DNA of 64,000 nt, taken from NCBI GenBank assembly GCA_905233185.1, contig CAJODB010000003.1, positions 30,137-94,136 on the forward strand. The letters are read 5' to 3'. The notes below the pieces were generated by a model. The model was not told the origin of the DNA. It made no database searches and saw nothing but the letters and a program-made list of their open reading frames with translations. Positions within the stretch are counted from its first letter, which is position 1, and each line of letters starts with the position of its first letter. This DNA comes from an uncultured Alphaproteobacteria bacterium. GTDB taxonomy: Bacteria; Pseudomonadota; Alphaproteobacteria; UBA3830. The position numbers and the translations under genes are program-made. Below, piece by piece: positions 1 through 64,000 of this stretch.

Positions 1-2
1 TG

Positions 3-125
3 CCGTGCGTATTTATAAATGATAAGTTAGTATTTAAGTATGGAAGTAAGAATAACAATTTCGAAAAAGCATCAATTGAATGTGAATTTGTGCATAAAGT
101 GAATTTGTTTGATATATTTCTATAG
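3..125 (+). CDS. C-terminal fragment of a CDS truncated by the window edge (position upstream of ftsH suggests tilS)
   Basis: Open frame from base 3 to TAG at 123-125: [40 protein letters not shown]. The tilS idea rests only on common synteny. Confidence 0.4.
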
Positions 126-130
126 TTTTT

Positions 131-2101
131 TTGTTTTTGAGAGGTATTCGAGTGAGTAAGAATCAAAAAAATGCGGTTATATGGGTGGCGATAGCCTGCT
201 TTTTCTATTTGTTAGTTCAATCTTTCAGTAATGTAAAAGATGGAGCTGCAGGAATTCCTTATTCTGATTTTATAAGTGATATTGAGAGTGGGAAAATTGC
301 TAATGTCGCTATTCATGGGGCGTCTATTGATGGAGTAACTACTGATGGCAAGCTATTCTCTACATACAATCCGGGTGATACAGAATTAGTTGATCGGTTA
401 ATTGCAAAAAATGTAAAAATAGTTGCGGGACCAAATGAAGAGCATTCTGCTTTGTTACATATATTTTTCAGTAGCATTCTTCCATTGCTTCTGCTTATGG
501 CTGTTTGGTATTTCTTCATGCGACAATTGCAGGCAGGAGGCAATAAAGCACTTGGATTTGGAAAATCAAAAGCAAAGTTACTTAATGAAAATGCGCAAAA
601 AGTAACTTTTAAAGATGTAGCCGGAGTTGATGAAGCAAAAGCGGAGCTCGAAGAAATTGTAGATTTTTTGAAGGATCCGGGAAAGTTTAAACGTCTTGGA
701 GGAAAGATCCCTCGAGGAGTTTTATTGGTTGGTTCTCCAGGCACAGGGAAGACTTTGCTTGCTCGAGCTGTCGCAGGCGAAGCTGATGTTCCATTCTTCA
801 GTATATCCGGTTCAGAGTTTGTTGAAATGTTTGTTGGTGTCGGTGCAAGTCGTGTTCGTGATATGTTCGATCAAGGAAAGAAGAATGCGCCGTGTATTAT
901 TTTCATAGATGAAATCGATGCTGTTGGTCGCCACAGAGGTTTTGGTCTTGGCGGAGGAAATGATGAGCGCGAGCAGACGTTAAACCAACTTTTAGTTGAA
1001 ATGGATGGCTTTGAAGAAAACAGCGGAGTGATTATTATTTCCGCAACGAATCGCCCGGATGTTCTCGATCCTGCATTACTTCGTCCTGGCAGATTCGATC
1101 GGCAAGTTGTTGTTCCTGCTCCAGATCTTAATGGTCGTGAAAAAATTTTGCGAGTTCACTTGGCGAAAGTACCTTTGTCTGAAGATGTAGATCCAGTTGT
1201 TATAGCTCGTGGTACTCCGGGATTTTCAGGTGCGGATTTAGCTAATCTCGTTAATGAGGCAGCTTTACTTGCAGCACGTCGTGATAAACGAGTTGTAAAT
1301 ATGGAAGATTTAGAAGAAGCCAAGGATAAGGTCATGATGGGATCTGAACGTCGTTCTATGGTTATGACAGAGGATGAAAAAAAGCTGACTGCTTATCATG
1401 AGGCCGGACACGCAATAGTTGCAATAAATCTGCCTGATTCTGATCCAATTCATAAGGCTACAATTATTCCGAGAGGAAGTGCTCTTGGTATGGTTATGCG
1501 GTTACCTATAAACGATCGTATCTCTGTTTCTCGTGTTAAACTGGAAGCGGACTTGTCCGTAGCTGCAGGTGGACGCATCGCAGAAGAAATGATTTTTGGA
1601 CCTGAAAAAATTACAACAGGTGCATCTTCCGATATAAATCAAGCGACAAGAATTGCAAAAATGATGGTTGTTGAGTGGGGGATGAGCGACAAATTGGGAT
1701 TCTTATCTTACGCGGATGATGGACCTCGTGAAGTCTTTTTAGGGCATTCGACTGTTTCAAGCAAAAATATTTCTGTTGATACTGCAAAAGTTATCGATGA
1801 AGAAATTCGTGCGATTGTTGATCGAACATATGCGAGAGCGGAAAATATTTTGAAAAATAATAGGCAGGCTCTTGAACTACTCGCTCAAGGTTTGCTTGAA
1901 CATGAAACTCTTACTGGTGAGGAGATAAAAAAAATAATCGGCGGTGAAAAAGTTGAAAAGCATATAAAAAAGTTACCACCAAAAACGTCGAAAAAAACAA
2001 AAATGCCTAGCAGTAAGGATGCAGATGAAGCAGTAAAACTCTCAATAAAGACGAAGAGAAAAGTTTCTAAAAAGTCTGCTGATGATATCGAAAAAAAATA
2101 A
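131..2101 (+). CDS. ftsH: ATP-dependent zinc metalloprotease FtsH (actual start may be GTG at 152)
   Basis: Walker [19 protein letters not shown], Walker [36 protein letters not shown], zinc motif HEAGH, N-terminal TM segments. Confidence 0.97.
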
Positions 2102-3076
2102 TTGCGGAGAAAAGCAATAATAAGTTTTTGCGTAATTGTTGATGAAAAAAGAAATCGACTCGATAAATTTTTAGCTCATGAGCTGGTAGATATTTCAAGA
2201 AACAAGATTCAGTCACTTATTGAAGCTGGATATGTTTGTATTGATGATAAAATCGTAAAAAATCCAAATTATTATCTGAAAAGAGGCGAAAAAATAGATT
2301 TAGATTACGAAAGGCTTCGAAAAAATTCCGTCCCTTTAGCTAATTCGGATGTAAATTTTTCGATTTTATATGAAGATGAAGATATTATTGTAATTAATAA
2401 ACCAGCTGGAGTAGTTGTTCATCCGGGAGCAGGAAATTATGATCATACTCTGGTAAATGGTCTTGTATATCGTTATGATTTATCTTCGGGAAGTGATGAA
2501 TCGCGTCCGGGAATCGTTCATAGAATTGATAAAGACACGAGCGGAGTTTTAGTAGTCGCAAAAAACGATCATGCGCATGCGTTACTTGCTGAGCAATTTC
2601 AAATTCATTCCATTAAAAGAAAATACATTTGTTTTTGTTTCGGTGTTCCTCGTATGAAAGTTGGAAAAATTGAAACTATGATTTCACGAGATCCAAACAA
2701 TCGTTTAAAAATGTCAGTTTCAAAAGAAAAGGGAAAATTGGCGGTTACAAATTATAAGATTTTGAAAAGTTTTTTTTCATTTGCATCGAAAATAGAATGT
2801 GAGTTGCATACGGGACGTACTCATCAGATAAGAGTTCACATGTCGCATATAGGACACAGTTTAATAGGCGATTCAACATATAAAAAAAAGAATTATCCTC
2901 TTCCAAAAGAAATTGCGAAGTATATAAATGAATTTCCTCGTCAGGCTTTGCACGCTTATTTGTTGGAATTTGTTCATCCGAGATCAAAAGAAATTATGCA
3001 TTTTGAAATTGGTTTACCAGAAGATTTGAAAGAATTGGAAGAAAAGATGTCACAATTTACATTAAATAATGGTTAA
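2102..3076 (+). CDS. rluD: RluA/RluD-family 23S rRNA pseudouridine synthase with S4 domain
   Basis: S4 domain followed by VVHPGAGNYDHTLVNGL and RPGIVHRIDKDTSGVLVVAKN (catalytic HRIDxDTSG), HTGRTHQIRVH. Confidence 0.9.
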   Translation: MRRKAIISFCVIVDEKRNRLDKFLAHELVDISRNKIQSLIEAGYVCIDDKIVKNPNYYLKRGEKIDLDYERLRKNSVPLANSDVNFSILYEDEDIIVINKPAGVVVHPGAGNYDHTLVNGLVYRYDLSSGSDESRPGIVHRIDKDTSGVLVVAKNDHAHALLAEQFQIHSIKRKYICFCFGVPRMKVGKIETMISRDPNNRLKMSVSKEKGKLAVTNYKILKSFFSFASKIECELHTGRTHQIRVHMSHIGHSLIGDSTYKKKNYPLPKEIAKYINEFPRQALHAYLLEFVHPRSKEIMHFEIGLPEDLKELEEKMSQFTLNNG

Positions 3077-3087
3077 AGATTGAGAAT

Positions 3088-3837
3088 ATGAAAGAAGGAA
3101 AAATTAGACTGGCGAAAAGAATAGCGGAAAGCGGAGCCGCATCAAGACGAGAAGCGGAACGTTTTATTGAGGAAGGACGAGTAAAAGTCGATGGAGAAGT
3201 AGTAAAAACGCCTGTTTTTTTCGTTTCAGAAAATAATGTCGTTTCGATAGATGAAAAAATCATTTCAAAAAAATCAGAAGAAATAAAAATATGGAAATTT
3301 TATAAACCAAATGGAGTAATAACTTCACGAAAAGATAGTAAAGGACGTTCTACTGTTTTTGATTACTTCAAAAAATTTGATCAAGATCGTTTGTTATATA
3401 TAGGGCGTTTGGATTGCAATTCAGAAGGGCTATTATTATTTACAAACAATGGTGATTTAGCCAGAAAAATGGAGTTGCCGAAAAATGCTTTACAACGAAC
3501 ATATCGAATAAGAATTTTTGGAAAACTTTCTGAAAACGCTAAAGAAAAACTGAAGCGCGGAGTTATTATCGATGGTATAAAATACGGTTCCGTAAAAATC
3601 ATTGAAGAAAATGAAATGACAACGGCAAAAAATCGTTGGCTGAAAGTAACTCTTTTTGAAGGAAAAAATCGAGAAATACGAAAACTAATGCAATATTTTG
3701 GTTGTAGCGTGAACAGACTAATTCGCATTAGCTATGGGCCGTTTTATTTGGGAAATACCATGCAGCCGGGACAGATCGAAAAAATTGGACGAAGAGATGT
3801 CGAAAAATTTCTATCACAATATTTTAACAGTAAATAA
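3088..3837 (+). CDS. rluB: RsuA/RluB-family pseudouridine synthase
   Basis: S4 domain RLAKRIAESGAASRREAERFI; YIGRLDCNSEGLLLFTNNGDLA; EGKNREIRKLMQYFG. Confidence 0.9.
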   Translation: MKEGKIRLAKRIAESGAASRREAERFIEEGRVKVDGEVVKTPVFFVSENNVVSIDEKIISKKSEEIKIWKFYKPNGVITSRKDSKGRSTVFDYFKKFDQDRLLYIGRLDCNSEGLLLFTNNGDLARKMELPKNALQRTYRIRIFGKLSENAKEKLKRGVIIDGIKYGSVKIIEENEMTTAKNRWLKVTLFEGKNREIRKLMQYFGCSVNRLIRISYGPFYLGNTMQPGQIEKIGRRDVEKFLSQYFNSK

Positions 3838-3966
3838 TTTTTTATTTGATTATGTTTATTTACTTTTATTTTTTTTCGTTATTTCGTAATTCTTGTATAC
3901 TTTTTTACAAAGTCACACTATTTTCTTGAAAAACTACAGAATAGTACCATAGGCGTTTGCTTTTTT

Positions 3967-4058
3967 TAAAGGATTCAATTTAGATTGCAAATTTCGTTAT
4001 CTCGTAGCTTTTATATTTTCTTGCTTGCTATTGTTTTTTATCAAAATTGAATCCTTTA
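3967..4058. repeat. 92-bp element with 15-bp perfect terminal inverted repeats
   Basis: TAAAGGATTCAATTT (3967-3981) ... AAATTGAATCCTTTA (4044-4058), T runs on both flanks. Confidence 0.7.
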
Positions 4059-4097
4059 GTTTTTTTATCTATCTGCTACTTATACTATAAGAGATTG

Positions 4098-5387
4098 CTA
4101 TTGTTGTTCAGATACTTCATCATCGGATTCTCTCTGTTCACGGCTTTCGCTTGGAGCTTCCGCAGGGAAAGAAAGTCTTTGTTCTGTTTCCGAATCTTCA
4201 GACGTTTTTTCAATGGAAGGAATATTGTCTAAATCTTCAGGTGCTTCTGCAGGAAACGATATATCGCTTTTGTCTTCTGCTGTATTAACTGCTGTTTCTT
4301 CATTGTGCTCGCTAACGTTGATATCTTCGCGATTATCAGATGATGACGGTTCTTCCAAAAATTCGGTTACTGTAAGACTTAGTTTATTGGAAAAATAGTT
4401 TTCATTAAATTGATTCATTAATTCCGCAGTTTTTCTTCTATCCTGCTTAGATAATGTTGTTGAATATTTGAACACTGATACCATCAAATCATTAATGTCA
4501 GATATGCAGTTAACGCATTCTATAATCATTTCAAGACATTCTGAATATCCTTTATTCCTTACGTCAGATGAATTTAATTCTCTAGTAGATGCAACCATTT
4601 CTTCTATAGCCGCAGCCATACCATTTTCTTTAACTTTAAATCCTTCATCTGATCTTTTTTCTGAAACTTCATTTGATGGATCTACCTGTAATATATAACT
4701 AGCATTCAACAAATAGAGCTTTATATATTGTTGTTTCAAATTATCTGCAAGAGTTTTTAACTCTGAAGATATTTTTTTCGCTGATTTCTCTCTGTTTGAA
4801 TTAAGCATAGATGTTTGCATATCAACAATGGATTCTGCAACTTTTAACAAAGTCTCTGATGCGTTTTTGTAATATTCATTACTTATGTCAGCAGTCATAA
4901 CGAGAGATTCCAGCGCTTTTTTATCTGCGCCTGTTGATTCTTTTATTCTTGGTACAACAGTTTTTTTTACTTCACTGAAACCATCGATAGTATCAACAGA
5001 TGCAGCTAAAAATTTATTGATTGATTTTGCAAAAGCTATCAACTGAGAAGCATTTTCTTTTCCTATCTTTTTTATAAAATCATCTTTGACTGATTTTAAT
5101 GTTAATTTTTCTGCTTTCGTGCAAATCTTTGTTGTGCTTTTCTTGGAAGGAGTACTTTTAGGTTGTTTCGCTTTATCATATACATAATCTATGCCCAAAG
5201 CTGCGAGTGCGATAGGACCTGTAATTAAGAGGCTAACCGCACCGCCAATAATAGTTTGATGAGCAAGCTCTCCTGAAAATGACAAAGCTTCTTCAGCTAC
5301 ATCGCTAGGCCTTGTTATAACTGCATTAAGATCGAATACCTGCATGACGGACAAAGTGCAAGCTGCACAGATAATTTTGTGTTTCAT
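4098..5387 (-). CDS. Secreted/membrane hypothetical protein with signal peptide and repeated SFPAEAP motifs in an acidic C-terminus
   Basis: Signal-like N-terminus MKHKIICAACTLSVMQVFDLNA; hydrophobic segment AVSLLITGPIALAALGIDYVYD; two SFPAEAP motifs near the C-terminus. Confidence 0.7.
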   Translation of the reverse strand: MKHKIICAACTLSVMQVFDLNAVITRPSDVAEEALSFSGELAHQTIIGGAVSLLITGPIALAALGIDYVYDKAKQPKSTPSKKSTTKICTKAEKLTLKSVKDDFIKKIGKENASQLIAFAKSINKFLAASVDTIDGFSEVKKTVVPRIKESTGADKKALESLVMTADISNEYYKNASETLLKVAESIVDMQTSMLNSNREKSAKKISSELKTLADNLKQQYIKLYLLNASYILQVDPSNEVSEKRSDEGFKVKENGMAAAIEEMVASTRELNSSDVRNKGYSECLEMIIECVNCISDINDLMVSVFKYSTTLSKQDRRKTAELMNQFNENYFSNKLSLTVTEFLEEPSSSDNREDINVSEHNEETAVNTAEDKSDISFPAEAPEDLDNIPSIEKTSEDSETEQRLSFPAEAPSESREQRESDDEVSEQQ

Positions 5388-5510
5388 AGATTATCTCTTT
5401 CTTACCTAAGTTTTTAATAGTTAGTATTATATAGCCCAAAAAGTAAAAAATACGTTAATTTGTTTTACAAAAATAAAAATATTTTTCAATTTATAAAAAA
5501 GTTTTGTTTT

Positions 5511-6563
5511 TTATAATCCTAAAGGCCAACGTGGGCGAGGTTGAAAGTCGAGCGTTGTAAATTGCATTTTTCGGAATTTTTCTATTCCCATCCATGCGAT
5601 CATTGCGCCATTATCCGTGCATAAAGGTATCGGCGGAACGGCAAAACGTGTTTTATATTTGTCACACAGTAACTGTAGACTGTTTCTGATGCGTTTATTT
5701 GCCGCAACTCCTCCTGCTATCACAGCGGCATTTGGGATAATTTGTTTTTTCTTACAATATTCAAACGCAAGATTCATCTTGTATGCGAGAATTTCCGCGA
5801 CAGTTTGCTGAAAACCTGCGCATATATCAGACTTTGCTTGATCTTGGTTGGTGTTATTGTCTGAAAAAATCCTCTCTGCAAGAATTCTAACAGCTGTTTT
5901 TAGTCCTGAAAATGAAAAATCCATGGAATTTTTGTTACACAGAGGATGCGGAAACTCAAATCGTTGATCGTCTCCATTTTCTGCCCATTTTTCCACTCTC
6001 GGACCGCCTGGATATCCTAAATCCAACATTTTCGCTACTTTATCGAATGATTCTCCTACAGAATCATCTAATGTTCGACCTATAACTTCGAAATTATCAG
6101 TTGAATAGACTATACAAATTTGGCAATGACCTCCTGATGCAAGTAATAATAAATAAGGAAATTCGACGTTGTCTTCAGTTAATCTGACAGTTAAGGCATG
6201 AGCTTCAATATGGTTTACTGCAATAAACGGAATGTCCGCAGCTAATGAAATGCCTTTTGCGAAAGTAGCGCCAACGATTACTCCTCCGATAAGACCAGGT
6301 CCACATGTTCCTGCGACAGCATCTAGATCAGATATTTCAATACCAGCGTCATCAAGGGCCTTTTGCACGACAAGATCGATTTTTTCGAGATGGGAACGAG
6401 CTGCTATTTCCGGTACGACTCCGTTAAATTGCTTATGTTCATTAATCTGTGAGTAAATCACATTTGAAAGAATTCTTTTATCTCCTGAAACCACAGCTGC
6501 AGCTGTTTCATCACAGCTGGATTCTATCCCTAGAATATATAATTCATTATCAGAAACTGTCAT
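5511..6563 (-). CDS. tsaD: tRNA N6-adenosine threonylcarbamoyltransferase TsaD
   Basis: LGIESSCDETAAAVV, NHIEAHAL, LLLASGGHCQI, GGVAANKRIR. Confidence 0.97.
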   Translation of the reverse strand: MTVSDNELYILGIESSCDETAAAVVSGDKRILSNVIYSQINEHKQFNGVVPEIAARSHLEKIDLVVQKALDDAGIEISDLDAVAGTCGPGLIGGVIVGATFAKGISLAADIPFIAVNHIEAHALTVRLTEDNVEFPYLLLLASGGHCQICIVYSTDNFEVIGRTLDDSVGESFDKVAKMLDLGYPGGPRVEKWAENGDDQRFEFPHPLCNKNSMDFSFSGLKTAVRILAERIFSDNNTNQDQAKSDICAGFQQTVAEILAYKMNLAFEYCKKKQIIPNAAVIAGGVAANKRIRNSLQLLCDKYKTRFAVPPIPLCTDNGAMIAWMGIEKFRKMQFTTLDFQPRPRWPLGL

Positions 6564-6601
6564 TTATTTTTGCAATACTTTGTACTTTCTACACGAGCGT
6601 A

Positions 6602-7312
6602 TTATGCAGCAGAACGTTCAGGAAGTGCAATGCTTGATAGATAACTCATGAAATCACTTAAAGGAATGAAAGGATTATTTACTCCGCTGTTGTCGGCAAA
6701 AGCCGGTGCTGCGAATATAAAACCTTGGCCTATGTCAGCTCCCGCTTCGATTACACAATCCATTTGCGCTATTGTCTCTATTCCTTCAGCGACAACTGAA
6801 CAACCTATGTCATGCGAAACTTCCGTGCAAAATCTGAGCAAAGATTGATCTTTGCGACTGTGAGGCGCATTTTGTATGAATTGTTTATCTATTTTTACAA
6901 CATCGAGAGGAAATCTGCTCATAAATTCAAGGGTAGAAAAATTCGTTCCAAAATCATCAAGTGCAACTTGAACTCCACTTGAACAAAGAATCCCAAGATT
7001 TTCTTTTGTTTGAGTCAATTTATTTACAGCTGTGTTTTCGTTTACTTCTAAGACAACTTTGCTACGATTTAAACCTGTCATATCGAGAGTCTTTAAAAAT
7101 TTCTTTGCGAATTGCGGATTTATGGCGTCGTCATTGGTCATATTGATGAAGTATTTAAAGTCGCCATTATGTTTTGTTAATGCGATACTTTCTAAGATAG
7201 ATACAGCGCTTGGATAAGAAGATTCATTTTCTTTTGAATACAAAGCTTCATATCCGATAATATCTTTTCCATCTATGTTAAAGAGGGGCTGTAATCTTAT
7301 CTTGTTATTCAT
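6602..7312 (-). CDS. Stand-alone EAL-domain protein (putative c-di-GMP phosphodiesterase)
   Basis: IIGYEALYS, LEVNEN, VALDDFGTNFSTLEFM, VVKIDKQFI, VVAEGIET, GQGFIF. Confidence 0.88.
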   Translation of the reverse strand: MNNKIRLQPLFNIDGKDIIGYEALYSKENESSYPSAVSILESIALTKHNGDFKYFINMTNDDAINPQFAKKFLKTLDMTGLNRSKVVLEVNENTAVNKLTQTKENLGILCSSGVQVALDDFGTNFSTLEFMSRFPLDVVKIDKQFIQNAPHSRKDQSLLRFCTEVSHDIGCSVVAEGIETIAQMDCVIEAGADIGQGFIFAAPAFADNSGVNNPFIPLSDFMSYLSSIALPERSAA

Positions 7313-7365
7313 ATCATACCTAAATATCTTGGAGCACTATTTATATAATGTTAATAACAAATTAA

Positions 7366-9270
7366 TCAAGATCTTTCAAAAAAATTATTTAAATCTTTAA
7401 ATGTTAATATAATATACGAGGGTCTACCATGGCAACACTGAGCAATATTAGTTGTAAGCTCCATTTTGCGTAAAAGATAGTTCATTTCTTGTATAGATAG
7501 CTTTTTTCCTGCTCGCAGACTGCTATGACACGATATAGTCGATAATATGCTATGTATTTTCTCATCTAAAGTATATGTATCGCCAAATGCTGACAGCTCA
7601 TCGATTATGTCGTTAAGTAATGGCTCTGTATCTGAAGTTTCAAGAAGAGCAGGAACAGAGCTTACAGCAACGGAGTTTTCATCCGAATACTCTAAATACA
7701 CTCCTAATTTTATCAGCAGATCATTATAATTTTTCAAAATCTCAATTTGTGCTGCGGTTAGTGTAAAATTTTCAGGAATAAGCAAACTTTGAGAATTTAA
7801 CTTCAGATTATTTTTCAATTCCTCAAGCATTATTCTTTCAGCTGCAGCATGTTGATCGACAATTATTATGCCATTATCACTTTCTGCGACTATGTAGGTA
7901 TTATTTACCTGAAATAACGCATTTCCAAGAGAGATTTTGCCGTCCTCTTTTTGTCTCTCGTTTTGCTCTTCGTTTAGCATTTCTTTGCTTAGCGTTTTTG
8001 GAGCTATTTCAAATGGTTTCGCTTCAATGTGGACTTTTTCCTTGGACCACTCCTTTTTTATTGGCTCGAATGATTCGTTTTTCTGAGAAGGAAAAGCAAA
8101 TACATCTGCTATTTTCGGGGATTGCCACTCGAAATATTCATCTTTCGGCTTCTCTAATGCTGATGCGGTTGTCCTTAATACGGGAGATGGTGGAGTAGAA
8201 ATAATTCCCGTTGGTATTGGCTTAAGGGGATTAGAAATCGATGAATAAAAACGGTCCATCATATCAGTTGTTGAACGATTGCTGCCATATGATTCGATTG
8301 CACGCTTGAGCTCAGACACGATAAATGAACGAATTCGTTCAGTATCTCGAAATCTTACTTCTGTTTTCGCCGGATGAACATTTACGTCGACTTCATTGTG
8401 CGGCATATCGAGATATAAAATCGCAACAGGATAGCGTCCATGGGGGATAAGACCGGCATATGCTGATTTAAGGGCAGATGCGAAGGTTTTGTCTTTCACT
8501 AAACGATTGTTAACGAAAAAATACTGCTGATTTGAAGCTGATTTATTGAATGTTGGAACGCCAATATATCCATGCAAAGATAAATCTCCGCGTGATCCTT
8601 TCATTTCGAAGATATTCTTCGAAAAAGATTCTCCGAAAATATCATCAATACGCTTTGCTAATTTATCGGTTTTTGCATAATGCGCTTTTTCGACCTCTGA
8701 ATCTGTAAATCTGAATGAAACACCACAATTTGCAAGCGCAAGATCATTAAATATAGATCTGCATTTTTCCGTTTCATATGATTCCGACTTTAAGAATTTT
8801 AGACGTGCTGGTGTAGCAAAAAATAAATCTCGTACTTCAATGGTAGTTCCTTGTGATCTGCTTGTTGGTGCGGTTCCTAAATTGTTTTGTCCTTCCATAC
8901 GTAATTGCCAAGCTTCAGATTCTTTATTATCAGATGTTGTGATGGATAATCTGGAAACTGAGGCAATTGATGGTAATGCTTCACCTCTGAAACCAAATGT
9001 GTGTATATCGAATAAATTTTCAGAAGAAAGCTTAGATGTCGCATGACTCATTATGCACAACTCAAGCGAATCTTTATCCATTCCGCTGCCATTGTCGGCT
9101 ACAGATATGAAATTTTTTCCACCATCAATGATTTTTACCGTAATCTCCGTCGCACCTGCGTCTATTGCATTTTCAACAAGCTCTTTGACGACAGATGAAG
9201 GCCTCTCTATAACCTCACCTGCCGCAATCTGATTAACAATACGTTGGGGTAATACTTTTATCTGTTGCAT
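7366..9270 (-). CDS. mutL: DNA mismatch repair protein MutL
   Basis: IKVLPQRIVNQIAAGEVIERPSSVVKELVENAIDAGA; DNGSGMD; FGFRGEALPSIASVS; C-terminal dimerisation domain. Confidence 0.97.
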   Translation of the reverse strand: MQQIKVLPQRIVNQIAAGEVIERPSSVVKELVENAIDAGATEITVKIIDGGKNFISVADNGSGMDKDSLELCIMSHATSKLSSENLFDIHTFGFRGEALPSIASVSRLSITTSDNKESEAWQLRMEGQNNLGTAPTSRSQGTTIEVRDLFFATPARLKFLKSESYETEKCRSIFNDLALANCGVSFRFTDSEVEKAHYAKTDKLAKRIDDIFGESFSKNIFEMKGSRGDLSLHGYIGVPTFNKSASNQQYFFVNNRLVKDKTFASALKSAYAGLIPHGRYPVAILYLDMPHNEVDVNVHPAKTEVRFRDTERIRSFIVSELKRAIESYGSNRSTTDMMDRFYSSISNPLKPIPTGIISTPPSPVLRTTASALEKPKDEYFEWQSPKIADVFAFPSQKNESFEPIKKEWSKEKVHIEAKPFEIAPKTLSKEMLNEEQNERQKEDGKISLGNALFQVNNTYIVAESDNGIIIVDQHAAAERIMLEELKNNLKLNSQSLLIPENFTLTAAQIEILKNYNDLLIKLGVYLEYSDENSVAVSSVPALLETSDTEPLLNDIIDELSAFGDTYTLDEKIHSILSTISCHSSLRAGKKLSIQEMNYLLRKMELTTNIAQCCHGRPSYIILTFKDLNNFFERS

Positions 9271-9302
9271 ACATCAATCTATCTGCCATATGTAGACCTA
9301 TA

Positions 9303-9590
9303 TTACTCCAATCCTTTATCTTTTAGAAGATGTAAGAGTATACGTATTATTATAGGTGCCTCATTGATTTTTAATAATTTTGATAATACTTCAATAATAA
9401 ACATTTCGAGTAGAAATATTATCAGCGGCGCCATCCATGTTGTGAATGATTCAAACATTAAAAAATCAAGAAAAATCATCAAACATACTGCCAACACAAA
9501 ACATACATTAGGAAATATACTTTTGTTATCGGTTAATTGATTAATGCTTTCAATATTATTTGGAACATTTATGTTTAAATTTTTTGCCAT
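9303..9590 (-). CDS. Small hypothetical membrane protein
   Basis: 95-aa ORF with two hydrophobic stretches; 'gaggaaa' upstream of the start on the minus strand. Confidence 0.5.
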   Translation of the reverse strand: MAKNLNINVPNNIESINQLTDNKSIFPNVCFVLAVCLMIFLDFLMFESFTTWMAPLIIFLLEMFIIEVLSKLLKINEAPIIIRILLHLLKDKGLE

Positions 9591-9763
9591 GATTTCCTCC
9601 TTTCATTATTTTATCCTTATTTTCCTTATAATTATATTATAGATATTTAATGCGCGCTTGGCAAGGGATGGACGTCAATACTAAGTATTGCAAATTATTC
9701 GATAAAAAACTTCAGCATTGCTTTATCATAAAATTTTATGTATTGTTCTAGCAGTTTTCTTCA

Positions 9764-10330
9764 TTGGGAGGACAGATGTTTCAAGTGAGAATTCACGGAA
9801 GAGGCGGACAGGGAGTCGTTACAGCTGCGGAAATGTTGTCCATCGCTGCGTTTTTAGAAGGGAAATATGCACAAGCCTTTCCTAGTTTCGGTTCTGAAAG
9901 AATGGGAGCGCCTGTTGTATCATTCTGCCGCATATCTGATAAGGAAATAAGGCTGAGAGAGCCTATAAGCAATCCTGACGCCGTGATCATTCAAGATAAA
10001 TCCGTTATAGAACCTGCGCAAGCATTTGATGGAATCGTTGAAGGTGGTTTTGTTCTTGTAAATTCTCCGAATGAAGTTTCTGAAGAGCACAAAAAACACA
10101 AAAATCTCAGAAATGTAACTTTGAAGTGTGTCGGAGCGACTGAAATTGCTCTCCAACACATAGGGAAGCCGCTTCCTAATGCGATTTTGCTTGGAAGTTT
10201 CGCTGCTCTTACAAAAGCAATCAAAATTGAATCTGTAATTGAGGCTATAAAAACGAAATTTTCGGGCGCAATTGCAGAAAAAAATGTGGCCGCGACAATG
10301 GTTGCATACGAAAAAGTCATGACAATATAG
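9764..10330 (+). CDS. 2-oxoacid (pyruvate/2-oxoglutarate):ferredoxin oxidoreductase gamma subunit
   Basis: FQVRIHGRGGQGVVTAAEMLSIAAFLEGKYAQAFPSFGSERMGAPV. Start probably ATG 9776. Confidence 0.9.
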   Translation: MGGQMFQVRIHGRGGQGVVTAAEMLSIAAFLEGKYAQAFPSFGSERMGAPVVSFCRISDKEIRLREPISNPDAVIIQDKSVIEPAQAFDGIVEGGFVLVNSPNEVSEEHKKHKNLRNVTLKCVGATEIALQHIGKPLPNAILLGSFAALTKAIKIESVIEAIKTKFSGAIAEKNVAATMVAYEKVMTI

Positions 10331-10360
10331 TATAATTACAAACTGAGGGGATGTAGTAAT

Positions 10361-11563
10361 ATGTTGTTTCAATTAGAGGGATCACAGGCGGTAGCTCGTG
10401 CAGTAGCTCTATGCAGACCGAAAACTGTTTGTGCGTATCCTATAACGCCTCAAACTCACATAGTAGAAGGGCTGGGAGAGCTTGTAAGATCAGGGAAACT
10501 TACTGATTGCGAGTATATCAATGTTGAATCTGAAATGGCAGCTTTAAGTGTTGCTATAGGTTCAGAGACAGCAGGTGTTCGAAGCTATACAGCTACATCA
10601 AGTCAGGGGCTTCTGTATATGATGGAAGCAGTGTATAACGCCTCTGGGATGGAGTTGCCTATAGTTATGACCCTCGGGAATCGTGCGATTGGAGCTCCGA
10701 TTAACATATGGAATGATCACACAGACGCAATGTCAGTACGTGACGCAGGTTGGATAATGCTTTTTGCCGAAACAAATCAGGAAGCAGTAGATTTGCATAT
10801 TCAGGCATTTAAAATTGCGGAAAAAGTAAAATGTCCTGTGATGGTTTGTGTTGACGGCTTCATTCTTACGCATGCATATGAACGTGTTGATCTTCCGACT
10901 CAGGAAGAGGTTGACGATTTCTTGCCACCATATGATCCGCATATCAGTTTAGATCCGAAAAATCCGAAGGCAATCGGAACAATGGTTCCTCCTGGATATT
11001 TTATGGAGGTACGTTGCTTGGCTCATAAGAAACAAATTGATGCTTTGAATGTTGTCGAATGTGTTGGAAATAAGTTCAAGGAAAAATTCGGAAGAGATTC
11101 CGGCGGTCTTGTGCGTGAGTATAATCTCGAAAAGGCTGAAACGGTTATTGTTACAATGGGTTCAGTTGCTGGTACTATAAAAGACACTATCGATGAATTG
11201 AATCAAAAAGGCGGAAAGTACGGCGTTTTGTCTATAGTAAGCTATAGACCATTTCCGGCTGAAGCAATACGAAAGGCCTTGAAAAAGGCTAAGAAAGTCA
11301 TAGTTTTAGAGAAAGCATTTGCTGTTGGAATCGGAGGAATTTTATTCCAAGAAATATCTCTCGCATTGAAGAACACAAAAACAGAAGTAAAATCGGTTGT
11401 TGCTGGTCTTGGTGGACGTGCAATAACTTCGGATATGATAAAAGAATATCTGAATCACAAAAATCATGATGATATGGTATTTTTGGGATTAAACAAAGAA
11501 GTTATCGAGAGGGAATGTCGACTGCTCGATAAAGGTTCTTGCGATTGCAAAAGTAGTTTTTAG
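10361..11563 (+). CDS. porA: 2-oxoacid:ferredoxin oxidoreductase alpha subunit
   Basis: GSQAVARAVALCRPKTVCAYPITPQTHIVEGL; ESEMAALSVAIGSETAGVRSYTATSSQGLLYM. Confidence 0.9.
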   Translation: MLFQLEGSQAVARAVALCRPKTVCAYPITPQTHIVEGLGELVRSGKLTDCEYINVESEMAALSVAIGSETAGVRSYTATSSQGLLYMMEAVYNASGMELPIVMTLGNRAIGAPINIWNDHTDAMSVRDAGWIMLFAETNQEAVDLHIQAFKIAEKVKCPVMVCVDGFILTHAYERVDLPTQEEVDDFLPPYDPHISLDPKNPKAIGTMVPPGYFMEVRCLAHKKQIDALNVVECVGNKFKEKFGRDSGGLVREYNLEKAETVIVTMGSVAGTIKDTIDELNQKGGKYGVLSIVSYRPFPAEAIRKALKKAKKVIVLEKAFAVGIGGILFQEISLALKNTKTEVKSVVAGLGGRAITSDMIKEYLNHKNHDDMVFLGLNKEVIERECRLLDKGSCDCKSSF

Positions 11564-11580
11564 TAGGGGAAGGAAATATC

Positions 11581-12549
11581 ATGTCCAACTCAACTATCGG
11601 AAGCAGATTATCAAAGAAAAAAAATTCTGTTCAGTCTCATTATGATAGACCGAATACTCTAAGTAGCGGTCACAGAGCATGTCAAGGATGTGGTGAAGCA
11701 TTAGCTGCCAGATGTGCTATTGATGCTGCTTATCATGCTACAAAAGGCAATATCGCTATCGTTAATGCAACAGGCTGTCTGGAAGTTTTTTCATGTGTAT
11801 TTCCTGAAAATGCCTGGAATGTACCATGGATGCACTCATTATTTGGAAATGCTCCTGCAGTCGCTACCGGAATGGCCGCAGCAATGCGAGCTCAAGGTAA
11901 AAACGTCAGAATAATCGCTCAAGGAGGCGATGGCGGAACAACAGATATCGGAATGGGAACCCTTTCTGGTATGTTTGAACGCAACGATGACGTTTTATAC
12001 ATTTGTTACGATAATCAGGCATATATGAATACAGGTGTTCAAAGATCAAGTGCAACACCAATTCTTGCGAGAACTGCGACTACGCTTCCTAATGCTGTAT
12101 ATGCAGGAAATGAAGTCGGTACAGGCAAAAATGTTCCTGAAATAGCAATTGCTCACAGAATACCATATGTTGCAACAGCAAGTATCGCAAATATCAAAGA
12201 TCTTGAGGAGAAGGTTGCAAAAGCGATAAATATAAGAGGAGCGAAATACGTTCATATTCATGTTCCTTGTCCGCTCGGATGGGGATATCCGACATCGGAG
12301 ACAATCAAAGTTGCGCGTGCGGCGGTTGAATGTGGTATGTTTCCGCTTTTTGAAGCTGAACACGGCAAAGTTGTTGGCTCAACTCCGATAGAAAATGTCA
12401 AACCTGTTGAGGAATATCTACGACTTCAACGACGCTTTGCTCATCTTTTTAGTAAAAACGCTAATCCTCAGGCAGTTGAAGAACTACAAAAAATCGCAAG
12501 CGCAAATATCGAAAAATATAAATTAAGCGGAGGCATTGCAAATGTCTAA
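11581..12549 (+). CDS. porB: 2-oxoacid:ferredoxin oxidoreductase beta (TPP-binding) subunit
   Basis: HRACQGCGEALAARCAIDA; GGDGGTTDIGMGTLSGMFERNDDVLYICYDNQAYMNTGVQRSS. Confidence 0.9.
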   Translation: MSNSTIGSRLSKKKNSVQSHYDRPNTLSSGHRACQGCGEALAARCAIDAAYHATKGNIAIVNATGCLEVFSCVFPENAWNVPWMHSLFGNAPAVATGMAAAMRAQGKNVRIIAQGGDGGTTDIGMGTLSGMFERNDDVLYICYDNQAYMNTGVQRSSATPILARTATTLPNAVYAGNEVGTGKNVPEIAIAHRIPYVATASIANIKDLEEKVAKAINIRGAKYVHIHVPCPLGWGYPTSETIKVARAAVECGMFPLFEAEHGKVVGSTPIENVKPVEEYLRLQRRFAHLFSKNANPQAVEELQKIASANIEKYKLSGGIANV

Positions 12550-14158
12550 ATCTTCTAATCCATTCGCAATAGTTGATGATGCAGGAACCAGTCGAGCAAA
12601 TAAAACAGGTTCTTGGAAGACCATGTGTCCTCAGTATGTGCATAGAATGCCTCCTTGCAATGCTACATGTCCTGCTGGTGAGAATATACAGAAGTGGCTT
12701 TCATTGGCTCAGGAAGGAAAAATCCGTAAGGCATGGGAAGTTATGGTAAATGATAATCCCTTTCCAGCTGTAATGGGACGTGTTTGTTATCATACATGCG
12801 AAAGGGCATGTAACAGAGAGCAATTTGATGGAGCTGTGCACATCAATCTTATTGAAAGATCTATTGGCGATATTGCCCTCGAGAGTGAATGGAAATTTGA
12901 AACACCAAAAGAACATTCGGGAAAGAAAATTCTGATCGTGGGAGCAGGTCCAAGTGGATTATCTGCCGCATATTTCTTAAGAAAATTCGGTCATGAGGTT
13001 ACTATCTATGAAAGCCAGATAAAATCAGGTGGTATGATGCGGTATGGTGTTCCAAGATATCGCTTATCACGTGCTGTTTTAGATGCAGAAATCAGGAGAA
13101 TTATAGAAACAGGTGTAAAGTTAGTCTGCAATAAGCGAGTGACTCATTTAAAAAATGAAATAGATAATTTTGATGCGGTTTATATTGCTACAGGGGCATT
13201 CATGGCAGCAAAAACCGATATTGAGGTAAAAGGTAATTCTTGCACAGTTATTGATGCTGTGGATCTATTTAAGAAGCTTGAAAATGGTATGGATATGCCA
13301 AACCTCGGGAAGCATGTTCTTGTGTATGGAGGTGGAAATACAGCTATCGATGCAGCAAGAACAGCTTTAAGACTTGGTGCGGAATCCGTAAAAATTGTTT
13401 ATCGCAGAACAATCAACAATATGCCTGCACACAAAGAAGAAATACAAGACGCATTAAAGGAAGGTGTAGAAATATTGTGTCTTAGCTGCATAGGAATGAT
13501 CGATGGTAATAATGTTCTTGTAAATAAGATGGATTATGACGAAGAGAATGACATTCTTTCGGTTTCCGGTGAAAAAGATATTATACAGGCTGATTCTGTA
13601 ATTTTTGCTATCGGGCAGTCTATCGATGAAGGAATCCTTGACGGAATAGATGGCATAGCTGTTTCTGAAAAGGGTGTTATCGAAATCGACAAAAATATGA
13701 TGACGGGTGCAAAAGGCATTTTTGCTGGTGGAGATGTTGTTCCATGCAAAAGGACTGTCACGCATGCGATAGGACATGGTAAGAAGGCAGCAAAATGCAT
13801 TGATGCATATTTAAACGGTGTCGAGATTACGCAAAATGTGAAACCAGAAGTGGCGAATTTTAAGAAACTGAACACAGCTTATTATAAAAAGGTTGCAAGA
13901 GCTGAAATACAGAAAAATCAGGCATTATCATTTTCAGAAAGCGACATTTCTCTGACAGAAAGAGAATTGATAGGCGAAGCAGAGCGTTGTTTCTCATGCG
14001 GAAATTGTTTCCATTGCGATAACTGTTACGGTCTATGCCCAGATGGAGCGATACATAAGGCAGAAGACGGTACATTGGAAATAGATCTGGAGTACTGCAA
14101 AGGATGTGGAATCTGTGCCTCTGAATGCCCATGTGGTGCTATCAAGATGACATCGTGA
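12542..14158 (+). CDS. GltD-like FAD/NAD(P)-binding oxidoreductase fused to a C-terminal [4Fe-4S] ferredoxin domain
   Basis: N-terminal Cys motif CNATCPAGENIQKW, GAGPSGLSAAYFLRKFGHEVTIYE, YGGGNTAIDAART; C-terminal CFSCGNCFHCDNCYGLCPDGAI and CKGCGICASECPCGAIKM. ATG at 12542 overlaps the preceding gene. Confidence 0.88.
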   Translation: MSKSSNPFAIVDDAGTSRANKTGSWKTMCPQYVHRMPPCNATCPAGENIQKWLSLAQEGKIRKAWEVMVNDNPFPAVMGRVCYHTCERACNREQFDGAVHINLIERSIGDIALESEWKFETPKEHSGKKILIVGAGPSGLSAAYFLRKFGHEVTIYESQIKSGGMMRYGVPRYRLSRAVLDAEIRRIIETGVKLVCNKRVTHLKNEIDNFDAVYIATGAFMAAKTDIEVKGNSCTVIDAVDLFKKLENGMDMPNLGKHVLVYGGGNTAIDAARTALRLGAESVKIVYRRTINNMPAHKEEIQDALKEGVEILCLSCIGMIDGNNVLVNKMDYDEENDILSVSGEKDIIQADSVIFAIGQSIDEGILDGIDGIAVSEKGVIEIDKNMMTGAKGIFAGGDVVPCKRTVTHAIGHGKKAAKCIDAYLNGVEITQNVKPEVANFKKLNTAYYKKVARAEIQKNQALSFSESDISLTERELIGEAERCFSCGNCFHCDNCYGLCPDGAIHKAEDGTLEIDLEYCKGCGICASECPCGAIKMTS

Positions 14159-14168
14159 AGGGGAAATA

Positions 14169-14238
14169 GGGAAGGGGAGTCTAAAGGAACGGGTGCATAC
14201 TGCGTTTCTTCATAATGGACTGTAGGTTTCCCTTTTCC
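14169..14238 (+). ncRNA. Candidate structured RNA element: elongated 70-nt hairpin in the 3' region of the PFOR-like operon
   Basis: Stem 1 GGGAAGGGG/CCCTTTTCC (14169-14177/14230-14238), stem 2 AGTCTA/TGGACT (14178-14183/14216-14221), stem 3 AAGGAACG/CGTTTCTT (14184-14191/14203-14210). 23 bp in total; all G-U pairs are valid only for a + strand transcript. Not matched to a known family. Confidence 0.5.
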
Positions 14239-14368
14239 ATTCAGAATAATAAATCGGTGGGTGGAAATTTATTACTTCCTTTATACTGGTAACAATCCGT
14301 TGTCGGAGATTTGTTTAAGATTTCCGAAATAACGTGACAGTATCTCCAATTTGTGTCAGATCAGTGCT

Positions 14369-15409
14369 TTATCCTCGTTTTTCCAGCATTATTTCGGCTT
14401 CGGATAATAACGTATCGATGATATCGGAAATGGAACGCTCTTCTTTTATAAGCCCAACAATTTGTCCAGCCATCATGGAACCTCGTTCTGTGTCGCCTTC
14501 TCGTGCAGCTCTGCGCAGTGCTCCTGCCCAAAAATGCTCAAGCATTAGACGACCTTCTTCAAGAGACACCTCTCCACGCTCAAATTTCCCTATAACCTCA
14601 CGTTGACGAGCAATAAATTCCTCTGTTCCAACATTTTCAAGAACACGGACTGGTGCAATCGGAAATTTTTTATGTAATTGAACAGGAGTAACGGCATCTC
14701 GTCCACTAGCTCGTAGAAATGCTCGTTTGAAATTCTCATGCGCAGTGGACTCTTTGCAACATGCGAAAACGCTTCCAAGTTGGCATCCTATAGCGCCAAG
14801 CAACAACATTCCCGCAAAAATTTCGCCACGCAAAATTCCTCCCGCGACAAAAATCGGGTATTCAGGTAAGTTAAGCAAAACGTCTTGAATAAGAACAAGT
14901 GTAGAGATAGGGCCAACATGACCACCAGCTTCGCTTCCTTCTAGAATTAATGCATCAATTCCGTTTTTAAAGAGACGTTTTGCGATAGAAAGCGCAGGAG
15001 CAAAGGACATTACTTGAATACCATACGAATGGATTTTTGAAATGACTTCTTTGTCAGGTACACCTCCCGCGATAATTATGTGCGATACTTTCTTTTCATG
15101 GCATACTTCGATAAGGTCGTGCAGTTTTGGATTCACGTATATTATATTTACGCCAAAATTGCGTGGTGTTTTTTGTTGAGTTGCCTCGATTTCCTTTCTA
15201 AGAAGGTCTCCATCCATCGCACCAGAAGCAAGTACGCCGAATATCCCCGCATTGGACATAGCAGATACAAGAGTTGCATCAGAAATCCAGGTCATAGCAC
15301 CACCAAGAATGGCATAATCAGAACCAAGAATATCGCATCCTCGTTTCATTAGATTCTGGATTTTCGGATATTTGATGTTTTTTTTGCTTTTTACATTATT
15401 ATCTGTCAT
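14369..15409 (-). CDS. FabK-like enoyl-ACP reductase / nitronate monooxygenase family
   Basis: GSDYAILGGAMTWISDATLVSAMSNAGIFGVLASGAM; LILEGSEAGGHVG; FVAGGIL. ATG at 15409 overlaps the lysC stop, suggesting translational coupling. Confidence 0.85.
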   Translation of the reverse strand: MTDNNVKSKKNIKYPKIQNLMKRGCDILGSDYAILGGAMTWISDATLVSAMSNAGIFGVLASGAMDGDLLRKEIEATQQKTPRNFGVNIIYVNPKLHDLIEVCHEKKVSHIIIAGGVPDKEVISKIHSYGIQVMSFAPALSIAKRLFKNGIDALILEGSEAGGHVGPISTLVLIQDVLLNLPEYPIFVAGGILRGEIFAGMLLLGAIGCQLGSVFACCKESTAHENFKRAFLRASGRDAVTPVQLHKKFPIAPVRVLENVGTEEFIARQREVIGKFERGEVSLEEGRLMLEHFWAGALRRAAREGDTERGSMMAGQIVGLIKEERSISDIIDTLLSEAEIMLEKRG

Positions 15410-16581
15410 TTGTTCAATCCACAATATTTATGTAATACAGAAATAGCTTCCAGTAACTGTTCAGTCGCAACGATTATATTGACTTTATGCGATGTTACTA
15501 TACCGATAAATGAATCTATCTTATATTTTTTTAGCTCAGTAATAAAATTTTGACCGAAATCAATATTTAAACTCGATCCTACAACGCTTATTTTTGAAAG
15601 CGGTTTTCGTGAAAATTTATAGCGTGCATCAGATATTAAATTGCTCTCTCGAACAAGCGTAAGAGCGACTGACGCATGGCGCTTATCAAGCATTACGTTG
15701 ATTTTTCCTCTATTTTCTGCAAAATCGCATTGGATAAAATTTTTTGCAAGAAGATCTTGAATATCCTCTTTCAATGCGCCTTCTTTCAAAGATAATTGCA
15801 TTTGTGATAGCGCAGGCGTAATAGCCATTCCACAAAAACGTTTTGATTTAGCCGTCGGCGATATTATAGTTCCGGGAGCTTTTATAAAGCTGGAAGCAAC
15901 ACGGACAATGACTTTTTTCTCCATGGCGTAAAGAACAGATTGCTCTTGAAGGACTTTTGCGCCTTGTGAAGCCATTTCAAGCATTTCTGCATAGCATATC
16001 TCATCAATTCGTTGAGCTCCTGTATATAAGTTTGGATCTACGGTGTATACACCATCGACATCAGAGTATATTTCGCATAAATCGGCTTCTATGGCGGAGG
16101 AAACTGCAACAGCGGTAAGATCGGATCCGCCACGACCAAGTGTTGTAGTCTTTCCTTCTTGGCTTACTCCCTGAAATCCGCAAACAACGGGAACTATACC
16201 ATTTGCAAGATCCTTATTAAGGTTAACGGGATTAACATTTTGAATAATAGCATGTCCGTAGTTATTATTTGTAAAAATCGGTACCTGCCAAGATGCATAT
16301 GATCGTGATTTTATGCCGACGTTCTCAAGTGCTATAGCGGTTAATCCTGCTGTCACAAGCTCGCCTGATGAAAGAACAGTATCATATTCGGGATGTCCTT
16401 CATTTGCTCCAAGAGAATTTACGCAATCGACGAATTTGTTTGTTACACCTGCCATTGCTGATACAACGACAACAATATCTTTATGTTTCAACTTACTTTC
16501 AGCAACTATTTCAGCAACATTTTTGATTCTGTCCAGAGTTGCTACAGATGTTCCACCGAATTTTTGAACAATACGTGCCAT
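15406..16581 (-). CDS. lysC: Aspartate kinase
   Basis: MARIVQKFGGTSVATLDRIKNVA; TTLGRGGSDLTAVAVS; YSDVDGVYTVDPN. Confidence 0.95.
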   Translation of the reverse strand: MARIVQKFGGTSVATLDRIKNVAEIVAESKLKHKDIVVVVSAMAGVTNKFVDCVNSLGANEGHPEYDTVLSSGELVTAGLTAIALENVGIKSRSYASWQVPIFTNNNYGHAIIQNVNPVNLNKDLANGIVPVVCGFQGVSQEGKTTTLGRGGSDLTAVAVSSAIEADLCEIYSDVDGVYTVDPNLYTGAQRIDEICYAEMLEMASQGAKVLQEQSVLYAMEKKVIVRVASSFIKAPGTIISPTAKSKRFCGMAITPALSQMQLSLKEGALKEDIQDLLAKNFIQCDFAENRGKINVMLDKRHASVALTLVRESNLISDARYKFSRKPLSKISVVGSSLNIDFGQNFITELKKYKIDSFIGIVTSHKVNIIVATEQLLEAISVLHKYCGLNK

Positions 16582-16593
16582 AAAATTATTGCC

Positions 16594-17409
16594 TCATACG
16601 GCTGCTGCCAATAAATCTTGAGAAACAGGAATTCTCATTAATGTAATGAGTTCACGCAATTCTTGTCGAGCAGCAACGTGAGAAAGATTCATTGCATTGT
16701 CGGTATTCTTCAGATCGAGAAGAGTTGTACCAGATAAAAAAAGTTCCTTAAAAATCACACGTTCGCAGAAACCGTTTCCAAGTCTGAAACTAAGTCGCTT
16801 TGCAAGAGCTTCCAGAACAGCATTCACATCGCCCCTATTTTTTGTATACAGAGTAGAGAGACGATTTTTAATAACTATCCAATCGAGAGGTTTCTCTCCT
16901 CTTTTCGCACGCTCTTTACGCTGATCCCACACCATTTCGGCATATATACTTGGGCGCAGATTCTTTATGTCACCGTCAGATATCTTTACAATGACATCTA
17001 AATCAACAAAGCTGTCATTTATCGGAGTTATAAGTGTATCCGCATAAGAATGGGCTAATTGTGACAGAAAAGTATTATTTCCGGGAGTATCTATTACAAT
17101 AAAGTTATTTCCCGAAAGCTCATTCATAGCATTTTCGAATGCGTAGCGTTCCGTTTGCTCTGTTTCAATTTTATTCTGTGCGTCACTTCTGGCAATTGAT
17201 ATGTGCTGAGGCAATTTTAGAGACGGATCACCACTTGCTGAGCGATTTCTATTCTCGAAATAGTGAGTAAACGTACCTTGTCTTGCGTCAATATCGATAG
17301 TTCCAACTTTACAACCCAAGTTTAGAAGATAAACAGCGGTATGCATTGCAATTGTGGATTTTCCCGTACCGCCTTTTTCGTTTCCGAAGACAATGACATA
17401 TGGTTTCAT
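16594..17409 (-). CDS. mipZ: MipZ-like ParA-family division-plane ATPase
   Basis: YVIVFGNEKGGTGKSTIAMHTAVYLL; IDIDARQGTFTHYFENR; FIVIDTPGNN; LDWIVIKNRLS. Confidence 0.88.
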   Translation of the reverse strand: MKPYVIVFGNEKGGTGKSTIAMHTAVYLLNLGCKVGTIDIDARQGTFTHYFENRNRSASGDPSLKLPQHISIARSDAQNKIETEQTERYAFENAMNELSGNNFIVIDTPGNNTFLSQLAHSYADTLITPINDSFVDLDVIVKISDGDIKNLRPSIYAEMVWDQRKERAKRGEKPLDWIVIKNRLSTLYTKNRGDVNAVLEALAKRLSFRLGNGFCERVIFKELFLSGTTLLDLKNTDNAMNLSHVAARQELRELITLMRIPVSQDLLAAAV

Positions 17410-17434
17410 ATTCTTATACCCTTCTATTATTCAG

Positions 17435-18259
17435 TCACTCAGTACTTATTCCCTGTTGAGAATTCTTTCTGTGTACAGCAATAGCTGCTATTATGACACC
17501 AATTGAGAGAACAGTCATCAAAATTGTAGCTAAAGCGTTTATTTCAGGGGATATACCGAAACGTAAACTGGAAAAGACTATCATAGGCAGGGTTGTTGCT
17601 CCAGGTCCTGCAACAAAGCTCGCAATAACAACGTCGTCAAGAGAAAGAGCAAAAGCAAGCAACCAGCCTAGAACAATACTCGGAAAAATCATCGGAAGAG
17701 TGATTACAAAAAAGACTTTAAGCGGTGATGCGCCAAGATCAAGTGCTGCTTCTTCTATAGATCGATCAAAATCCTGTAATCGGGCCTGAACAAGCATTGT
17801 TACATATGAAAGAGTCAAGGTGATATGGGCAATTATGACCGTTGTAGTACCTCTTCCGGCAGGCCAACCGAAAATTTTCTCCATACCTACAAAAAGCATC
17901 AGTATAGATAATCCAAGCACAACCTCAGGCATAACCAACGGAGCAGTTACAGCACCTATAAAAAGCGATTTTCCGCGAAAACCATGAAATCTTGTAATAA
18001 CAATAGCTGCGATGGTTCCTATTACAACTGAAACTGTAGCTGATATCGTTGCGACCTTAAGGCTCGTGAACGTTGCCCTCAAGATAATAGGGTCAGACAA
18101 CAGAGCTTTATACCATTTTAAAGAAAATCCTGACCATACACTAACAAGCCGCGATTCATTGAACGAATAAACAACAATGCAAATAAGCGGGAAGTACAAG
18201 AACATATATCCGAAGAATAAAATAACGTTTGGCCATTTGATTTTCATCTTACCGTACAT
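17435..18259 (-). CDS. potC: Spermidine/putrescine ABC transporter permease PotC-like
   Basis: Six-TM permease; EEAALDLGASPLKVFFVITLPMIFPSI. Confidence 0.9.
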   Translation of the reverse strand: MYGKMKIKWPNVILFFGYMFLYFPLICIVVYSFNESRLVSVWSGFSLKWYKALLSDPIILRATFTSLKVATISATVSVVIGTIAAIVITRFHGFRGKSLFIGAVTAPLVMPEVVLGLSILMLFVGMEKIFGWPAGRGTTTVIIAHITLTLSYVTMLVQARLQDFDRSIEEAALDLGASPLKVFFVITLPMIFPSIVLGWLLAFALSLDDVVIASFVAGPGATTLPMIVFSSLRFGISPEINALATILMTVLSIGVIIAAIAVHRKNSQQGISTE

Positions 18260-19187
18260 CCCTTAAAAGTCTGATTTCTTTACGTCTTTGCGCGAGGACG
18301 ATCGGAAATACAACAAACATCAGTAAAATTATCGACAATGCAGCAGCTGTAGGCCATGAAAGATTACCGAAAAACTCATTCCAAACTAATCGTCCAATTG
18401 TGAGAGTCTGTGCACCTCCCAAAAGTTCAGGGATAACGAATTCTCCGATTGCCGGAACAAAAACCAAAGCGGAACCTGCGTATATTCCGGGCATCGCAAG
18501 CGGAACAACAATAGAAAAAAATGCTGTCATGGGAGAACTGCCTAAATCATAGGCTGCTTCGATAAGTGTGTAATCGATTTTTTCTATTGCGCTGTAAAGT
18601 GGAAATATCATAAACGGCAGATATGCGTAAATAATGCCTATACATGCCGCATAAGAGTTGTTCATCAACTGCAATGGTGCGTCTATCAGATGAAACTTCA
18701 TTAGGAAACTGTTAATAAATCCGCTTGGGCTAAGCAGCATAAGCCACGCATATACTCTTATTAGAAACGAGGTCCAGAACGGCAAAATTACCAACGTTAG
18801 CAACATTGCTCGTACTTTCGGCGATGATCTTACTATTGCCAGTGCCATAGGGAATCCGATTAGCAAGCAACATATTGTAGATGCTCCTGCGATCAGTACT
18901 GATGTTGCAAAACCGCGCATATACATTTCGTTACTGAGTAAACTCATATAGTTGCCTAAATTAAGACGGATTTGCAGTACATTTCCGGAAATCCAATCGA
19001 CCAAACTTGTATATGGCGGAGATGATATGACGCTGTCGGACAGGCTGATTTTCAGCAAAATAAAACAAGGGCAAAGAAAAAAAACAATAATCCACGCTGA
19101 TGGTAAAGAGATCAGGAAGTTTCTTCCCGTAATCTTTTTTGCTAAGTTCGTAAGACGATAAATTATTAACTCTTCTATCCTATACAT
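18249..19187 (-). CDS. potB: Spermidine/putrescine ABC transporter permease PotB-like
   Basis: Multi-TM; EAAYDLGSSPMTAFFSIVVPLAMPGIYAGSALVFVPAIGEFVIPELLGG; overlaps potC. Confidence 0.9.
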   Translation of the reverse strand: MYRIEELIIYRLTNLAKKITGRNFLISLPSAWIIVFFLCPCFILLKISLSDSVISSPPYTSLVDWISGNVLQIRLNLGNYMSLLSNEMYMRGFATSVLIAGASTICCLLIGFPMALAIVRSSPKVRAMLLTLVILPFWTSFLIRVYAWLMLLSPSGFINSFLMKFHLIDAPLQLMNNSYAACIGIIYAYLPFMIFPLYSAIEKIDYTLIEAAYDLGSSPMTAFFSIVVPLAMPGIYAGSALVFVPAIGEFVIPELLGGAQTLTIGRLVWNEFFGNLSWPTAAALSIILLMFVVFPIVLAQRRKEIRLLRDVR

Positions 19188-19286
19188 TTCAAATCACGTA
19201 TAATTAAATATCGACATAGTTTTATATTTTATTGCACGGAAACAACCTATCAAGTTATTTTCGCGTTATCAATGGGATTTTATTGA

Positions 19287-20072
19287 ATGATTGAAATTCG
19301 TTCTAATGATTTTAATATAGCGCAAATAGCCGATTCCGGGCAATGCTTTCGCATTTTTGAGCAATCCAATGGAGTATGGGAAACTATCGCGTTTGGTAAA
19401 AGCCTGAAAATCTATGTAAAAGACGACAATACACATATTTTTGAATGTGATAGCAATGAATATAATGAACTTTGGCGTAATTATTTCGATATGCAACGCA
19501 ATTACGGGGAAATAAAAGCGAGAATACGAGCTGTTGGCGATATATATCTTACAAATGCGGTCGATTTTGGCTATGGAATGCGGATTCTAAACCAAGATTT
19601 ATGGGAAGTTATCATTAGTTTTATAATTTCTCAGCAAAATAATATTCCGCGTATAAGAGGTATCATAAAAAGACTGTGTGCGCCTTATGGATTGCGCTTT
19701 CCGACACCACAAGAGTTGGCGCTTTTCAGCGAAGATGATCTTATAAAAATAGGATTGGGATATCGTGCAAAATATGTACGAAATATCGCGATTGCGGCAA
19801 CTGAAGGTCGTTTAAGTTTCGATGATTTACGAAAAATGACATACTACGATGCTGTTGCTTATCTAAAAAAATTCGATGGAATTGGAGAAAAAGTTGCAAA
19901 CTGTATAGCCCTTTTCGGTCTGCGAAAACTTGATGCTTTTCCCATCGATGTTTGGATAAAACGAATCTTGCAGCAACAGTACGGAGGAACATTTGATACT
20001 GCTAAATTTCCCGGATACGCAGGTCTTGTTCAACAGTATATGTTTTATTACGAAAGATTTCGTGGGAAATGA
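19287..20072 (+). CDS. HhH-GPD DNA glycosylase (OGG1-like 8-oxoguanine DNA glycosylase)
   Basis: ISQQNNIPRIRGIIKRLC; FDGIGEKVANCIALFGLRKLDAFPIDVWIKRIL (HhH-GPD with catalytic K/D arrangement). Confidence 0.85.
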   Translation: MIEIRSNDFNIAQIADSGQCFRIFEQSNGVWETIAFGKSLKIYVKDDNTHIFECDSNEYNELWRNYFDMQRNYGEIKARIRAVGDIYLTNAVDFGYGMRILNQDLWEVIISFIISQQNNIPRIRGIIKRLCAPYGLRFPTPQELALFSEDDLIKIGLGYRAKYVRNIAIAATEGRLSFDDLRKMTYYDAVAYLKKFDGIGEKVANCIALFGLRKLDAFPIDVWIKRILQQQYGGTFDTAKFPGYAGLVQQYMFYYERFRGK

Positions 20073-20283
20073 AATAAAAGTTTTTCACTTCCTAATCTTT
20101 TTTAAGGCATTGGAAAACTACCTATTTACATCATTAATTCTGATGCCGTAAAAACATCTTTTCCTCTATTAGCTCTCTTGCAAAAGTCATTTTCGTGAAT
20201 TTTTGCCTCTGATAATCAGCGTCTTCCAAGTGCTATTTTCGACTTTCGCAAGATCTCTATTCTGTTATTATTATCCTTCTCCT

Positions 20284-22287
20284 TCAGTCGCTTTTTTTCT
20301 CTTTTTCCTTTTTCTCTTTTGTTTTTACTTCTGGTGTATAGATAAATCCCCATTCCTTCTTTTTCTCCAGTACTGATCGATCGTATAGATCTACGATTTG
20401 AGAATCAGTCGGATGCATTATATCAGTACGGAATTTCGGGAGAATCGGAGCCAGCACTTCTATTGTGCGAGTATATTGTTTATCTTCAAACAAGCATTTC
20501 GCAAAATTCAATCTGATGATCTCTTGTTGTGCAAATGTACATGTTCGGAATAGGTATTTAAAGTCTTCTGAAATTGATCGTTCTGTCATTTGAAAATAGG
20601 CGGGATCACAAGATACAAACAAAGCATTTAAGTAATTGAACAAAACTATGCTCATTTGCCTTTTTGATAGGGTAGTATGTCCTTCTCTTCTTATAAGCCC
20701 TTCTAATACTTTTGTGGCAATTCTGGCGTGATACATATCTTCTTCTGATGCATATTCTTGAGGCCTTCCCATTAGAATGCTTCTCAGAATGCCATAATTT
20801 AACATAACTTCATCTTTGCGCTTTACATACTGCTTTACGCTGAGTTGACCAGTTCTATTGTTAAACAGTAATCCCAATTCATTTGCAAATTTACGTACTT
20901 TCTGAATATCATTAAAGTTTAAGTGTCTAATTGATGCCAAAATGCCGTCTATATTAAGAACAACCCAATTTCTGACTCTGTAAACATCCATAAATGCTTG
21001 GTCTTGTATAACGGCTCCTCTCATATCGCAGTGTTGGTGAATATAATCGTAAAAATTCATAGGAACAGGTGGTAAAAGCCTTCTTGCTTCAATAGATAGT
21101 TGATTTAGTGCGCTATAATACATAAATATTGCGTCAAGCATTAAGGGGTTACTTTTATTCGATTCAAGAACAGAGCGCCCCGCAGCAGTTATAAAGAAAT
21201 ACTTCAAAGCATATGCTTCGTCAAAGAGAAATATACATTCTTCCGTGTATCTCATCAGCCATTTTATTTGTTCTCCAGCTGGAAGAAGTTTGAAGTACTT
21301 CTGGCCATAATTTGTTGTGGCGTAATATTCTATTTCTTCATGCATGGCAGGCCTACTAAAATTCTTTAATGCTCTGAAAAAACAAGAAAGAGCAGCTCCT
21401 TTCCATGATTCTGATAGCATATCGAATGGTTTTTCCCACTCTTCTTCATCGAAAAGCTCACTAAATACATTTGCAGCTAATATACTGCTTGCTTTTGATT
21501 GTTGTTTTTCTGTCTCTAGAGCGTATTCGGGCAAACGAGCGCTTAAGCTTAATGCGATGCCGAAAGAAGACATAGCAATAGCTTGTTGCTGAGGAGATAG
21601 CATGTTTTTTTTCATTCTTTCGCTTTTTTCATTGAATAGAGTTTTCAATACGAGTATAGCAAGTCTTGCATTGCTTCCATCGTCATCTCCATAAGGATCG
21701 TACAAAGCAATTTGAGTCAGTATAAAACCATACGTACTTGTAGCCAGCTGTTTTTGAAAATCGTTGAGTAAAACATTTTCCCGTAAAAGACCGGTAGATC
21801 GTACAAACAGCGGACTTATGGCTTCTTTTGCGTCTCCTAAACGACCGTTTCTTAAAAAGCGCAATGCGGAATTCAGTCTCTTGTTGTCATCTGTGTAGAT
21901 AGCTTGCGCCCATTCTATTGCTCTTGGAGATGAAGCATTTTCCGGCTGAGAAAATCGTGATGAAGCGCGAGAATGACGACGCGAAATATATGGGCTGGCT
22001 ATTGCTTTCGGAGTTGCTGAAATACCTACTTCAACAGAAATAGCTGAAGAAGGAGGAAAAGGCCTATCGTCAGACATATCAGATACGGAAGAAGGTAGGG
22101 AGTCCAAATGAGAAGATTGCGGAGTGACTTTTTTGAATAAACTAAACGTAGTTGGACTTATGCTCGTGTGTGGAGATGTTTTTTCTTCCGCATTTTGAGA
22201 TAAGGGATGCGGACTGGAAGCCTCTGCGAAGAACGTGGCATAGCTTATTGCGAACAAAGTTAATCCGATTAGTGATTTACGTAACAT
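20284..22287 (-). CDS. Secreted hypothetical protein with helical repeats, probable paralog of 31536..33725
   Basis: N-terminal signal LIGLTLFAISYATFFAEA; repeat-like segments such as RTIEVLAPILPKF and AKEAISPLFVRSTGLL. Confidence 0.7.
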   Translation of the reverse strand: MLRKSLIGLTLFAISYATFFAEASSPHPLSQNAEEKTSPHTSISPTTFSLFKKVTPQSSHLDSLPSSVSDMSDDRPFPPSSAISVEVGISATPKAIASPYISRRHSRASSRFSQPENASSPRAIEWAQAIYTDDNKRLNSALRFLRNGRLGDAKEAISPLFVRSTGLLRENVLLNDFQKQLATSTYGFILTQIALYDPYGDDDGSNARLAILVLKTLFNEKSERMKKNMLSPQQQAIAMSSFGIALSLSARLPEYALETEKQQSKASSILAANVFSELFDEEEWEKPFDMLSESWKGAALSCFFRALKNFSRPAMHEEIEYYATTNYGQKYFKLLPAGEQIKWLMRYTEECIFLFDEAYALKYFFITAAGRSVLESNKSNPLMLDAIFMYYSALNQLSIEARRLLPPVPMNFYDYIHQHCDMRGAVIQDQAFMDVYRVRNWVVLNIDGILASIRHLNFNDIQKVRKFANELGLLFNNRTGQLSVKQYVKRKDEVMLNYGILRSILMGRPQEYASEEDMYHARIATKVLEGLIRREGHTTLSKRQMSIVLFNYLNALFVSCDPAYFQMTERSISEDFKYLFRTCTFAQQEIIRLNFAKCLFEDKQYTRTIEVLAPILPKFRTDIMHPTDSQIVDLYDRSVLEKKKEWGFIYTPEVKTKEKKEKEKKSD

Positions 22288-22593
22288 TGTTTCTCTCCAT
22301 TTGACATTACAAAACTAATTTTAACTACATTTGCATACAAAAAGTAAATAAATAATTAATTTTTTAATAAATTTTTAAGAAAGATTAATGTTTTTTATGA
22401 TGATAAGACGCGAACAAGGATGTTTATGCTTACTTTTGATGATTATTTCCAATACCTTTGTTCTCTGGGAAATGGCTTATATCATTTTTTTAATGGCGTT
22501 CTATGTGTTTTTTCATTTCATTAATAAGTAGCCAATCTCTGGTCAATTTGAGGCAGTGTAGAAGTTGTAAGGGACCAGTTGTGGATAAATCAA

Positions 22594-22632
22594 TATAAAA
22601 AAAGGAGAGGCCAATAAGTCCTCTCCTTTACA
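22594..22632 (-). terminator. Rho-independent terminator of the OMP gene
   Basis: Perfect 10-bp stem AAAGGAGAGG/CCTCTCCTTT (22601-22610/22620-22629), followed by a T run on the minus strand. Confidence 0.85.
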
Positions 22633-22649
22633 AGAGCAAAAACTAACAA

Positions 22650-23588
22650 CTAAAAGTTATATGTCGCAAATACACGGATGTTATATCCACGATTTCTGAC
22701 TTTTGTATCCATTTCGTGAGACCAATCATAATTGGCGGGTGTACCAGAGATTATTCCAAAATCACCATTATGCGATCCATTTAAACTACCTTTTTTATTT
22801 ACTTCAAAAACGTAGCCAACTTCGGTACATACTGTCATATTCTCAGTAACTGCTTTTTTTGCACCAACACCGACTAGTGGAGCAAACGAGCCAAGTTTTA
22901 CATCTCCATTATCGCTGAGCAATTTTGCTCTGGAATAGGTTACACCACCTTTTAAGTAAAGAAGAGCATCGATTGTTTCAAAATAACGTCCCAACATAAC
23001 TTCAAAATATGGTCTAAAGCCTTTTGATTCTAATTTTATGGTTCCAAAACCATCTTTTGAAATTTCTGTATCCTTATTGCCTGATATATCCAAAGCTATT
23101 TGAGCACCATAATATAGGTTACCATCAAAATCACCCCATCCTGCTACAAGCAACGCACCAAGTTTATTTAATTTATTTTGGGCGATACCATTATTCAGGG
23201 AACCTATGGTATCTATTTGAGATACATGGTTACCAGTCGAACCGGGAAGATAAGTAACAGACCCACTAGTATACATTCCAGCACTAGCTGCTGTCGCTTT
23301 CACAGTAGCGTCCGATCTTAATAGGCCCAAATCAATATCGTGCCCACTGATTCTCTGGTGATATCCTGTCTCATCCGCAGTTGTCTTGTATCCGCCTTGA
23401 GCAAGACCGAGACCGATGAACCATCCGCGCATCGCTGCTTTGGATGCTGCAACGTCCTTGTCTGCGGCATCAGAAGCTGCAGCTGTTTCGGTTTCCGTTG
23501 CACCGTAGTTATATGTTGTTACGGTAGCAGCATTCGCTAATGGCATAAACGCCGCTCCAAACAAACATAAGCTAATTATTTTCTTCAT
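22650..23588 (-). CDS. Outer-membrane beta-barrel protein (P44/Msp2-like)
   Basis: Signal peptide MKKIISLCLFGAAFMPLANA; beta-strand rich; C-terminal aromatic ...VFATYNF. Confidence 0.75.
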   Translation of the reverse strand: MKKIISLCLFGAAFMPLANAATVTTYNYGATETETAAASDAADKDVAASKAAMRGWFIGLGLAQGGYKTTADETGYHQRISGHDIDLGLLRSDATVKATAASAGMYTSGSVTYLPGSTGNHVSQIDTIGSLNNGIAQNKLNKLGALLVAGWGDFDGNLYYGAQIALDISGNKDTEISKDGFGTIKLESKGFRPYFEVMLGRYFETIDALLYLKGGVTYSRAKLLSDNGDVKLGSFAPLVGVGAKKAVTENMTVCTEVGYVFEVNKKGSLNGSHNGDFGIISGTPANYDWSHEMDTKVRNRGYNIRVFATYNF

Positions 23589-23620
23589 AATAAACCTCGT
23601 AAATATTAAACTCTGATTGC

Positions 23621-23648
23621 ATTCTAGCAGCTATTTTCTTTCAATCAA
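23621..23648 (-). promoter_or_regulatory. Predicted sigma70-type promoter of the OMP gene
   Basis: On the minus strand: TTGATT (23643-23648), 16-nt spacer, TAGAAT (23621-23626); SD GAGG before ATG at 23588. Confidence 0.6.
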
Positions 23649-23671
23649 GTTAAAATAACAATTATGAGATT

Positions 23672-23680
23672 CCCCCCCCC
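23672..23680 (-). repeat. G9 homopolymer (C9 on +) 23 bp upstream of the OMP promoter -35 box
   Basis: + strand gagattCCCCCCCCCgcaattttt; minus strand AAAAATTGCGGGGGGGGGAATC. Confidence 0.9.
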
Positions 23681-23971
23681 GCAATTTTTGCGCTAGTGTG
23701 GCATTTTTAACACGGTTATGGTGAGGTTTCAGAAGGTTTTCCTGCAGCTGGATTATGTACGATACTCATGATAAGACTTTTACCTCACATCATTATGAAT
23801 AACCAAAGGAAGTGAAGAATCCTGAATTGTTTTATGTCTGTATTTTTTTTCACACAGACCTTGAAGCCTTTGCGGCGCTCTGTGATGACATATGATATTC
23901 GGATATTTGCAATAATCTTTCGTCACTTCGAACAAAGCAAAGAATACGACAATTTTTTACCAATTTACAAT

Positions 23972-25306
23972 CTATTCTTTTCCCGATCTCTTCTTCAGTA
24001 TCTTCTCAACATTTTCACGTATGGTTTTATATGCCGAAACAAGAAACGGTTCGCACACTTTCTTTGTAGTTTCCCCGATTTTTCGAATTTTTTTGAATTC
24101 TCGATCAAGAGCGATTTGCGAGAAAGCCCAAACGGAGCTGATATTTACGTTTTCTGTTATTGTTCGGCAACGTTCGGCAAATATCAACCAGAACGGGCTC
24201 AAGAATAGGCTCAAAGCTGTTAAACTTACCAAAAACTTCACACCATATGCGTTTACGAGTCCAACATTACTTGCTGCATATGATAACATGAAAGAAAACT
24301 CTCCGACATGTCCAAGTAACACGCTGATAACAAACGACTCTTTAAGATTAAAACTACATAACCTCAGCACAAATATATTAATTATTGTTTTTCCGACTGT
24401 AATAAACAATATTCCTAAGAATATGAGCGATAGATTTGCCATTATGAAGTCGATATCGACCAGCAATCCGACGCTGAGGAAGAAAGTCATAAGCAAAATT
24501 TCCTCTATCGGAGCAGCTATTGCGCTTATTTCTTCTTTCATAGCAGAGTTTCCCAGGATAAGTCCTGCTACGAACGCTCCAAATGAAGCTGAAAGACCGA
24601 ATAATTCTGCCAAAACCGCACTTCCTAAGCATATACCAAATACGAACATAGCTAACATATCGGCATGCTTTTTGATAAAATTCGATAACTTTGCCGCATA
24701 TGTTTGAAACCTCAGGAAAATAAACGCCACAAGCGCAAGAAAAACGAGCGTAGCAATTACTCTTGCTGTTTCATTCGTATGCATATCTGCACCAAGGAAG
24801 TTTATTACCAGGACCATAACAAGCGCCATAATATCCTGTGATATGAGAATGCCGTATGTATGTTCCTCTACGTTATCATTGCGTTCTTTTAGATGCCTCA
24901 AAGATTTTACTGTGACAGCTGTGGATGAAAGAGTCACACAGAATGTAATCAATATCACGCCGGTTTGTGGTATTTTCAGAAAATATCCGACGATAGACAT
25001 TGCGATATATATAAATAATGTGGAAATCAGAGTTACTGAAAATGACTTCTTCCACATATTCTTGACTTTTTCGAACGAAAGTCCTAACCCTATAGCGAAC
25101 AAAAGGAACAAAATGCCCATTTCGGAAAATACCGCGACAATCTCTCTGTCAGTAATAAATTTTAAGCATGAAGGACCAAGTACTATTCCGGCAATAATAT
25201 ATCCGAGCACGGGACTGTGACCGAGTGAGGACAAGATCAATCCCGAACTCATTGCGCATAAAACCACTGACGCTATTTGAGCAATCGTCCAATTCATAAT
25301 ACACAT
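23972..25306 (-). CDS. CPA2-family K+/H+ or Na+/H+ antiporter (KefB-like membrane domain)
   Basis: SSLGHSPVLGYIIAGIVLGPSCLKFI; FGLSASFGAFVAGLILGNSAMKEEISAIAAPIEEILLMTFFLSVGLLVDIDFI. Confidence 0.9.
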   Translation of the reverse strand: MCIMNWTIAQIASVVLCAMSSGLILSSLGHSPVLGYIIAGIVLGPSCLKFITDREIVAVFSEMGILFLLFAIGLGLSFEKVKNMWKKSFSVTLISTLFIYIAMSIVGYFLKIPQTGVILITFCVTLSSTAVTVKSLRHLKERNDNVEEHTYGILISQDIMALVMVLVINFLGADMHTNETARVIATLVFLALVAFIFLRFQTYAAKLSNFIKKHADMLAMFVFGICLGSAVLAELFGLSASFGAFVAGLILGNSAMKEEISAIAAPIEEILLMTFFLSVGLLVDIDFIMANLSLIFLGILFITVGKTIINIFVLRLCSFNLKESFVISVLLGHVGEFSFMLSYAASNVGLVNAYGVKFLVSLTALSLFLSPFWLIFAERCRTITENVNISSVWAFSQIALDREFKKIRKIGETTKKVCEPFLVSAYKTIRENVEKILKKRSGKE

Positions 25307-25494
25307 CCATGATGTTCTCGATTATAATACTACAACATTGGTTGATTATTTTTTATAAAAAAAAGGCGATATTTGCATTTATTCTGGCATTTGTTGCTCT
25401 TATGTAATAGTAATATGTGGTATTGTTAATCGTTTATTAATGTTTTTGTTTTGCATTAGATTTGCACTGAGAAGTTTATAGTTGAGGTTGATAT

Positions 25495-26220
25495 ATGTCT
25501 GGACATTCGCAATTTAAGAATATTATGTACAGAAAAGGGGCTCAGGATTCCAAACGAGCCAAAGTTTTTTCAAAAATTTCGCGAGAAATAACCGTTGCCG
25601 TTAAAGAAGGTGGGGCAAATGCAGAAAGTAATTCACGACTTAGATCTGCCCTGTTAAGTGCACGATCGGAGAATATGCCGAAGGACAACATCGAACGAGC
25701 TATAAAAAAAGCGTTGGGTGGCGGAGATGATACAGACTTCCAGGCAGTACGGTATGAGGGCTATGGACCAGGCGGAGTTGCAATTATAGTTGAGGGATTA
25801 ACGGACAACAAAAAGCGTACGGCACCGGAAGTTCGTTCGGCTTTTACAAAGTACAATGGCAGTCTTGGTGAGGCAAACAGCGTTAGCTTTCAGTTCGATC
25901 ATATTGGATGTGTTATTTATAAAAGCGATGCAGCAACAGAAGATGAGATGTTTGAGGCTGCAATTGATTGCGGGGCGGAAGATATCCAATCCGGAGATGA
26001 TGTATACGAAATTACATGCGCTATCGAACAACTTGCGGCAGTTCGTGATGGCTTATCGAAGAAATTCGGTGATCCTTTAGAAGCACGAATTACGTGGAAG
26101 CCGAAGAATACGGTTCCTATTGATGCTGACACGGCAAATACTCTTGCGAAATTGGTAGATCTTCTTGAGGATAACGACGATGTGCAATCAGTTGTAACAA
26201 ATGCCGAAGTACAGGAATAA
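25495..26220 (+). CDS. yebC: YebC/PmpR family transcriptional/translation regulator
   Basis: MSGHSQFKNIMYRKGAQDSKRAKVFSKISREI; ENMPKDNIERAIKKALGGGD. Confidence 0.95.
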   Translation: MSGHSQFKNIMYRKGAQDSKRAKVFSKISREITVAVKEGGANAESNSRLRSALLSARSENMPKDNIERAIKKALGGGDDTDFQAVRYEGYGPGGVAIIVEGLTDNKKRTAPEVRSAFTKYNGSLGEANSVSFQFDHIGCVIYKSDAATEDEMFEAAIDCGAEDIQSGDDVYEITCAIEQLAAVRDGLSKKFGDPLEARITWKPKNTVPIDADTANTLAKLVDLLEDNDDVQSVVTNAEVQE

Positions 26221-26489
26221 CAGAAGGGCTATGGTGGAAGAAACAGCATAAGTGAGCTGTGTTACAGAGATGAGATAGCGCAGGGGGGATCATCTGAACA
26301 ACGTTGTATTGTTGATACAGGGATATCAATAAATAAAATAGAAAAATAATTGAGTAAAGAGCGCAAGAAACCTCTTTTGAGGTTATTTGGTTTGTTCGAT
26401 TGGAGACTCTACAGAGCCTTGGACTTGTGCAAGTCATGGTAAAGGAACTTTCGCACTATAGAAAAGGTCTCTTTTCTTCTCTTTCTATT

Positions 26490-27350
26490 TCACTCGTACT
26501 CGTAGAATCCCTTTTTCGTCTTTTTTCCAAGCCATCTTTTCGCTACATAGTTTTCCAGAAGAGGGCAGGGGGCATACTTATTTTCTCCAAGTTCTTTCTG
26601 CAGAGTTTTTAAAATAGCCAGGACAGTGTCCAGTCCTATAAGATCAGCCAAAGCCAATGGCCCAATCGGATGATTCGCTCCCAATTTCATTGCCGCATCT
26701 ATTTGATCTGCCGTAGAAATTCCTTCATAAAGTGCGTAGATCGCTTCATTAATCATCGGAATAAGAATTCTATTCAATACGAATCCCGGAGAATTTTTTG
26801 AGGCAATTGGTGTTTTTCCTAATTCTTTTGCTAATTTCCAGAAAAAAGAAAAAGTTTTTTCGTGCGTATATAATCCTTTTATAACTTCTATCAATTCCAT
26901 GATTGGCGGAGGATTCATAAAATGAAAACCAATAAATCTTTCAGGATATGGAATTAACTGAGATAAAGCTGTTATTGAATAAGATGAAGTATTTGAGGCA
27001 ACTAACGAAGTTGGTTTCAATATTCCTGATAATTTATGAAATATTTCTTCTTTTATTGCGAAGTTTTCAAAGCCAGATTCTATAAGGATATCACAATCAG
27101 CCAGCTCATTCATATCTGTGTAATATGAGATCCTGTTAGATATTCTAGCCGGCATTTCTTTGATCAGATCTTTGGATTTTAATTTTTGAAGAGAAGTAAG
27201 AATACGTTTTTGCGATATGTTGAAAATGTTCTCGGATATATCGTATACCTTTACACAATAACTGCAAGTCGCAAATACTTGAGCAATACCGGATCCCATT
27301 TGGCCTGCTCCTATAACTGCAACTTTGCTGCTTTTGTCCGTTGTGCTCAT
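26490..27350 (-). CDS. 3-hydroxybutyryl-CoA/3-hydroxyacyl-CoA dehydrogenase
   Basis: KVAVIGAGQMGSGIAQVFATCSYCVKVYDIS; GFHFMNPPPIMELIEVI; NSPGFVLNRILIPMINEAIYALYEG. Confidence 0.93.
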   Translation of the reverse strand: MSTTDKSSKVAVIGAGQMGSGIAQVFATCSYCVKVYDISENIFNISQKRILTSLQKLKSKDLIKEMPARISNRISYYTDMNELADCDILIESGFENFAIKEEIFHKLSGILKPTSLVASNTSSYSITALSQLIPYPERFIGFHFMNPPPIMELIEVIKGLYTHEKTFSFFWKLAKELGKTPIASKNSPGFVLNRILIPMINEAIYALYEGISTADQIDAAMKLGANHPIGPLALADLIGLDTVLAILKTLQKELGENKYAPCPLLENYVAKRWLGKKTKKGFYEYE

Positions 27351-27559
27351 GGAAAATCTACCCGTTTTTTCGCAAAAGGATTACATCGTAATATTCGCAC
27401 AATAGATTTTAATATTCCGATAACAAAACCGTATTTTTTTATGGATAGAATCGCATATTCGGAGCAAGTCGGATAAAATTTACATCGTGCTCCTTTATTT
27501 ATGTATGGAGAAATCGCTCGTTGGTAAAATCTTATCAATTTTATTGCGATTTCTTGCAT
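27347..27559 (-). CDS. yidD: Membrane protein insertion efficiency factor YidD
   Basis: MQEIAIKLIRFYQRAISPYINKGARCKFYPTCSEYAILSIKKYG...RILRCNPFAKKRVDFP; start placed at the internal Met. Confidence 0.92.
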   Translation of the reverse strand: MQEIAIKLIRFYQRAISPYINKGARCKFYPTCSEYAILSIKKYGFVIGILKSIVRILRCNPFAKKRVDFP

Positions 27560-27903
27560 TTTGAAATCTTTCGATTCAGATAAACTACAGCGGATTTGCA
27601 GATATCTAAAAGATCTGTCCATTCTACTGTAAAAGTAGATTTACGAGCGATAAAAACATAATCGATACCGGAAATGGCGTATTCAGGGAGTATAATATCA
27701 GCCGCAGCTCTCATTCTGCGTTTACATCTGTTACGGACAACGGCATTTCCGACTTTCTTTGATGCGGTGAAACCTACACGAAAACGATCTAAACCATTGT
27801 TTGGGGCACATTGAACAACCAGAACAGCACTTCTATAATAAAAACCTGACTCAGAGACTTTTACAAAATCTCTACGTATCCGTATTCTTGCGCTTTTTTT
27901 CAA
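27541..27903 (-). CDS. rnpA: Ribonuclease P protein component
   Basis: RVGFTASKKVGNAVVRNRCKRRMRAA; located between rpmH and yidD. Confidence 0.92.
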   Translation of the reverse strand: MKKSARIRIRRDFVKVSESGFYYRSAVLVVQCAPNNGLDRFRVGFTASKKVGNAVVRNRCKRRMRAAADIILPEYAISGIDYVFIARKSTFTVEWTDLLDICKSAVVYLNRKISKCKKSQ

Positions 27904-27937
27904 TTAACCAACTGAACTGTATGAAATATGAAAAAAA

Positions 27938-28069
27938 TTACGCAGATAAACGTGCACGTCCCTTTGATCTTCTGGACTTTAAAACGTGTCCGCCTGCGGC
28001 AACTCGGGCTCTGTAACCATGTCTGCGCTTGCGAACTAGTCTGCTTGGATTATACGTTGGTTTGGCCAT
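27938..28069 (-). CDS. rpmH: 50S ribosomal protein L34 (too short for the supplied ORF track)
   Basis: Minus-strand translation [43 protein letters not shown]. Confidence 0.95.
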
Positions 28070-28325
28070 TTTTAACCTCTGATCTGCTAATTAACAAGCA
28101 GAAGTTTAACAAAAGATTATGGAAAGTCAAGGGAAAGGAATAAGACAGTGATTTTGCGATAGTCCTGTGTTTGTTAGTTATATACAATGAGTTGAATATA
28201 GTAGAATTTGTTTTAACTGCACTAGGTCAGCAATTTTTTCAGCGAACAATATATTGTGATAGCATATCCAATATCATTGCCGTTTGGCTGCAAATATACA
28301 ATTTACCCTATATCAAGAGTTTGAC

Positions 28326-28414
28326 TGGCGGAGAGAGAGGGATTCGAAGCCTCGATACAGTTCTCCATATACACCATTTCCAGAGTGCGCCTTAAACTAC
28401 TTGGCCATCTCTTC
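28326..28414 (-). pseudogene. Degenerate tRNA-Ser copy A
   Basis: About 98 bp tandem unit with full outline of the intact tRNA-Ser, but an acceptor-stem mismatch, G->C in the T stem (GAGGCTTCGAATCCCTC) and a disrupted anticodon stem (CACTCTGGAAATGGTG). Confidence 0.75.
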
Positions 28415-28423
28415 TTTTATGAC

Positions 28424-28510
28424 TGGCGGAGAGAGGGATTTGAAGCCTCGATACAGTTCCCCATATACACCATTTCCAGAGTGCGCCTTAAACTACTTGG
28501 CCATCTCTCC
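28424..28510 (-). pseudogene. Degenerate tRNA-Ser copy B
   Basis: Shares the anticodon-arm, D-arm and T-stem changes of copy A; also lacks 2 nt in the 3' acceptor strand. Confidence 0.75.
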
Positions 28511-28519
28511 TTTTATGAC

Positions 28520-28609
28520 TGGCGGAGAGAGAGGGATTCGAACCCTCGATACAGTTCCCCATATACACCCTTTCCAGGGGTGCGCCTTAAACCACTCGGC
28601 CATCTCTCC
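28520..28609 (-). tRNA. tRNA-Ser(GGA), CCA encoded
   Basis: RC: GGAGAGATGGCCGAGTGGTTTAAGGCGCACCCCTGGAAAGGGTGTATATGGGGAACTGTATCGAGGGTTCGAATCCCTCTCTCTCCGCCA. Long variable arm, anticodon loop CTGGAAA, T-loop TTCGAAT. Confidence 0.95.
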
Positions 28610-28763
28610 AAGGGATATCAAACAATACGTAGCTTTTTATAATATAAACTACGAACTGTGTTAGTAAACATTCTAATTAGATTTAAGTCAACTGTATAAA
28701 TTATTACTTTTATAAATTATTATTAATCAAAAATTTCGGACTAAAAAGAATCGGATTAAAAAA

Positions 28764-29711
28764 ATGTGGACAGCGAAAGCTCCTTCAAACATTGCTTTGA
28801 TAAAATATATGGGGAAGCAAGAAAAAAATATTCCTTGTAATGTTTCGTTATCTTATACTCTCGATAATTTTTTTACAGAAGTTCAACTGAATCTAAACGG
28901 CAAATCTGATTCTGATGAGTTTATCAATGATATTTTATCGGAAAATGAAAAAAATCGATTTTTAAATCATCTGCAATACATAAAGGATCTTTTGAGTTTT
29001 AATGGATATTTTTCTATTCGTTCTATGAATTCATTTCCGAAATCTGCAGGTATTGCCAGTTCCGCTTCAAGTTTTGCAGCTCTGACTATGTGTGCTTTTA
29101 AAGCCATATCCGATGTAAAAGGTATCAAAATGCCTTCTCAAGAATATATGAGTAGCATAAGTAGGATTGGTTCGGGTTCTTCATGTCGCTCTTTTTTTTC
29201 TCCATGGTGCATTTGGAGAGAGGAAGAATCGAAGAAGATAGATCTTCCTGTGGAAGTTGAACATCAACTTATTCTTATTAATTCAGGGAAAAAAAATATT
29301 TCGTCCAGTGAAGCACACAGACGAGTTCAGAGCAGCTTGCTTATGAAGAATCGTCCGCAACGAGCAGAATTTCGATGCGAAAAACTGATATCCGCTTTAA
29401 AAAGTGGAAAGTGGCATGAAGCGTATCAAATTTGTTGGGAAGAATTTCAAGATATGCATGCATTATTTGAAACTTCATCTCCGCATTTCGGATATATTCT
29501 GCCTGCAACATTAGATGCATTGATAAAAATTCGCAAATTTTGGAAAGAACATAATGATGGTCCGATAGTAACTTTAGATGCCGGTCCAAATGTCCATCTT
29601 TTATGGAAAAAAGGAAGCAAAGAACTGCATAAATCCTTTTATGAAGAATACGATTTTCAAAAATTCTCGTTTTTTGGTTCAGATTGTAATTTATTCATAG
29701 CTAATTTATAG
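28764..29711 (+). CDS. mvaD: Diphosphomevalonate decarboxylase
   Basis: TAKAPSNIALIKYMGKQ; NSFPKSAGIASSASSFAALTMCAF; SRIGSGSSCRSFFSPWCIW; TLDAGPNVHLLW. Confidence 0.92.
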   Translation: MWTAKAPSNIALIKYMGKQEKNIPCNVSLSYTLDNFFTEVQLNLNGKSDSDEFINDILSENEKNRFLNHLQYIKDLLSFNGYFSIRSMNSFPKSAGIASSASSFAALTMCAFKAISDVKGIKMPSQEYMSSISRIGSGSSCRSFFSPWCIWREEESKKIDLPVEVEHQLILINSGKKNISSSEAHRRVQSSLLMKNRPQRAEFRCEKLISALKSGKWHEAYQICWEEFQDMHALFETSSPHFGYILPATLDALIKIRKFWKEHNDGPIVTLDAGPNVHLLWKKGSKELHKSFYEEYDFQKFSFFGSDCNLFIANL

Positions 29712-29741
29712 TGATTAGTATAGTTTTGGGAGTCTCATAAT

Positions 29742-30320
29742 ATGTTTTCAGCTACAATTGAATATTCAGAAAAAGCATTAGAACCATTTTTATCATCGGA
29801 AACAATTAATTATCATTATGGGAAGCATCATACTGGATATGCCAATACTCTTAATTCATTGATAGAAAATACAGAATTCAAAAATTTATCTTTAGAACAG
29901 ATAATAATAAAAACGCGTAATCATAATCCGAAAATTTTTAATAATGCTGCTCAACTTTTTAATCACGATTTTTATTGGAAATGTTTAAAAAAATCTTCGG
30001 AACTTCCTTCTGCAAAATTATTAAATTTAGTGAATAATCAATTTGGGGATTTCGATAAATTTCGCAACGAATATATAATTTTTGCAGGTACTATGTTTGG
30101 AAGTGGTTGGAGTTGGCTTGTTCAAGAGAATGGCGTACTGAAATTTTTGAATACAACAAATGCGGAAAATCCTATTGGTTCAGGAGCGACTCCTTTGTGT
30201 GTTGTAGATCTCTGGGAACATGCATATTACATCGATTATCGTAATAACAGAGCGGAATATATTAAAAAAATTATTATGAATTGTATAAATTGGAATTTTT
30301 GCGAATCTCAGTTGCAATAA
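29742..30320 (+). CDS. sodB: Fe/Mn superoxide dismutase
   Basis: ETINYHYGKHHTGYANTLN; AAQLFNHDFYWKCL; FGSGWSWLVQENGVL; DLWEHAYYIDYRNNRAEYI. Confidence 0.95.
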   Translation: MFSATIEYSEKALEPFLSSETINYHYGKHHTGYANTLNSLIENTEFKNLSLEQIIIKTRNHNPKIFNNAAQLFNHDFYWKCLKKSSELPSAKLLNLVNNQFGDFDKFRNEYIIFAGTMFGSGWSWLVQENGVLKFLNTTNAENPIGSGATPLCVVDLWEHAYYIDYRNNRAEYIKKIIMNCINWNFCESQLQ

Positions 30321-30334
30321 TAATTTTATAGCTA

Positions 30335-31399
30335 GTGCAAGAAAAAAATATGGTTACAGTTTTCACTATTATTGCAGTTCTCCAAGTTTTAGCTGGTTAT
30401 GTTTGTGCAAAAGGCATTTATTGTATTACAAAAATCACTTGGTTAAGTGTTGCGGTTGTTTTGTTGTCTATAACTGCTCCTCTTTCTTTTGGAGCGATAA
30501 GAAATTCGTTAAAATGTTATTGGCTAATAGATTTGATCTGTAATATTGGTTATATCTACTTAGGCTTTATTCTATACTTTTCGATTTTTTGTGTTTTTGC
30601 ATTTATTATTTACAAACTTAATAGCGGAATCGATTTACAAAAAGTTTTATCTGGCGGCTTAATTGTTGTTTTGCTTATTTTATTGGCAGGATATGTCAAT
30701 GCATTAAATCCGCGATTGAAAAAAATCAAAATTCCATATGATCATAATCTAAAGATATGTTTTGTTTCTGATATTCATGTCGGTTCTATAAACACTATAA
30801 CAACTCTCGAAAAAGTTTCGGCTCTTATAGAACAAGCTAATCCTGATATGATTATTCTTGGCGGTGATGTTATTGATATGCGAGGATTGCATAATTATGG
30901 TGGTGAATTTGTAAGCATTATGCAAAAAATAACGTCGAAATATAGAACTTATGCAGTAATAGGGAATCATGAAATTTACACAGGTGCGCAAGATTGCATA
31001 AATCTTATGAAAAAGGCAGGTGTTTCTATGCTTTTGGACAGTTATGTGACTTTCGATAACTTAGATATTATCGGACGGCTTGATGAAACAGTTTATCGCA
31101 GAAAATCTTTGCAAGAAATAATGCCTGGTGGTTTGGAAAATACGCTTGTTGTTGATCATTCTCCTGGTTCAATTGATGAGTCGATAAAAAACAAAGTATT
31201 TTTGCATCTATCCGGACATACTCATGGTGGTCAAATATTTCCTTTGAATTTTCTTACGAGCTTTTTGTACAAACCAACTGCTGTATTGGATAAGGATTGC
31301 GATACATATTTTTATATAAGTACTGGCGCCGGCTTTTGGGGGCCACCTTATCGTATTGGAAATGTTCCAGAAGTAGTATTGATAGAATTGGGAAAGTAA
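30335..31399 (+). CDS. Membrane-anchored calcineurin-like metallophosphoesterase
   Basis: FVSDIHVGS; ILGGDVIDMRG; VIGNHEIYTG; LSGHTHGGQIFP; N-terminal TM helices. Confidence 0.9.
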   Translation: MQEKNMVTVFTIIAVLQVLAGYVCAKGIYCITKITWLSVAVVLLSITAPLSFGAIRNSLKCYWLIDLICNIGYIYLGFILYFSIFCVFAFIIYKLNSGIDLQKVLSGGLIVVLLILLAGYVNALNPRLKKIKIPYDHNLKICFVSDIHVGSINTITTLEKVSALIEQANPDMIILGGDVIDMRGLHNYGGEFVSIMQKITSKYRTYAVIGNHEIYTGAQDCINLMKKAGVSMLLDSYVTFDNLDIIGRLDETVYRRKSLQEIMPGGLENTLVVDHSPGSIDESIKNKVFLHLSGHTHGGQIFPLNFLTSFLYKPTAVLDKDCDTYFYISTGAGFWGPPYRIGNVPEVVLIELGK

Positions 31400-31535
31400 A
31401 TTTTTATACTTTTCTCTCAATCTTGTATTATACATTTTTTATTAAGTTGATTTTTACGTTGTTTCAATGTATAGCTACAGCGATTTTTATTATTGTTGTT
31501 TAGTGTTGTAAAGAATTCAGTGGAAGAAAAATAAT

Positions 31536-33725
31536 ATGAAAAAGATATTGATGCTGTTACCTACTTTATGCTGGGTAAATAATCCTGTTATAGGAATGGA
31601 TTTATCAGAAGGACCAATTACTCCGGAGGCTTATACACAACTTTGCGAAGAAGTTAAGGTGAAAGGTAGGCAATGTGATGTATGGGAAAAAATTGATGCA
31701 GCATATGTTTTATCGTGTAATAGTACAGATATTTCAACAATAACTCCTGAAGCTGCGCAGATAGTGACAGGCTTGCTAACTGGATATTTTGATAAAGATG
31801 GCAATGCTATAGACGATCTTGAAGATATTGAAGCTGAATATCAAGCGAAAGCACGTCTTTCATATAGCATTTCTTTATTCAAATTAAATCAATCTGCAGT
31901 GAAGTTTTTGAAATATCTTTTTAAAAGCGAAGGGCAGGAAAGCAAGTTATTACAAACTCTTCCGCAAGAAAATCGCTATATGGCTCGATTCCTTTATGGA
32001 CTTTCCCTGAATAAAGAAGATAGATCTAATGACGCAGTTGTTGTTTTACGTATATTTTTCAAAGGAAAGAGTGGAAAAATGAGGGAAGAAATAAACTTAT
32101 TTCCTTTAAAATTTCATGCTCTTATAAGATGTGCTCATTCTTATGCTTTGTTTGAATTATCAAAAAAGGTAACGGATAATATTTTTAATGTATTATCGCC
32201 GATGTTTAAAAAAGAAGATAGTTCAGGAACAGAGTTATTGGAAACAATTGATACAGCTCCTGATATAAAAACCTTTGCGAGGTTCAGATACGGACAAGGA
32301 TTTTTTGAGAGGAAAAATCCATCAAAAACCATTGAAGTATTAGCTCCTCTTTTTGATGGGGAACATGTAGAAAATGTTGAATATCTCGCTCCCTTGCTAA
32401 GAGCGCAAGCGATTTTTTTCTATTCTTTATCGCTTTCAAAAATGGGTAGATCTTTAGATGCGTTATTTATGATTAGAAGATTATTTAATATAGAAACTGG
32501 TGGTACCAGACAATTGATTGAGTATTTACCAGCTGATCAACAAGCTATATCTAGAGTTCTTCATGCAAATGCTATTTTTGCTTCGGGTAGACTTGAAGCA
32601 ATAGAACCAATTTTGGCACCTTTATTCAAAAAGAAAGAAGAATTATTAAAGAAACTCGATATAGTTTCACAAGTCGCTTCTCGAATTCATTATGCAGCGT
32701 CTTTATTTAATGCGGATAAATATGGAGAAGCAGAAAATATATTGCAGCCACTATTTATTGGTTGCAGAAATTCTTTATTGAAATCTGTTTCTCCAGAAGC
32801 TCAGCAATTAGCTCGGCTTTTAATGGTTCGTTCTTTAATGGCATTGGGGCGAAATTTCGAGGCTTCGCAAATGCTGAGCCATTTTTTTAAAGAAGATGGC
32901 AATGGAACGGCTGTATTTTATCAATTAAAGCCTGATGACCAAGCGATTACTCGTTTTTATTATGGTTGTGCATTACAAGGTTGTTTATTAGAAGGTAGTA
33001 CAGCAAGAGCGGTTATGGTATTTGAACCTTTATTTTATGCTGAAAATGGTGCAGAATCTGATGTATATAAGCAACTAAATCATACGAATGAAGCACTTGC
33101 TCGATTCTTTTATGCTGTGGCTCTTTCAAAAATTATGGAAGATGAAAAAGCTTTAACTATTTTGAATCCTTTTTTTGATTCTGATGGTTCAGGTACTCAT
33201 TTATTAGCAGAACTTCCTCCTAAAAAACAAGCTAGTGCTCGATTTTACTATGGTTGTATGGCTTTCAACAAAAGTAGATATGATGAATCTTTGAAGATAT
33301 TAGGGCAATTCTTTCCCGATTTAATAATGTCTTCTGAAGAAAAAATAGGAACAGGAGATGTTCATACTACAGAAAAAGCAGAAGTAAGTGATTCTTCTCA
33401 AGCTGTAGATGTTTCTGCAACAGGAGTGGTAATTCCTGTTAGTAGTACAGATGCTGTTGTTGAATCGCTAGAGACAGAATCAGAGTCTGAAAAACCGTTG
33501 GAACCATCGCAAGCTTTTGCTTTACTAGAACCATTTCAACAGGTCAAAGCAAAGTTTCGTTATTTAGCTTCATTAAAATTTAGGAAAGAATTGCGAAAAG
33601 GAAAAGCTATATTATTAAATTTAGTTAGTGATATTGATGCTCTTAATATTGGCTTAAATCCTACGGAATTATTTATTTTGCAAGAATTGGGGCCACAAAT
33701 ACTGGAAAGCAAAGATGGTGAATGA
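31536..33725 (+). CDS. Secreted hypothetical protein with tandem TPR-like repeats
   Basis: Signal-like MKKILMLLPTLCWVNNPVIG; repeated pattern of 'PLF...G(T/S)xLLxxLxPxxQAxARFxYGxAL'. Confidence 0.75.
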   Translation: MKKILMLLPTLCWVNNPVIGMDLSEGPITPEAYTQLCEEVKVKGRQCDVWEKIDAAYVLSCNSTDISTITPEAAQIVTGLLTGYFDKDGNAIDDLEDIEAEYQAKARLSYSISLFKLNQSAVKFLKYLFKSEGQESKLLQTLPQENRYMARFLYGLSLNKEDRSNDAVVVLRIFFKGKSGKMREEINLFPLKFHALIRCAHSYALFELSKKVTDNIFNVLSPMFKKEDSSGTELLETIDTAPDIKTFARFRYGQGFFERKNPSKTIEVLAPLFDGEHVENVEYLAPLLRAQAIFFYSLSLSKMGRSLDALFMIRRLFNIETGGTRQLIEYLPADQQAISRVLHANAIFASGRLEAIEPILAPLFKKKEELLKKLDIVSQVASRIHYAASLFNADKYGEAENILQPLFIGCRNSLLKSVSPEAQQLARLLMVRSLMALGRNFEASQMLSHFFKEDGNGTAVFYQLKPDDQAITRFYYGCALQGCLLEGSTARAVMVFEPLFYAENGAESDVYKQLNHTNEALARFFYAVALSKIMEDEKALTILNPFFDSDGSGTHLLAELPPKKQASARFYYGCMAFNKSRYDESLKILGQFFPDLIMSSEEKIGTGDVHTTEKAEVSDSSQAVDVSATGVVIPVSSTDAVVESLETESESEKPLEPSQAFALLEPFQQVKAKFRYLASLKFRKELRKGKAILLNLVSDIDALNIGLNPTELFILQELGPQILESKDGE

Positions 33726-33761
33726 TATTCTTTCAGAAAAGTTTTTGCTGGTATTATATAA

Positions 33762-34388
33762 ATGATTCTGGAAAGAGTTTCTGTTACTGGGGCATTAGAA
33801 ACAAACACTTATTTTTATGTTGATAATGAAACGAATCATGGTGTTATTATTGATCCCGGAGCAGAAGCAACAAAACTATCTAAAATAATTCGGAACAAAG
33901 AGTGGATTATTGAGAAAATTCTTATAACGCATGGGCATTTTGATCATATAGGAGCTGTTGAACAATTACATAACGAGTTTGATATACCATATTTTATTCA
34001 TAGGAATGGAGAGAAATATCTTACTGATATTTCATATAATCTGTCTGTTTTCTATGAGCCTTATATTATTCTTAAAGATGCGAATTATTTTGAAGATAGT
34101 GATGCTTTTTCTATTGGAGAAGCAAAAAATGCGCAATTGCAGGTAATACATACTCCTGGGCATACAACAGATTCGGTTGTTTTTTATGATTATAAAAATG
34201 GAATTGCTTTTTCAGGGGATACAATCTTCAAAAATTCAGTTGGGGCGGTTCATTTCCCGGGAGGAAACGCGCGCCAATTAGTCGATAGTATTTTTACTCA
34301 CATATTTGCGCTTCCTGAAGAAACTCTTTTATATTCAGGACATTCGGATGTTACAAGTGTAGGAGCAGAAAAAAATAGATATGAATAA
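33762..34388 (+). CDS. MBL-fold metallo-hydrolase (GloB-like)
   Basis: ILITHGHFDHIGAVEQL; VIHTPGHTTDSVVFYD; FSGDTIF; LLYSGHSDVTS. Confidence 0.9.
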   Translation: MILERVSVTGALETNTYFYVDNETNHGVIIDPGAEATKLSKIIRNKEWIIEKILITHGHFDHIGAVEQLHNEFDIPYFIHRNGEKYLTDISYNLSVFYEPYIILKDANYFEDSDAFSIGEAKNAQLQVIHTPGHTTDSVVFYDYKNGIAFSGDTIFKNSVGAVHFPGGNARQLVDSIFTHIFALPEETLLYSGHSDVTSVGAEKNRYE

Positions 34389-35511
34389 TAAAATGATTAG
34401 CATAAAAAAATTTGCGTTACTATTGGTTATTTTTTCGCTTTTACTATCATCAAATAACGTTCAAGGAAAATCTTTGATAATAGAGAAACAAGGAAGCTTT
34501 TTTGTCGGTGGGAAAAGCATAAAGATAAAAGGCGAATATAATTCAAAAAAATGGGGACGGCCGCAAGGGCAAACTCGTCACGGTGATCATGCATATGTTT
34601 TCTACCAAATTCCAGAAAATGCTTATAAATATCCAGTGGTATTTCTTCATGGAGCTGCTCAATCTGGAAAATGTTGGGAAACAACGCCAGATGGACGTGA
34701 TGGTTTTCAGAATATTTTTCTCAAATATGGTTATTCAGTATATATCATAGATCAACCACGGCGGGGACGGGCAGGACTTGGTTTACATAATTACACTATA
34801 AAGACAGCTAACGTAGATCAGTTTTGTTTTGATATTTTTCGTTTTGGGCTTTGGCCGCATTACTATAAAAATGTTCAATTCCCGACAGATTCTGATTCTT
34901 TAAATCAATTTTTCTGTCAAACTACTCCGAATACGGGTGAACATAATAGAAAATTAATTGCGGATGCTGTATCAGATCTGTTTAATAAAATTGGTGACGG
35001 AATACTGATTACGCATTCGCAGGGTGGTGAGAATGGTTGGTATGCGGCTATGACCAACAGTAGAATAAAAGCGATCGTAGCTATTGAGCCTGCGAGTGGT
35101 TTTCCTTTTCCAGAAGGGGAATGTCCGGGAATTATAAAAAGTTCGTCAGGAATATTACGTACTACATCAGTTAGCAAGAATAGTTTTATGAGGTTAACAA
35201 GAATTCCTATTGTAATATATTATGGTGATAATATTCCATCAAAAGCAAACGATATACCCGGACAAGATAATTGGTACCAAAGATTAGTGATGGCTCAAAA
35301 ATGGGCCGCCACAATAAATAGATATGGAGGAAATGCTGTAGTCGTGCATCTTCCTAAGATTGGAATTTTCGGAAATACACATTTTATGTTTATGGATAAG
35401 AATAATAAGCAGATAGCAAAGTTGATCTTCGTATTTTTGAGAAAAAAGGGCTTTGAAAAAAGAAAAATTATCGAACAAACAAAAAAACAAAAGAAAATTT
35501 CAAAAGAATAA
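34381..35511 (+). CDS. Secreted alpha/beta hydrolase
   Basis: VVFLHGAAQSGKCWETTPDGRDGF; GDGILITHSQGGENGW; N-terminal signal; overlaps the upstream gene. Confidence 0.82.
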   Translation: MNNKMISIKKFALLLVIFSLLLSSNNVQGKSLIIEKQGSFFVGGKSIKIKGEYNSKKWGRPQGQTRHGDHAYVFYQIPENAYKYPVVFLHGAAQSGKCWETTPDGRDGFQNIFLKYGYSVYIIDQPRRGRAGLGLHNYTIKTANVDQFCFDIFRFGLWPHYYKNVQFPTDSDSLNQFFCQTTPNTGEHNRKLIADAVSDLFNKIGDGILITHSQGGENGWYAAMTNSRIKAIVAIEPASGFPFPEGECPGIIKSSSGILRTTSVSKNSFMRLTRIPIVIYYGDNIPSKANDIPGQDNWYQRLVMAQKWAATINRYGGNAVVVHLPKIGIFGNTHFMFMDKNNKQIAKLIFVFLRKKGFEKRKIIEQTKKQKKISKE

Positions 35512-35528
35512 CTGTTTTTTATAAATAA

Positions 35529-36587
35529 TTATTTAGTAATCGCATTTACATAGTTATTTTTATCATCTTCTATAATTGCATTTATTTGATCTAATGTCGG
35601 TGTATCAATCATTTCACCAAGTTTAAAATCCCAAATAACGGGTTTGAAAATACTTTTTGCTCCGCTGGGGTCATCGGTCAATTCTCCTACAAGAACTCTA
35701 TCTCCGCATTCATATAAATCTACTCTAATGAGGGGGAAATGTTTCGATATTTTCTCAGCAAGCATTATCATTTTTTCAAGATGTTTAGGTTTTGGAAGAT
35801 AGTTATTTTTTCGTCCATCTGTAGTAAACGGTAGTACATTCCATTCAGGTAAAGAATAAAACGATAACTCTTTATTATCGGCATTAACATTATGTGAATT
35901 ATTATTTTCTTTTTCCGTAGAAAGGCAGTAAGCGAATAAAACTTTTCCAAAAGAACAGAAAAATTTATAGTCGATAACATCTGATTGATCAAAATTCTCA
36001 AGATATTCTTCAGCTATTATGCGATTTTCTTTTATATTTTTCATTGATCTGACGGTTTCACAAAAATTCTCTAATTTGTTAATTGTTTCTGTTATATCGA
36101 TTTTGCTTTTGTCTTTTACAACTATTACCTGTCTACCATGACAACCTCGAACAGTTTTTAAAACAAAACTATTCGGTAATTTATTCCATTCTATATCAGA
36201 GGCTTTGTTCCATACTCCCAGCAATTTTACTACGTATTCTTCACCGACAAGATTGGCGACGATCTTTTTTAAGGTATATTTGTTGTTTAAAGGCTCTGTA
36301 ATAGGACTTCTGCAGTAATAGTTATGAAAAATATAACCTACTTTATCATTTAGTGTGCGCGGATTGTCATAATCAGCGAAATATTCTCCTCCAAGCTTGA
36401 GAAAATTAAGTTCCCGTGTTCCCGATTTACACTTCCGTAATAATTTGTGGGTAATGAGTAGCTCATTAAAAGGTGTTTGATCGAGAAAATATCGATCATA
36501 AAAATGTGATAACGAAAATCCGATCATTAATGCAGCAAAAATCCAAATTTTTCTTGCGCTTTTCGCGTGCCGATGAAATGTAAACAT
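35529..36587 (-). CDS. TupA-like ATP-grasp / polysaccharide-related protein
   Basis: VGYIFHNYYCRSPITEPLNNKYTLKKIVANLVGEEYVVKLLGVWNKASDIEWNKLPNSFVLKTVRGCHGRQVIVVKDK; IRVDLYECGDRVLVGELTDDPSG. Confidence 0.75.
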   Translation of the reverse strand: MFTFHRHAKSARKIWIFAALMIGFSLSHFYDRYFLDQTPFNELLITHKLLRKCKSGTRELNFLKLGGEYFADYDNPRTLNDKVGYIFHNYYCRSPITEPLNNKYTLKKIVANLVGEEYVVKLLGVWNKASDIEWNKLPNSFVLKTVRGCHGRQVIVVKDKSKIDITETINKLENFCETVRSMKNIKENRIIAEEYLENFDQSDVIDYKFFCSFGKVLFAYCLSTEKENNNSHNVNADNKELSFYSLPEWNVLPFTTDGRKNNYLPKPKHLEKMIMLAEKISKHFPLIRVDLYECGDRVLVGELTDDPSGAKSIFKPVIWDFKLGEMIDTPTLDQINAIIEDDKNNYVNAITK

Positions 36588-36795
36588 TGCTATTCTGCAG
36601 TTTCTTTATATAAACTTATGGTAATATTGTACGCCTTTGCATAAAAATCACAATCTTGAAACTTTTTAGTATTAAAAGATCTCTAGGATATTGTAGATTA
36701 ATCAAATATAAGCTGTAAAAAATAGTATCAATGTTTCATTGAAGATATAATGAAAACCCTGTATCAAAAATTATTGAGCTACAATATATCGATTG

Positions 36796-38268
36796 CTACT
36801 GTACAAGCGTTTTTGGTACAAATATTGCTGTATAAGCATCCATGCAATGCCATCGCAAGTAATAATTCTGCATTTTTTCATGCGACAACAGATAATCCAT
36901 GTCCTGACCAAAAGTTGGGAACAGAATTATTGTGTTTTCATCTGCAAGATCCAAATCGTTTACCAATCTAACGGCATTAACCTCATATGTGTACTTAAAA
37001 TTCAAGAAAAAGTTCCAATTGAAAAAGGTGATTATCCTGGTACCAATTGGATCTGGAGCGGCATTGTTAAAAATCACACATATGATTCTTTTTCCCTGCA
37101 CTGATTGCTTATACAAGTAATCAACAACCTGTATATCATAATGCCTTTTTTCGTACATTCGATTCAGATGCGCAGCACTTGTATACACATCTTTCCAAAG
37201 CGGGAGTAACATCAAACACACCGCTCCGAGCTGTATCCACAAATTGTTATATTTGCGCAAAGAATGCAAAAAGCTCGCAAACGCAGGAAGACTTAAAATC
37301 ACTGGAGGAAGAAAAAGATAAATCGAGTGTAGATTCAGGAAAAATATCGCAAAGAAATACCCCCCCCCGGCAAAAAGTAGAGAATCCACAAAAAGGGCCT
37401 TTTTATCATCATAGTAAATTATAGAAAACGATCTTACAACACACAATATTCCTGTCATCCACAAGATGGGTTCTAAATTCAGTAGTTCCAAAACCAAAGC
37501 TAATCCACGTAATTCAGAACGCCCTATTTTGTATGTCCAATTTGGCGGGTTTTGAAACCACAAATATGCGTATGTCGCAATGTAACTCAAGGCAACAATA
37601 ATGAGAGCTCCATAAAATAGGCGATCTTTCTTCGTAAGTTGCTTAAACCCAAATAAAAATCTCGTAAATGCAATGATTAAAAACGTTCCGAAAATCGGTT
37701 CTTTTGCATAAGTCATGTATGCCGCAATGAATAACGACACGACATAGTACTTTGTGGATTGCATCTTCTCTGCTTTCCATAAACTCAGCATGAACGTCGC
37801 ATACAAAATCCAGATTACCCTCTCTGCACTCGTAAGCGTTATGTTCACTCCCCAAAAGCTTGCTGAAAACACCAGAATCGCAATAGCAACCAAGCTAGCA
37901 AAATAGTCATTGTCTGTTATCTTTAGCAGAAAATTTAACAAAAATATCATACCGACAAGGAATGAAAAGCTGTTCCAAAGATAGTGTGCTGTTACGGTAT
38001 TTCCAAATGGCATAAGTAGCAGGATATTGTAATCAGCCAATCCTAGTGGCCAAAATCTTCCATCTGCCTGCCAACCAAAAATAGGTTTTCCAATGGCAGT
38101 GGAAGTCCAAAACTGGCAATCATCTCCGTAGACCCAATTGGCATCATACATGATAAGGGTTATTCCAAATGCAATCGCGATTCCTATTATCGAATAGGCG
38201 ATGGTTTTATTTATCTGAATATTTGAATTGCTAATTTTCTGAAAACCATCAAGAATACTCTTTAACAT
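36796..38268 (-). CDS. Multi-TM glycosyltransferase-like (GT-C type) membrane protein carrying an in-frame G9 tract
   Basis: About ten TM segments; YGDDCQFW near the first periplasmic loop; ...LLFAGGGYFFAIFF... encoded through GGGGGGGGG. Confidence 0.65.
   Translation of the reverse strand: MLKSILDGFQKISNSNIQINKTIAYSIIGIAIAFGITLIMYDANWVYGDDCQFWTSTAIGKPIFGWQADGRFWPLGLADYNILLLMPFGNTVTAHYLWNSFSFLVGMIFLLNFLLKITDNDYFASLVAIAILVFSASFWGVNITLTSAERVIWILYATFMLSLWKAEKMQSTKYYVVSLFIAAYMTYAKEPIFGTFLIIAFTRFLFGFKQLTKKDRLFYGALIIVALSYIATYAYLWFQNPPNWTYKIGRSELRGLALVLELLNLEPILWMTGILCVVRSFSIIYYDDKKALFVDSLLFAGGGYFFAIFFLNLHSIYLFLPPVILSLPAFASFLHSLRKYNNLWIQLGAVCLMLLPLWKDVYTSAAHLNRMYEKRHYDIQVVDYLYKQSVQGKRIICVIFNNAAPDPIGTRIITFFNWNFFLNFKYTYEVNAVRLVNDLDLADENTIILFPTFGQDMDYLLSHEKMQNYYLRWHCMDAYTAIFVPKTLVQ
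37360..37368 (-). repeat. In-frame G9 homopolymer (C9 on +) inside the membrane protein gene
   Basis: + strand aaataCCCCCCCCCggcaaaaag; codons GCC GGG GGG GGG TAT TTC on minus. Confidence 0.9.
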
Positions 38269-38692
38269 GACACTACATCACACTACAAAAACTACACAAC
38301 AAAAATACAAATAATTTTTTTAATATCCTAAATAAAAATATAGAAATACAATAAATTAAGCAAATAAAAATAAAAGAATAATTGGAAGTGTTAGTAAAGA
38401 TATAAGTGAAAATTCTGCAGCAAAAATATTGAGTCGCAGTACAATTTCGGGAATTATTATTGAGATATATATTCTGTATAAAAAACGAAAGTTATTTCAG
38501 AGCTCGAAGAATTAGAGGAAAACATAGTCAATGAACCGCAAGAAAAACTATATGCGGGTATATGAATTAACTCAATTGGGCAGACTTTTATTCTTTCTCA
38601 TATGTATCATTTTTTATGATTTTTGATTAAAATCATAGGAGCGGTTTTTGTTTTGGTTATTTGTGTTAGTTGAATATTTGAAAGCGTAAACG

Positions 38693-39460
38693 ATGATTGC
38701 GACTTTAGGAAGATATACTCTTGCGTCACTTCGGGAAATAGGGAGAATTTCTGTTTTTATAACGAAAGGAGTGCGTTGCTGTTTTACTCCACCGTTCTAT
38801 TTTCGAGAAATTTTGCGTCACATTATTTCAATTGGTTTTTATTCGCTTCCCATAGTCGGACTTACTGCTATTTTTGCAGGCATGGCTTTAGCTTTGCAAA
38901 TGCATGTAGGGTTTACTCGTTTTAATGCTGAAGGAGCAATCGCATCAGTTGTTCTTATCGGAATTACTCGAGAACTTGGTCCTGTTTTTGCGGGATTAAT
39001 GGTTGCAGGGCGTATGAGTTCATCTATGGCGGCGGAAATAGGTTCTATGAGAGTTAGTGAACAGATTGATGCTCTCATGACTATGAGTGTGGATCCGTAT
39101 AAATTCCTTGTCGCTCCACGAATTATTTCATCGGTTTTAACAATGCCGTTTTTGGTTCTTATCGCTGATATTATTGGTGTTATGGGAGGTTTTTTGGTTG
39201 CTACAACACTTCTCGATTACTCAACAGGATCTTATATAACTCAGACTGCTAATAACTTTGAGCTTTGGGATGTATTGTCAGGCTTATTTAAGGCTGCAGC
39301 GTTCGGATTTTCTATCGCCGGATTCGGATGCTACCATGGGTTCTTCAGTGATTTAGGAGCTCGAGGAGTTGGACGCGCGACAACAAGTGCTGTTGTGTCT
39401 TCATGTATAGGAATTTTAGCGCTGAATTATCTTCTTACAGCATTATTTTTCGGAGCATAG
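38693..39460 (+). CDS. mlaE: MlaE-family ABC transporter permease
   Basis: GLTAIFAGMALALQMHVGFTRF; ITRELGPVFAGLMVAGRMSSSMAAEIGSMRVSEQIDALMTM. Confidence 0.93.
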   Translation: MIATLGRYTLASLREIGRISVFITKGVRCCFTPPFYFREILRHIISIGFYSLPIVGLTAIFAGMALALQMHVGFTRFNAEGAIASVVLIGITRELGPVFAGLMVAGRMSSSMAAEIGSMRVSEQIDALMTMSVDPYKFLVAPRIISSVLTMPFLVLIADIIGVMGGFLVATTLLDYSTGSYITQTANNFELWDVLSGLFKAAAFGFSIAGFGCYHGFFSDLGARGVGRATTSAVVSSCIGILALNYLLTALFFGA

Positions 39461-39467
39461 ATAAAAA

Positions 39468-40226
39468 ATGAGAAATATTATATCTATTAATAATATTCAT
39501 AAGTCATTTGCGGGGCTGCATGTTTTAAACGGATTATCTCTTGAAATTTCAGAGAAAGAAACACATGTAATTTTGGGACAATCAGGATGCGGAAAGTCAG
39601 TTTTACTGAAATGTTTACTTGGAATTTTTGAAGTAGATTCAGGTGAAATTACAGTTGCGGGAATTAGTGTAAACGATAAGCAAAGATCTAAAGAGTATAT
39701 GCAGAAATTTAGCATTTTATTTCAAGGAAATGCTTTGTTTGATTCCATGACAGTTATCGAAAATGTAGAGTTCGGAATAAAGCAATCACTGAAACATAAA
39801 CATCTTAATAGTAAAGAAATTAGGAAAATCGCTGAAGAAAAAATAATCTCTGTTGGATTAGAATCTCGCGTGTTTGATATATACCCTGCGGAAATGTCAG
39901 GAGGTATGCAAAAAAGAGCGGCTCTTGCAAGAGCTATAGCAGTTGAGCCGGAAGTCCTTTTATTTGATGAACCAACATCAGGTTTAGACCCGATTACAGG
40001 TGGACTGATTTGTAATTTGCTAAGAGATACTGTAAAGAAACTTGGTATTACATCTCTGACCATAACACACGATTTGAAAGTCGCAGAATTTTTATCGGAT
40101 AGAGTTTCTGTAATCAATAAAGGCACTGTCGCGTGGATTGGACAAGCGAAGAATATGAAAAACTGCGGGAATGAATTTGTAGAAGAGTTCTATCGAGCAT
40201 CGAATGTTATATCTGCGAGACATTAA
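39468..40226 (+). CDS. mlaF: MlaF-family ABC transporter ATP-binding protein
   Basis: ILGQSGCGKSVLLKCLLGIFEVDSG; EMSGGMQKRAALARAIAVEPEVLLFDEPTSGLDPI. Confidence 0.93.
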   Translation: MRNIISINNIHKSFAGLHVLNGLSLEISEKETHVILGQSGCGKSVLLKCLLGIFEVDSGEITVAGISVNDKQRSKEYMQKFSILFQGNALFDSMTVIENVEFGIKQSLKHKHLNSKEIRKIAEEKIISVGLESRVFDIYPAEMSGGMQKRAALARAIAVEPEVLLFDEPTSGLDPITGGLICNLLRDTVKKLGITSLTITHDLKVAEFLSDRVSVINKGTVAWIGQAKNMKNCGNEFVEEFYRASNVISARH

Positions 40227-40246
40227 AGAGTAGTTGTTGTTCGTGG

Positions 40247-40280
40247 TAATCAAGAAAATTGATTTAACGTTTCTTGGTTA
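40247..40280 (+). terminator. Hairpin after mlaF, possible terminator
   Basis: TAATCAAGAAA/TTTCTTGGTTA, 11 bp with one G-U pair. Confidence 0.45.
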
Positions 40281-40324
40281 ATTTCTTCTATCATAATAAA
40301 TATCTAAAAATCGAAATGCTGTTT

Positions 40325-41806
40325 TTATTTATGTGACACAAAAAGGAGAGGATATAGTTTTTTGATGATTGCATTGCTATATATCTTCCATAAATTCCAC
40401 TCGGATTTCAACATTGAAAACAAACTATTTCCATACATCAATTTCATGACGTATTCTTGTATACTACTTCCGTAGACCTTAAACATTGTTCCATAAAATT
40501 GTAAATTCATAGTATGTCTAAGATAAAGTTTTTCAGGAAGCATATATTTAAAAGCCTCATTGCTTGGATTTATAGCATAAGCTGTATGATCGTTTCTTAT
40601 TGGTTTGTTAAGTTCCAAAGATAGTGCAAAATCACTTAATGAATTGATAAATAATATATTTCTATTGTCGCATTTTATTAATGCCAATCCCATAATTTGT
40701 ATAATTTCGACTGGACTTGCGAATAAAATTTCTGTAACACCTTCTGAAGATTGACACTTTTCCAGAAGATGCTGTTGTACTTCATCTAAGGTCGAAAACT
40801 TTGTATTAAATAACTCGTTATGGTGTTTTATATACTTTATTTTTGCGATCTCTGGTGCGGTGTATAGACGAGCGAAGAAAATATTAAAAGCATCTTCATC
40901 AAAATTAATGCCTGTTATTATTCTCGAGAAAAGTCCAATTGTATTATCAATACCGCATTTCTCTGCAAGCACAAAAAAATCTCCTATCCAAGAATGGGCT
41001 ATTTCATGAAAAAGTATCTGATGCTCATTTTTTGTTGTTGCATAAATACCTTCCGTAGTTTCTTTTTCTGTATATCGACTATTGAAAAAAGATTGCATAT
41101 GCATTCCTGTAAAATCATATGAGAAATATATATAATTTCCGCTTGATTCTGGAAATTCAGATTCTGAAAAAATTAATTTATTGTTCTCATTCCAGAGTGG
41201 AAAGGCAATTTTTGTGACGTTTCTGACGTGCGGAAACTTTGCTTTTAAAATTAATGATACTAACAGTTTGCGAAATAAGCGACTTTCTTTACATATATCT
41301 GATATATCGTGTAGCAATTTGCTTTTAAACAGTTCATTAGAAAAGTAACTGTTTGCAAATGTATCCTTTATAATCGCATTTTTTTCAGGATTCTTTAAAA
41401 ATGCCATGGTTGTCATCAATAATTCTGTATTTATATATTTTTTTGGCATAGTTGAGACAGTATCAATGTATCTTACTTCGGAAATTTCAATTCCCGTTGA
41501 TCTCAGAAATGCAATCAAATCATTAACAGCAGGTAACTCATTATCGTTTGGGCTTCTGGACGCTTCCAGTAATTCATTGTTAATCAATTGAGTAGTAATT
41601 GGGTTAGAACATATCTTTTTCAGTAAGTTTTCTATCTTTTTAGGGATAATCTCTAATCTATTTTGATCTTCGGTTGTTGAATATTCTTGAGCTAATTGAC
41701 GGAATTCATGGATATTACATGCTAGAATATCCGTATCTGTAGCAGAGACTTCTTTAAAACAATAAACAGCGATAAAAATAGTCAATGACACTATTATCTT
41801 TTTCAT
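40325..41806 (-). CDS. Secreted hypothetical protein (possible peptidase-like HEIAHSW motif)
   Basis: Signal peptide MKKIIVSLTIFIAVYCFKEVSA; HQILFHEIAHSWIGDFF resembles an HExxH zinc motif. Confidence 0.65.
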   Translation of the reverse strand: MKKIIVSLTIFIAVYCFKEVSATDTDILACNIHEFRQLAQEYSTTEDQNRLEIIPKKIENLLKKICSNPITTQLINNELLEASRSPNDNELPAVNDLIAFLRSTGIEISEVRYIDTVSTMPKKYINTELLMTTMAFLKNPEKNAIIKDTFANSYFSNELFKSKLLHDISDICKESRLFRKLLVSLILKAKFPHVRNVTKIAFPLWNENNKLIFSESEFPESSGNYIYFSYDFTGMHMQSFFNSRYTEKETTEGIYATTKNEHQILFHEIAHSWIGDFFVLAEKCGIDNTIGLFSRIITGINFDEDAFNIFFARLYTAPEIAKIKYIKHHNELFNTKFSTLDEVQQHLLEKCQSSEGVTEILFASPVEIIQIMGLALIKCDNRNILFINSLSDFALSLELNKPIRNDHTAYAINPSNEAFKYMLPEKLYLRHTMNLQFYGTMFKVYGSSIQEYVMKLMYGNSLFSMLKSEWNLWKIYSNAIIKKLYPLLFVSHK

Positions 41807-41957
41807 ATTTCAATAAACTCCAAATGACGTGAATTTTTATTGCAACAACAAATACAAAGATGGGAAATACAAAACAAAAAATACAGAATCTATAAGAATA
41901 TTATATAAAATAGTGGTGACAGTAAAGATTTTCAGTTTTAATGTTTCTAATAAAAAA

Positions 41958-41984
41958 CTCCCTTATATACAAAGCATAAGGGAG
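41958..41984 (-). terminator. Rho-independent terminator of pal
   Basis: CTCCCTTAT/ATAAGGGAG, 9 bp perfect, flanked by A/T runs. Confidence 0.85.
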
Positions 41985-42017
41985 GTATAAAAAAAAGAAA
42001 AAAATTTGTGTTTTTTA

Positions 42018-42500
42018 TTATTCAATGACCGCAATAGCGACGCGATTCATTCTATTTATCTCATCAGTGCTGCCTTGAGCTGCAATAGGACGATCTTTTC
42101 CGTAAGAAATTGTCCGAATTCTTTCTCCTGAAATGTGATCTGCGAGATATCTTGCAACGGCGTCTGCTCTACGTTCTCCTAAACCAAGGTTATATTCACG
42201 TGTTCCGCGCTCATCGCAATGCCCTTCGATCAAGACTCTTCTTTCTGGATGCTTTTGGAGCCACTCTACTTGTCGAGCTAAAACAGATTTAGCTTCTCCG
42301 GAAAGCGAAGATGAATCATATGCGAAATAAACACGGTCGCCTGCATTGGCTATAAAATCAATTGCTGCAGTACGTAAAGCCTCATCTTCAACGACCAAAC
42401 CGTTTGTGTTCGCATCGCCTGCTTCATCGCTTGTTCCGCAACCTGAAAGCCATAAAAGACATGCAATTGCAGCGAAACTGCTATTCATTAATTTTCTCAT
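42018..42500 (-). CDS. pal: Peptidoglycan-associated lipoprotein Pal
   Basis: Lipobox LLWLSGC; VYFAYDSSSLSGEAKSVLARQ; VLIEGHCDERGTREYNLGLGERRADAVARYL. Confidence 0.95.
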   Translation of the reverse strand: MRKLMNSSFAAIACLLWLSGCGTSDEAGDANTNGLVVEDEALRTAAIDFIANAGDRVYFAYDSSSLSGEAKSVLARQVEWLQKHPERRVLIEGHCDERGTREYNLGLGERRADAVARYLADHISGERIRTISYGKDRPIAAQGSTDEINRMNRVAIAVIE

Positions 42501-42594
42501 GCTCTAATCTCCTGTAAAATATTACTAACAATACAGTTCTATTATAACATTAAAATTGACGTTAAAATATATAGAAATGCGAAAATATCTTTCT

Positions 42595-42783
42595 TTACTC
42601 GTTTCCTGAGTTTATTCCCTTCAAGAACTCATTCAGGATAATCATAAACTGCATAATAAGAGCATCTTCAAGAATGCAATGAAACTTATTAAGCCACGTT
42701 TTGTTTGAGTGTACGTCAAAAGGTTTGTGCATAATCCAAATTACCACAAACATTATACAAAATAGGGCAATTGAGTACGTCAT
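42595..42783 (-). CDS. Small hypothetical membrane protein downstream of cvpA
   Basis: 62-aa ORF with N-terminal TM and upstream AAGGAG on the minus strand. Confidence 0.4.
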   Translation of the reverse strand: MTYSIALFCIMFVVIWIMHKPFDVHSNKTWLNKFHCILEDALIMQFMIILNEFLKGINSGNE

Positions 42784-42787
42784 AATT

Positions 42788-43489
42788 TCATTTTCTCCTT
42801 CTGATTTTTTTGTTATCTATTATTTTCTTTTTTCCTTCAATAATTTTTATCTTTGTGCCTAAACTATGATGTTCAGGATGTTTTATTTTGAATATAGCTG
42901 CGTTTTTTGCTTCTTTTTCCATTTTCAGCTGCATTTTCTTTTGTGAATGTTCATAGTATTTTTTAAAAACTTCTTCATTCTCTTTCTTTATATTCGGAAT
43001 ATCCAATGTCGGGATCATTCCATCCAATCCTTTATATAAAAGAGTTGATATTTTTGATTCATCAACTATTTGAAATTTTTCTTTCGGAATTTCCAGTGCT
43101 ATGAGTACAGCAACGACTCCGGCAGGTATACATAATCCGCGTATTAATCCGAATAATAAACCGAGAGATCTGTCTAATCCCGAAAACATTGAGTTTTTTA
43201 CAGCATCAGAGATAAAATACGAAACTATAGTTAGCAAAATCAGACAAATAACATACGATGAAGTTGACGCGATGAGTTGTCCCGCCATTGGATCAGGTGA
43301 AAAATGTGTTTCCAGGAATTCGTATACATAAGGAGTTGCCGCAGCTGCTGCAAATCCACTTCCAACCCATGAAAACAAGCTAAAAAGCGTTCTCGTAAAA
43401 CCATTGGCTAAACCAAAAAGCGAAGAAGCCAACATTATAGTTATGTATATGTAGTCTACTATATTAAAAAATGATTCGCCGTTATTCAT
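42788..43489 (-). CDS. cvpA: CvpA family membrane protein
   Basis: IVDYIYITIMLASSLFGLANGFTRTLFSLFSWVGSGFAAAAATPYVYEFL; GLDRSLGLLFGLIRGLCI. Confidence 0.85.
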   Translation of the reverse strand: MNNGESFFNIVDYIYITIMLASSLFGLANGFTRTLFSLFSWVGSGFAAAAATPYVYEFLETHFSPDPMAGQLIASTSSYVICLILLTIVSYFISDAVKNSMFSGLDRSLGLLFGLIRGLCIPAGVVAVLIALEIPKEKFQIVDESKISTLLYKGLDGMIPTLDIPNIKKENEEVFKKYYEHSQKKMQLKMEKEAKNAAIFKIKHPEHHSLGTKIKIIEGKKKIIDNKKIRRRK

Positions 43490-44858
43490 GACGTTTACTC
43501 ATTCCAAGTATCTCTATAATATCAAACAAATTTTGTACAGGCATTAGATTAATATTGCATGATTCTTTCGGAAATTTATTTGATGCCGGCAGAATCACAT
43601 TTTTGAAACCAAGTTTTTCCGCTTCTTTGACTCTTTCTGAACATCTTGAAACTGAACGAACTTCTCCCGTTAGCCCAATTTCTCCGAAAATACATGTATC
43701 ATTTGGAATCGGATTTACACTTCGAGCGGAAAGCAGACACGCTGCTACAGCTAAATCACCGGCAGGCTCGGATATTTTTAAACCACCTGCGACATTTAAA
43801 TAAACATCCCTATCTGCAAATGAAATTTTACATTTTGTTTCGATAACTGCCAGAATCGTGAAAAGACGGTTTAGATCCCAGCCTACAACTGTCCTGCGAG
43901 GTGCTATAAAATAACTTTTTGAGACAAGCGCCTGGATTTCAGCGAGAATTGGTCTTGTTCCTTCAATTCCCGAAAAAACAGTTGCGCCAGCGATATCATT
44001 ATTTCTTTGCGTCAGAAATAATACTGATGGATTTGATACACTAAATAATCCATGGCCATGCATTTCGAAAATTCCAAGTTCATCGCATGGGCCATAACGG
44101 TTTTTGACCGCCCTTAATATACGGTATGAATTCCCGCGCTCTCCTTCAAAATAAAGGACAGTGTCGACCATATGTTCCAGGACTTTTGGCCCTGCAATAG
44201 CTCCTTCTTTTGTAACATGTCCAATCAAAAAAACAGTTGTTCCTGTTGTTTTCGCGAAATTAATCAGTTCATAAGCGACTGTTCGAACTTGTGTAACTGT
44301 TCCCGGAATAGATTCAACCGTTGAACTTTGTAATGTTTGAATAGAATCAATAACCAAAAAATCTACTTTTGATAATGAATTAATTATTGCATCTACATTT
44401 GTTTCGCATGCAAGTTTTACATTGGAATTATTAGCTCCGATTCGTGCTGCTCTTAAACAAATTTGTTCAGAAGATTCTTCTCCTGAGATATATACACAAT
44501 TATGGTCTTGAGAGAATGCAGATAGAACTTGCAGCAAAAGAGTAGATTTACCTATTCCGGGATCACCTCCAATTAAAACTACTGATCCCGGTACTGCTCC
44601 ACCGCCTAATACTCTATCAAACTCAGTAATATTGCTCAGAATTCGTTCAACCTTTTCATTGGAATAACTTAGATCACTGAATTCAATTTCGTTTGTTGGT
44701 GTTTTTGCGCCGTATATGCTACCAAATCCACTACCGTTGCTTACTCTGATATCTTCTACAATTGTATTCCATTGCCCGCAATCTTCACATCTGCCGAGCC
44801 ATTTTGGATATCTGGCTCCACATTCGTTGCAATAAAATAATTTTTCAGATTTTGCCAT
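43482..44858 (-). CDS. radA: DNA repair protein RadA
   Basis: YCNECGARYPKWLGRCEDCGQWNT zinc finger; IGGDPGIGKSTLLLQ; KNRYGPCDELGIFEM. Confidence 0.96.
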   Translation of the reverse strand: MAKSEKLFYCNECGARYPKWLGRCEDCGQWNTIVEDIRVSNGSGFGSIYGAKTPTNEIEFSDLSYSNEKVERILSNITEFDRVLGGGAVPGSVVLIGGDPGIGKSTLLLQVLSAFSQDHNCVYISGEESSEQICLRAARIGANNSNVKLACETNVDAIINSLSKVDFLVIDSIQTLQSSTVESIPGTVTQVRTVAYELINFAKTTGTTVFLIGHVTKEGAIAGPKVLEHMVDTVLYFEGERGNSYRILRAVKNRYGPCDELGIFEMHGHGLFSVSNPSVLFLTQRNNDIAGATVFSGIEGTRPILAEIQALVSKSYFIAPRRTVVGWDLNRLFTILAVIETKCKISFADRDVYLNVAGGLKISEPAGDLAVAACLLSARSVNPIPNDTCIFGEIGLTGEVRSVSRCSERVKEAEKLGFKNVILPASNKFPKESCNINLMPVQNLFDIIEILGMSKRHE

Positions 44859-44912
44859 TTCTTTTACCTCGCATATTTCTGTTTTTGCATTTTTTCGCTT
44901 TCGTTGAGCGAA

Positions 44913-46055
44913 TTAAATAGCCAAAACTATGCCATTTTCAGGCTTCCAATACAGGAATACCTCATCTTCCCATTGTATAGGACGTTCAGCAGCACGTACT
45001 AAGTTAGCTACAGTCGCAAGTACAGTAACTCCTGATGCTAAAAGTACGTGATATATGGACACGTCACCTAGATAAACAATATCCTTTACAATTCCATTGG
45101 TCCAATTGTAATCGCCTTTCGGAATAACAGTTGTAAGTACGACTTTTTCCGGGCGAATCGCTACGCTTATCTGCGCTCCTACAGGGACAGAAGCCGAATG
45201 AGTAACAAGTAAATTCTTTTCCATTGCCGTTGATTTTACTATGACGTGGTCTGCTTGTTCTTCAACAATAATTCCATCGAATAAATTAACGGAGCCGATA
45301 AAATTCGCCACATATTTTGAATTTGGATACTCATATATTTCAGTTGGACCTCCAACCTGCAAAATTCGTCCTTCTCTCATGAGACCGATGCGAGTTGACA
45401 TGGTCATTGCTTCTTCTTGATCATGTGAGACCATAATAAAGGTAACACCGACTTTTTCTTGAATATTAACAAGTTCTAATTGTGTTCTTTCACGCAATTT
45501 TTTATCGAGAGCAGCGAGAGGTTCATCAAGCAAAACCAGTTTCGGATGCTTTACAAGGCTTCTGGCAAGAGCGACACGTTGGCATTCTCCGCCTGAAAGT
45601 TGATCAGGTTTGCGCTTTTCATACCCGCTTAATTGGACTAGCTCAAGATAGGCGCTTACGCGATCACGGATTTCTCCTTTCTGCATTCCTTCCTGAATTA
45701 ACCCAAAGGCGACATTCTGTTCAACTGTCATGTGGGGGAAGAGAGCATAAGATTGGAAAACCATACTGACAGGACGCTTATAAGGAGGAGTGTCTGTCAT
45801 ATCTATACCATCGATGAATATTTTTCCTGAGGTCGGTGATTCAAAACCAGCCAGCATGCGCAATAGTGTCGATTTACCGCATCCTGAACGACCAAGTAAC
45901 GAGAATAATTCTCCACGATATATCGATAGAGACACATTATTTACTGCTACACGTCCACCAAATGTCTTTGTAAGATTGTTAATAGATACGTAAGGACGAG
46001 CATTTGGATCTTGCCAAGGTTCTATGTTGCTGAGATGTTTTGATTGCTCTGGCAT
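44913..46055 (-). CDS. potA: Spermidine/putrescine ABC transporter ATPase PotA
   Basis: LLGRSGCGKSTLLRMLAGFESPTSG; LSGGECQRVALARSLVKHPKLVLLDEPLAALDKKLRE; VSHDQEEAMTMS; TOBE domain. Confidence 0.94.
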   Translation of the reverse strand: MPEQSKHLSNIEPWQDPNARPYVSINNLTKTFGGRVAVNNVSLSIYRGELFSLLGRSGCGKSTLLRMLAGFESPTSGKIFIDGIDMTDTPPYKRPVSMVFQSYALFPHMTVEQNVAFGLIQEGMQKGEIRDRVSAYLELVQLSGYEKRKPDQLSGGECQRVALARSLVKHPKLVLLDEPLAALDKKLRERTQLELVNIQEKVGVTFIMVSHDQEEAMTMSTRIGLMREGRILQVGGPTEIYEYPNSKYVANFIGSVNLFDGIIVEEQADHVIVKSTAMEKNLLVTHSASVPVGAQISVAIRPEKVVLTTVIPKGDYNWTNGIVKDIVYLGDVSIYHVLLASGVTVLATVANLVRAAERPIQWEDEVFLYWKPENGIVLAI

Positions 46056-46219
46056 AATGCTTTTCCACTAAAAAAATTCTAATACGCAAAGAATACAGAA
46101 TATTGACGGACAAAACAACGCTTCTCATACGTAGGGGAAAGATGAAGCGCTTTAAAAATCTTTTTATTTCCTTAACTATTTCCTATTAAAATCAATGTAA
46201 TAAAGTCGGAGAATCTCTA

Positions 46220-46925
46220 TGTTCAACTTGTTTAAAATCAATTTGTGTAAAAATTGCGGGGGGGGGTATTCGCCTTCTTACACAGGATTTTGCGTGGATA
46301 CAAACCATATAAAGGCGGTGTATTAATTGAATTCACTTTCAGTATTCCCGTTTGTATCACTCTTCTATTTTTTGTATCTGATCATTATCGTTTTTATGAA
46401 TTGAAAAACAAAATAAAAACTTCCGCATATTTACTTGCAAGCATGGTGCAGCAAATAAAAAATAGCAATTCAGATAAACAAATAACAAAAGCAGACATAA
46501 ATAGAATGGTGTATGCAAGTTGTCTTAATCTTTTTCATACAAACAGTATGTTTAAGCCTTATCCATTCGGAATATATTACAAAACGCGTTTTCACTATGT
46601 AAAGAAGGAAAATGATAATTACAAATACTGTTTTTGGACCTCGGATACAGGGAATGGTGGATTTTCTTTTAATGGAGGAATGTATAATTCAAATCTGACA
46701 TCTACAACAAAGTCGCAATCTCAAGTGGAAGCGATACATCCTGATTTGGTTTGTTATAAAGACGGCGAAGAGCGCTTGCTTATTATATGTTTTTATGGTG
46801 CTGTAGGTTTTACAAAATCAAAGCTTGGATTATTTTTATTGGAACCTAAATTCGGAGATAATGGTAATTTCGTTTATAAATTAGTTATTACTCCAAAACC
46901 GGGATTATTTCCGCCTGCATGGTAA
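46220..46925 (+). CDS. TadE/pilin-like protein, frameshifted at G9 as written (upstream ATG 46220 is out of frame with the pilin ORF 46254..46925)
   Basis: Prepilin-like YKPYKG|GVLIEFTFSIPVCITLLFFVSD (G-1, E+5); SD GGAG before ATG 46220; paralog at 56197..56933. Confidence 0.7.
46258..46266 (+). repeat. G9 homopolymer in the 5' end of a TadE/pilin-like gene
   Basis: TGTGTAAAAATTGCGGGGGGGGGTATTCGCCTTCTTACACA. Confidence 0.95.
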
Positions 46926-46974
46926 GGAAATTTTTATTTTGAATATTTTTATATATTTGCTTTCTGAGTATAAC

Positions 46975-47025
46975 TTTCTTCAGGATAATAAAAGCTCGCT
47001 GAGTCTGTTTATTATCCTGAAGAAA
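46975..47025. terminator. Bidirectional terminator between convergent genes
   Basis: 18-bp perfect inverted repeat TTTCTTCAGGATAATAAA/TTTATTATCCTGAAGAAA with 15-nt loop. Confidence 0.85.
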
Positions 47026-47059
47026 TAAAAAAAATTTATATATTGATTCCTTTTATATT

Positions 47060-47530
47060 TTATATACTGAAGTTTGACTTAGTTTTATGGGCTATAATGT
47101 TATTGCTATGATCATATTTCTGTATTAAAGCGTTTCTTAACAATGTTATGAGAATAGTTGCATTAAATGTCATAGCCAAAGAAGAAACTTTTCCGGAAGT
47201 TAAGTAAATAACAGAAAAATTCTCGAACTCCCTTTTTGCGTCTGGTGAAAATTCCGTAAGATCTTCTTCATTTATGCACTCAATTCCTAGCCTTTTAAAA
47301 TTATCTACAGCCTGAATTAGTTGATCATTTCCCGAACCGTGGGCGAGCTCTTCAATCTGGGTTAAGGTGTCATTTAGTGGCTGTAGTTTTTCTTGAGCAC
47401 GCGCAAAACTTCCATTAGGTGACAGCAAAACGCGAATATCATCTGGTATTCCTTCTCCTACATCTGAAGCAAGAACAACTCCGATATTCAACATTATTGC
47501 TGAAGCAAACAAAAGTACTTTTTTATTCAT
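47060..47530 (-). CDS. Secreted hypothetical protein
   Basis: Signal peptide MNKKVLLFASAIMLNIGVVLAS; good SD on the minus strand. Confidence 0.6.
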   Translation of the reverse strand: MNKKVLLFASAIMLNIGVVLASDVGEGIPDDIRVLLSPNGSFARAQEKLQPLNDTLTQIEELAHGSGNDQLIQAVDNFKRLGIECINEEDLTEFSPDAKREFENFSVIYLTSGKVSSLAMTFNATILITLLRNALIQKYDHSNNIIAHKTKSNFSI

Positions 47531-47724
47531 ATTTTTTCTCCTGTTTTTATTTTTCTTTTATTGTTTAAAAAAATTGTTACATATTTATTAACGATTACAT
47601 TTTGTAATCGTGTACTACATCAGCGACAAAAAAGACCAATATACAGAAAAAACTATGAAAACATTTGAATTAGCAACCTATATATAATGCGAAATCATTC
47701 AAATAGCAAGTATTAATTTCCTTA

Positions 47725-48702
47725 TTATTTTGAATCCAAGAAATCGTTTGTTTTTCTTAAAATATCAGTAATATCTGAATGAAAGTATTTTCCATAAGTC
47801 ATGAAACCATGAATAGCTCCAGGTAAAATGATTTGATTAACCTTTACTTTCGCTTTTTTTAATTTTTCAAAAAACGCCAATTGATCGTCCAACAAAATAT
47901 CACAGCTTGCGGATACTAGAAGAGTTTTTGGAAAAATTTCTGCATTTTCTTCCAATAGCGGATATACAAATTTATTATCTGAAAAGATCGGATCGTTATA
48001 TTCTGTTCCAATATATTGGTAAATGTAATTTTTGGTCCATTCTTTAGTAAGGCCATATCCATTTCCGAATAATTCATATGATTTACTTTCAAGATTATTA
48101 GACAATATCGGATATAACAAAATTTGTGCAATTGGAAGTTGTTTGTATCTTATTGCATTAAGTTTTATACACAATGCTGCACATAGATTTGCACCAACAT
48201 TATCACCGATCAAAATGATATTTTTGTTTTCGAACTTCGAACACCAAATGTAAGTGCTTAAAACATCACTTAACGGCATGGGGAACTTGTATTCTGGAGA
48301 TAATCTATAATTTACAGAAAAAACTTTTCGAGATAAAACATTCGCAATTTTTCTGCATAATGTGTCATGAGTGTCTATACTGCCTTGAACCCATCCGCCT
48401 CCATGTATAAATAGAATTATTTCATTATGTGATTTTTGTAATGGCATATAGGTTCTCATACTCAACTTATGTTGACCATTCGGATTTCCTATTTCAAAGT
48501 CATCAACATTAGCAACTTCTTCTTTCTTTCCTGCATTATCCAAAAAAAAGCGATCTGAAACTTTTCGTCTAAAAAATGAGTAGAGATTAAAAGTGAGTTT
48601 ATCAAGTAATTTTAATTGATTATGCGATACAAAATCAGAAAGAACTAATCCTTTTAAAACTTCTTCGGAATTTTCGGATAAATTTGTAGTGTACTTATAC
48701 AA
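47725..48702 (-). CDS. HSL-family alpha/beta hydrolase / esterase
   Basis: EIILFIHGGGWVQGSIDTHDTLCRKIA; ILIGDNVGANLCAAL; GAIHGFMTYGK. Confidence 0.88.
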   Translation of the reverse strand: MYKYTTNLSENSEEVLKGLVLSDFVSHNQLKLLDKLTFNLYSFFRRKVSDRFFLDNAGKKEEVANVDDFEIGNPNGQHKLSMRTYMPLQKSHNEIILFIHGGGWVQGSIDTHDTLCRKIANVLSRKVFSVNYRLSPEYKFPMPLSDVLSTYIWCSKFENKNIILIGDNVGANLCAALCIKLNAIRYKQLPIAQILLYPILSNNLESKSYELFGNGYGLTKEWTKNYIYQYIGTEYNDPIFSDNKFVYPLLEENAEIFPKTLLVSASCDILLDDQLAFFEKLKKAKVKVNQIILPGAIHGFMTYGKYFHSDITDILRKTNDFLDSK

Positions 48703-48879
48703 TTTACACTCTCCGCATTTGTTCTTTTTTTTAATTAAAGAAACATTACTTCAAACTAGCATTAACTTATAATACTTGTAAACCCCTTGCTTTAATTATT
48801 TCCCGTAAAAGTTGAACATTTGCCTTTGTTCAGTACTTATGTTAAGACTTTGTAAGAAAATTAACTGGGAATATAAAAA

Positions 48880-49557
48880 ATGGAGTTTCTTACAAATAAT
48901 TTTGTATACTTATCTGAGATAGAACCATCGATACTGCAAAATTTAAGATATGCTTCATCTGATAATTTGATCGGGCATAATCTGAGAGGATACAATGCAA
49001 ATAAGGTAATCCTTAAAGAAAAAGCAGCTCTGCGTCTAAAAGATGTGCAGAAATATCTCTTAGGAAAAGGATATACTCTTGTTATCTATGATGCTTATCG
49101 TCCGCAAAGAGCAGTTCAGCATTTTGTTGAATGGTCTCAGAATAATGATATATCAACAAAAAACTACTATTATCCGACTTTGGATAAAAAGATTCTTTTT
49201 GCTAAAGGTTATATCAGTTTAAAATCAGATCATTGCAAAGGATATACAGTCGATCTGACTATTATGCCTATTCAATCATCATTGAAGAAAATTTCCGTTT
49301 CTGAGCGACTTTTGAAAAACGGGGATAAGATTTCGTTTTTAGATGATGGTACGTTAGATATGGGAACAAGTTTTGATTGCTTTCATGAGGCATCACATCA
49401 TAATTCTGATTTGATAAGTGAAGCCAGTAAAGATAACCGAAAAATTTTGGAAGATACTATGCGAAAATTCGGTTTTTCTACCATAGATGTAGAGTGGTGG
49501 CATTACACACTTTCTGATATCGATAGCACAGAAGATTACGATTTTCCAATTGAATAA
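48880..49557 (+). CDS. D-Ala-D-Ala dipeptidase (VanX/DdpX family)
   Basis: LVIYDAYRPQRAVQHF; SDHCKGYTVDLTIM; LDMGTSFDCFHEASHH; EWWHYTL. Confidence 0.9.
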   Translation: MEFLTNNFVYLSEIEPSILQNLRYASSDNLIGHNLRGYNANKVILKEKAALRLKDVQKYLLGKGYTLVIYDAYRPQRAVQHFVEWSQNNDISTKNYYYPTLDKKILFAKGYISLKSDHCKGYTVDLTIMPIQSSLKKISVSERLLKNGDKISFLDDGTLDMGTSFDCFHEASHHNSDLISEASKDNRKILEDTMRKFGFSTIDVEWWHYTLSDIDSTEDYDFPIE

Positions 49558-49567
49558 ATAGTTTCGA

Positions 49568-50632
49568 TCACTTTTTAGATTGCTTTTTGAACATCGTCAA
49601 GTTTGGATCTTCCGCAATCATTTCTTCTGCGATTTGAACGCTATTTAAAGCTGCGCCTTTACGTAAATTATCACATGCGACCCACAACATAAGTCCATTT
49701 TTTACAGAATAATCTCTTCTTATGCGGCTTACATATACTCCATCTTCACCTTGTACATCGATTGGCGTTGCAAAAACGCCTGCGCCGTCTCTCCTGTCAA
49801 GTGTAACTATTCCTTCAAAATTATCAAAAGCTTCAAAAGCATCATCTTCCGTAATAGGTTTTGCAAATTCACAGGCTAATGATAAACAATGTCCGATAAA
49901 AGTAGGAACTCTAACGCAAGTAACTGCGACTTTTACATCAGATTTTAGTATTTTGCATATTTCTGTGGATATTTTTTCTTCCTCATCACAAGCTCCAAGT
50001 GTTCCTATATCTCCTATCGCGGGAATAACGTTATATGCAATTTGTTTTTGAAATACTTCTGGAATTGGCGAGCCTGCAGCAATAATTGTTTTTGCTTGAT
50101 TAAAAAGCTCATCGATTGCGCGTCTTCCCGCTCCTGAAACTGACTGATATGTCGAAACGACCACTCTTTTTATCGGAGATATTTCAGACAAAGCTTTGAG
50201 AGTCATAGCAAGAGGAACGACAATACAGTTTGGTGTGGAAATAATGCCTAACGGAGCGCCTTTTTTTAAAACTTTTGCATTTATTTCAGGGATAATAAGA
50301 GGAACTTTTGAATTTAAACGGAAATAAGAGCTCTTATCTATTATAACACTTCCGCAATCTGTAACTTGTTCAGCATATTTTCGTGTGACAGTATTCCCTG
50401 CGCAAAAAAAAGCCAAATCAATATCGGAAAAATCTACATTTTCAAATGTGGTCACTTTTATCGATTTATTTCTGAATGAAACCTCTCGTCCTGAGAATCT
50501 ATTAGACGCGATTGGGATTAAATTGGCTATCGGAAATTTCCTTTCGGCAAGAATATCAATAGTTTTTCCGCCTGTACTTCCTGTCGCTCCAACAATAGCT
50601 ACATTATATTCTTTTGCATTCGTATATCTCAT
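49568..50632 (-). CDS. asd: Aspartate-semialdehyde dehydrogenase
   Basis: NVAIVGATGSTGGKTIDILAERKFPI; ISTPNCIVVPLAM; VVVSTYQSVSGAGRRAIDEL. Start set at internal Met (MRYTN). Confidence 0.94.
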   Translation of the reverse strand: MRYTNAKEYNVAIVGATGSTGGKTIDILAERKFPIANLIPIASNRFSGREVSFRNKSIKVTTFENVDFSDIDLAFFCAGNTVTRKYAEQVTDCGSVIIDKSSYFRLNSKVPLIIPEINAKVLKKGAPLGIISTPNCIVVPLAMTLKALSEISPIKRVVVSTYQSVSGAGRRAIDELFNQAKTIIAAGSPIPEVFQKQIAYNVIPAIGDIGTLGACDEEEKISTEICKILKSDVKVAVTCVRVPTFIGHCLSLACEFAKPITEDDAFEAFDNFEGIVTLDRRDGAGVFATPIDVQGEDGVYVSRIRRDYSVKNGLMLWVACDNLRKGAALNSVQIAEEMIAEDPNLTMFKKQSKK

Positions 50633-50763
50633 TAAAAACCTCTTAATATTGTGAGCGACATTATTTATCGGCATTTTAAAACTTAATCTTGATTAACTCA
50701 AAGAAAAAAGCAAGAATATTTAAGAGAAAACTATCTGAATTTCAAAGGCGACATTTTTCGATT

Positions 50764-52023
50764 ATGCAGTTATTTGAACAAACACATCCTTTAGCAGACA
50801 GAATACGTCCGACTGAAATAAGTGAACTTATCGGACAAAATGTCTGTGATCAAATTCCATCGATCGAAAATTTACAATCTATGATTTTTTGGGGACCTCC
50901 CGGGTCAGGAAAGACATCATTAGCGAAAATTTTAGCCCAAAAAAGCGGATTACATTTCGAAGAAACTTCGGCAGTTATGCATGCTACTGCGAAATTCCGA
51001 TCAATTTTTGAAATGGCAGCTAATGATCCATCACAAAAAATATTAGTTTTGATGGATGAAATACATCATTTAAATAAAAGCCAGCAAGATATTTTTCTTC
51101 CACATCTTGAAAATGGTTCATTAATCTTAATAGGAACAACAACTGAGAATCCTTCGTTTGAATTACGACCGGCACTTCTATCTCGCTGTAAGGTTATCAC
51201 TTTTGAACGGCTTCAATTGGATGATCTTGACAAAATTTTGCAGCGTGCAGAAAAATATATGAAGAAAGAATTGCCTTTAACTCCTGAAGCAAGACAGCAT
51301 TTGTGTCTTATGTCAGATGGAGACGGTCGTTATCTTTTGAATCGCGCCGAAGAATTACTCGCACTGAATACAAATAAAAAAATCTCTGTAGAAGAATTAG
51401 AAAAAATGGCACCGAAGCGCGCGATGGTTTACGATTCTACAAAAGAAGAGCATTACAATCTTCTTAGCGCGTTTCATAAATCATTACGTGGCTCAGATGT
51501 TGATGCGGCACTTTATTGGACAAACCGGATGCTTATTGGTGGAGAAAATCCGCTAATTATTGCACGTAGGTTAATCAGATTTGCGGCAGAAGATGTCGGT
51601 ATGGCTGATCCAAATGCACTTCTGCAAGCCATTGCAGCGCACCAAACTTATTCAATGCTTGGTTCTCCTGAAGGTGAACTTGCTATAACAAACGCTGTAA
51701 TTTATTTGGCGACAGCTCCAAAATCTAATGCTGCATATCTTGCGTATAATGAATCAAAACAATGCGCGAAATTTTACGGTTCACTTCCTGTTCCGAAAAA
51801 AATTCGCAATGCTCCGACGAAATTAATGGAAGAATTAAAATATGGCGAAGGATATATTTATGATCACAATACTAAAGATGGAGTTTCTGGAGATAATTTT
51901 TTTCCTGATGAATTATCGCGAAAGCAGTTCTATCGCCCGGTTGAACGTGGCTTTGAAAGAGAGCTGAAAAAACGTGTTGAATGGTTAGAGAAAAAAAGAA
52001 AAGAAAAAGAGAGCAGAAGATAA
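50764..52023 (+). CDS. rarA: Replication-associated recombination protein RarA (MgsA)
   Basis: PLADRIRPTEISELIGQ; MIFWGPPGSGKTSLAKILA; LVLMDEIHHLNKSQQDIFLPHLE; GTTTENPSFELRPALLSRC. Confidence 0.95.
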   Translation: MQLFEQTHPLADRIRPTEISELIGQNVCDQIPSIENLQSMIFWGPPGSGKTSLAKILAQKSGLHFEETSAVMHATAKFRSIFEMAANDPSQKILVLMDEIHHLNKSQQDIFLPHLENGSLILIGTTTENPSFELRPALLSRCKVITFERLQLDDLDKILQRAEKYMKKELPLTPEARQHLCLMSDGDGRYLLNRAEELLALNTNKKISVEELEKMAPKRAMVYDSTKEEHYNLLSAFHKSLRGSDVDAALYWTNRMLIGGENPLIIARRLIRFAAEDVGMADPNALLQAIAAHQTYSMLGSPEGELAITNAVIYLATAPKSNAAYLAYNESKQCAKFYGSLPVPKKIRNAPTKLMEELKYGEGYIYDHNTKDGVSGDNFFPDELSRKQFYRPVERGFERELKKRVEWLEKKRKEKESRR

Positions 52024-52080
52024 AAATTTTTCTGCATATACTGTATGTTATAAACGGTATTATTTTTGTTTGAGTTTTTT

Positions 52081-52917
52081 ATGGTTTGTAATTTTTCTCC
52101 CATTGCGTTTTCCATTTTTGGTTTTCCGATACATTGGTATTCGCTTGCGTATATTTTCGGAATAATTTTTGCCTTCGAATTAACAAAGCATTTGGGAAAA
52201 AGAATTGTACAGTGGGGAGGAATAAATGGTTCGGAAGATTTATCTTTAAAAGTACCATCTAAAAACAATCTTGAAGAATTTTTGAACTATGCAGTAATAG
52301 GAATAGTTGTTGGTGGCCGGCTCGGACATGTTCTTTTTTATGATTTCGATTATTATTCCGCTTATCCGATGGAAATTTTGCGCGTATGGAAGGGGGGAAT
52401 GTCGTTTTTCGGTGGTTTCCTTGGCTCTATAAGTGCTGCTGCGATATTTTGTTGGCGCAAAAATATTAATTTTTGGAATTTCGCCGATCTTTGGTCTCTC
52501 GGAGTACCAATTGGACTATGTTTCGGACGAATTGCGAACTTCATTAATGGAGAATTGCTTGGAAAAGAAACAACTGCTGTATGGGGAGTAATTTTCAGAG
52601 ATGGTATTTTGCGTCATCCAAGTCAATTGTATGAAGCTTTTTTGGAAGGAGTTATTTTATTTTGTGTAATGCTCTATTGCTTCTATATTAAAAAGCTATA
52701 TCGATACAAGGGCGCTTTGTCAGGAGTATTTTGTTTAGGGTACGGTATCGCAAGATTCATCGGAGAATTTTTCCGTGAACCTGATTCATTATTCAGTTAT
52801 GAATTGCTAATAAAGACCAATCTGAATTTAAACCAATACATGAGCATCGGAATATTTTTGTTGGGTATCGTATTAGTATATCGCAGTGTGGATAAGCCGA
52901 TAATGAATCCGAATTAG
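52081..52917 (+). CDS. lgt: Prolipoprotein diacylglyceryl transferase
   Basis: FPIHWYSLAYIFGIIFAF; VGGRLGHVLFYD; WKGGMSFFGGFLG; CFGRIANFINGELLGKET. Confidence 0.95.
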   Translation: MVCNFSPIAFSIFGFPIHWYSLAYIFGIIFAFELTKHLGKRIVQWGGINGSEDLSLKVPSKNNLEEFLNYAVIGIVVGGRLGHVLFYDFDYYSAYPMEILRVWKGGMSFFGGFLGSISAAAIFCWRKNINFWNFADLWSLGVPIGLCFGRIANFINGELLGKETTAVWGVIFRDGILRHPSQLYEAFLEGVILFCVMLYCFYIKKLYRYKGALSGVFCLGYGIARFIGEFFREPDSLFSYELLIKTNLNLNQYMSIGIFLLGIVLVYRSVDKPIMNPN

Positions 52918-54437
52918 TTAGATTTTTCTTGCATTGATAAAATACTTTTCGAAAGATCAATTGATTTATGTTTCATACGTGCCAGATCTATGATCGTGTA
53001 TGCTGTTTTGTCGGTTACGTATGGTGTATCAGTGTTCCATGCTTTTATAAATGCTGAATTTTTATTTTTGTATTCATCAGAAACCCAAAGAATAAATGGG
53101 ATTTCATAGGCATTTGGTCCTTTTCTTGCACCAAGATCGCATTCTTTTGTATCGTTTATATCTTGTCCATGATCGCTGAGATAAAGCATAGCACTGTACC
53201 CATTATATTTCTTTAATGAATTTAATATCTTATTTAAAATATAATCTGTATAAAAAATACTATTATCATATTGCGCGGTACAAATGGCTTTGCCTTTATC
53301 AAAATAATTTGAAGGAAGTTTGAATCGATCAAAGTTTGATGGATATCGGAAAATTAATGGAGTATGGGATCCTATTAAATGGAGAACGATTAATTTTTTC
53401 TTTGCTTTATCTTTTAGTGCTGTATGAAAGTATTGCAACAGGCTTTCATCGAAAAGAGATTTGTCATTTATACCTGCATTGTTTATGAATGCATATTCAT
53501 CGCAAAGTTTTCCTAAGCGCATGACAGAATTATCAAAGATATTAAACCGTCCTTGGTTTGAAAACCAAAAAGTTTTAAAGCCGGCATCTTTGAAGAAATG
53601 AATTAATGTATATTGTTGAGTACTTGATGTATTTAAATCCAATTGAAACATAGACTTTACAGCGCCGGAAGTAAAAGCATGAGCGGTATTAACATTTTTG
53701 AAGACAAAGAGTTCACTTTTAAGATTGTCGAAGTACGGAGTAGTTTGTCGATTATATCCGTAGATGCTCATATGTTTTCTGTCAACACTTTCTCCAATGA
53801 CAATCACATACGTTTGTGAAAAATTATTATCTATTTCGCATGTTATTCCTTTAAGCGGAATATGCTTTTTATCAAATTCTTTCGCTTCTCTCAAATCAGC
53901 ATGATATTCATTTGTTATCGAAATAATATTTTGAAAAGAAATAAGATCTGCAGAGATAAAGTTTGCGCCGAGTAAAGCATAGGCATATATACGATAGTGT
54001 TTGTTTGCAGAAATGCTTTTTATATTTTTCAATGAAAATGCGAAGATAATTATACCTAAATTGAATATTATATAAGCTGCATAATCTTTTAGGCAAAGTA
54101 TCGCTTCTTTTATGTCCGTGCTGAAAATCGCATTCATGAAATCTTCATATATGGGAAAGCCACTGACATAAACGGAGACAATATTCAGCGCTGTCGGTAT
54201 ATAAATTAGTAATGTCCAAATTAAAATAATTATTTTTTTATAATCAGTTAAAAGGTAGGTTATGAATGTCGTGAGAAATAATGTAAGTATTTGTAATGAC
54301 CTTATAAGTACACGCTCATTTGCATATAAAAAAATATGATATTCATCAAAAAAAATACTTAGATATAACTCCGCAAAGAAGGGTATACCTAAAATAAAAA
54401 ATGCGATTACGTGGTTTTTATATTTTGTTATCGCCAT
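52914..54437 (-). CDS. EptA-like phosphoethanolamine transferase (copy 1)
   Basis: YVIVIGESVDRKHMSIYGYNRQTTPYFDNL; HAFTSGAVKSMFQL; LIVLHLIGSHTPLIFRYP; LYLSDHGQDI. Confidence 0.88.
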   Translation of the reverse strand: MAITKYKNHVIAFFILGIPFFAELYLSIFFDEYHIFLYANERVLIRSLQILTLFLTTFITYLLTDYKKIIILIWTLLIYIPTALNIVSVYVSGFPIYEDFMNAIFSTDIKEAILCLKDYAAYIIFNLGIIIFAFSLKNIKSISANKHYRIYAYALLGANFISADLISFQNIISITNEYHADLREAKEFDKKHIPLKGITCEIDNNFSQTYVIVIGESVDRKHMSIYGYNRQTTPYFDNLKSELFVFKNVNTAHAFTSGAVKSMFQLDLNTSSTQQYTLIHFFKDAGFKTFWFSNQGRFNIFDNSVMRLGKLCDEYAFINNAGINDKSLFDESLLQYFHTALKDKAKKKLIVLHLIGSHTPLIFRYPSNFDRFKLPSNYFDKGKAICTAQYDNSIFYTDYILNKILNSLKKYNGYSAMLYLSDHGQDINDTKECDLGARKGPNAYEIPFILWVSDEYKNKNSAFIKAWNTDTPYVTDKTAYTIIDLARMKHKSIDLSKSILSMQEKSN

Positions 54438-54493
54438 AATATCTAATATTTATCAAATACAATTTAAATAGCGATTAACACCAAAAAATATCT

Positions 54494-56029
54494 TTAAAAT
54501 TTTTTTCTTGATAAAATACTTTTCGAAAGGTCAATTGATTGATGTTTCATACGAGCTAGGTCGATAATTGTATATGCTGTTTTATCGGTTACATATGGTA
54601 TATAGGTATTCCATGATTTTATAAATGCGGAATTTTTATTTTTATATTCATCGGAAATCCAAATAATAAACGGAACTTCATAACTGTTTGGCCAAGTTCG
54701 TGTTCCTAACTCACATTCTTTTGTATCATTTATGTCTTGCCCATGATCGCTAAGATAAAGCATTGCACTATAACCATTTTGAAATTTTAAAAGGTTGATT
54801 ATTTTATTTAAAATGTAATCTGTATAAAGAATGCTATTATCGTAATAAGTTACATAAGTAGCTTTTCGTTTATCATAATAATTGTTAGAAATTTTGAACT
54901 TTCTGAATTCTTTCGGATATCTAAATTTAAGAGGAATGTGAGATCCCATCAAATGTAAGACTATTAATTTCTGTTTAGCTTTATCTTGTAGGGCTTTACG
55001 AAAATATTTGAGCAAAAATTCATCAAAAAGCGAAGTTTCGCTCACATCGGAGTCATTTATAAATTTGTATTCATCGCAAAGTTTTCCTAAGTGAGTGACT
55101 ACACTATCGAAAACTTTAGCTCGTCCTTGGTTTGAAAACCAGAAAGTTTTAAATCCTGCATCTTTGAAAAAATGAATTAAAGTATATCTTTTATTATTAG
55201 TATTGGAAGAAGTATTCAATTGAAACATAGACTTTACAGCGCCGGAAGTAAAAGCATGAGCGGTATTAACGTTTTTGAAAACAGAAAGTTCGCTTTTAAG
55301 ATTGTCGAAATACGGAGTTGTTGGTCGATTATATCCGTAGATACTCATATGTTTTCTGTCGACACTTTCTCCAATGACAATTACATACGTTTGCTGTTGA
55401 TCTTTTAGTTCATTTTGTATGTTGTTTAGTGGTTCATGTTTTTTGTCATATTCCTTAGCTTCTTTCATATCAGAATAATATTCAGACATTGTTGTAATTA
55501 CGGTATGAAATGGTAGAAGATCCATAACAACAAGTTCACTGATAAGCAGAAAAATCGCATATGTGCCGTAGTATTTGTTCCTATATGTAATTTTTGTGCT
55601 TTTTATAAAGAAAATCGAAGATATTACAAAGAAATTCCAAAAAATATAAACGGAGTAATCTTTTAAACAATTTGTAGCTTCTTTTATATCAGTATTAAAA
55701 ATCACACTTAGGAAATCTTCATGAATAAGAAAACCGCTTACATAAACTGATATAATATTTAATGACGTTGGTATGTATATTAACAGTGCCCATATTAATA
55801 GGATCATTTTCTTATGGTTGCTTAAGAGGTAGGCTATGTATGTTGTCAGAAATACCGCAGATAATTCTATTAATCTTATTATGGTGCGTGCAAGAGAACT
55901 TACAAAAAACTCAGAATGAAATTCACGATACGAGATGTTGAGATAAAACTCAGCAAAAAACGGAAGTCCAAGAATGAAAAATGCAATAATATGGCTTTTC
56001 TTATATTTTTTTATCATCATGATACGCAA
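54494..56029 (-). CDS. EptA-like phosphoethanolamine transferase (copy 2)
   Basis: Same motifs as copy 1: YVIVIGESVDRKHMSIYGYNRPTTPYFDNL; HAFTSGAVKSMFQL; MLYLSDHGQDINDTKECELG. Confidence 0.88.
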   Translation of the reverse strand: MRIMMIKKYKKSHIIAFFILGLPFFAEFYLNISYREFHSEFFVSSLARTIIRLIELSAVFLTTYIAYLLSNHKKMILLIWALLIYIPTSLNIISVYVSGFLIHEDFLSVIFNTDIKEATNCLKDYSVYIFWNFFVISSIFFIKSTKITYRNKYYGTYAIFLLISELVVMDLLPFHTVITTMSEYYSDMKEAKEYDKKHEPLNNIQNELKDQQQTYVIVIGESVDRKHMSIYGYNRPTTPYFDNLKSELSVFKNVNTAHAFTSGAVKSMFQLNTSSNTNNKRYTLIHFFKDAGFKTFWFSNQGRAKVFDSVVTHLGKLCDEYKFINDSDVSETSLFDEFLLKYFRKALQDKAKQKLIVLHLMGSHIPLKFRYPKEFRKFKISNNYYDKRKATYVTYYDNSILYTDYILNKIINLLKFQNGYSAMLYLSDHGQDINDTKECELGTRTWPNSYEVPFIIWISDEYKNKNSAFIKSWNTYIPYVTDKTAYTIIDLARMKHQSIDLSKSILSRKKF

Positions 56030-56196
56030 TATGTATCAGATATGCCTTAAGATTCTGTGAAAATTCGGAATTTTTAGACATATTTCATTACGAACAAAGG
56101 AAAAGATTTGATAAAAGTAAGCTTTGCATAGATCTTTGTATTTTCTTAACTATTTTTTACTAAAACTAATGCATATTTATTTGAGGAATTAAAATA

Positions 56197-56933
56197 ATGA
56201 TCCTGAAAGCGAACCAACCTATTTTGTGCAAAATTCGTGGGGGGGGGTATTTGCCTTCTTGCACAGGACTTTGCGTGGTTACAAACCATATAAAGGCGGC
56301 ATATTAATCGAATTCGCGTTTAGTATTCCAGTTTTTATAATTCTTCTGTTTTTTGTCTCTGATCATTATCGCATTTATGAATTAAAAAACAAATTGAAAA
56401 CTTCTGCATATCTTGCAGCAAGCATGACTCAGCAGATAAGTAATACACGATCAGATAAGCAGTTAACTGCAGCAGATCTTGCAAGAATAACGTATGCATG
56501 TTGCCTGAATTTTTTCCATACGAATACTATGTTTAATCCATGGCCGTTCGGAATAAGTTATTCCATAAATTTTATATATGTAAAGAGATTAAACAGTAAT
56601 AGTTATCAATATCAGTCCTCTTGGGGAAGTACAGAAAGTGGAGTCAGTCCAGTTAATATGGGAAGATCCGTTGGCGGTATATCAACAAAAAAATTAAGTG
56701 AAATAGAAAATGTAAATACTGACTTAGTATGCAGTAGAGATGGAGAAGAGAAACTATTTTTAAACTGTACTTACAGAAGAATGCTAAATTTTGATAAATC
56801 AAAGATCGGGTTATTTTTACTTGATCCGCAAATGGTGAAAGGAGGTATGCATACAACTAATAGGTATCCTGATTTGCTATATTATCAGATAGTTATAAGT
56901 CCGAAACCTGGATTATTTCCTGCGAGAAATTGA
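56197..56933 (+). CDS. TadE/pilin-like protein paralog, frameshifted at G9 as written (upstream ATG 56197 out of frame with pilin ORF 56226..56933)
   Basis: YKPYKG|GILIEFAFSIPVFIILLFFVSD; close paralog of 46220..46925, including the tract, leader and upstream sequence. Confidence 0.7.
56239..56247 (+). repeat. G9 homopolymer in the 5' end of the second TadE/pilin-like gene
   Basis: TGTGCAAAATTCGTGGGGGGGGGTATTTGCCTTCTTGCACA. Confidence 0.95.
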
Positions 56934-57089
56934 GTTTTATTGGCTTTTTTATTAATAATGAGTAATATCTGTCATCCTTGTTACATATTTTTCTGGACTT
57001 TTTTCACTTATATTGCTAAAAAGTAGGCCATAAGCTGTTTGATATTTATCTTCAGCTCGTTTTTAGTTACTTAATTATTGGAGATTTTT

Positions 57090-57431
57090 GTGGCTTTAAA
57101 AATTCGTTTAGCTCGTGGTGGAGCGAAGAAGCGTCCTTTTTACAGAATAGTTGTTGCGGATTCCAGGAATCCGAGAGATGGAGCATTTCTGGAAAAGCTA
57201 GGAACATATGATCCATTCTTAGCGAGTGAAGATCCGGCTCGTATTATTGCTAATGAAGAGAGAACAAAATATTGGCTTTCTGTTGGGGCAAAATTGTCTG
57301 AACGTTGCGCAATTCTTCTGAGTCAACGTGGTTTATGTGAGAAACCAGCTATTTCAGAAACACCAAAAAAGTCTGCTCCTAAGAAGAAAGCTCAAGAGAG
57401 ACTTAAAGCGCAGCAAGAATCCGCCTCTTAA
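57090..57431 (+). CDS. rpsP: 30S ribosomal protein S16
   Basis: VALKIRLARGGAKKRPFYRIVVADSRNPRDGAFLEKLGTYDP; GTG start at 57090. Confidence 0.96.
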   Translation: MALKIRLARGGAKKRPFYRIVVADSRNPRDGAFLEKLGTYDPFLASEDPARIIANEERTKYWLSVGAKLSERCAILLSQRGLCEKPAISETPKKSAPKKKAQERLKAQQESAS

Positions 57432-57443
57432 TCGCTTTGAAAA

Positions 57444-57968
57444 ATGGGATTTTGTACGTATACCGAAAAAACGGATAACGTTATTGAGGTTTTGCGTGTA
57501 GTGGGAGCCTTTGGAATAAAAGGACAGCTGCGCGCTATTCTATTTTCCGATAATATCTGTGCTTATAAAAAAGTTTACGCATCGGATGGATGTGAATTTG
57601 ATTTTCGAGTAGTAAGATTTGTCGGCGGAAAGCATGCGATAATAAGTTTGAGCGGGATAAATGATCGTACTAAGGCTTTGTCTTTCAAAGGATCAGCTCT
57701 TTACGTAAAAAGAGGAGATCTCGAACAAGCCCAAAAAAATGAATATTACGTATGCGATTTGATTGGTGAAAAGGTAAAAATTATCGATCACGAAGATATC
57801 AGTTGTAAAGTAGTTAATGTTTTTAATTTCGGCGCGGGAGATTTAATAGAAATTTCATATAAAGATGGTACTTTTTTGGTTCCGTTTAAGAAGGAGAATT
57901 TTCCATCGAATGAACATGAAGAAGGAATTTTTATGACTTTTTCCGCTTTTACTTGTTACAAGGATTAA
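57444..57968 (+). CDS. rimM: 16S rRNA processing protein RimM
   Basis: VLRVVGAFGIKGQLRAILFSDN; YYVCDLIGEKV; VPFKKENFP; follows rpsP. Confidence 0.88.
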   Translation: MGFCTYTEKTDNVIEVLRVVGAFGIKGQLRAILFSDNICAYKKVYASDGCEFDFRVVRFVGGKHAIISLSGINDRTKALSFKGSALYVKRGDLEQAQKNEYYVCDLIGEKVKIIDHEDISCKVVNVFNFGAGDLIEISYKDGTFLVPFKKENFPSNEHEEGIFMTFSAFTCYKD

Positions 57969-58012
57969 AATTACCTATATATAATCACAAAAAAGCTTGG
58001 AGAAAATGAATA

Positions 58013-59830
58013 ATGTTTAAGGAGCTTCGTAATTTCGCTATTATCGCGCACGTTGACCATGGTAAAACAACTCTTGTCGATGCCATGTTTAAGCAAAGCG
58101 GTCTTTTCAGAAATAATCAGCAGATAGAAAACTGCGCAATGGATAGTAATGATTTGGAAAGAGAGCGGGGAATAACGATTCTTGCGAAATGCACAAGTTT
58201 TGTATGGAACGATATAAAGCTGAACATTGTTGACACTCCGGGGCATGCAGATTTCGGCGGTGAAGTTGAACGTATTCTCAGTATGGTTGATGGCGTATTG
58301 CTGTTGGTTGATGCCTCTGAAGGACCAATGCCACAAACAAAGTTTGTGCTTACAAAAGCTCTTGCGTTGAATTTGAATCCGATTGTCGTGATTAACAAGA
58401 TTGATAAACAAGATGCTCGTGTGTCAGAAGTTGTAGATGAAGTTTTTGATTTATTTGTTGCGCTCGGGGCGAATGAAAAGCAGCTTGATTTTCCTATTTT
58501 GTATGCCTCAGGTAGAAATGGTTGGGCAGTCTCAAATTTAAACGATCCAAGGACAGATCTTACACCACTTCTTGAAACGATTATTAGGCATATTCCCGCA
58601 CCACAAACAAAAGAAGATGACCATTTCAGTATGCTTGTCACGATGCTTGAATATGATCAGTATCTCGGACGTGTTCTTACCGGAAAAATTCTTACGGGAC
58701 ATGCAACAATTAATGATCCTGTTCATGCGATTAACGCAAAAGGCGAAGTTATCGAAAGATCTCGTCTTACAAAATTGCTGTCTTTCGAAGGTTTAAAGAA
58801 AATTCCCGTAGAGAAAGCTCAATGCGGTGATATAATTGCCATTGCAGGGCTACAAGTAGCGACAGTCGCTGATACAATCGCTTCTACAAATGTTTCAGCT
58901 CCCATAAAGTCTATTCCAATAGATCCTCCTACTTTGTCTATGGTCTTTTCAATAAATGATTCTCCTTTAAATGGGCAAGAAGGTAAGAAACTTACTTCAA
59001 GAATGATCTGGGATAGGTTGCAAAGAGAAGCGGAAGGAAACGTGTCTATTACCGTAAAGCGTGCAGAAGCTCAGGATTCATTTGAAGTGGCAGGACGCGG
59101 AGAACTTCAACTCGGTATTCTGATAGAAACAATGCGGCGTGAAGGATTCGAGCTCTCTATCAGTCGTCCGCATGTCCTTTATAAAGAAGAAAACGGCGAA
59201 AAACTTGAGCCGATAGAGGAATTATATATCGATGTAGATGATGAATTTACGGGAATTGTGGTTGAAAAAATGACTTTGCGCAAAGGAAACATGATAGATA
59301 TGATTCCTACGGGAGCAGGTAAGACAAGAATAAAATTTTTGATACCAACGCGCGGTTTAATAGGCTATCACAACGAGTTTTTGACGGATACGAGGGGCAG
59401 TGGCATTATGAACCGTTCATTTTATGGGTATGAACCACATAAAGGGCCAATCGAGGGACGAATCCGTGGAGTGTTAGTGTCTAATTCGGGCGGAAACGCG
59501 ATTCCTTACGCTCTCTTTTTCCTCGAAGAACGTGGCGCATTATTTATTAAGCCTGGCGATCCTGTTTATGAGGGTATGATTATCGGAGAGCATTCCAAGA
59601 GCAATGATTTGGACGTCAATCCAACAAAAACAAAGCAGTTAAGCAATATGAGAGCCGCAGGAAAAGATGAAAATATAAAACTTTCTCCTCCTCGAATAAT
59701 AACGCTTGAACAAGCACTTTCATATATTCAAGATGATGAGCTTGTCGAGGTTACACCATCATCTATACGATTGAGAAAGAGGTATCTCGATCCAATAACA
59801 CGAAAGAAAATGAGCAAATTAGATAAATGA
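58013..59830 (+). CDS. typA: Ribosome-associated GTPase TypA/BipA
   Basis: RNFAIIAHVDHGKTTLVDAMFKQSG; ERERGITILAK; VDTPGHADFGGEVERIL; VINKIDKQDAR. Confidence 0.97.
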   Translation: MFKELRNFAIIAHVDHGKTTLVDAMFKQSGLFRNNQQIENCAMDSNDLERERGITILAKCTSFVWNDIKLNIVDTPGHADFGGEVERILSMVDGVLLLVDASEGPMPQTKFVLTKALALNLNPIVVINKIDKQDARVSEVVDEVFDLFVALGANEKQLDFPILYASGRNGWAVSNLNDPRTDLTPLLETIIRHIPAPQTKEDDHFSMLVTMLEYDQYLGRVLTGKILTGHATINDPVHAINAKGEVIERSRLTKLLSFEGLKKIPVEKAQCGDIIAIAGLQVATVADTIASTNVSAPIKSIPIDPPTLSMVFSINDSPLNGQEGKKLTSRMIWDRLQREAEGNVSITVKRAEAQDSFEVAGRGELQLGILIETMRREGFELSISRPHVLYKEENGEKLEPIEELYIDVDDEFTGIVVEKMTLRKGNMIDMIPTGAGKTRIKFLIPTRGLIGYHNEFLTDTRGSGIMNRSFYGYEPHKGPIEGRIRGVLVSNSGGNAIPYALFFLEERGALFIKPGDPVYEGMIIGEHSKSNDLDVNPTKTKQLSNMRAAGKDENIKLSPPRIITLEQALSYIQDDELVEVTPSSIRLRKRYLDPITRKKMSKLDK

Positions 59831-61143
59831 GTTTTGTTTCTGTAGTAAGTGACTTTATAAAGACATATGGCGATCCAAAAGTAAGCTCAAGATTCTTTAT
59901 AGGATTCTCATGTGGTGTTCCTTTTCTTTTAAGACTTACAATATTGGATCTTTGGCTGAAGGATTGTGGCGTATCAAATACTGCAATAGGCTTATTTACA
60001 TTACTGAATTGTCCTTTTACTTTTAAATTTTTATGGGCTTTATTTATAGATCGATTTAATTTTCCTTTCTTATCTGAAAAATTCGGCCGTAGAAAAGGAT
60101 GGGCAATCGCAAGTCAGATACTTTTGTTTATCGGCATTTGCGGAATGGCTTGTTCTACTCCGAAAGATGGATTATTGGGACTGATTATATGCGCTTCAGT
60201 GGTTGCTTTTGCTGACGGCTGTCAAGATATGTCTCTTTACAAATATCAAATTCGAGATACTCAAGGAAAAATGCTTGGACCAATTGCCGGAGTGGTAATC
60301 TTCGGGTATCGGATAGGAATGTTTCTTTCAAAAAGCTTGTCACTATATTTGGCTCACTATTTCGGATGGAATGTTGCATATTTTGCTATGGCTCTGACTA
60401 TTCTTTTATGTATGTTTTTTATTCTAAATATTGATGAGCCTCAGGAAGATGCAGAAGAAAAAGAACCGCTAAATTTTGGTGATAATGTTGATTTTTCAGC
60501 TACTATAAAAATAGCTTTGGATGATTGTCTGATAAACCCTTTCAAAAAATTCATGGAAAAGAACGACTGGAAAAGTCTTATATGGATAATTATTTTGTAT
60601 CGTGCGGGAGATATGATTGCCCAAAAGATGGCTAAGCCGTTTTTTGTCGAAATAGGATTTTCTATGCTTGAAATCGCAAATGTTGTGCAAGTATTCGGGA
60701 CGATTTCAACATTAATCGGAGGAATTTGCGGTGGATATTTCGTAAAGAAAGTCGGAATAAAAACTGCGATGTTTTATACGTCTATAACACATGCGATTTC
60801 TTGCTTAACTTACGTTGCAATGGCGCTTATAGGGTACAATATTCATATGCTATATTTCACTGCTTTTATTGAAAATATTACAGGCGGTATGATGAGTACG
60901 GCGTTTATAGCATTCCTATATTCTCTCTGCAATAAGAAATACGGCACAACGCAATATGCTCTTTTGTGGGCATTTTACGACTTTGGAGGCGCGATTTGCA
61001 GATCCATTTCAGGAGCTATGGCTGATCTACTGGGATGGACAAATTTCTTTATTTTCGCGGTAATTATGTTTATTCCGGGAATCATCGTACTTTATCCGAA
61101 CATACATAGCGAAAATAGGGAAAGATTAGAAAAATATTGTTGA
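59827..61143 (+). CDS. AmpG-like MFS permease
   Basis: FIGFSCGVPFLLRLTILDLWLKDCGVSNTAIGLFTL; FADGCQDMSLYKYQIRD; about 12 TM; overlaps typA. Confidence 0.78.
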   Translation: MSFVSVVSDFIKTYGDPKVSSRFFIGFSCGVPFLLRLTILDLWLKDCGVSNTAIGLFTLLNCPFTFKFLWALFIDRFNFPFLSEKFGRRKGWAIASQILLFIGICGMACSTPKDGLLGLIICASVVAFADGCQDMSLYKYQIRDTQGKMLGPIAGVVIFGYRIGMFLSKSLSLYLAHYFGWNVAYFAMALTILLCMFFILNIDEPQEDAEEKEPLNFGDNVDFSATIKIALDDCLINPFKKFMEKNDWKSLIWIIILYRAGDMIAQKMAKPFFVEIGFSMLEIANVVQVFGTISTLIGGICGGYFVKKVGIKTAMFYTSITHAISCLTYVAMALIGYNIHMLYFTAFIENITGGMMSTAFIAFLYSLCNKKYGTTQYALLWAFYDFGGAICRSISGAMADLLGWTNFFIFAVIMFIPGIIVLYPNIHSENRERLEKYC

Positions 61144-61168
61144 CACAATCATTTTTTCCTATTATATA
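61140..61168 (+). promoter_or_regulatory. Near-consensus sigma70 promoter
   Basis: TTGACA (61140-61145), 17-nt spacer, TATATA (61163-61168). Confidence 0.7.
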
Positions 61169-61269
61169 TTCTACATCAGTTAAAAATACTGATGTCTATT
61201 TTTATGTCTTTTTTGTCTTAATCTTATTTTTTTGTGTTTTTTTTAATTTTTTTGAAAAGATTAGTGAAA

Positions 61270-61722
61270 ATGACATATAAAATGAAATATATTTTTTTTG
61301 CTTTTGTTCTGTTATCTATTATAAACAAAGTGAATGCGACTGATATATCAGATCAATCTCATCTTACTTTAAAATATGCTTTGGAACATGGTACGGCAAG
61401 AATTCAAGCATTACCAAAAGCTTCAAAAGCATTATTTAATCGTTATGAAGTAGTATTGGATGGTCCTAGAAAATTGAAACAAAAAAATCGAAGAATTACA
61501 GGGATTACTGAAAATTTTTATCTAATAGATATGAGGAAATCTGAAATAGAAGATATGAAAAAATTTTCTAGATCAATAAAAATTCCTAGAAAAATTGGTT
61601 TTTGGTTGGATTTTAGCGAACAAGATATCGATGATTTTCTTATGAACAGAACAGTATGTGTTGAAAAACAAGATGCTTCTATTAAACAAATATCTTTTGT
61701 TAGTGATATGGATCATAGATAA
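61270..61722 (+). CDS. Secreted hypothetical protein
   Basis: MTYKMKYIFFAFVLLSIINKVNA signal-like N-terminus; ORF as supplied starts at 61234. Confidence 0.6.
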   Translation: MTYKMKYIFFAFVLLSIINKVNATDISDQSHLTLKYALEHGTARIQALPKASKALFNRYEVVLDGPRKLKQKNRRITGITENFYLIDMRKSEIEDMKKFSRSIKIPRKIGFWLDFSEQDIDDFLMNRTVCVEKQDASIKQISFVSDMDHR

Positions 61723-61950
61723 TTGTTTTAATAAATCAAGGTGAAATGAAAATAACAAAAATTCTTTAGATACCTTTTCTTTAATGCAAAGAATAGAAAC
61801 TAACTAATATTTTTGATAAATTCTACTGGTACCTATATCTTTTTATATAAAAGAATTTAATTATTCTTTTTGTTTCTTTTTCTTTCGATTTATTAACGAA
61901 AAATTAAGGAATGAGTGATATAAAAAAGGAGTAGTACAAGGAGAGATCGG

Positions 61951-62313
61951 TTGACCGATTCAAAAGAGAACAGCGAGACAAAATCCGCTGATAAGTCAAA
62001 TAAATCGACAGGGGGGGGGAATTTCCCTTCTCAATGTTCAAGATCTGTAAATTACGGATGTAATTACAGTAAGTTTCAAGAAACCCAAAAAATTGCTAGA
62101 AAAGGAGCTTCAGGAGACAATATATCATTTTCCGTTGATGATTTTTGCCATGCTACCATCTCTGATTGCGTCAATAACGGCGTTTACACATGCTATTATT
62201 TCAAACCAGTAAGCATCTATGGTGAGTATATGCTGTTGTCGATGCATACACGATCTCTTCTGCGCTACGCTGAATTTAAAAAGATCGAGAATTCAGCTTA
62301 TACGTATCAATGA
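61951..62313 (+). CDS. Small Cys-containing hypothetical protein with in-frame G9 tract (TTG start)
   Basis: AAGGAG 7 nt before TTG; MTDSKENSETKSADKSNKSTGGGNFPSQCSRSVNYGCNYSK...; paralogous 5' region at 63916. Confidence 0.65.
   Translation: MTDSKENSETKSADKSNKSTGGGNFPSQCSRSVNYGCNYSKFQETQKIARKGASGDNISFSVDDFCHATISDCVNNGVYTCYYFKPVSIYGEYMLLSMHTRSLLRYAEFKKIENSAYTYQ
62011..62019 (+). repeat. G9 homopolymer inside the small ORF
   Basis: TCGACAGGGGGGGGGAATTTCCCTTCTC. Confidence 0.95.
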
Positions 62314-62798
62314 CAGAGAATTGAATGATAGCGGAAATGCTATTCATTAAGATCGTAATCGATTTTTCTGCAGATAATGGCAGATGCATGTAGCAACTTT
62401 AAGAGTAGTTAGCTGAACATGCATATAATATAGTAAAGTATAAGAAACAAACATTACATATGAGCGATTATTCCTGTAATGTAAGTACTTGCACGAACAG
62501 CTATAGATGACAGCAACAATTGTGGATGTTTGTATAGTTGAGCTTCTGTAAAATCAACTCAAATGGAAAAGCATATCATATGATATAATCAACGAGATTA
62601 TAACTAAAACTACACCACAAATTATAATGATATAGAAATTTTTTCTGAGTATGAAGGAGCAAAAAAATTTAGGCTAGATTGAATGAAGTAACTTTATTGT
62701 TGTTTGATATATTCTCTTTTTAGGTTGTGTTTGTCTCGCAATGAAGATACATTCGATATAAAATAAAACAAATACATATAATTAAAGCAGGTTTTAAA

Positions 62799-63770
62799 AT
62801 GGAAAATAATACGATTGCTACAAATATTGCGGATATTTTGGTTATAGGTAGTGGACCTGCGGGGTATACAGCGGCCATATATGCAGCTCGTGCAGGTCGT
62901 ACAACTTATCTTATTACTGGTGCGCAGCAAGGAGGGCAGTTGACGATAACTTCTTCCATTGAGAATTATCCGGGATTCGCATCTTCGATTTCAGGGCCGG
63001 AACTAATGGAACAGATGAGGCAGCAAGTAGCGTCTATAGGAGTGAAGATAATCTGTGATACGATTGCTTCTGTGGATTTTCCCGTGTCTATTAATTTTTC
63101 TAACGAATTCTTTAGAGCTATAGGTGAATCTGGCGCTGTGTATAAAGGCAAAAGTATAATAATTGCTACTGGAGCTGGAGCTCGTTGGCTTGGGATTCCG
63201 GGAGAAAATGAATATCGAGGTCGAGGTGTGTCAGCTTGTGCTACTTGTGATGGCTTTTTTTTCAGGGATAAGGATGTTGCAGTAGTTGGTGGAGGCAATG
63301 TTGCGGTCGAAGAAGCAATATTTCTAACTAATTTTGCGAAATCTGTAACTCTTGTTCATAGAAGAAATGAATTGCGTGCAGAAAAGATCATGCAAAAACG
63401 TCTTTTTGAAAATCCTAAGGTAAATGTTGTGTGGGATACAGTTGTGAGCGAGATTGAAGGTGATGGAAACAAAGTAACGAAGTTAAAATTGCGCGATACG
63501 AAGACGAATGAAATCTCATATAAAGAAATAGATGGAGTTTTTGTCGCTATTGGTCATCAGCCGAATACAACACCTTTCAAAGGTAAGATAGATTTAGATG
63601 CTTCAGGATATATAATCACAAAAGTTGGTACTGTAAAGACTTCTGTAGAGGGTGTTTTTGCGGCTGGGGATGTTTGTGATCCTATATATAGACAAGCTAT
63701 AACATCGGCAGGACAAGGTTGCATGGCAGCCATTGAAGCTGATAAATATTTGGCGAGCAAAGGTATTTAA
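62799..63770 (+). CDS. trxB: Thioredoxin reductase
   Basis: VIGSGPAGYTAAIYAARAGR; GVSACATCDGFFFRDKDVAVVGGGNVAVEEA; GVFAAGDVCDPIYRQAITSAGQGCMAA. Confidence 0.97.
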   Translation: MENNTIATNIADILVIGSGPAGYTAAIYAARAGRTTYLITGAQQGGQLTITSSIENYPGFASSISGPELMEQMRQQVASIGVKIICDTIASVDFPVSINFSNEFFRAIGESGAVYKGKSIIIATGAGARWLGIPGENEYRGRGVSACATCDGFFFRDKDVAVVGGGNVAVEEAIFLTNFAKSVTLVHRRNELRAEKIMQKRLFENPKVNVVWDTVVSEIEGDGNKVTKLKLRDTKTNEISYKEIDGVFVAIGHQPNTTPFKGKIDLDASGYIITKVGTVKTSVEGVFAAGDVCDPIYRQAITSAGQGCMAAIEADKYLASKGI

Positions 63771-63915
63771 GAACGTTTAATGAATTCATATTTTTGTCGT
63801 TTGTTTTGAATTTTTCAATCATCTTTTAACTATATGCGGAGAAGATTTTAGAAAAGATTAAGGAAAAATTAAGGAAAAGGGGGTATAAGGGAGTAGTAGT
63901 GCAAGGAGAGATCGG

Positions 63916-64000
63916 TTGATCGGAAAGAAGGAGAGCGGCGCGTGTAGTGCCGGTAGGTCAAAAGTCTTGACGGGGGGGGGAATTCACTTTCTCAAGAATC
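63916..64000 (+). CDS. Start of a second G9-containing small ORF, truncated by the window end
   Basis: Same leader GCAAGGAGAGATCGGTTGA as the 61951 gene; MIGKKESGACSAGRSKVLTGGGNSLSQE... Confidence 0.55.
   Translation, partial: MIGKKESGACSAGRSKVLTGGGIHFLKN
63972..63980 (+). repeat. G9 homopolymer in the truncated ORF
   Basis: AAGTCTTGACGGGGGGGGGAATTCACTTTCTCAAGAATC. Confidence 0.95.

What the first reader, a model, noticed from the sequence alone, without database searches (positions are those of the whole stretch)
46220..46330. TadE/pilin-like gene 1 is out of frame at G9: ATG+SD upstream gives a 35-aa peptide, G10 (or G7) gives full-length pilin
ATG 46220 (SD GGAG) reads MFNLFKINLCKNCGGGYSPSYTGFCVDTNHIKAVY*. 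Adding one G (or losing two) fuses MFNLFKINLCKNCGGG to VFAFLHRILRGYKPYKG|GVLIEFTFSIPV, a prepilin-like signal with G-1 and E+5. The supplied ORF start at 46254 (TTG) lies at the tract and lacks an SD, so the annotated start is probably an artefact of an OFF or slippage-dependent gene.
Basis: partly seen in the sequence, partly recalled or inferred. Interest (0 to 1): 0.82.

Follow-up and report, generated by a model that had tools for sequence, protein, structure and literature searches.

The report
Poly-G switched pilin gene family
In an uncultured gut-type alphaproteobacterium, dozens of scattered pilin genes each carry a run of nine Gs that throws the gene out of frame, so the whole family sits one slip away from 'on': most likely a known kind of bet-hedging surface switch, on an unusually large scale.

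Summary
The leader ORF MFNLFKINLCKNC enters G9 (46258-46266) in a frame that stops at 46326; the pilin ORF needs G10 or G7. The gene is one of about 30 dispersed TadE/F-like pilin paralogues in this 1.3-Mb genome, nearly all built alike: promoter-like box, SD, ATG, short leader, G-tract, pilin.

Of 26 scorable copies, 24 have exactly G9 and 2 have G8; none is in frame. In a congeneric red-deer MAG, 31 of 33 copies have G9, and none of the 32 with a leader ATG is in frame. Pilin-frame start codons never carry an SD and are absent from several copies. A paralogue with an interrupted tract (AGAGGTGGG) fuses leader and pilin in frame. Most other G9/G10 tracts inside ORFs are in frame, which argues against a sequencing artefact and suggests a Campylobacter-like phasome.

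Best reading: slipped-strand phase variation of a large, default-OFF pilin family, assembled by the tad locus. The closest precedent is the G-tract switch of Bifidobacterium breve pili. Programmed slippage at fixed G9 is not excluded. New variant of a known kind.

The parts
46171..46192 (+). Promoter-like box CTTAACTATTTCCTATTAAAAT, 48 nt before the ATG
   Evidence: Similar boxes (TTTTCTTAAC...TTAAAAT) lie upstream of most copies in G000 and G007; promoter function is inferred
46208..46212 (+). Shine-Dalgarno GGAGA of the leader
   Evidence: Read; G/A-rich at the same distance in the aligned copies
46219..46326 (+). Leader ORF as assembled (35 aa, MFNLFKINLCKNCGGGYSPSYTGFCVDTNHIKAVY), stop TAA 46324-46326
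46258..46266 (+). G9 tract, the putative switch; leader and pilin are one G short of being in frame
46254..46256 (+). TTG of the mechanical ORF; judged not to be the start
   Evidence: no SD, not conserved among paralogues
46267..46925 (+). Pilin-frame coding sequence after the tract: basic prepilin leader end, G|GVLIE cleavage motif at 46314, pilin domain to 46922, stop 46923-46925
   Evidence: TadF E=0.004 (below curated cut-off); family weakly TadE/TadF; confident AlphaFold2 model with long N-terminal helix
56197..56933 (+). Second copy in the window: leader ATG 56197, G9 56239-56247, pilin 56295-56930; same out-of-frame register

Best explanation
This is one gene of a dispersed family of TadE/TadF-like pilins controlled by poly-G phase variation. 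Nearly every copy has its own promoter-like box, SD and ATG, a short basic prepilin leader, a G-tract (usually G9) inside the leader, and then the pilin. Slipped-strand mispairing during replication is inferred to change the tract by one or a few Gs, switching the gene between a truncated leader peptide (OFF, the assembled state) and a full prepilin (ON). The prepilin would then be cleaved at G|G-I/V-LIE by the CpaA-type peptidase and assembled by the tad locus. Shown here: architecture, frames, the all-OFF consensus state in two species, the shared tract design in several genera, one locked in-frame paralogue, and a tad locus. Inferred: that the tract varies reversibly in the population, that ON cells display these pilins, and that the purpose is antigenic or adhesive diversity.
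For: 47 exact G9 tracts in the genome and 6 in the window against 0.04 expected. 26 scorable pilin copies in G000: 24 G9, 2 G8, 0 in frame; G007: 31 of 33 G9, 0 of 32 in frame. Pilin-frame starts lack an SD or do not exist. Locked in-frame paralogue L066. Similar promoter-like boxes upstream of most copies. Most G9/G10 tracts inside other ORFs are in frame, in genes of the sort found in phasomes. Tad locus with peptidase, RcpC/CpaB, secretin, CpaE-like, CpaF, TadB and TadC. Campylobacter poly-G tracts also peak at 9 (53%) and 10 (26%) (PMC6321876). The B. breve pilus switch has the same layout (PMC9187656).
Against: No tract-length variation within a population was seen, because only consensus assemblies of one genome per species were available. 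The length peak at 9 is sharper than in Campylobacter, and no copy in G000 or G007 is ON, whereas unbiased switching would leave about a third ON. MutS is intact.
Confidence: 0.77

Rival explanations
1. Programmed recoding at a fixed G9. RNA polymerase slippage (+1 G) or -1 ribosomal slippage on GGG GGG makes a small constant fraction of full-length pilin from every copy, and DNA length change is not the switch.
For: Length 9 is nearly fixed in two species, every copy there is OFF, and in G007 the leader frame usually stops directly after the tract.
Against: At the same G9, some copies need +1 and others -1. Tract lengths differ in related genera: G10 in G016, G14 in G020, G6-G9 in G008. No unusual RNA structure in the 80 nt after the tract: mean z -0.30 in G000 and -0.44 in G007. 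G9/G10 also sits in frame in unrelated genes, where slippage would be harmful.
Confidence: 0.14
2. Silent-cassette system: the OFF copies are donors that recombine into one expressed pilin locus, as with Neisseria pilS and pilE.
For: Conserved ends and a variable middle; one tract-free in-frame copy, L066, could be an expression site.
Against: Most OFF copies have their own promoter-like box, and nearly all have an SD-like sequence and a leader ATG, which donors do not need. Mosaicism was not tested.
Confidence: 0.05
3. Sequencing or assembly artefact: the true tracts are longer or shorter, or the copies are pseudogenes.
For: Homopolymers are error-prone, and PMC9187656 reports tract lengths that differ from annotation. 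Some copies lie at assembly gaps (L051, L052).
Against: Tracts in most other ORFs are in frame at G9/G10. Independent genomes show the same design with other lengths. The pilin ORFs are otherwise open and conserved.
Confidence: 0.03
4. Translation really starts at the TTG (or ATG) next to the tract, and the leader is a regulatory upstream ORF.
For: An in-frame TTG or ATG abuts the tract in many G000 copies.
Against: It is not conserved, never has an SD, and is absent from most G007 copies. The locked paralogue reads through from the leader ATG.
Confidence: 0.01

Closest known systems
Bifidobacterium breve UCC2003 sortase-dependent pilus genes bbr_0113 and bbr_1889 (PMC9187656)
   Same: Gut bacterium; a G-tract separates a short well-initiated ORF carrying the export signal from the pilin ORF; the reference sequence is out of frame; the annotated start of the second ORF lacks an SD; one-base slippage fuses them.
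   Different: Two operons of a Gram-positive with sortase pili, productive shift mainly -1, switching demonstrated by deep sequencing. Here about 30 to 50 single dispersed Tad-type pilin genes per genome, mostly +1, switching not demonstrated.
Campylobacter poly-G phasome (PMC6321876)
   Same: Many G-tracts in a low-GC genome, peak at 9 and 10, mostly inside ORFs of surface and modification genes.
   Different: There the genes are mainly LOS, capsule, flagellar-modification and R/M genes; here about half of the G9 tracts belong to one pilin family, all OFF.
TadE/TadF minor pilins of tight-adherence (Flp) systems
   Same: G-1/E+5 prepilin motif, long N-terminal helix, tad locus in the genome.
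   Different: Profile matches are weak; very high copy number, variable middle region, a homopolymer in the leader; no solved structure matches.
Transcriptional-slippage genes (e.g. Shigella mxiE; named from references seen)
   Same: A homopolymer at a frame junction.
   Different: The one-length, one-direction shift expected of recoding is not seen here; not tested by expression.

Membership tests
SSR-mediated (slipped-strand) translational phase variation | Homopolymer tract of mutable length inside the coding region near the 5' end | tested here: met
   G9 (a few G8) in the leader of nearly all copies
SSR-mediated (slipped-strand) translational phase variation | A one-unit change toggles between a truncated and a full-length product | tested here: met
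   Frame arithmetic for all scorable copies; locked in-frame paralogue
SSR-mediated (slipped-strand) translational phase variation | Tract length varies reversibly within or between clones | not testable with these tools
   No reads and one genome per species; lengths do differ between paralogues and genera
SSR-mediated (slipped-strand) translational phase variation | Both ON and OFF states occur among loci | tested here: inconclusive
   No pilin copy ON in G000 or G007; ON copies in G008, G015 and G034; non-pilin tracts mostly in frame
Tad (Flp) TadE/TadF pilins | Prepilin cleavage motif with G-1 and E+5 followed by one hydrophobic helix | tested here: met
   First G and E invariant in 51 sequences; helix 2-47 in the model
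Tad (Flp) TadE/TadF pilins | Curated profile match above cut-off | tested here: not met
   TadF E=0.004, 17.5 bits against a cut-off of 27.3; 9 of 51 members match TadE, best E=1.1e-4
Tad (Flp) TadE/TadF pilins | Tad assembly genes in the genome | tested here: met
   Peptidase_A24, RcpC, secretin, CpaE-like, T2SSE and two T2SSF proteins at C1:6658-15527
Programmed frameshift or transcriptional slippage | Constant slippery site with a constant shift | tested here: not met
   Same G9, opposite shifts needed in different copies; other lengths in other genera
Programmed frameshift or transcriptional slippage | Downstream stimulatory RNA structure (ribosomal -1 type) | tested here: not met
   Mean folding z -0.30 and -0.44 over 26 and 33 copies
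Silent-cassette antigenic variation | Donor copies lack promoter and start signals | tested here: not met
   Most copies have a promoter-like box, and nearly all an SD-like sequence and a leader ATG

The most novel reading that the evidence does not exclude
The family is held at exactly G9, OFF in every copy, because G9 is itself the working state: either a recoding signal that gives a trickle of every pilin at once, or a register that lets about one pilin at a time slip ON. Either would be a one-of-many expression system built from tens of near-identical homopolymer switches.
Probability: 0.15. Interest if true: 0.8.

Novelty: new variant of a known kind. Interest (0 to 1): 0.62.

Why it matters
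Poly-G phase variation is best known from mucosal pathogens. Here it appears in uncultured gut alphaproteobacteria, with about half of the genome's G9 tracts devoted to one pilin family and every scorable copy out of frame. It explains why the annotated starts of these genes are wrong and why they look broken. It also makes a general question testable with existing metagenome reads: whether a large gene family can be kept 'default OFF' by tract register alone.

Tried and rejected
(1) TTG or other internal starts: rejected, no SD and not conserved. (2) Sequencing artefact: unlikely, since most other tracts are in frame and lengths differ between species. (3) G-tract as a promoter spacer (TTGAC precedes the tract in some genera): by eye I found no consistent -10 spacing across genera; not pursued. 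(4) Frameshift-stimulating RNA structure: none. (5) Codon-phase substitution test: in G000 third positions change most in the leader (922 against 768 and 673) and in the post-tract pilin frame (1718 against 1298 and 1188), but the signal is modest and in G007 it is inconclusive. (6) Loss of mismatch repair: MutS is present. (7) PDB sequence and fold searches gave no usable match. (8) Literature searches found no report of phase-variable Tad pilins or of a phasome in these bacteria; the library is open-access only.

Full report
WHAT WAS CHECKED. The stretch 45600-47400 was read. The ATG frame runs 13 codons into G9 (46258-46266) and stops at 46326, giving the stated 35-aa peptide. The pilin frame continues from the tract to 46925.

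NOT CHANCE. Six G9 runs occur in the window against 0.04 expected. The genome (1.30 Mb; the window is 36% GC) has G7/G8/G9/G10 counts of 2/7/47/2, and the congener G007 has 0/5/72/7. None of the other genomes searched has nearly as many G9 tracts.

A FAMILY, NOT A GENE. A protein search gave 32 matching stretches in the same genome and up to 50 in a congener. I fetched the tracts and many paralogues. In G000 the copies share a leader (often like MFKxFxxILRKNC), the tract, TATT..., a basic stretch, and then GG-I/V-LIEF. Scored strictly, 26 copies of G000 give 23 at G9 that are one G short, 1 at G9 and 2 at G8 that are one G over, and 0 in frame. Of 33 copies in G007, 31 are G9, 1 is G8 and 1 is G10; 32 have a leader ATG and none is in frame. 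If copies were independent with one third ON, 0 of 26 would have probability 2.6e-5 and 0 of 58 6e-11. They are paralogues, so this overstates the case, but two opposite registers occur and both are OFF. In G007 the leader frame usually stops at TAG or TAA immediately after the tract. In G008 lengths are G6-G9 with one or two copies ON. Other genera of the family show the same design with G9, G10, G11 or G14, mostly OFF. L035, L051 and L052 in G000 were left out of the count because of a downstream indel or assembly gap.

THE LEADER IS THE TRUE START. No pilin-frame ATG, GTG or TTG has an SD in any scored copy. L007, L044, L050 and L067 have none at all, and more than half of the G007 copies have none. 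The paralogue at C10:36331 (L066) has AGAGGTGGG in place of the tract and reads MLKLINIFLKKICRGGYFIHQVLSAKKQKNKGGILIEF in one frame: a locked in-frame form that displays the fusion protein. Most copies have an upstream box, roughly TTTTCTTAAC...TTAAAAT, and nearly all have an SD-like sequence, so the OFF copies look like complete genes and not like donor cassettes.

WHAT THE PROTEIN IS. Profiles match TadE or TadF only weakly. The first G and the E of the cleavage motif are invariant in 51 sequences. AlphaFold2 gives a confident model (mean pLDDT 93.3) with an N-terminal helix over residues 2-47 and a beta domain. No solved structure matches by sequence or fold. The ends are conserved and residues of about 100-140 are most variable. 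A tad locus is present at C1:6658-15527.

WHY PHASE VARIATION. Most other G9/G10 tracts inside ORFs are in frame: PMT_2-like membrane proteins, a Polysacc_synt_2 enzyme, two methyltransferases and an MFS-like protein (the last named from its sequence only). Two other ORFs, at C1:22170 and C1:58985, are split. That is the content of a phasome. In Campylobacter, poly-G tracts peak at 9 (53%) and 10 (26%) (PMC6321876). In B. breve UCC2003 a G-tract splits the export-signal ORF from the pilin ORF, the annotated genome is OFF, and ON lengths are enriched in mice (PMC9187656). The present case has the same logic. I could not observe length variation in a population, so the switching itself is inferred.

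THE MAIN RIVAL. Recoding at a fixed G9 would explain the sharp length peak. Against it stand the mixed shift directions, the in-frame non-pilin tracts, the lack of a downstream structure and the different lengths in related genera.

ORGANISM. Named relatives are uncultured MAGs, RUG14145 and the alphaproteobacterium Red_deer_1_mag_5. That these are rumen samples and that the group is GTDB order RF32 is my own reading and was not tested.

Noticed in passing
window 37360-37368 (minus strand); also L002, L062, L030 and L056: Related membrane proteins (PMT_2-like for the one scanned) carry an in-frame G9 tract; three share the same tract context.
   Followed up: partly
L053 (C11:33128), L054 (C11:40418), L055 (C11:43912), L034 (C2:111920): In-frame G9 or G10 tracts in a Polysacc_synt_2 (PseB-like) gene, two SAM methyltransferase genes and an MFS-like gene.
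   Followed up: partly
window 62011-62019 and 63972-63980; L149, L039, L059, L046: Repeated GAC-G9-AATTCACTTTCTC element at several contig ends, in L149 upstream of a long ORF with a TadG-like RGAILI segment (no Pfam match).
   Followed up: partly
window 23672-23680 (minus strand): G9 preceded by GCGCAAAAATTGC as in the pilin leaders but without a pilin ORF after it; possibly a relic.
   Followed up: no
window 46171-46192 and upstream of most copies: The shared box CTTAAC(Y)ATT resembles the CtrA half-site TTAACCAT known from other alphaproteobacteria (from memory, untested).
   Followed up: no
L001 (C1:22170) and L005 (C1:58985): Two long non-pilin ORFs are also split at a G9 tract.
   Followed up: no
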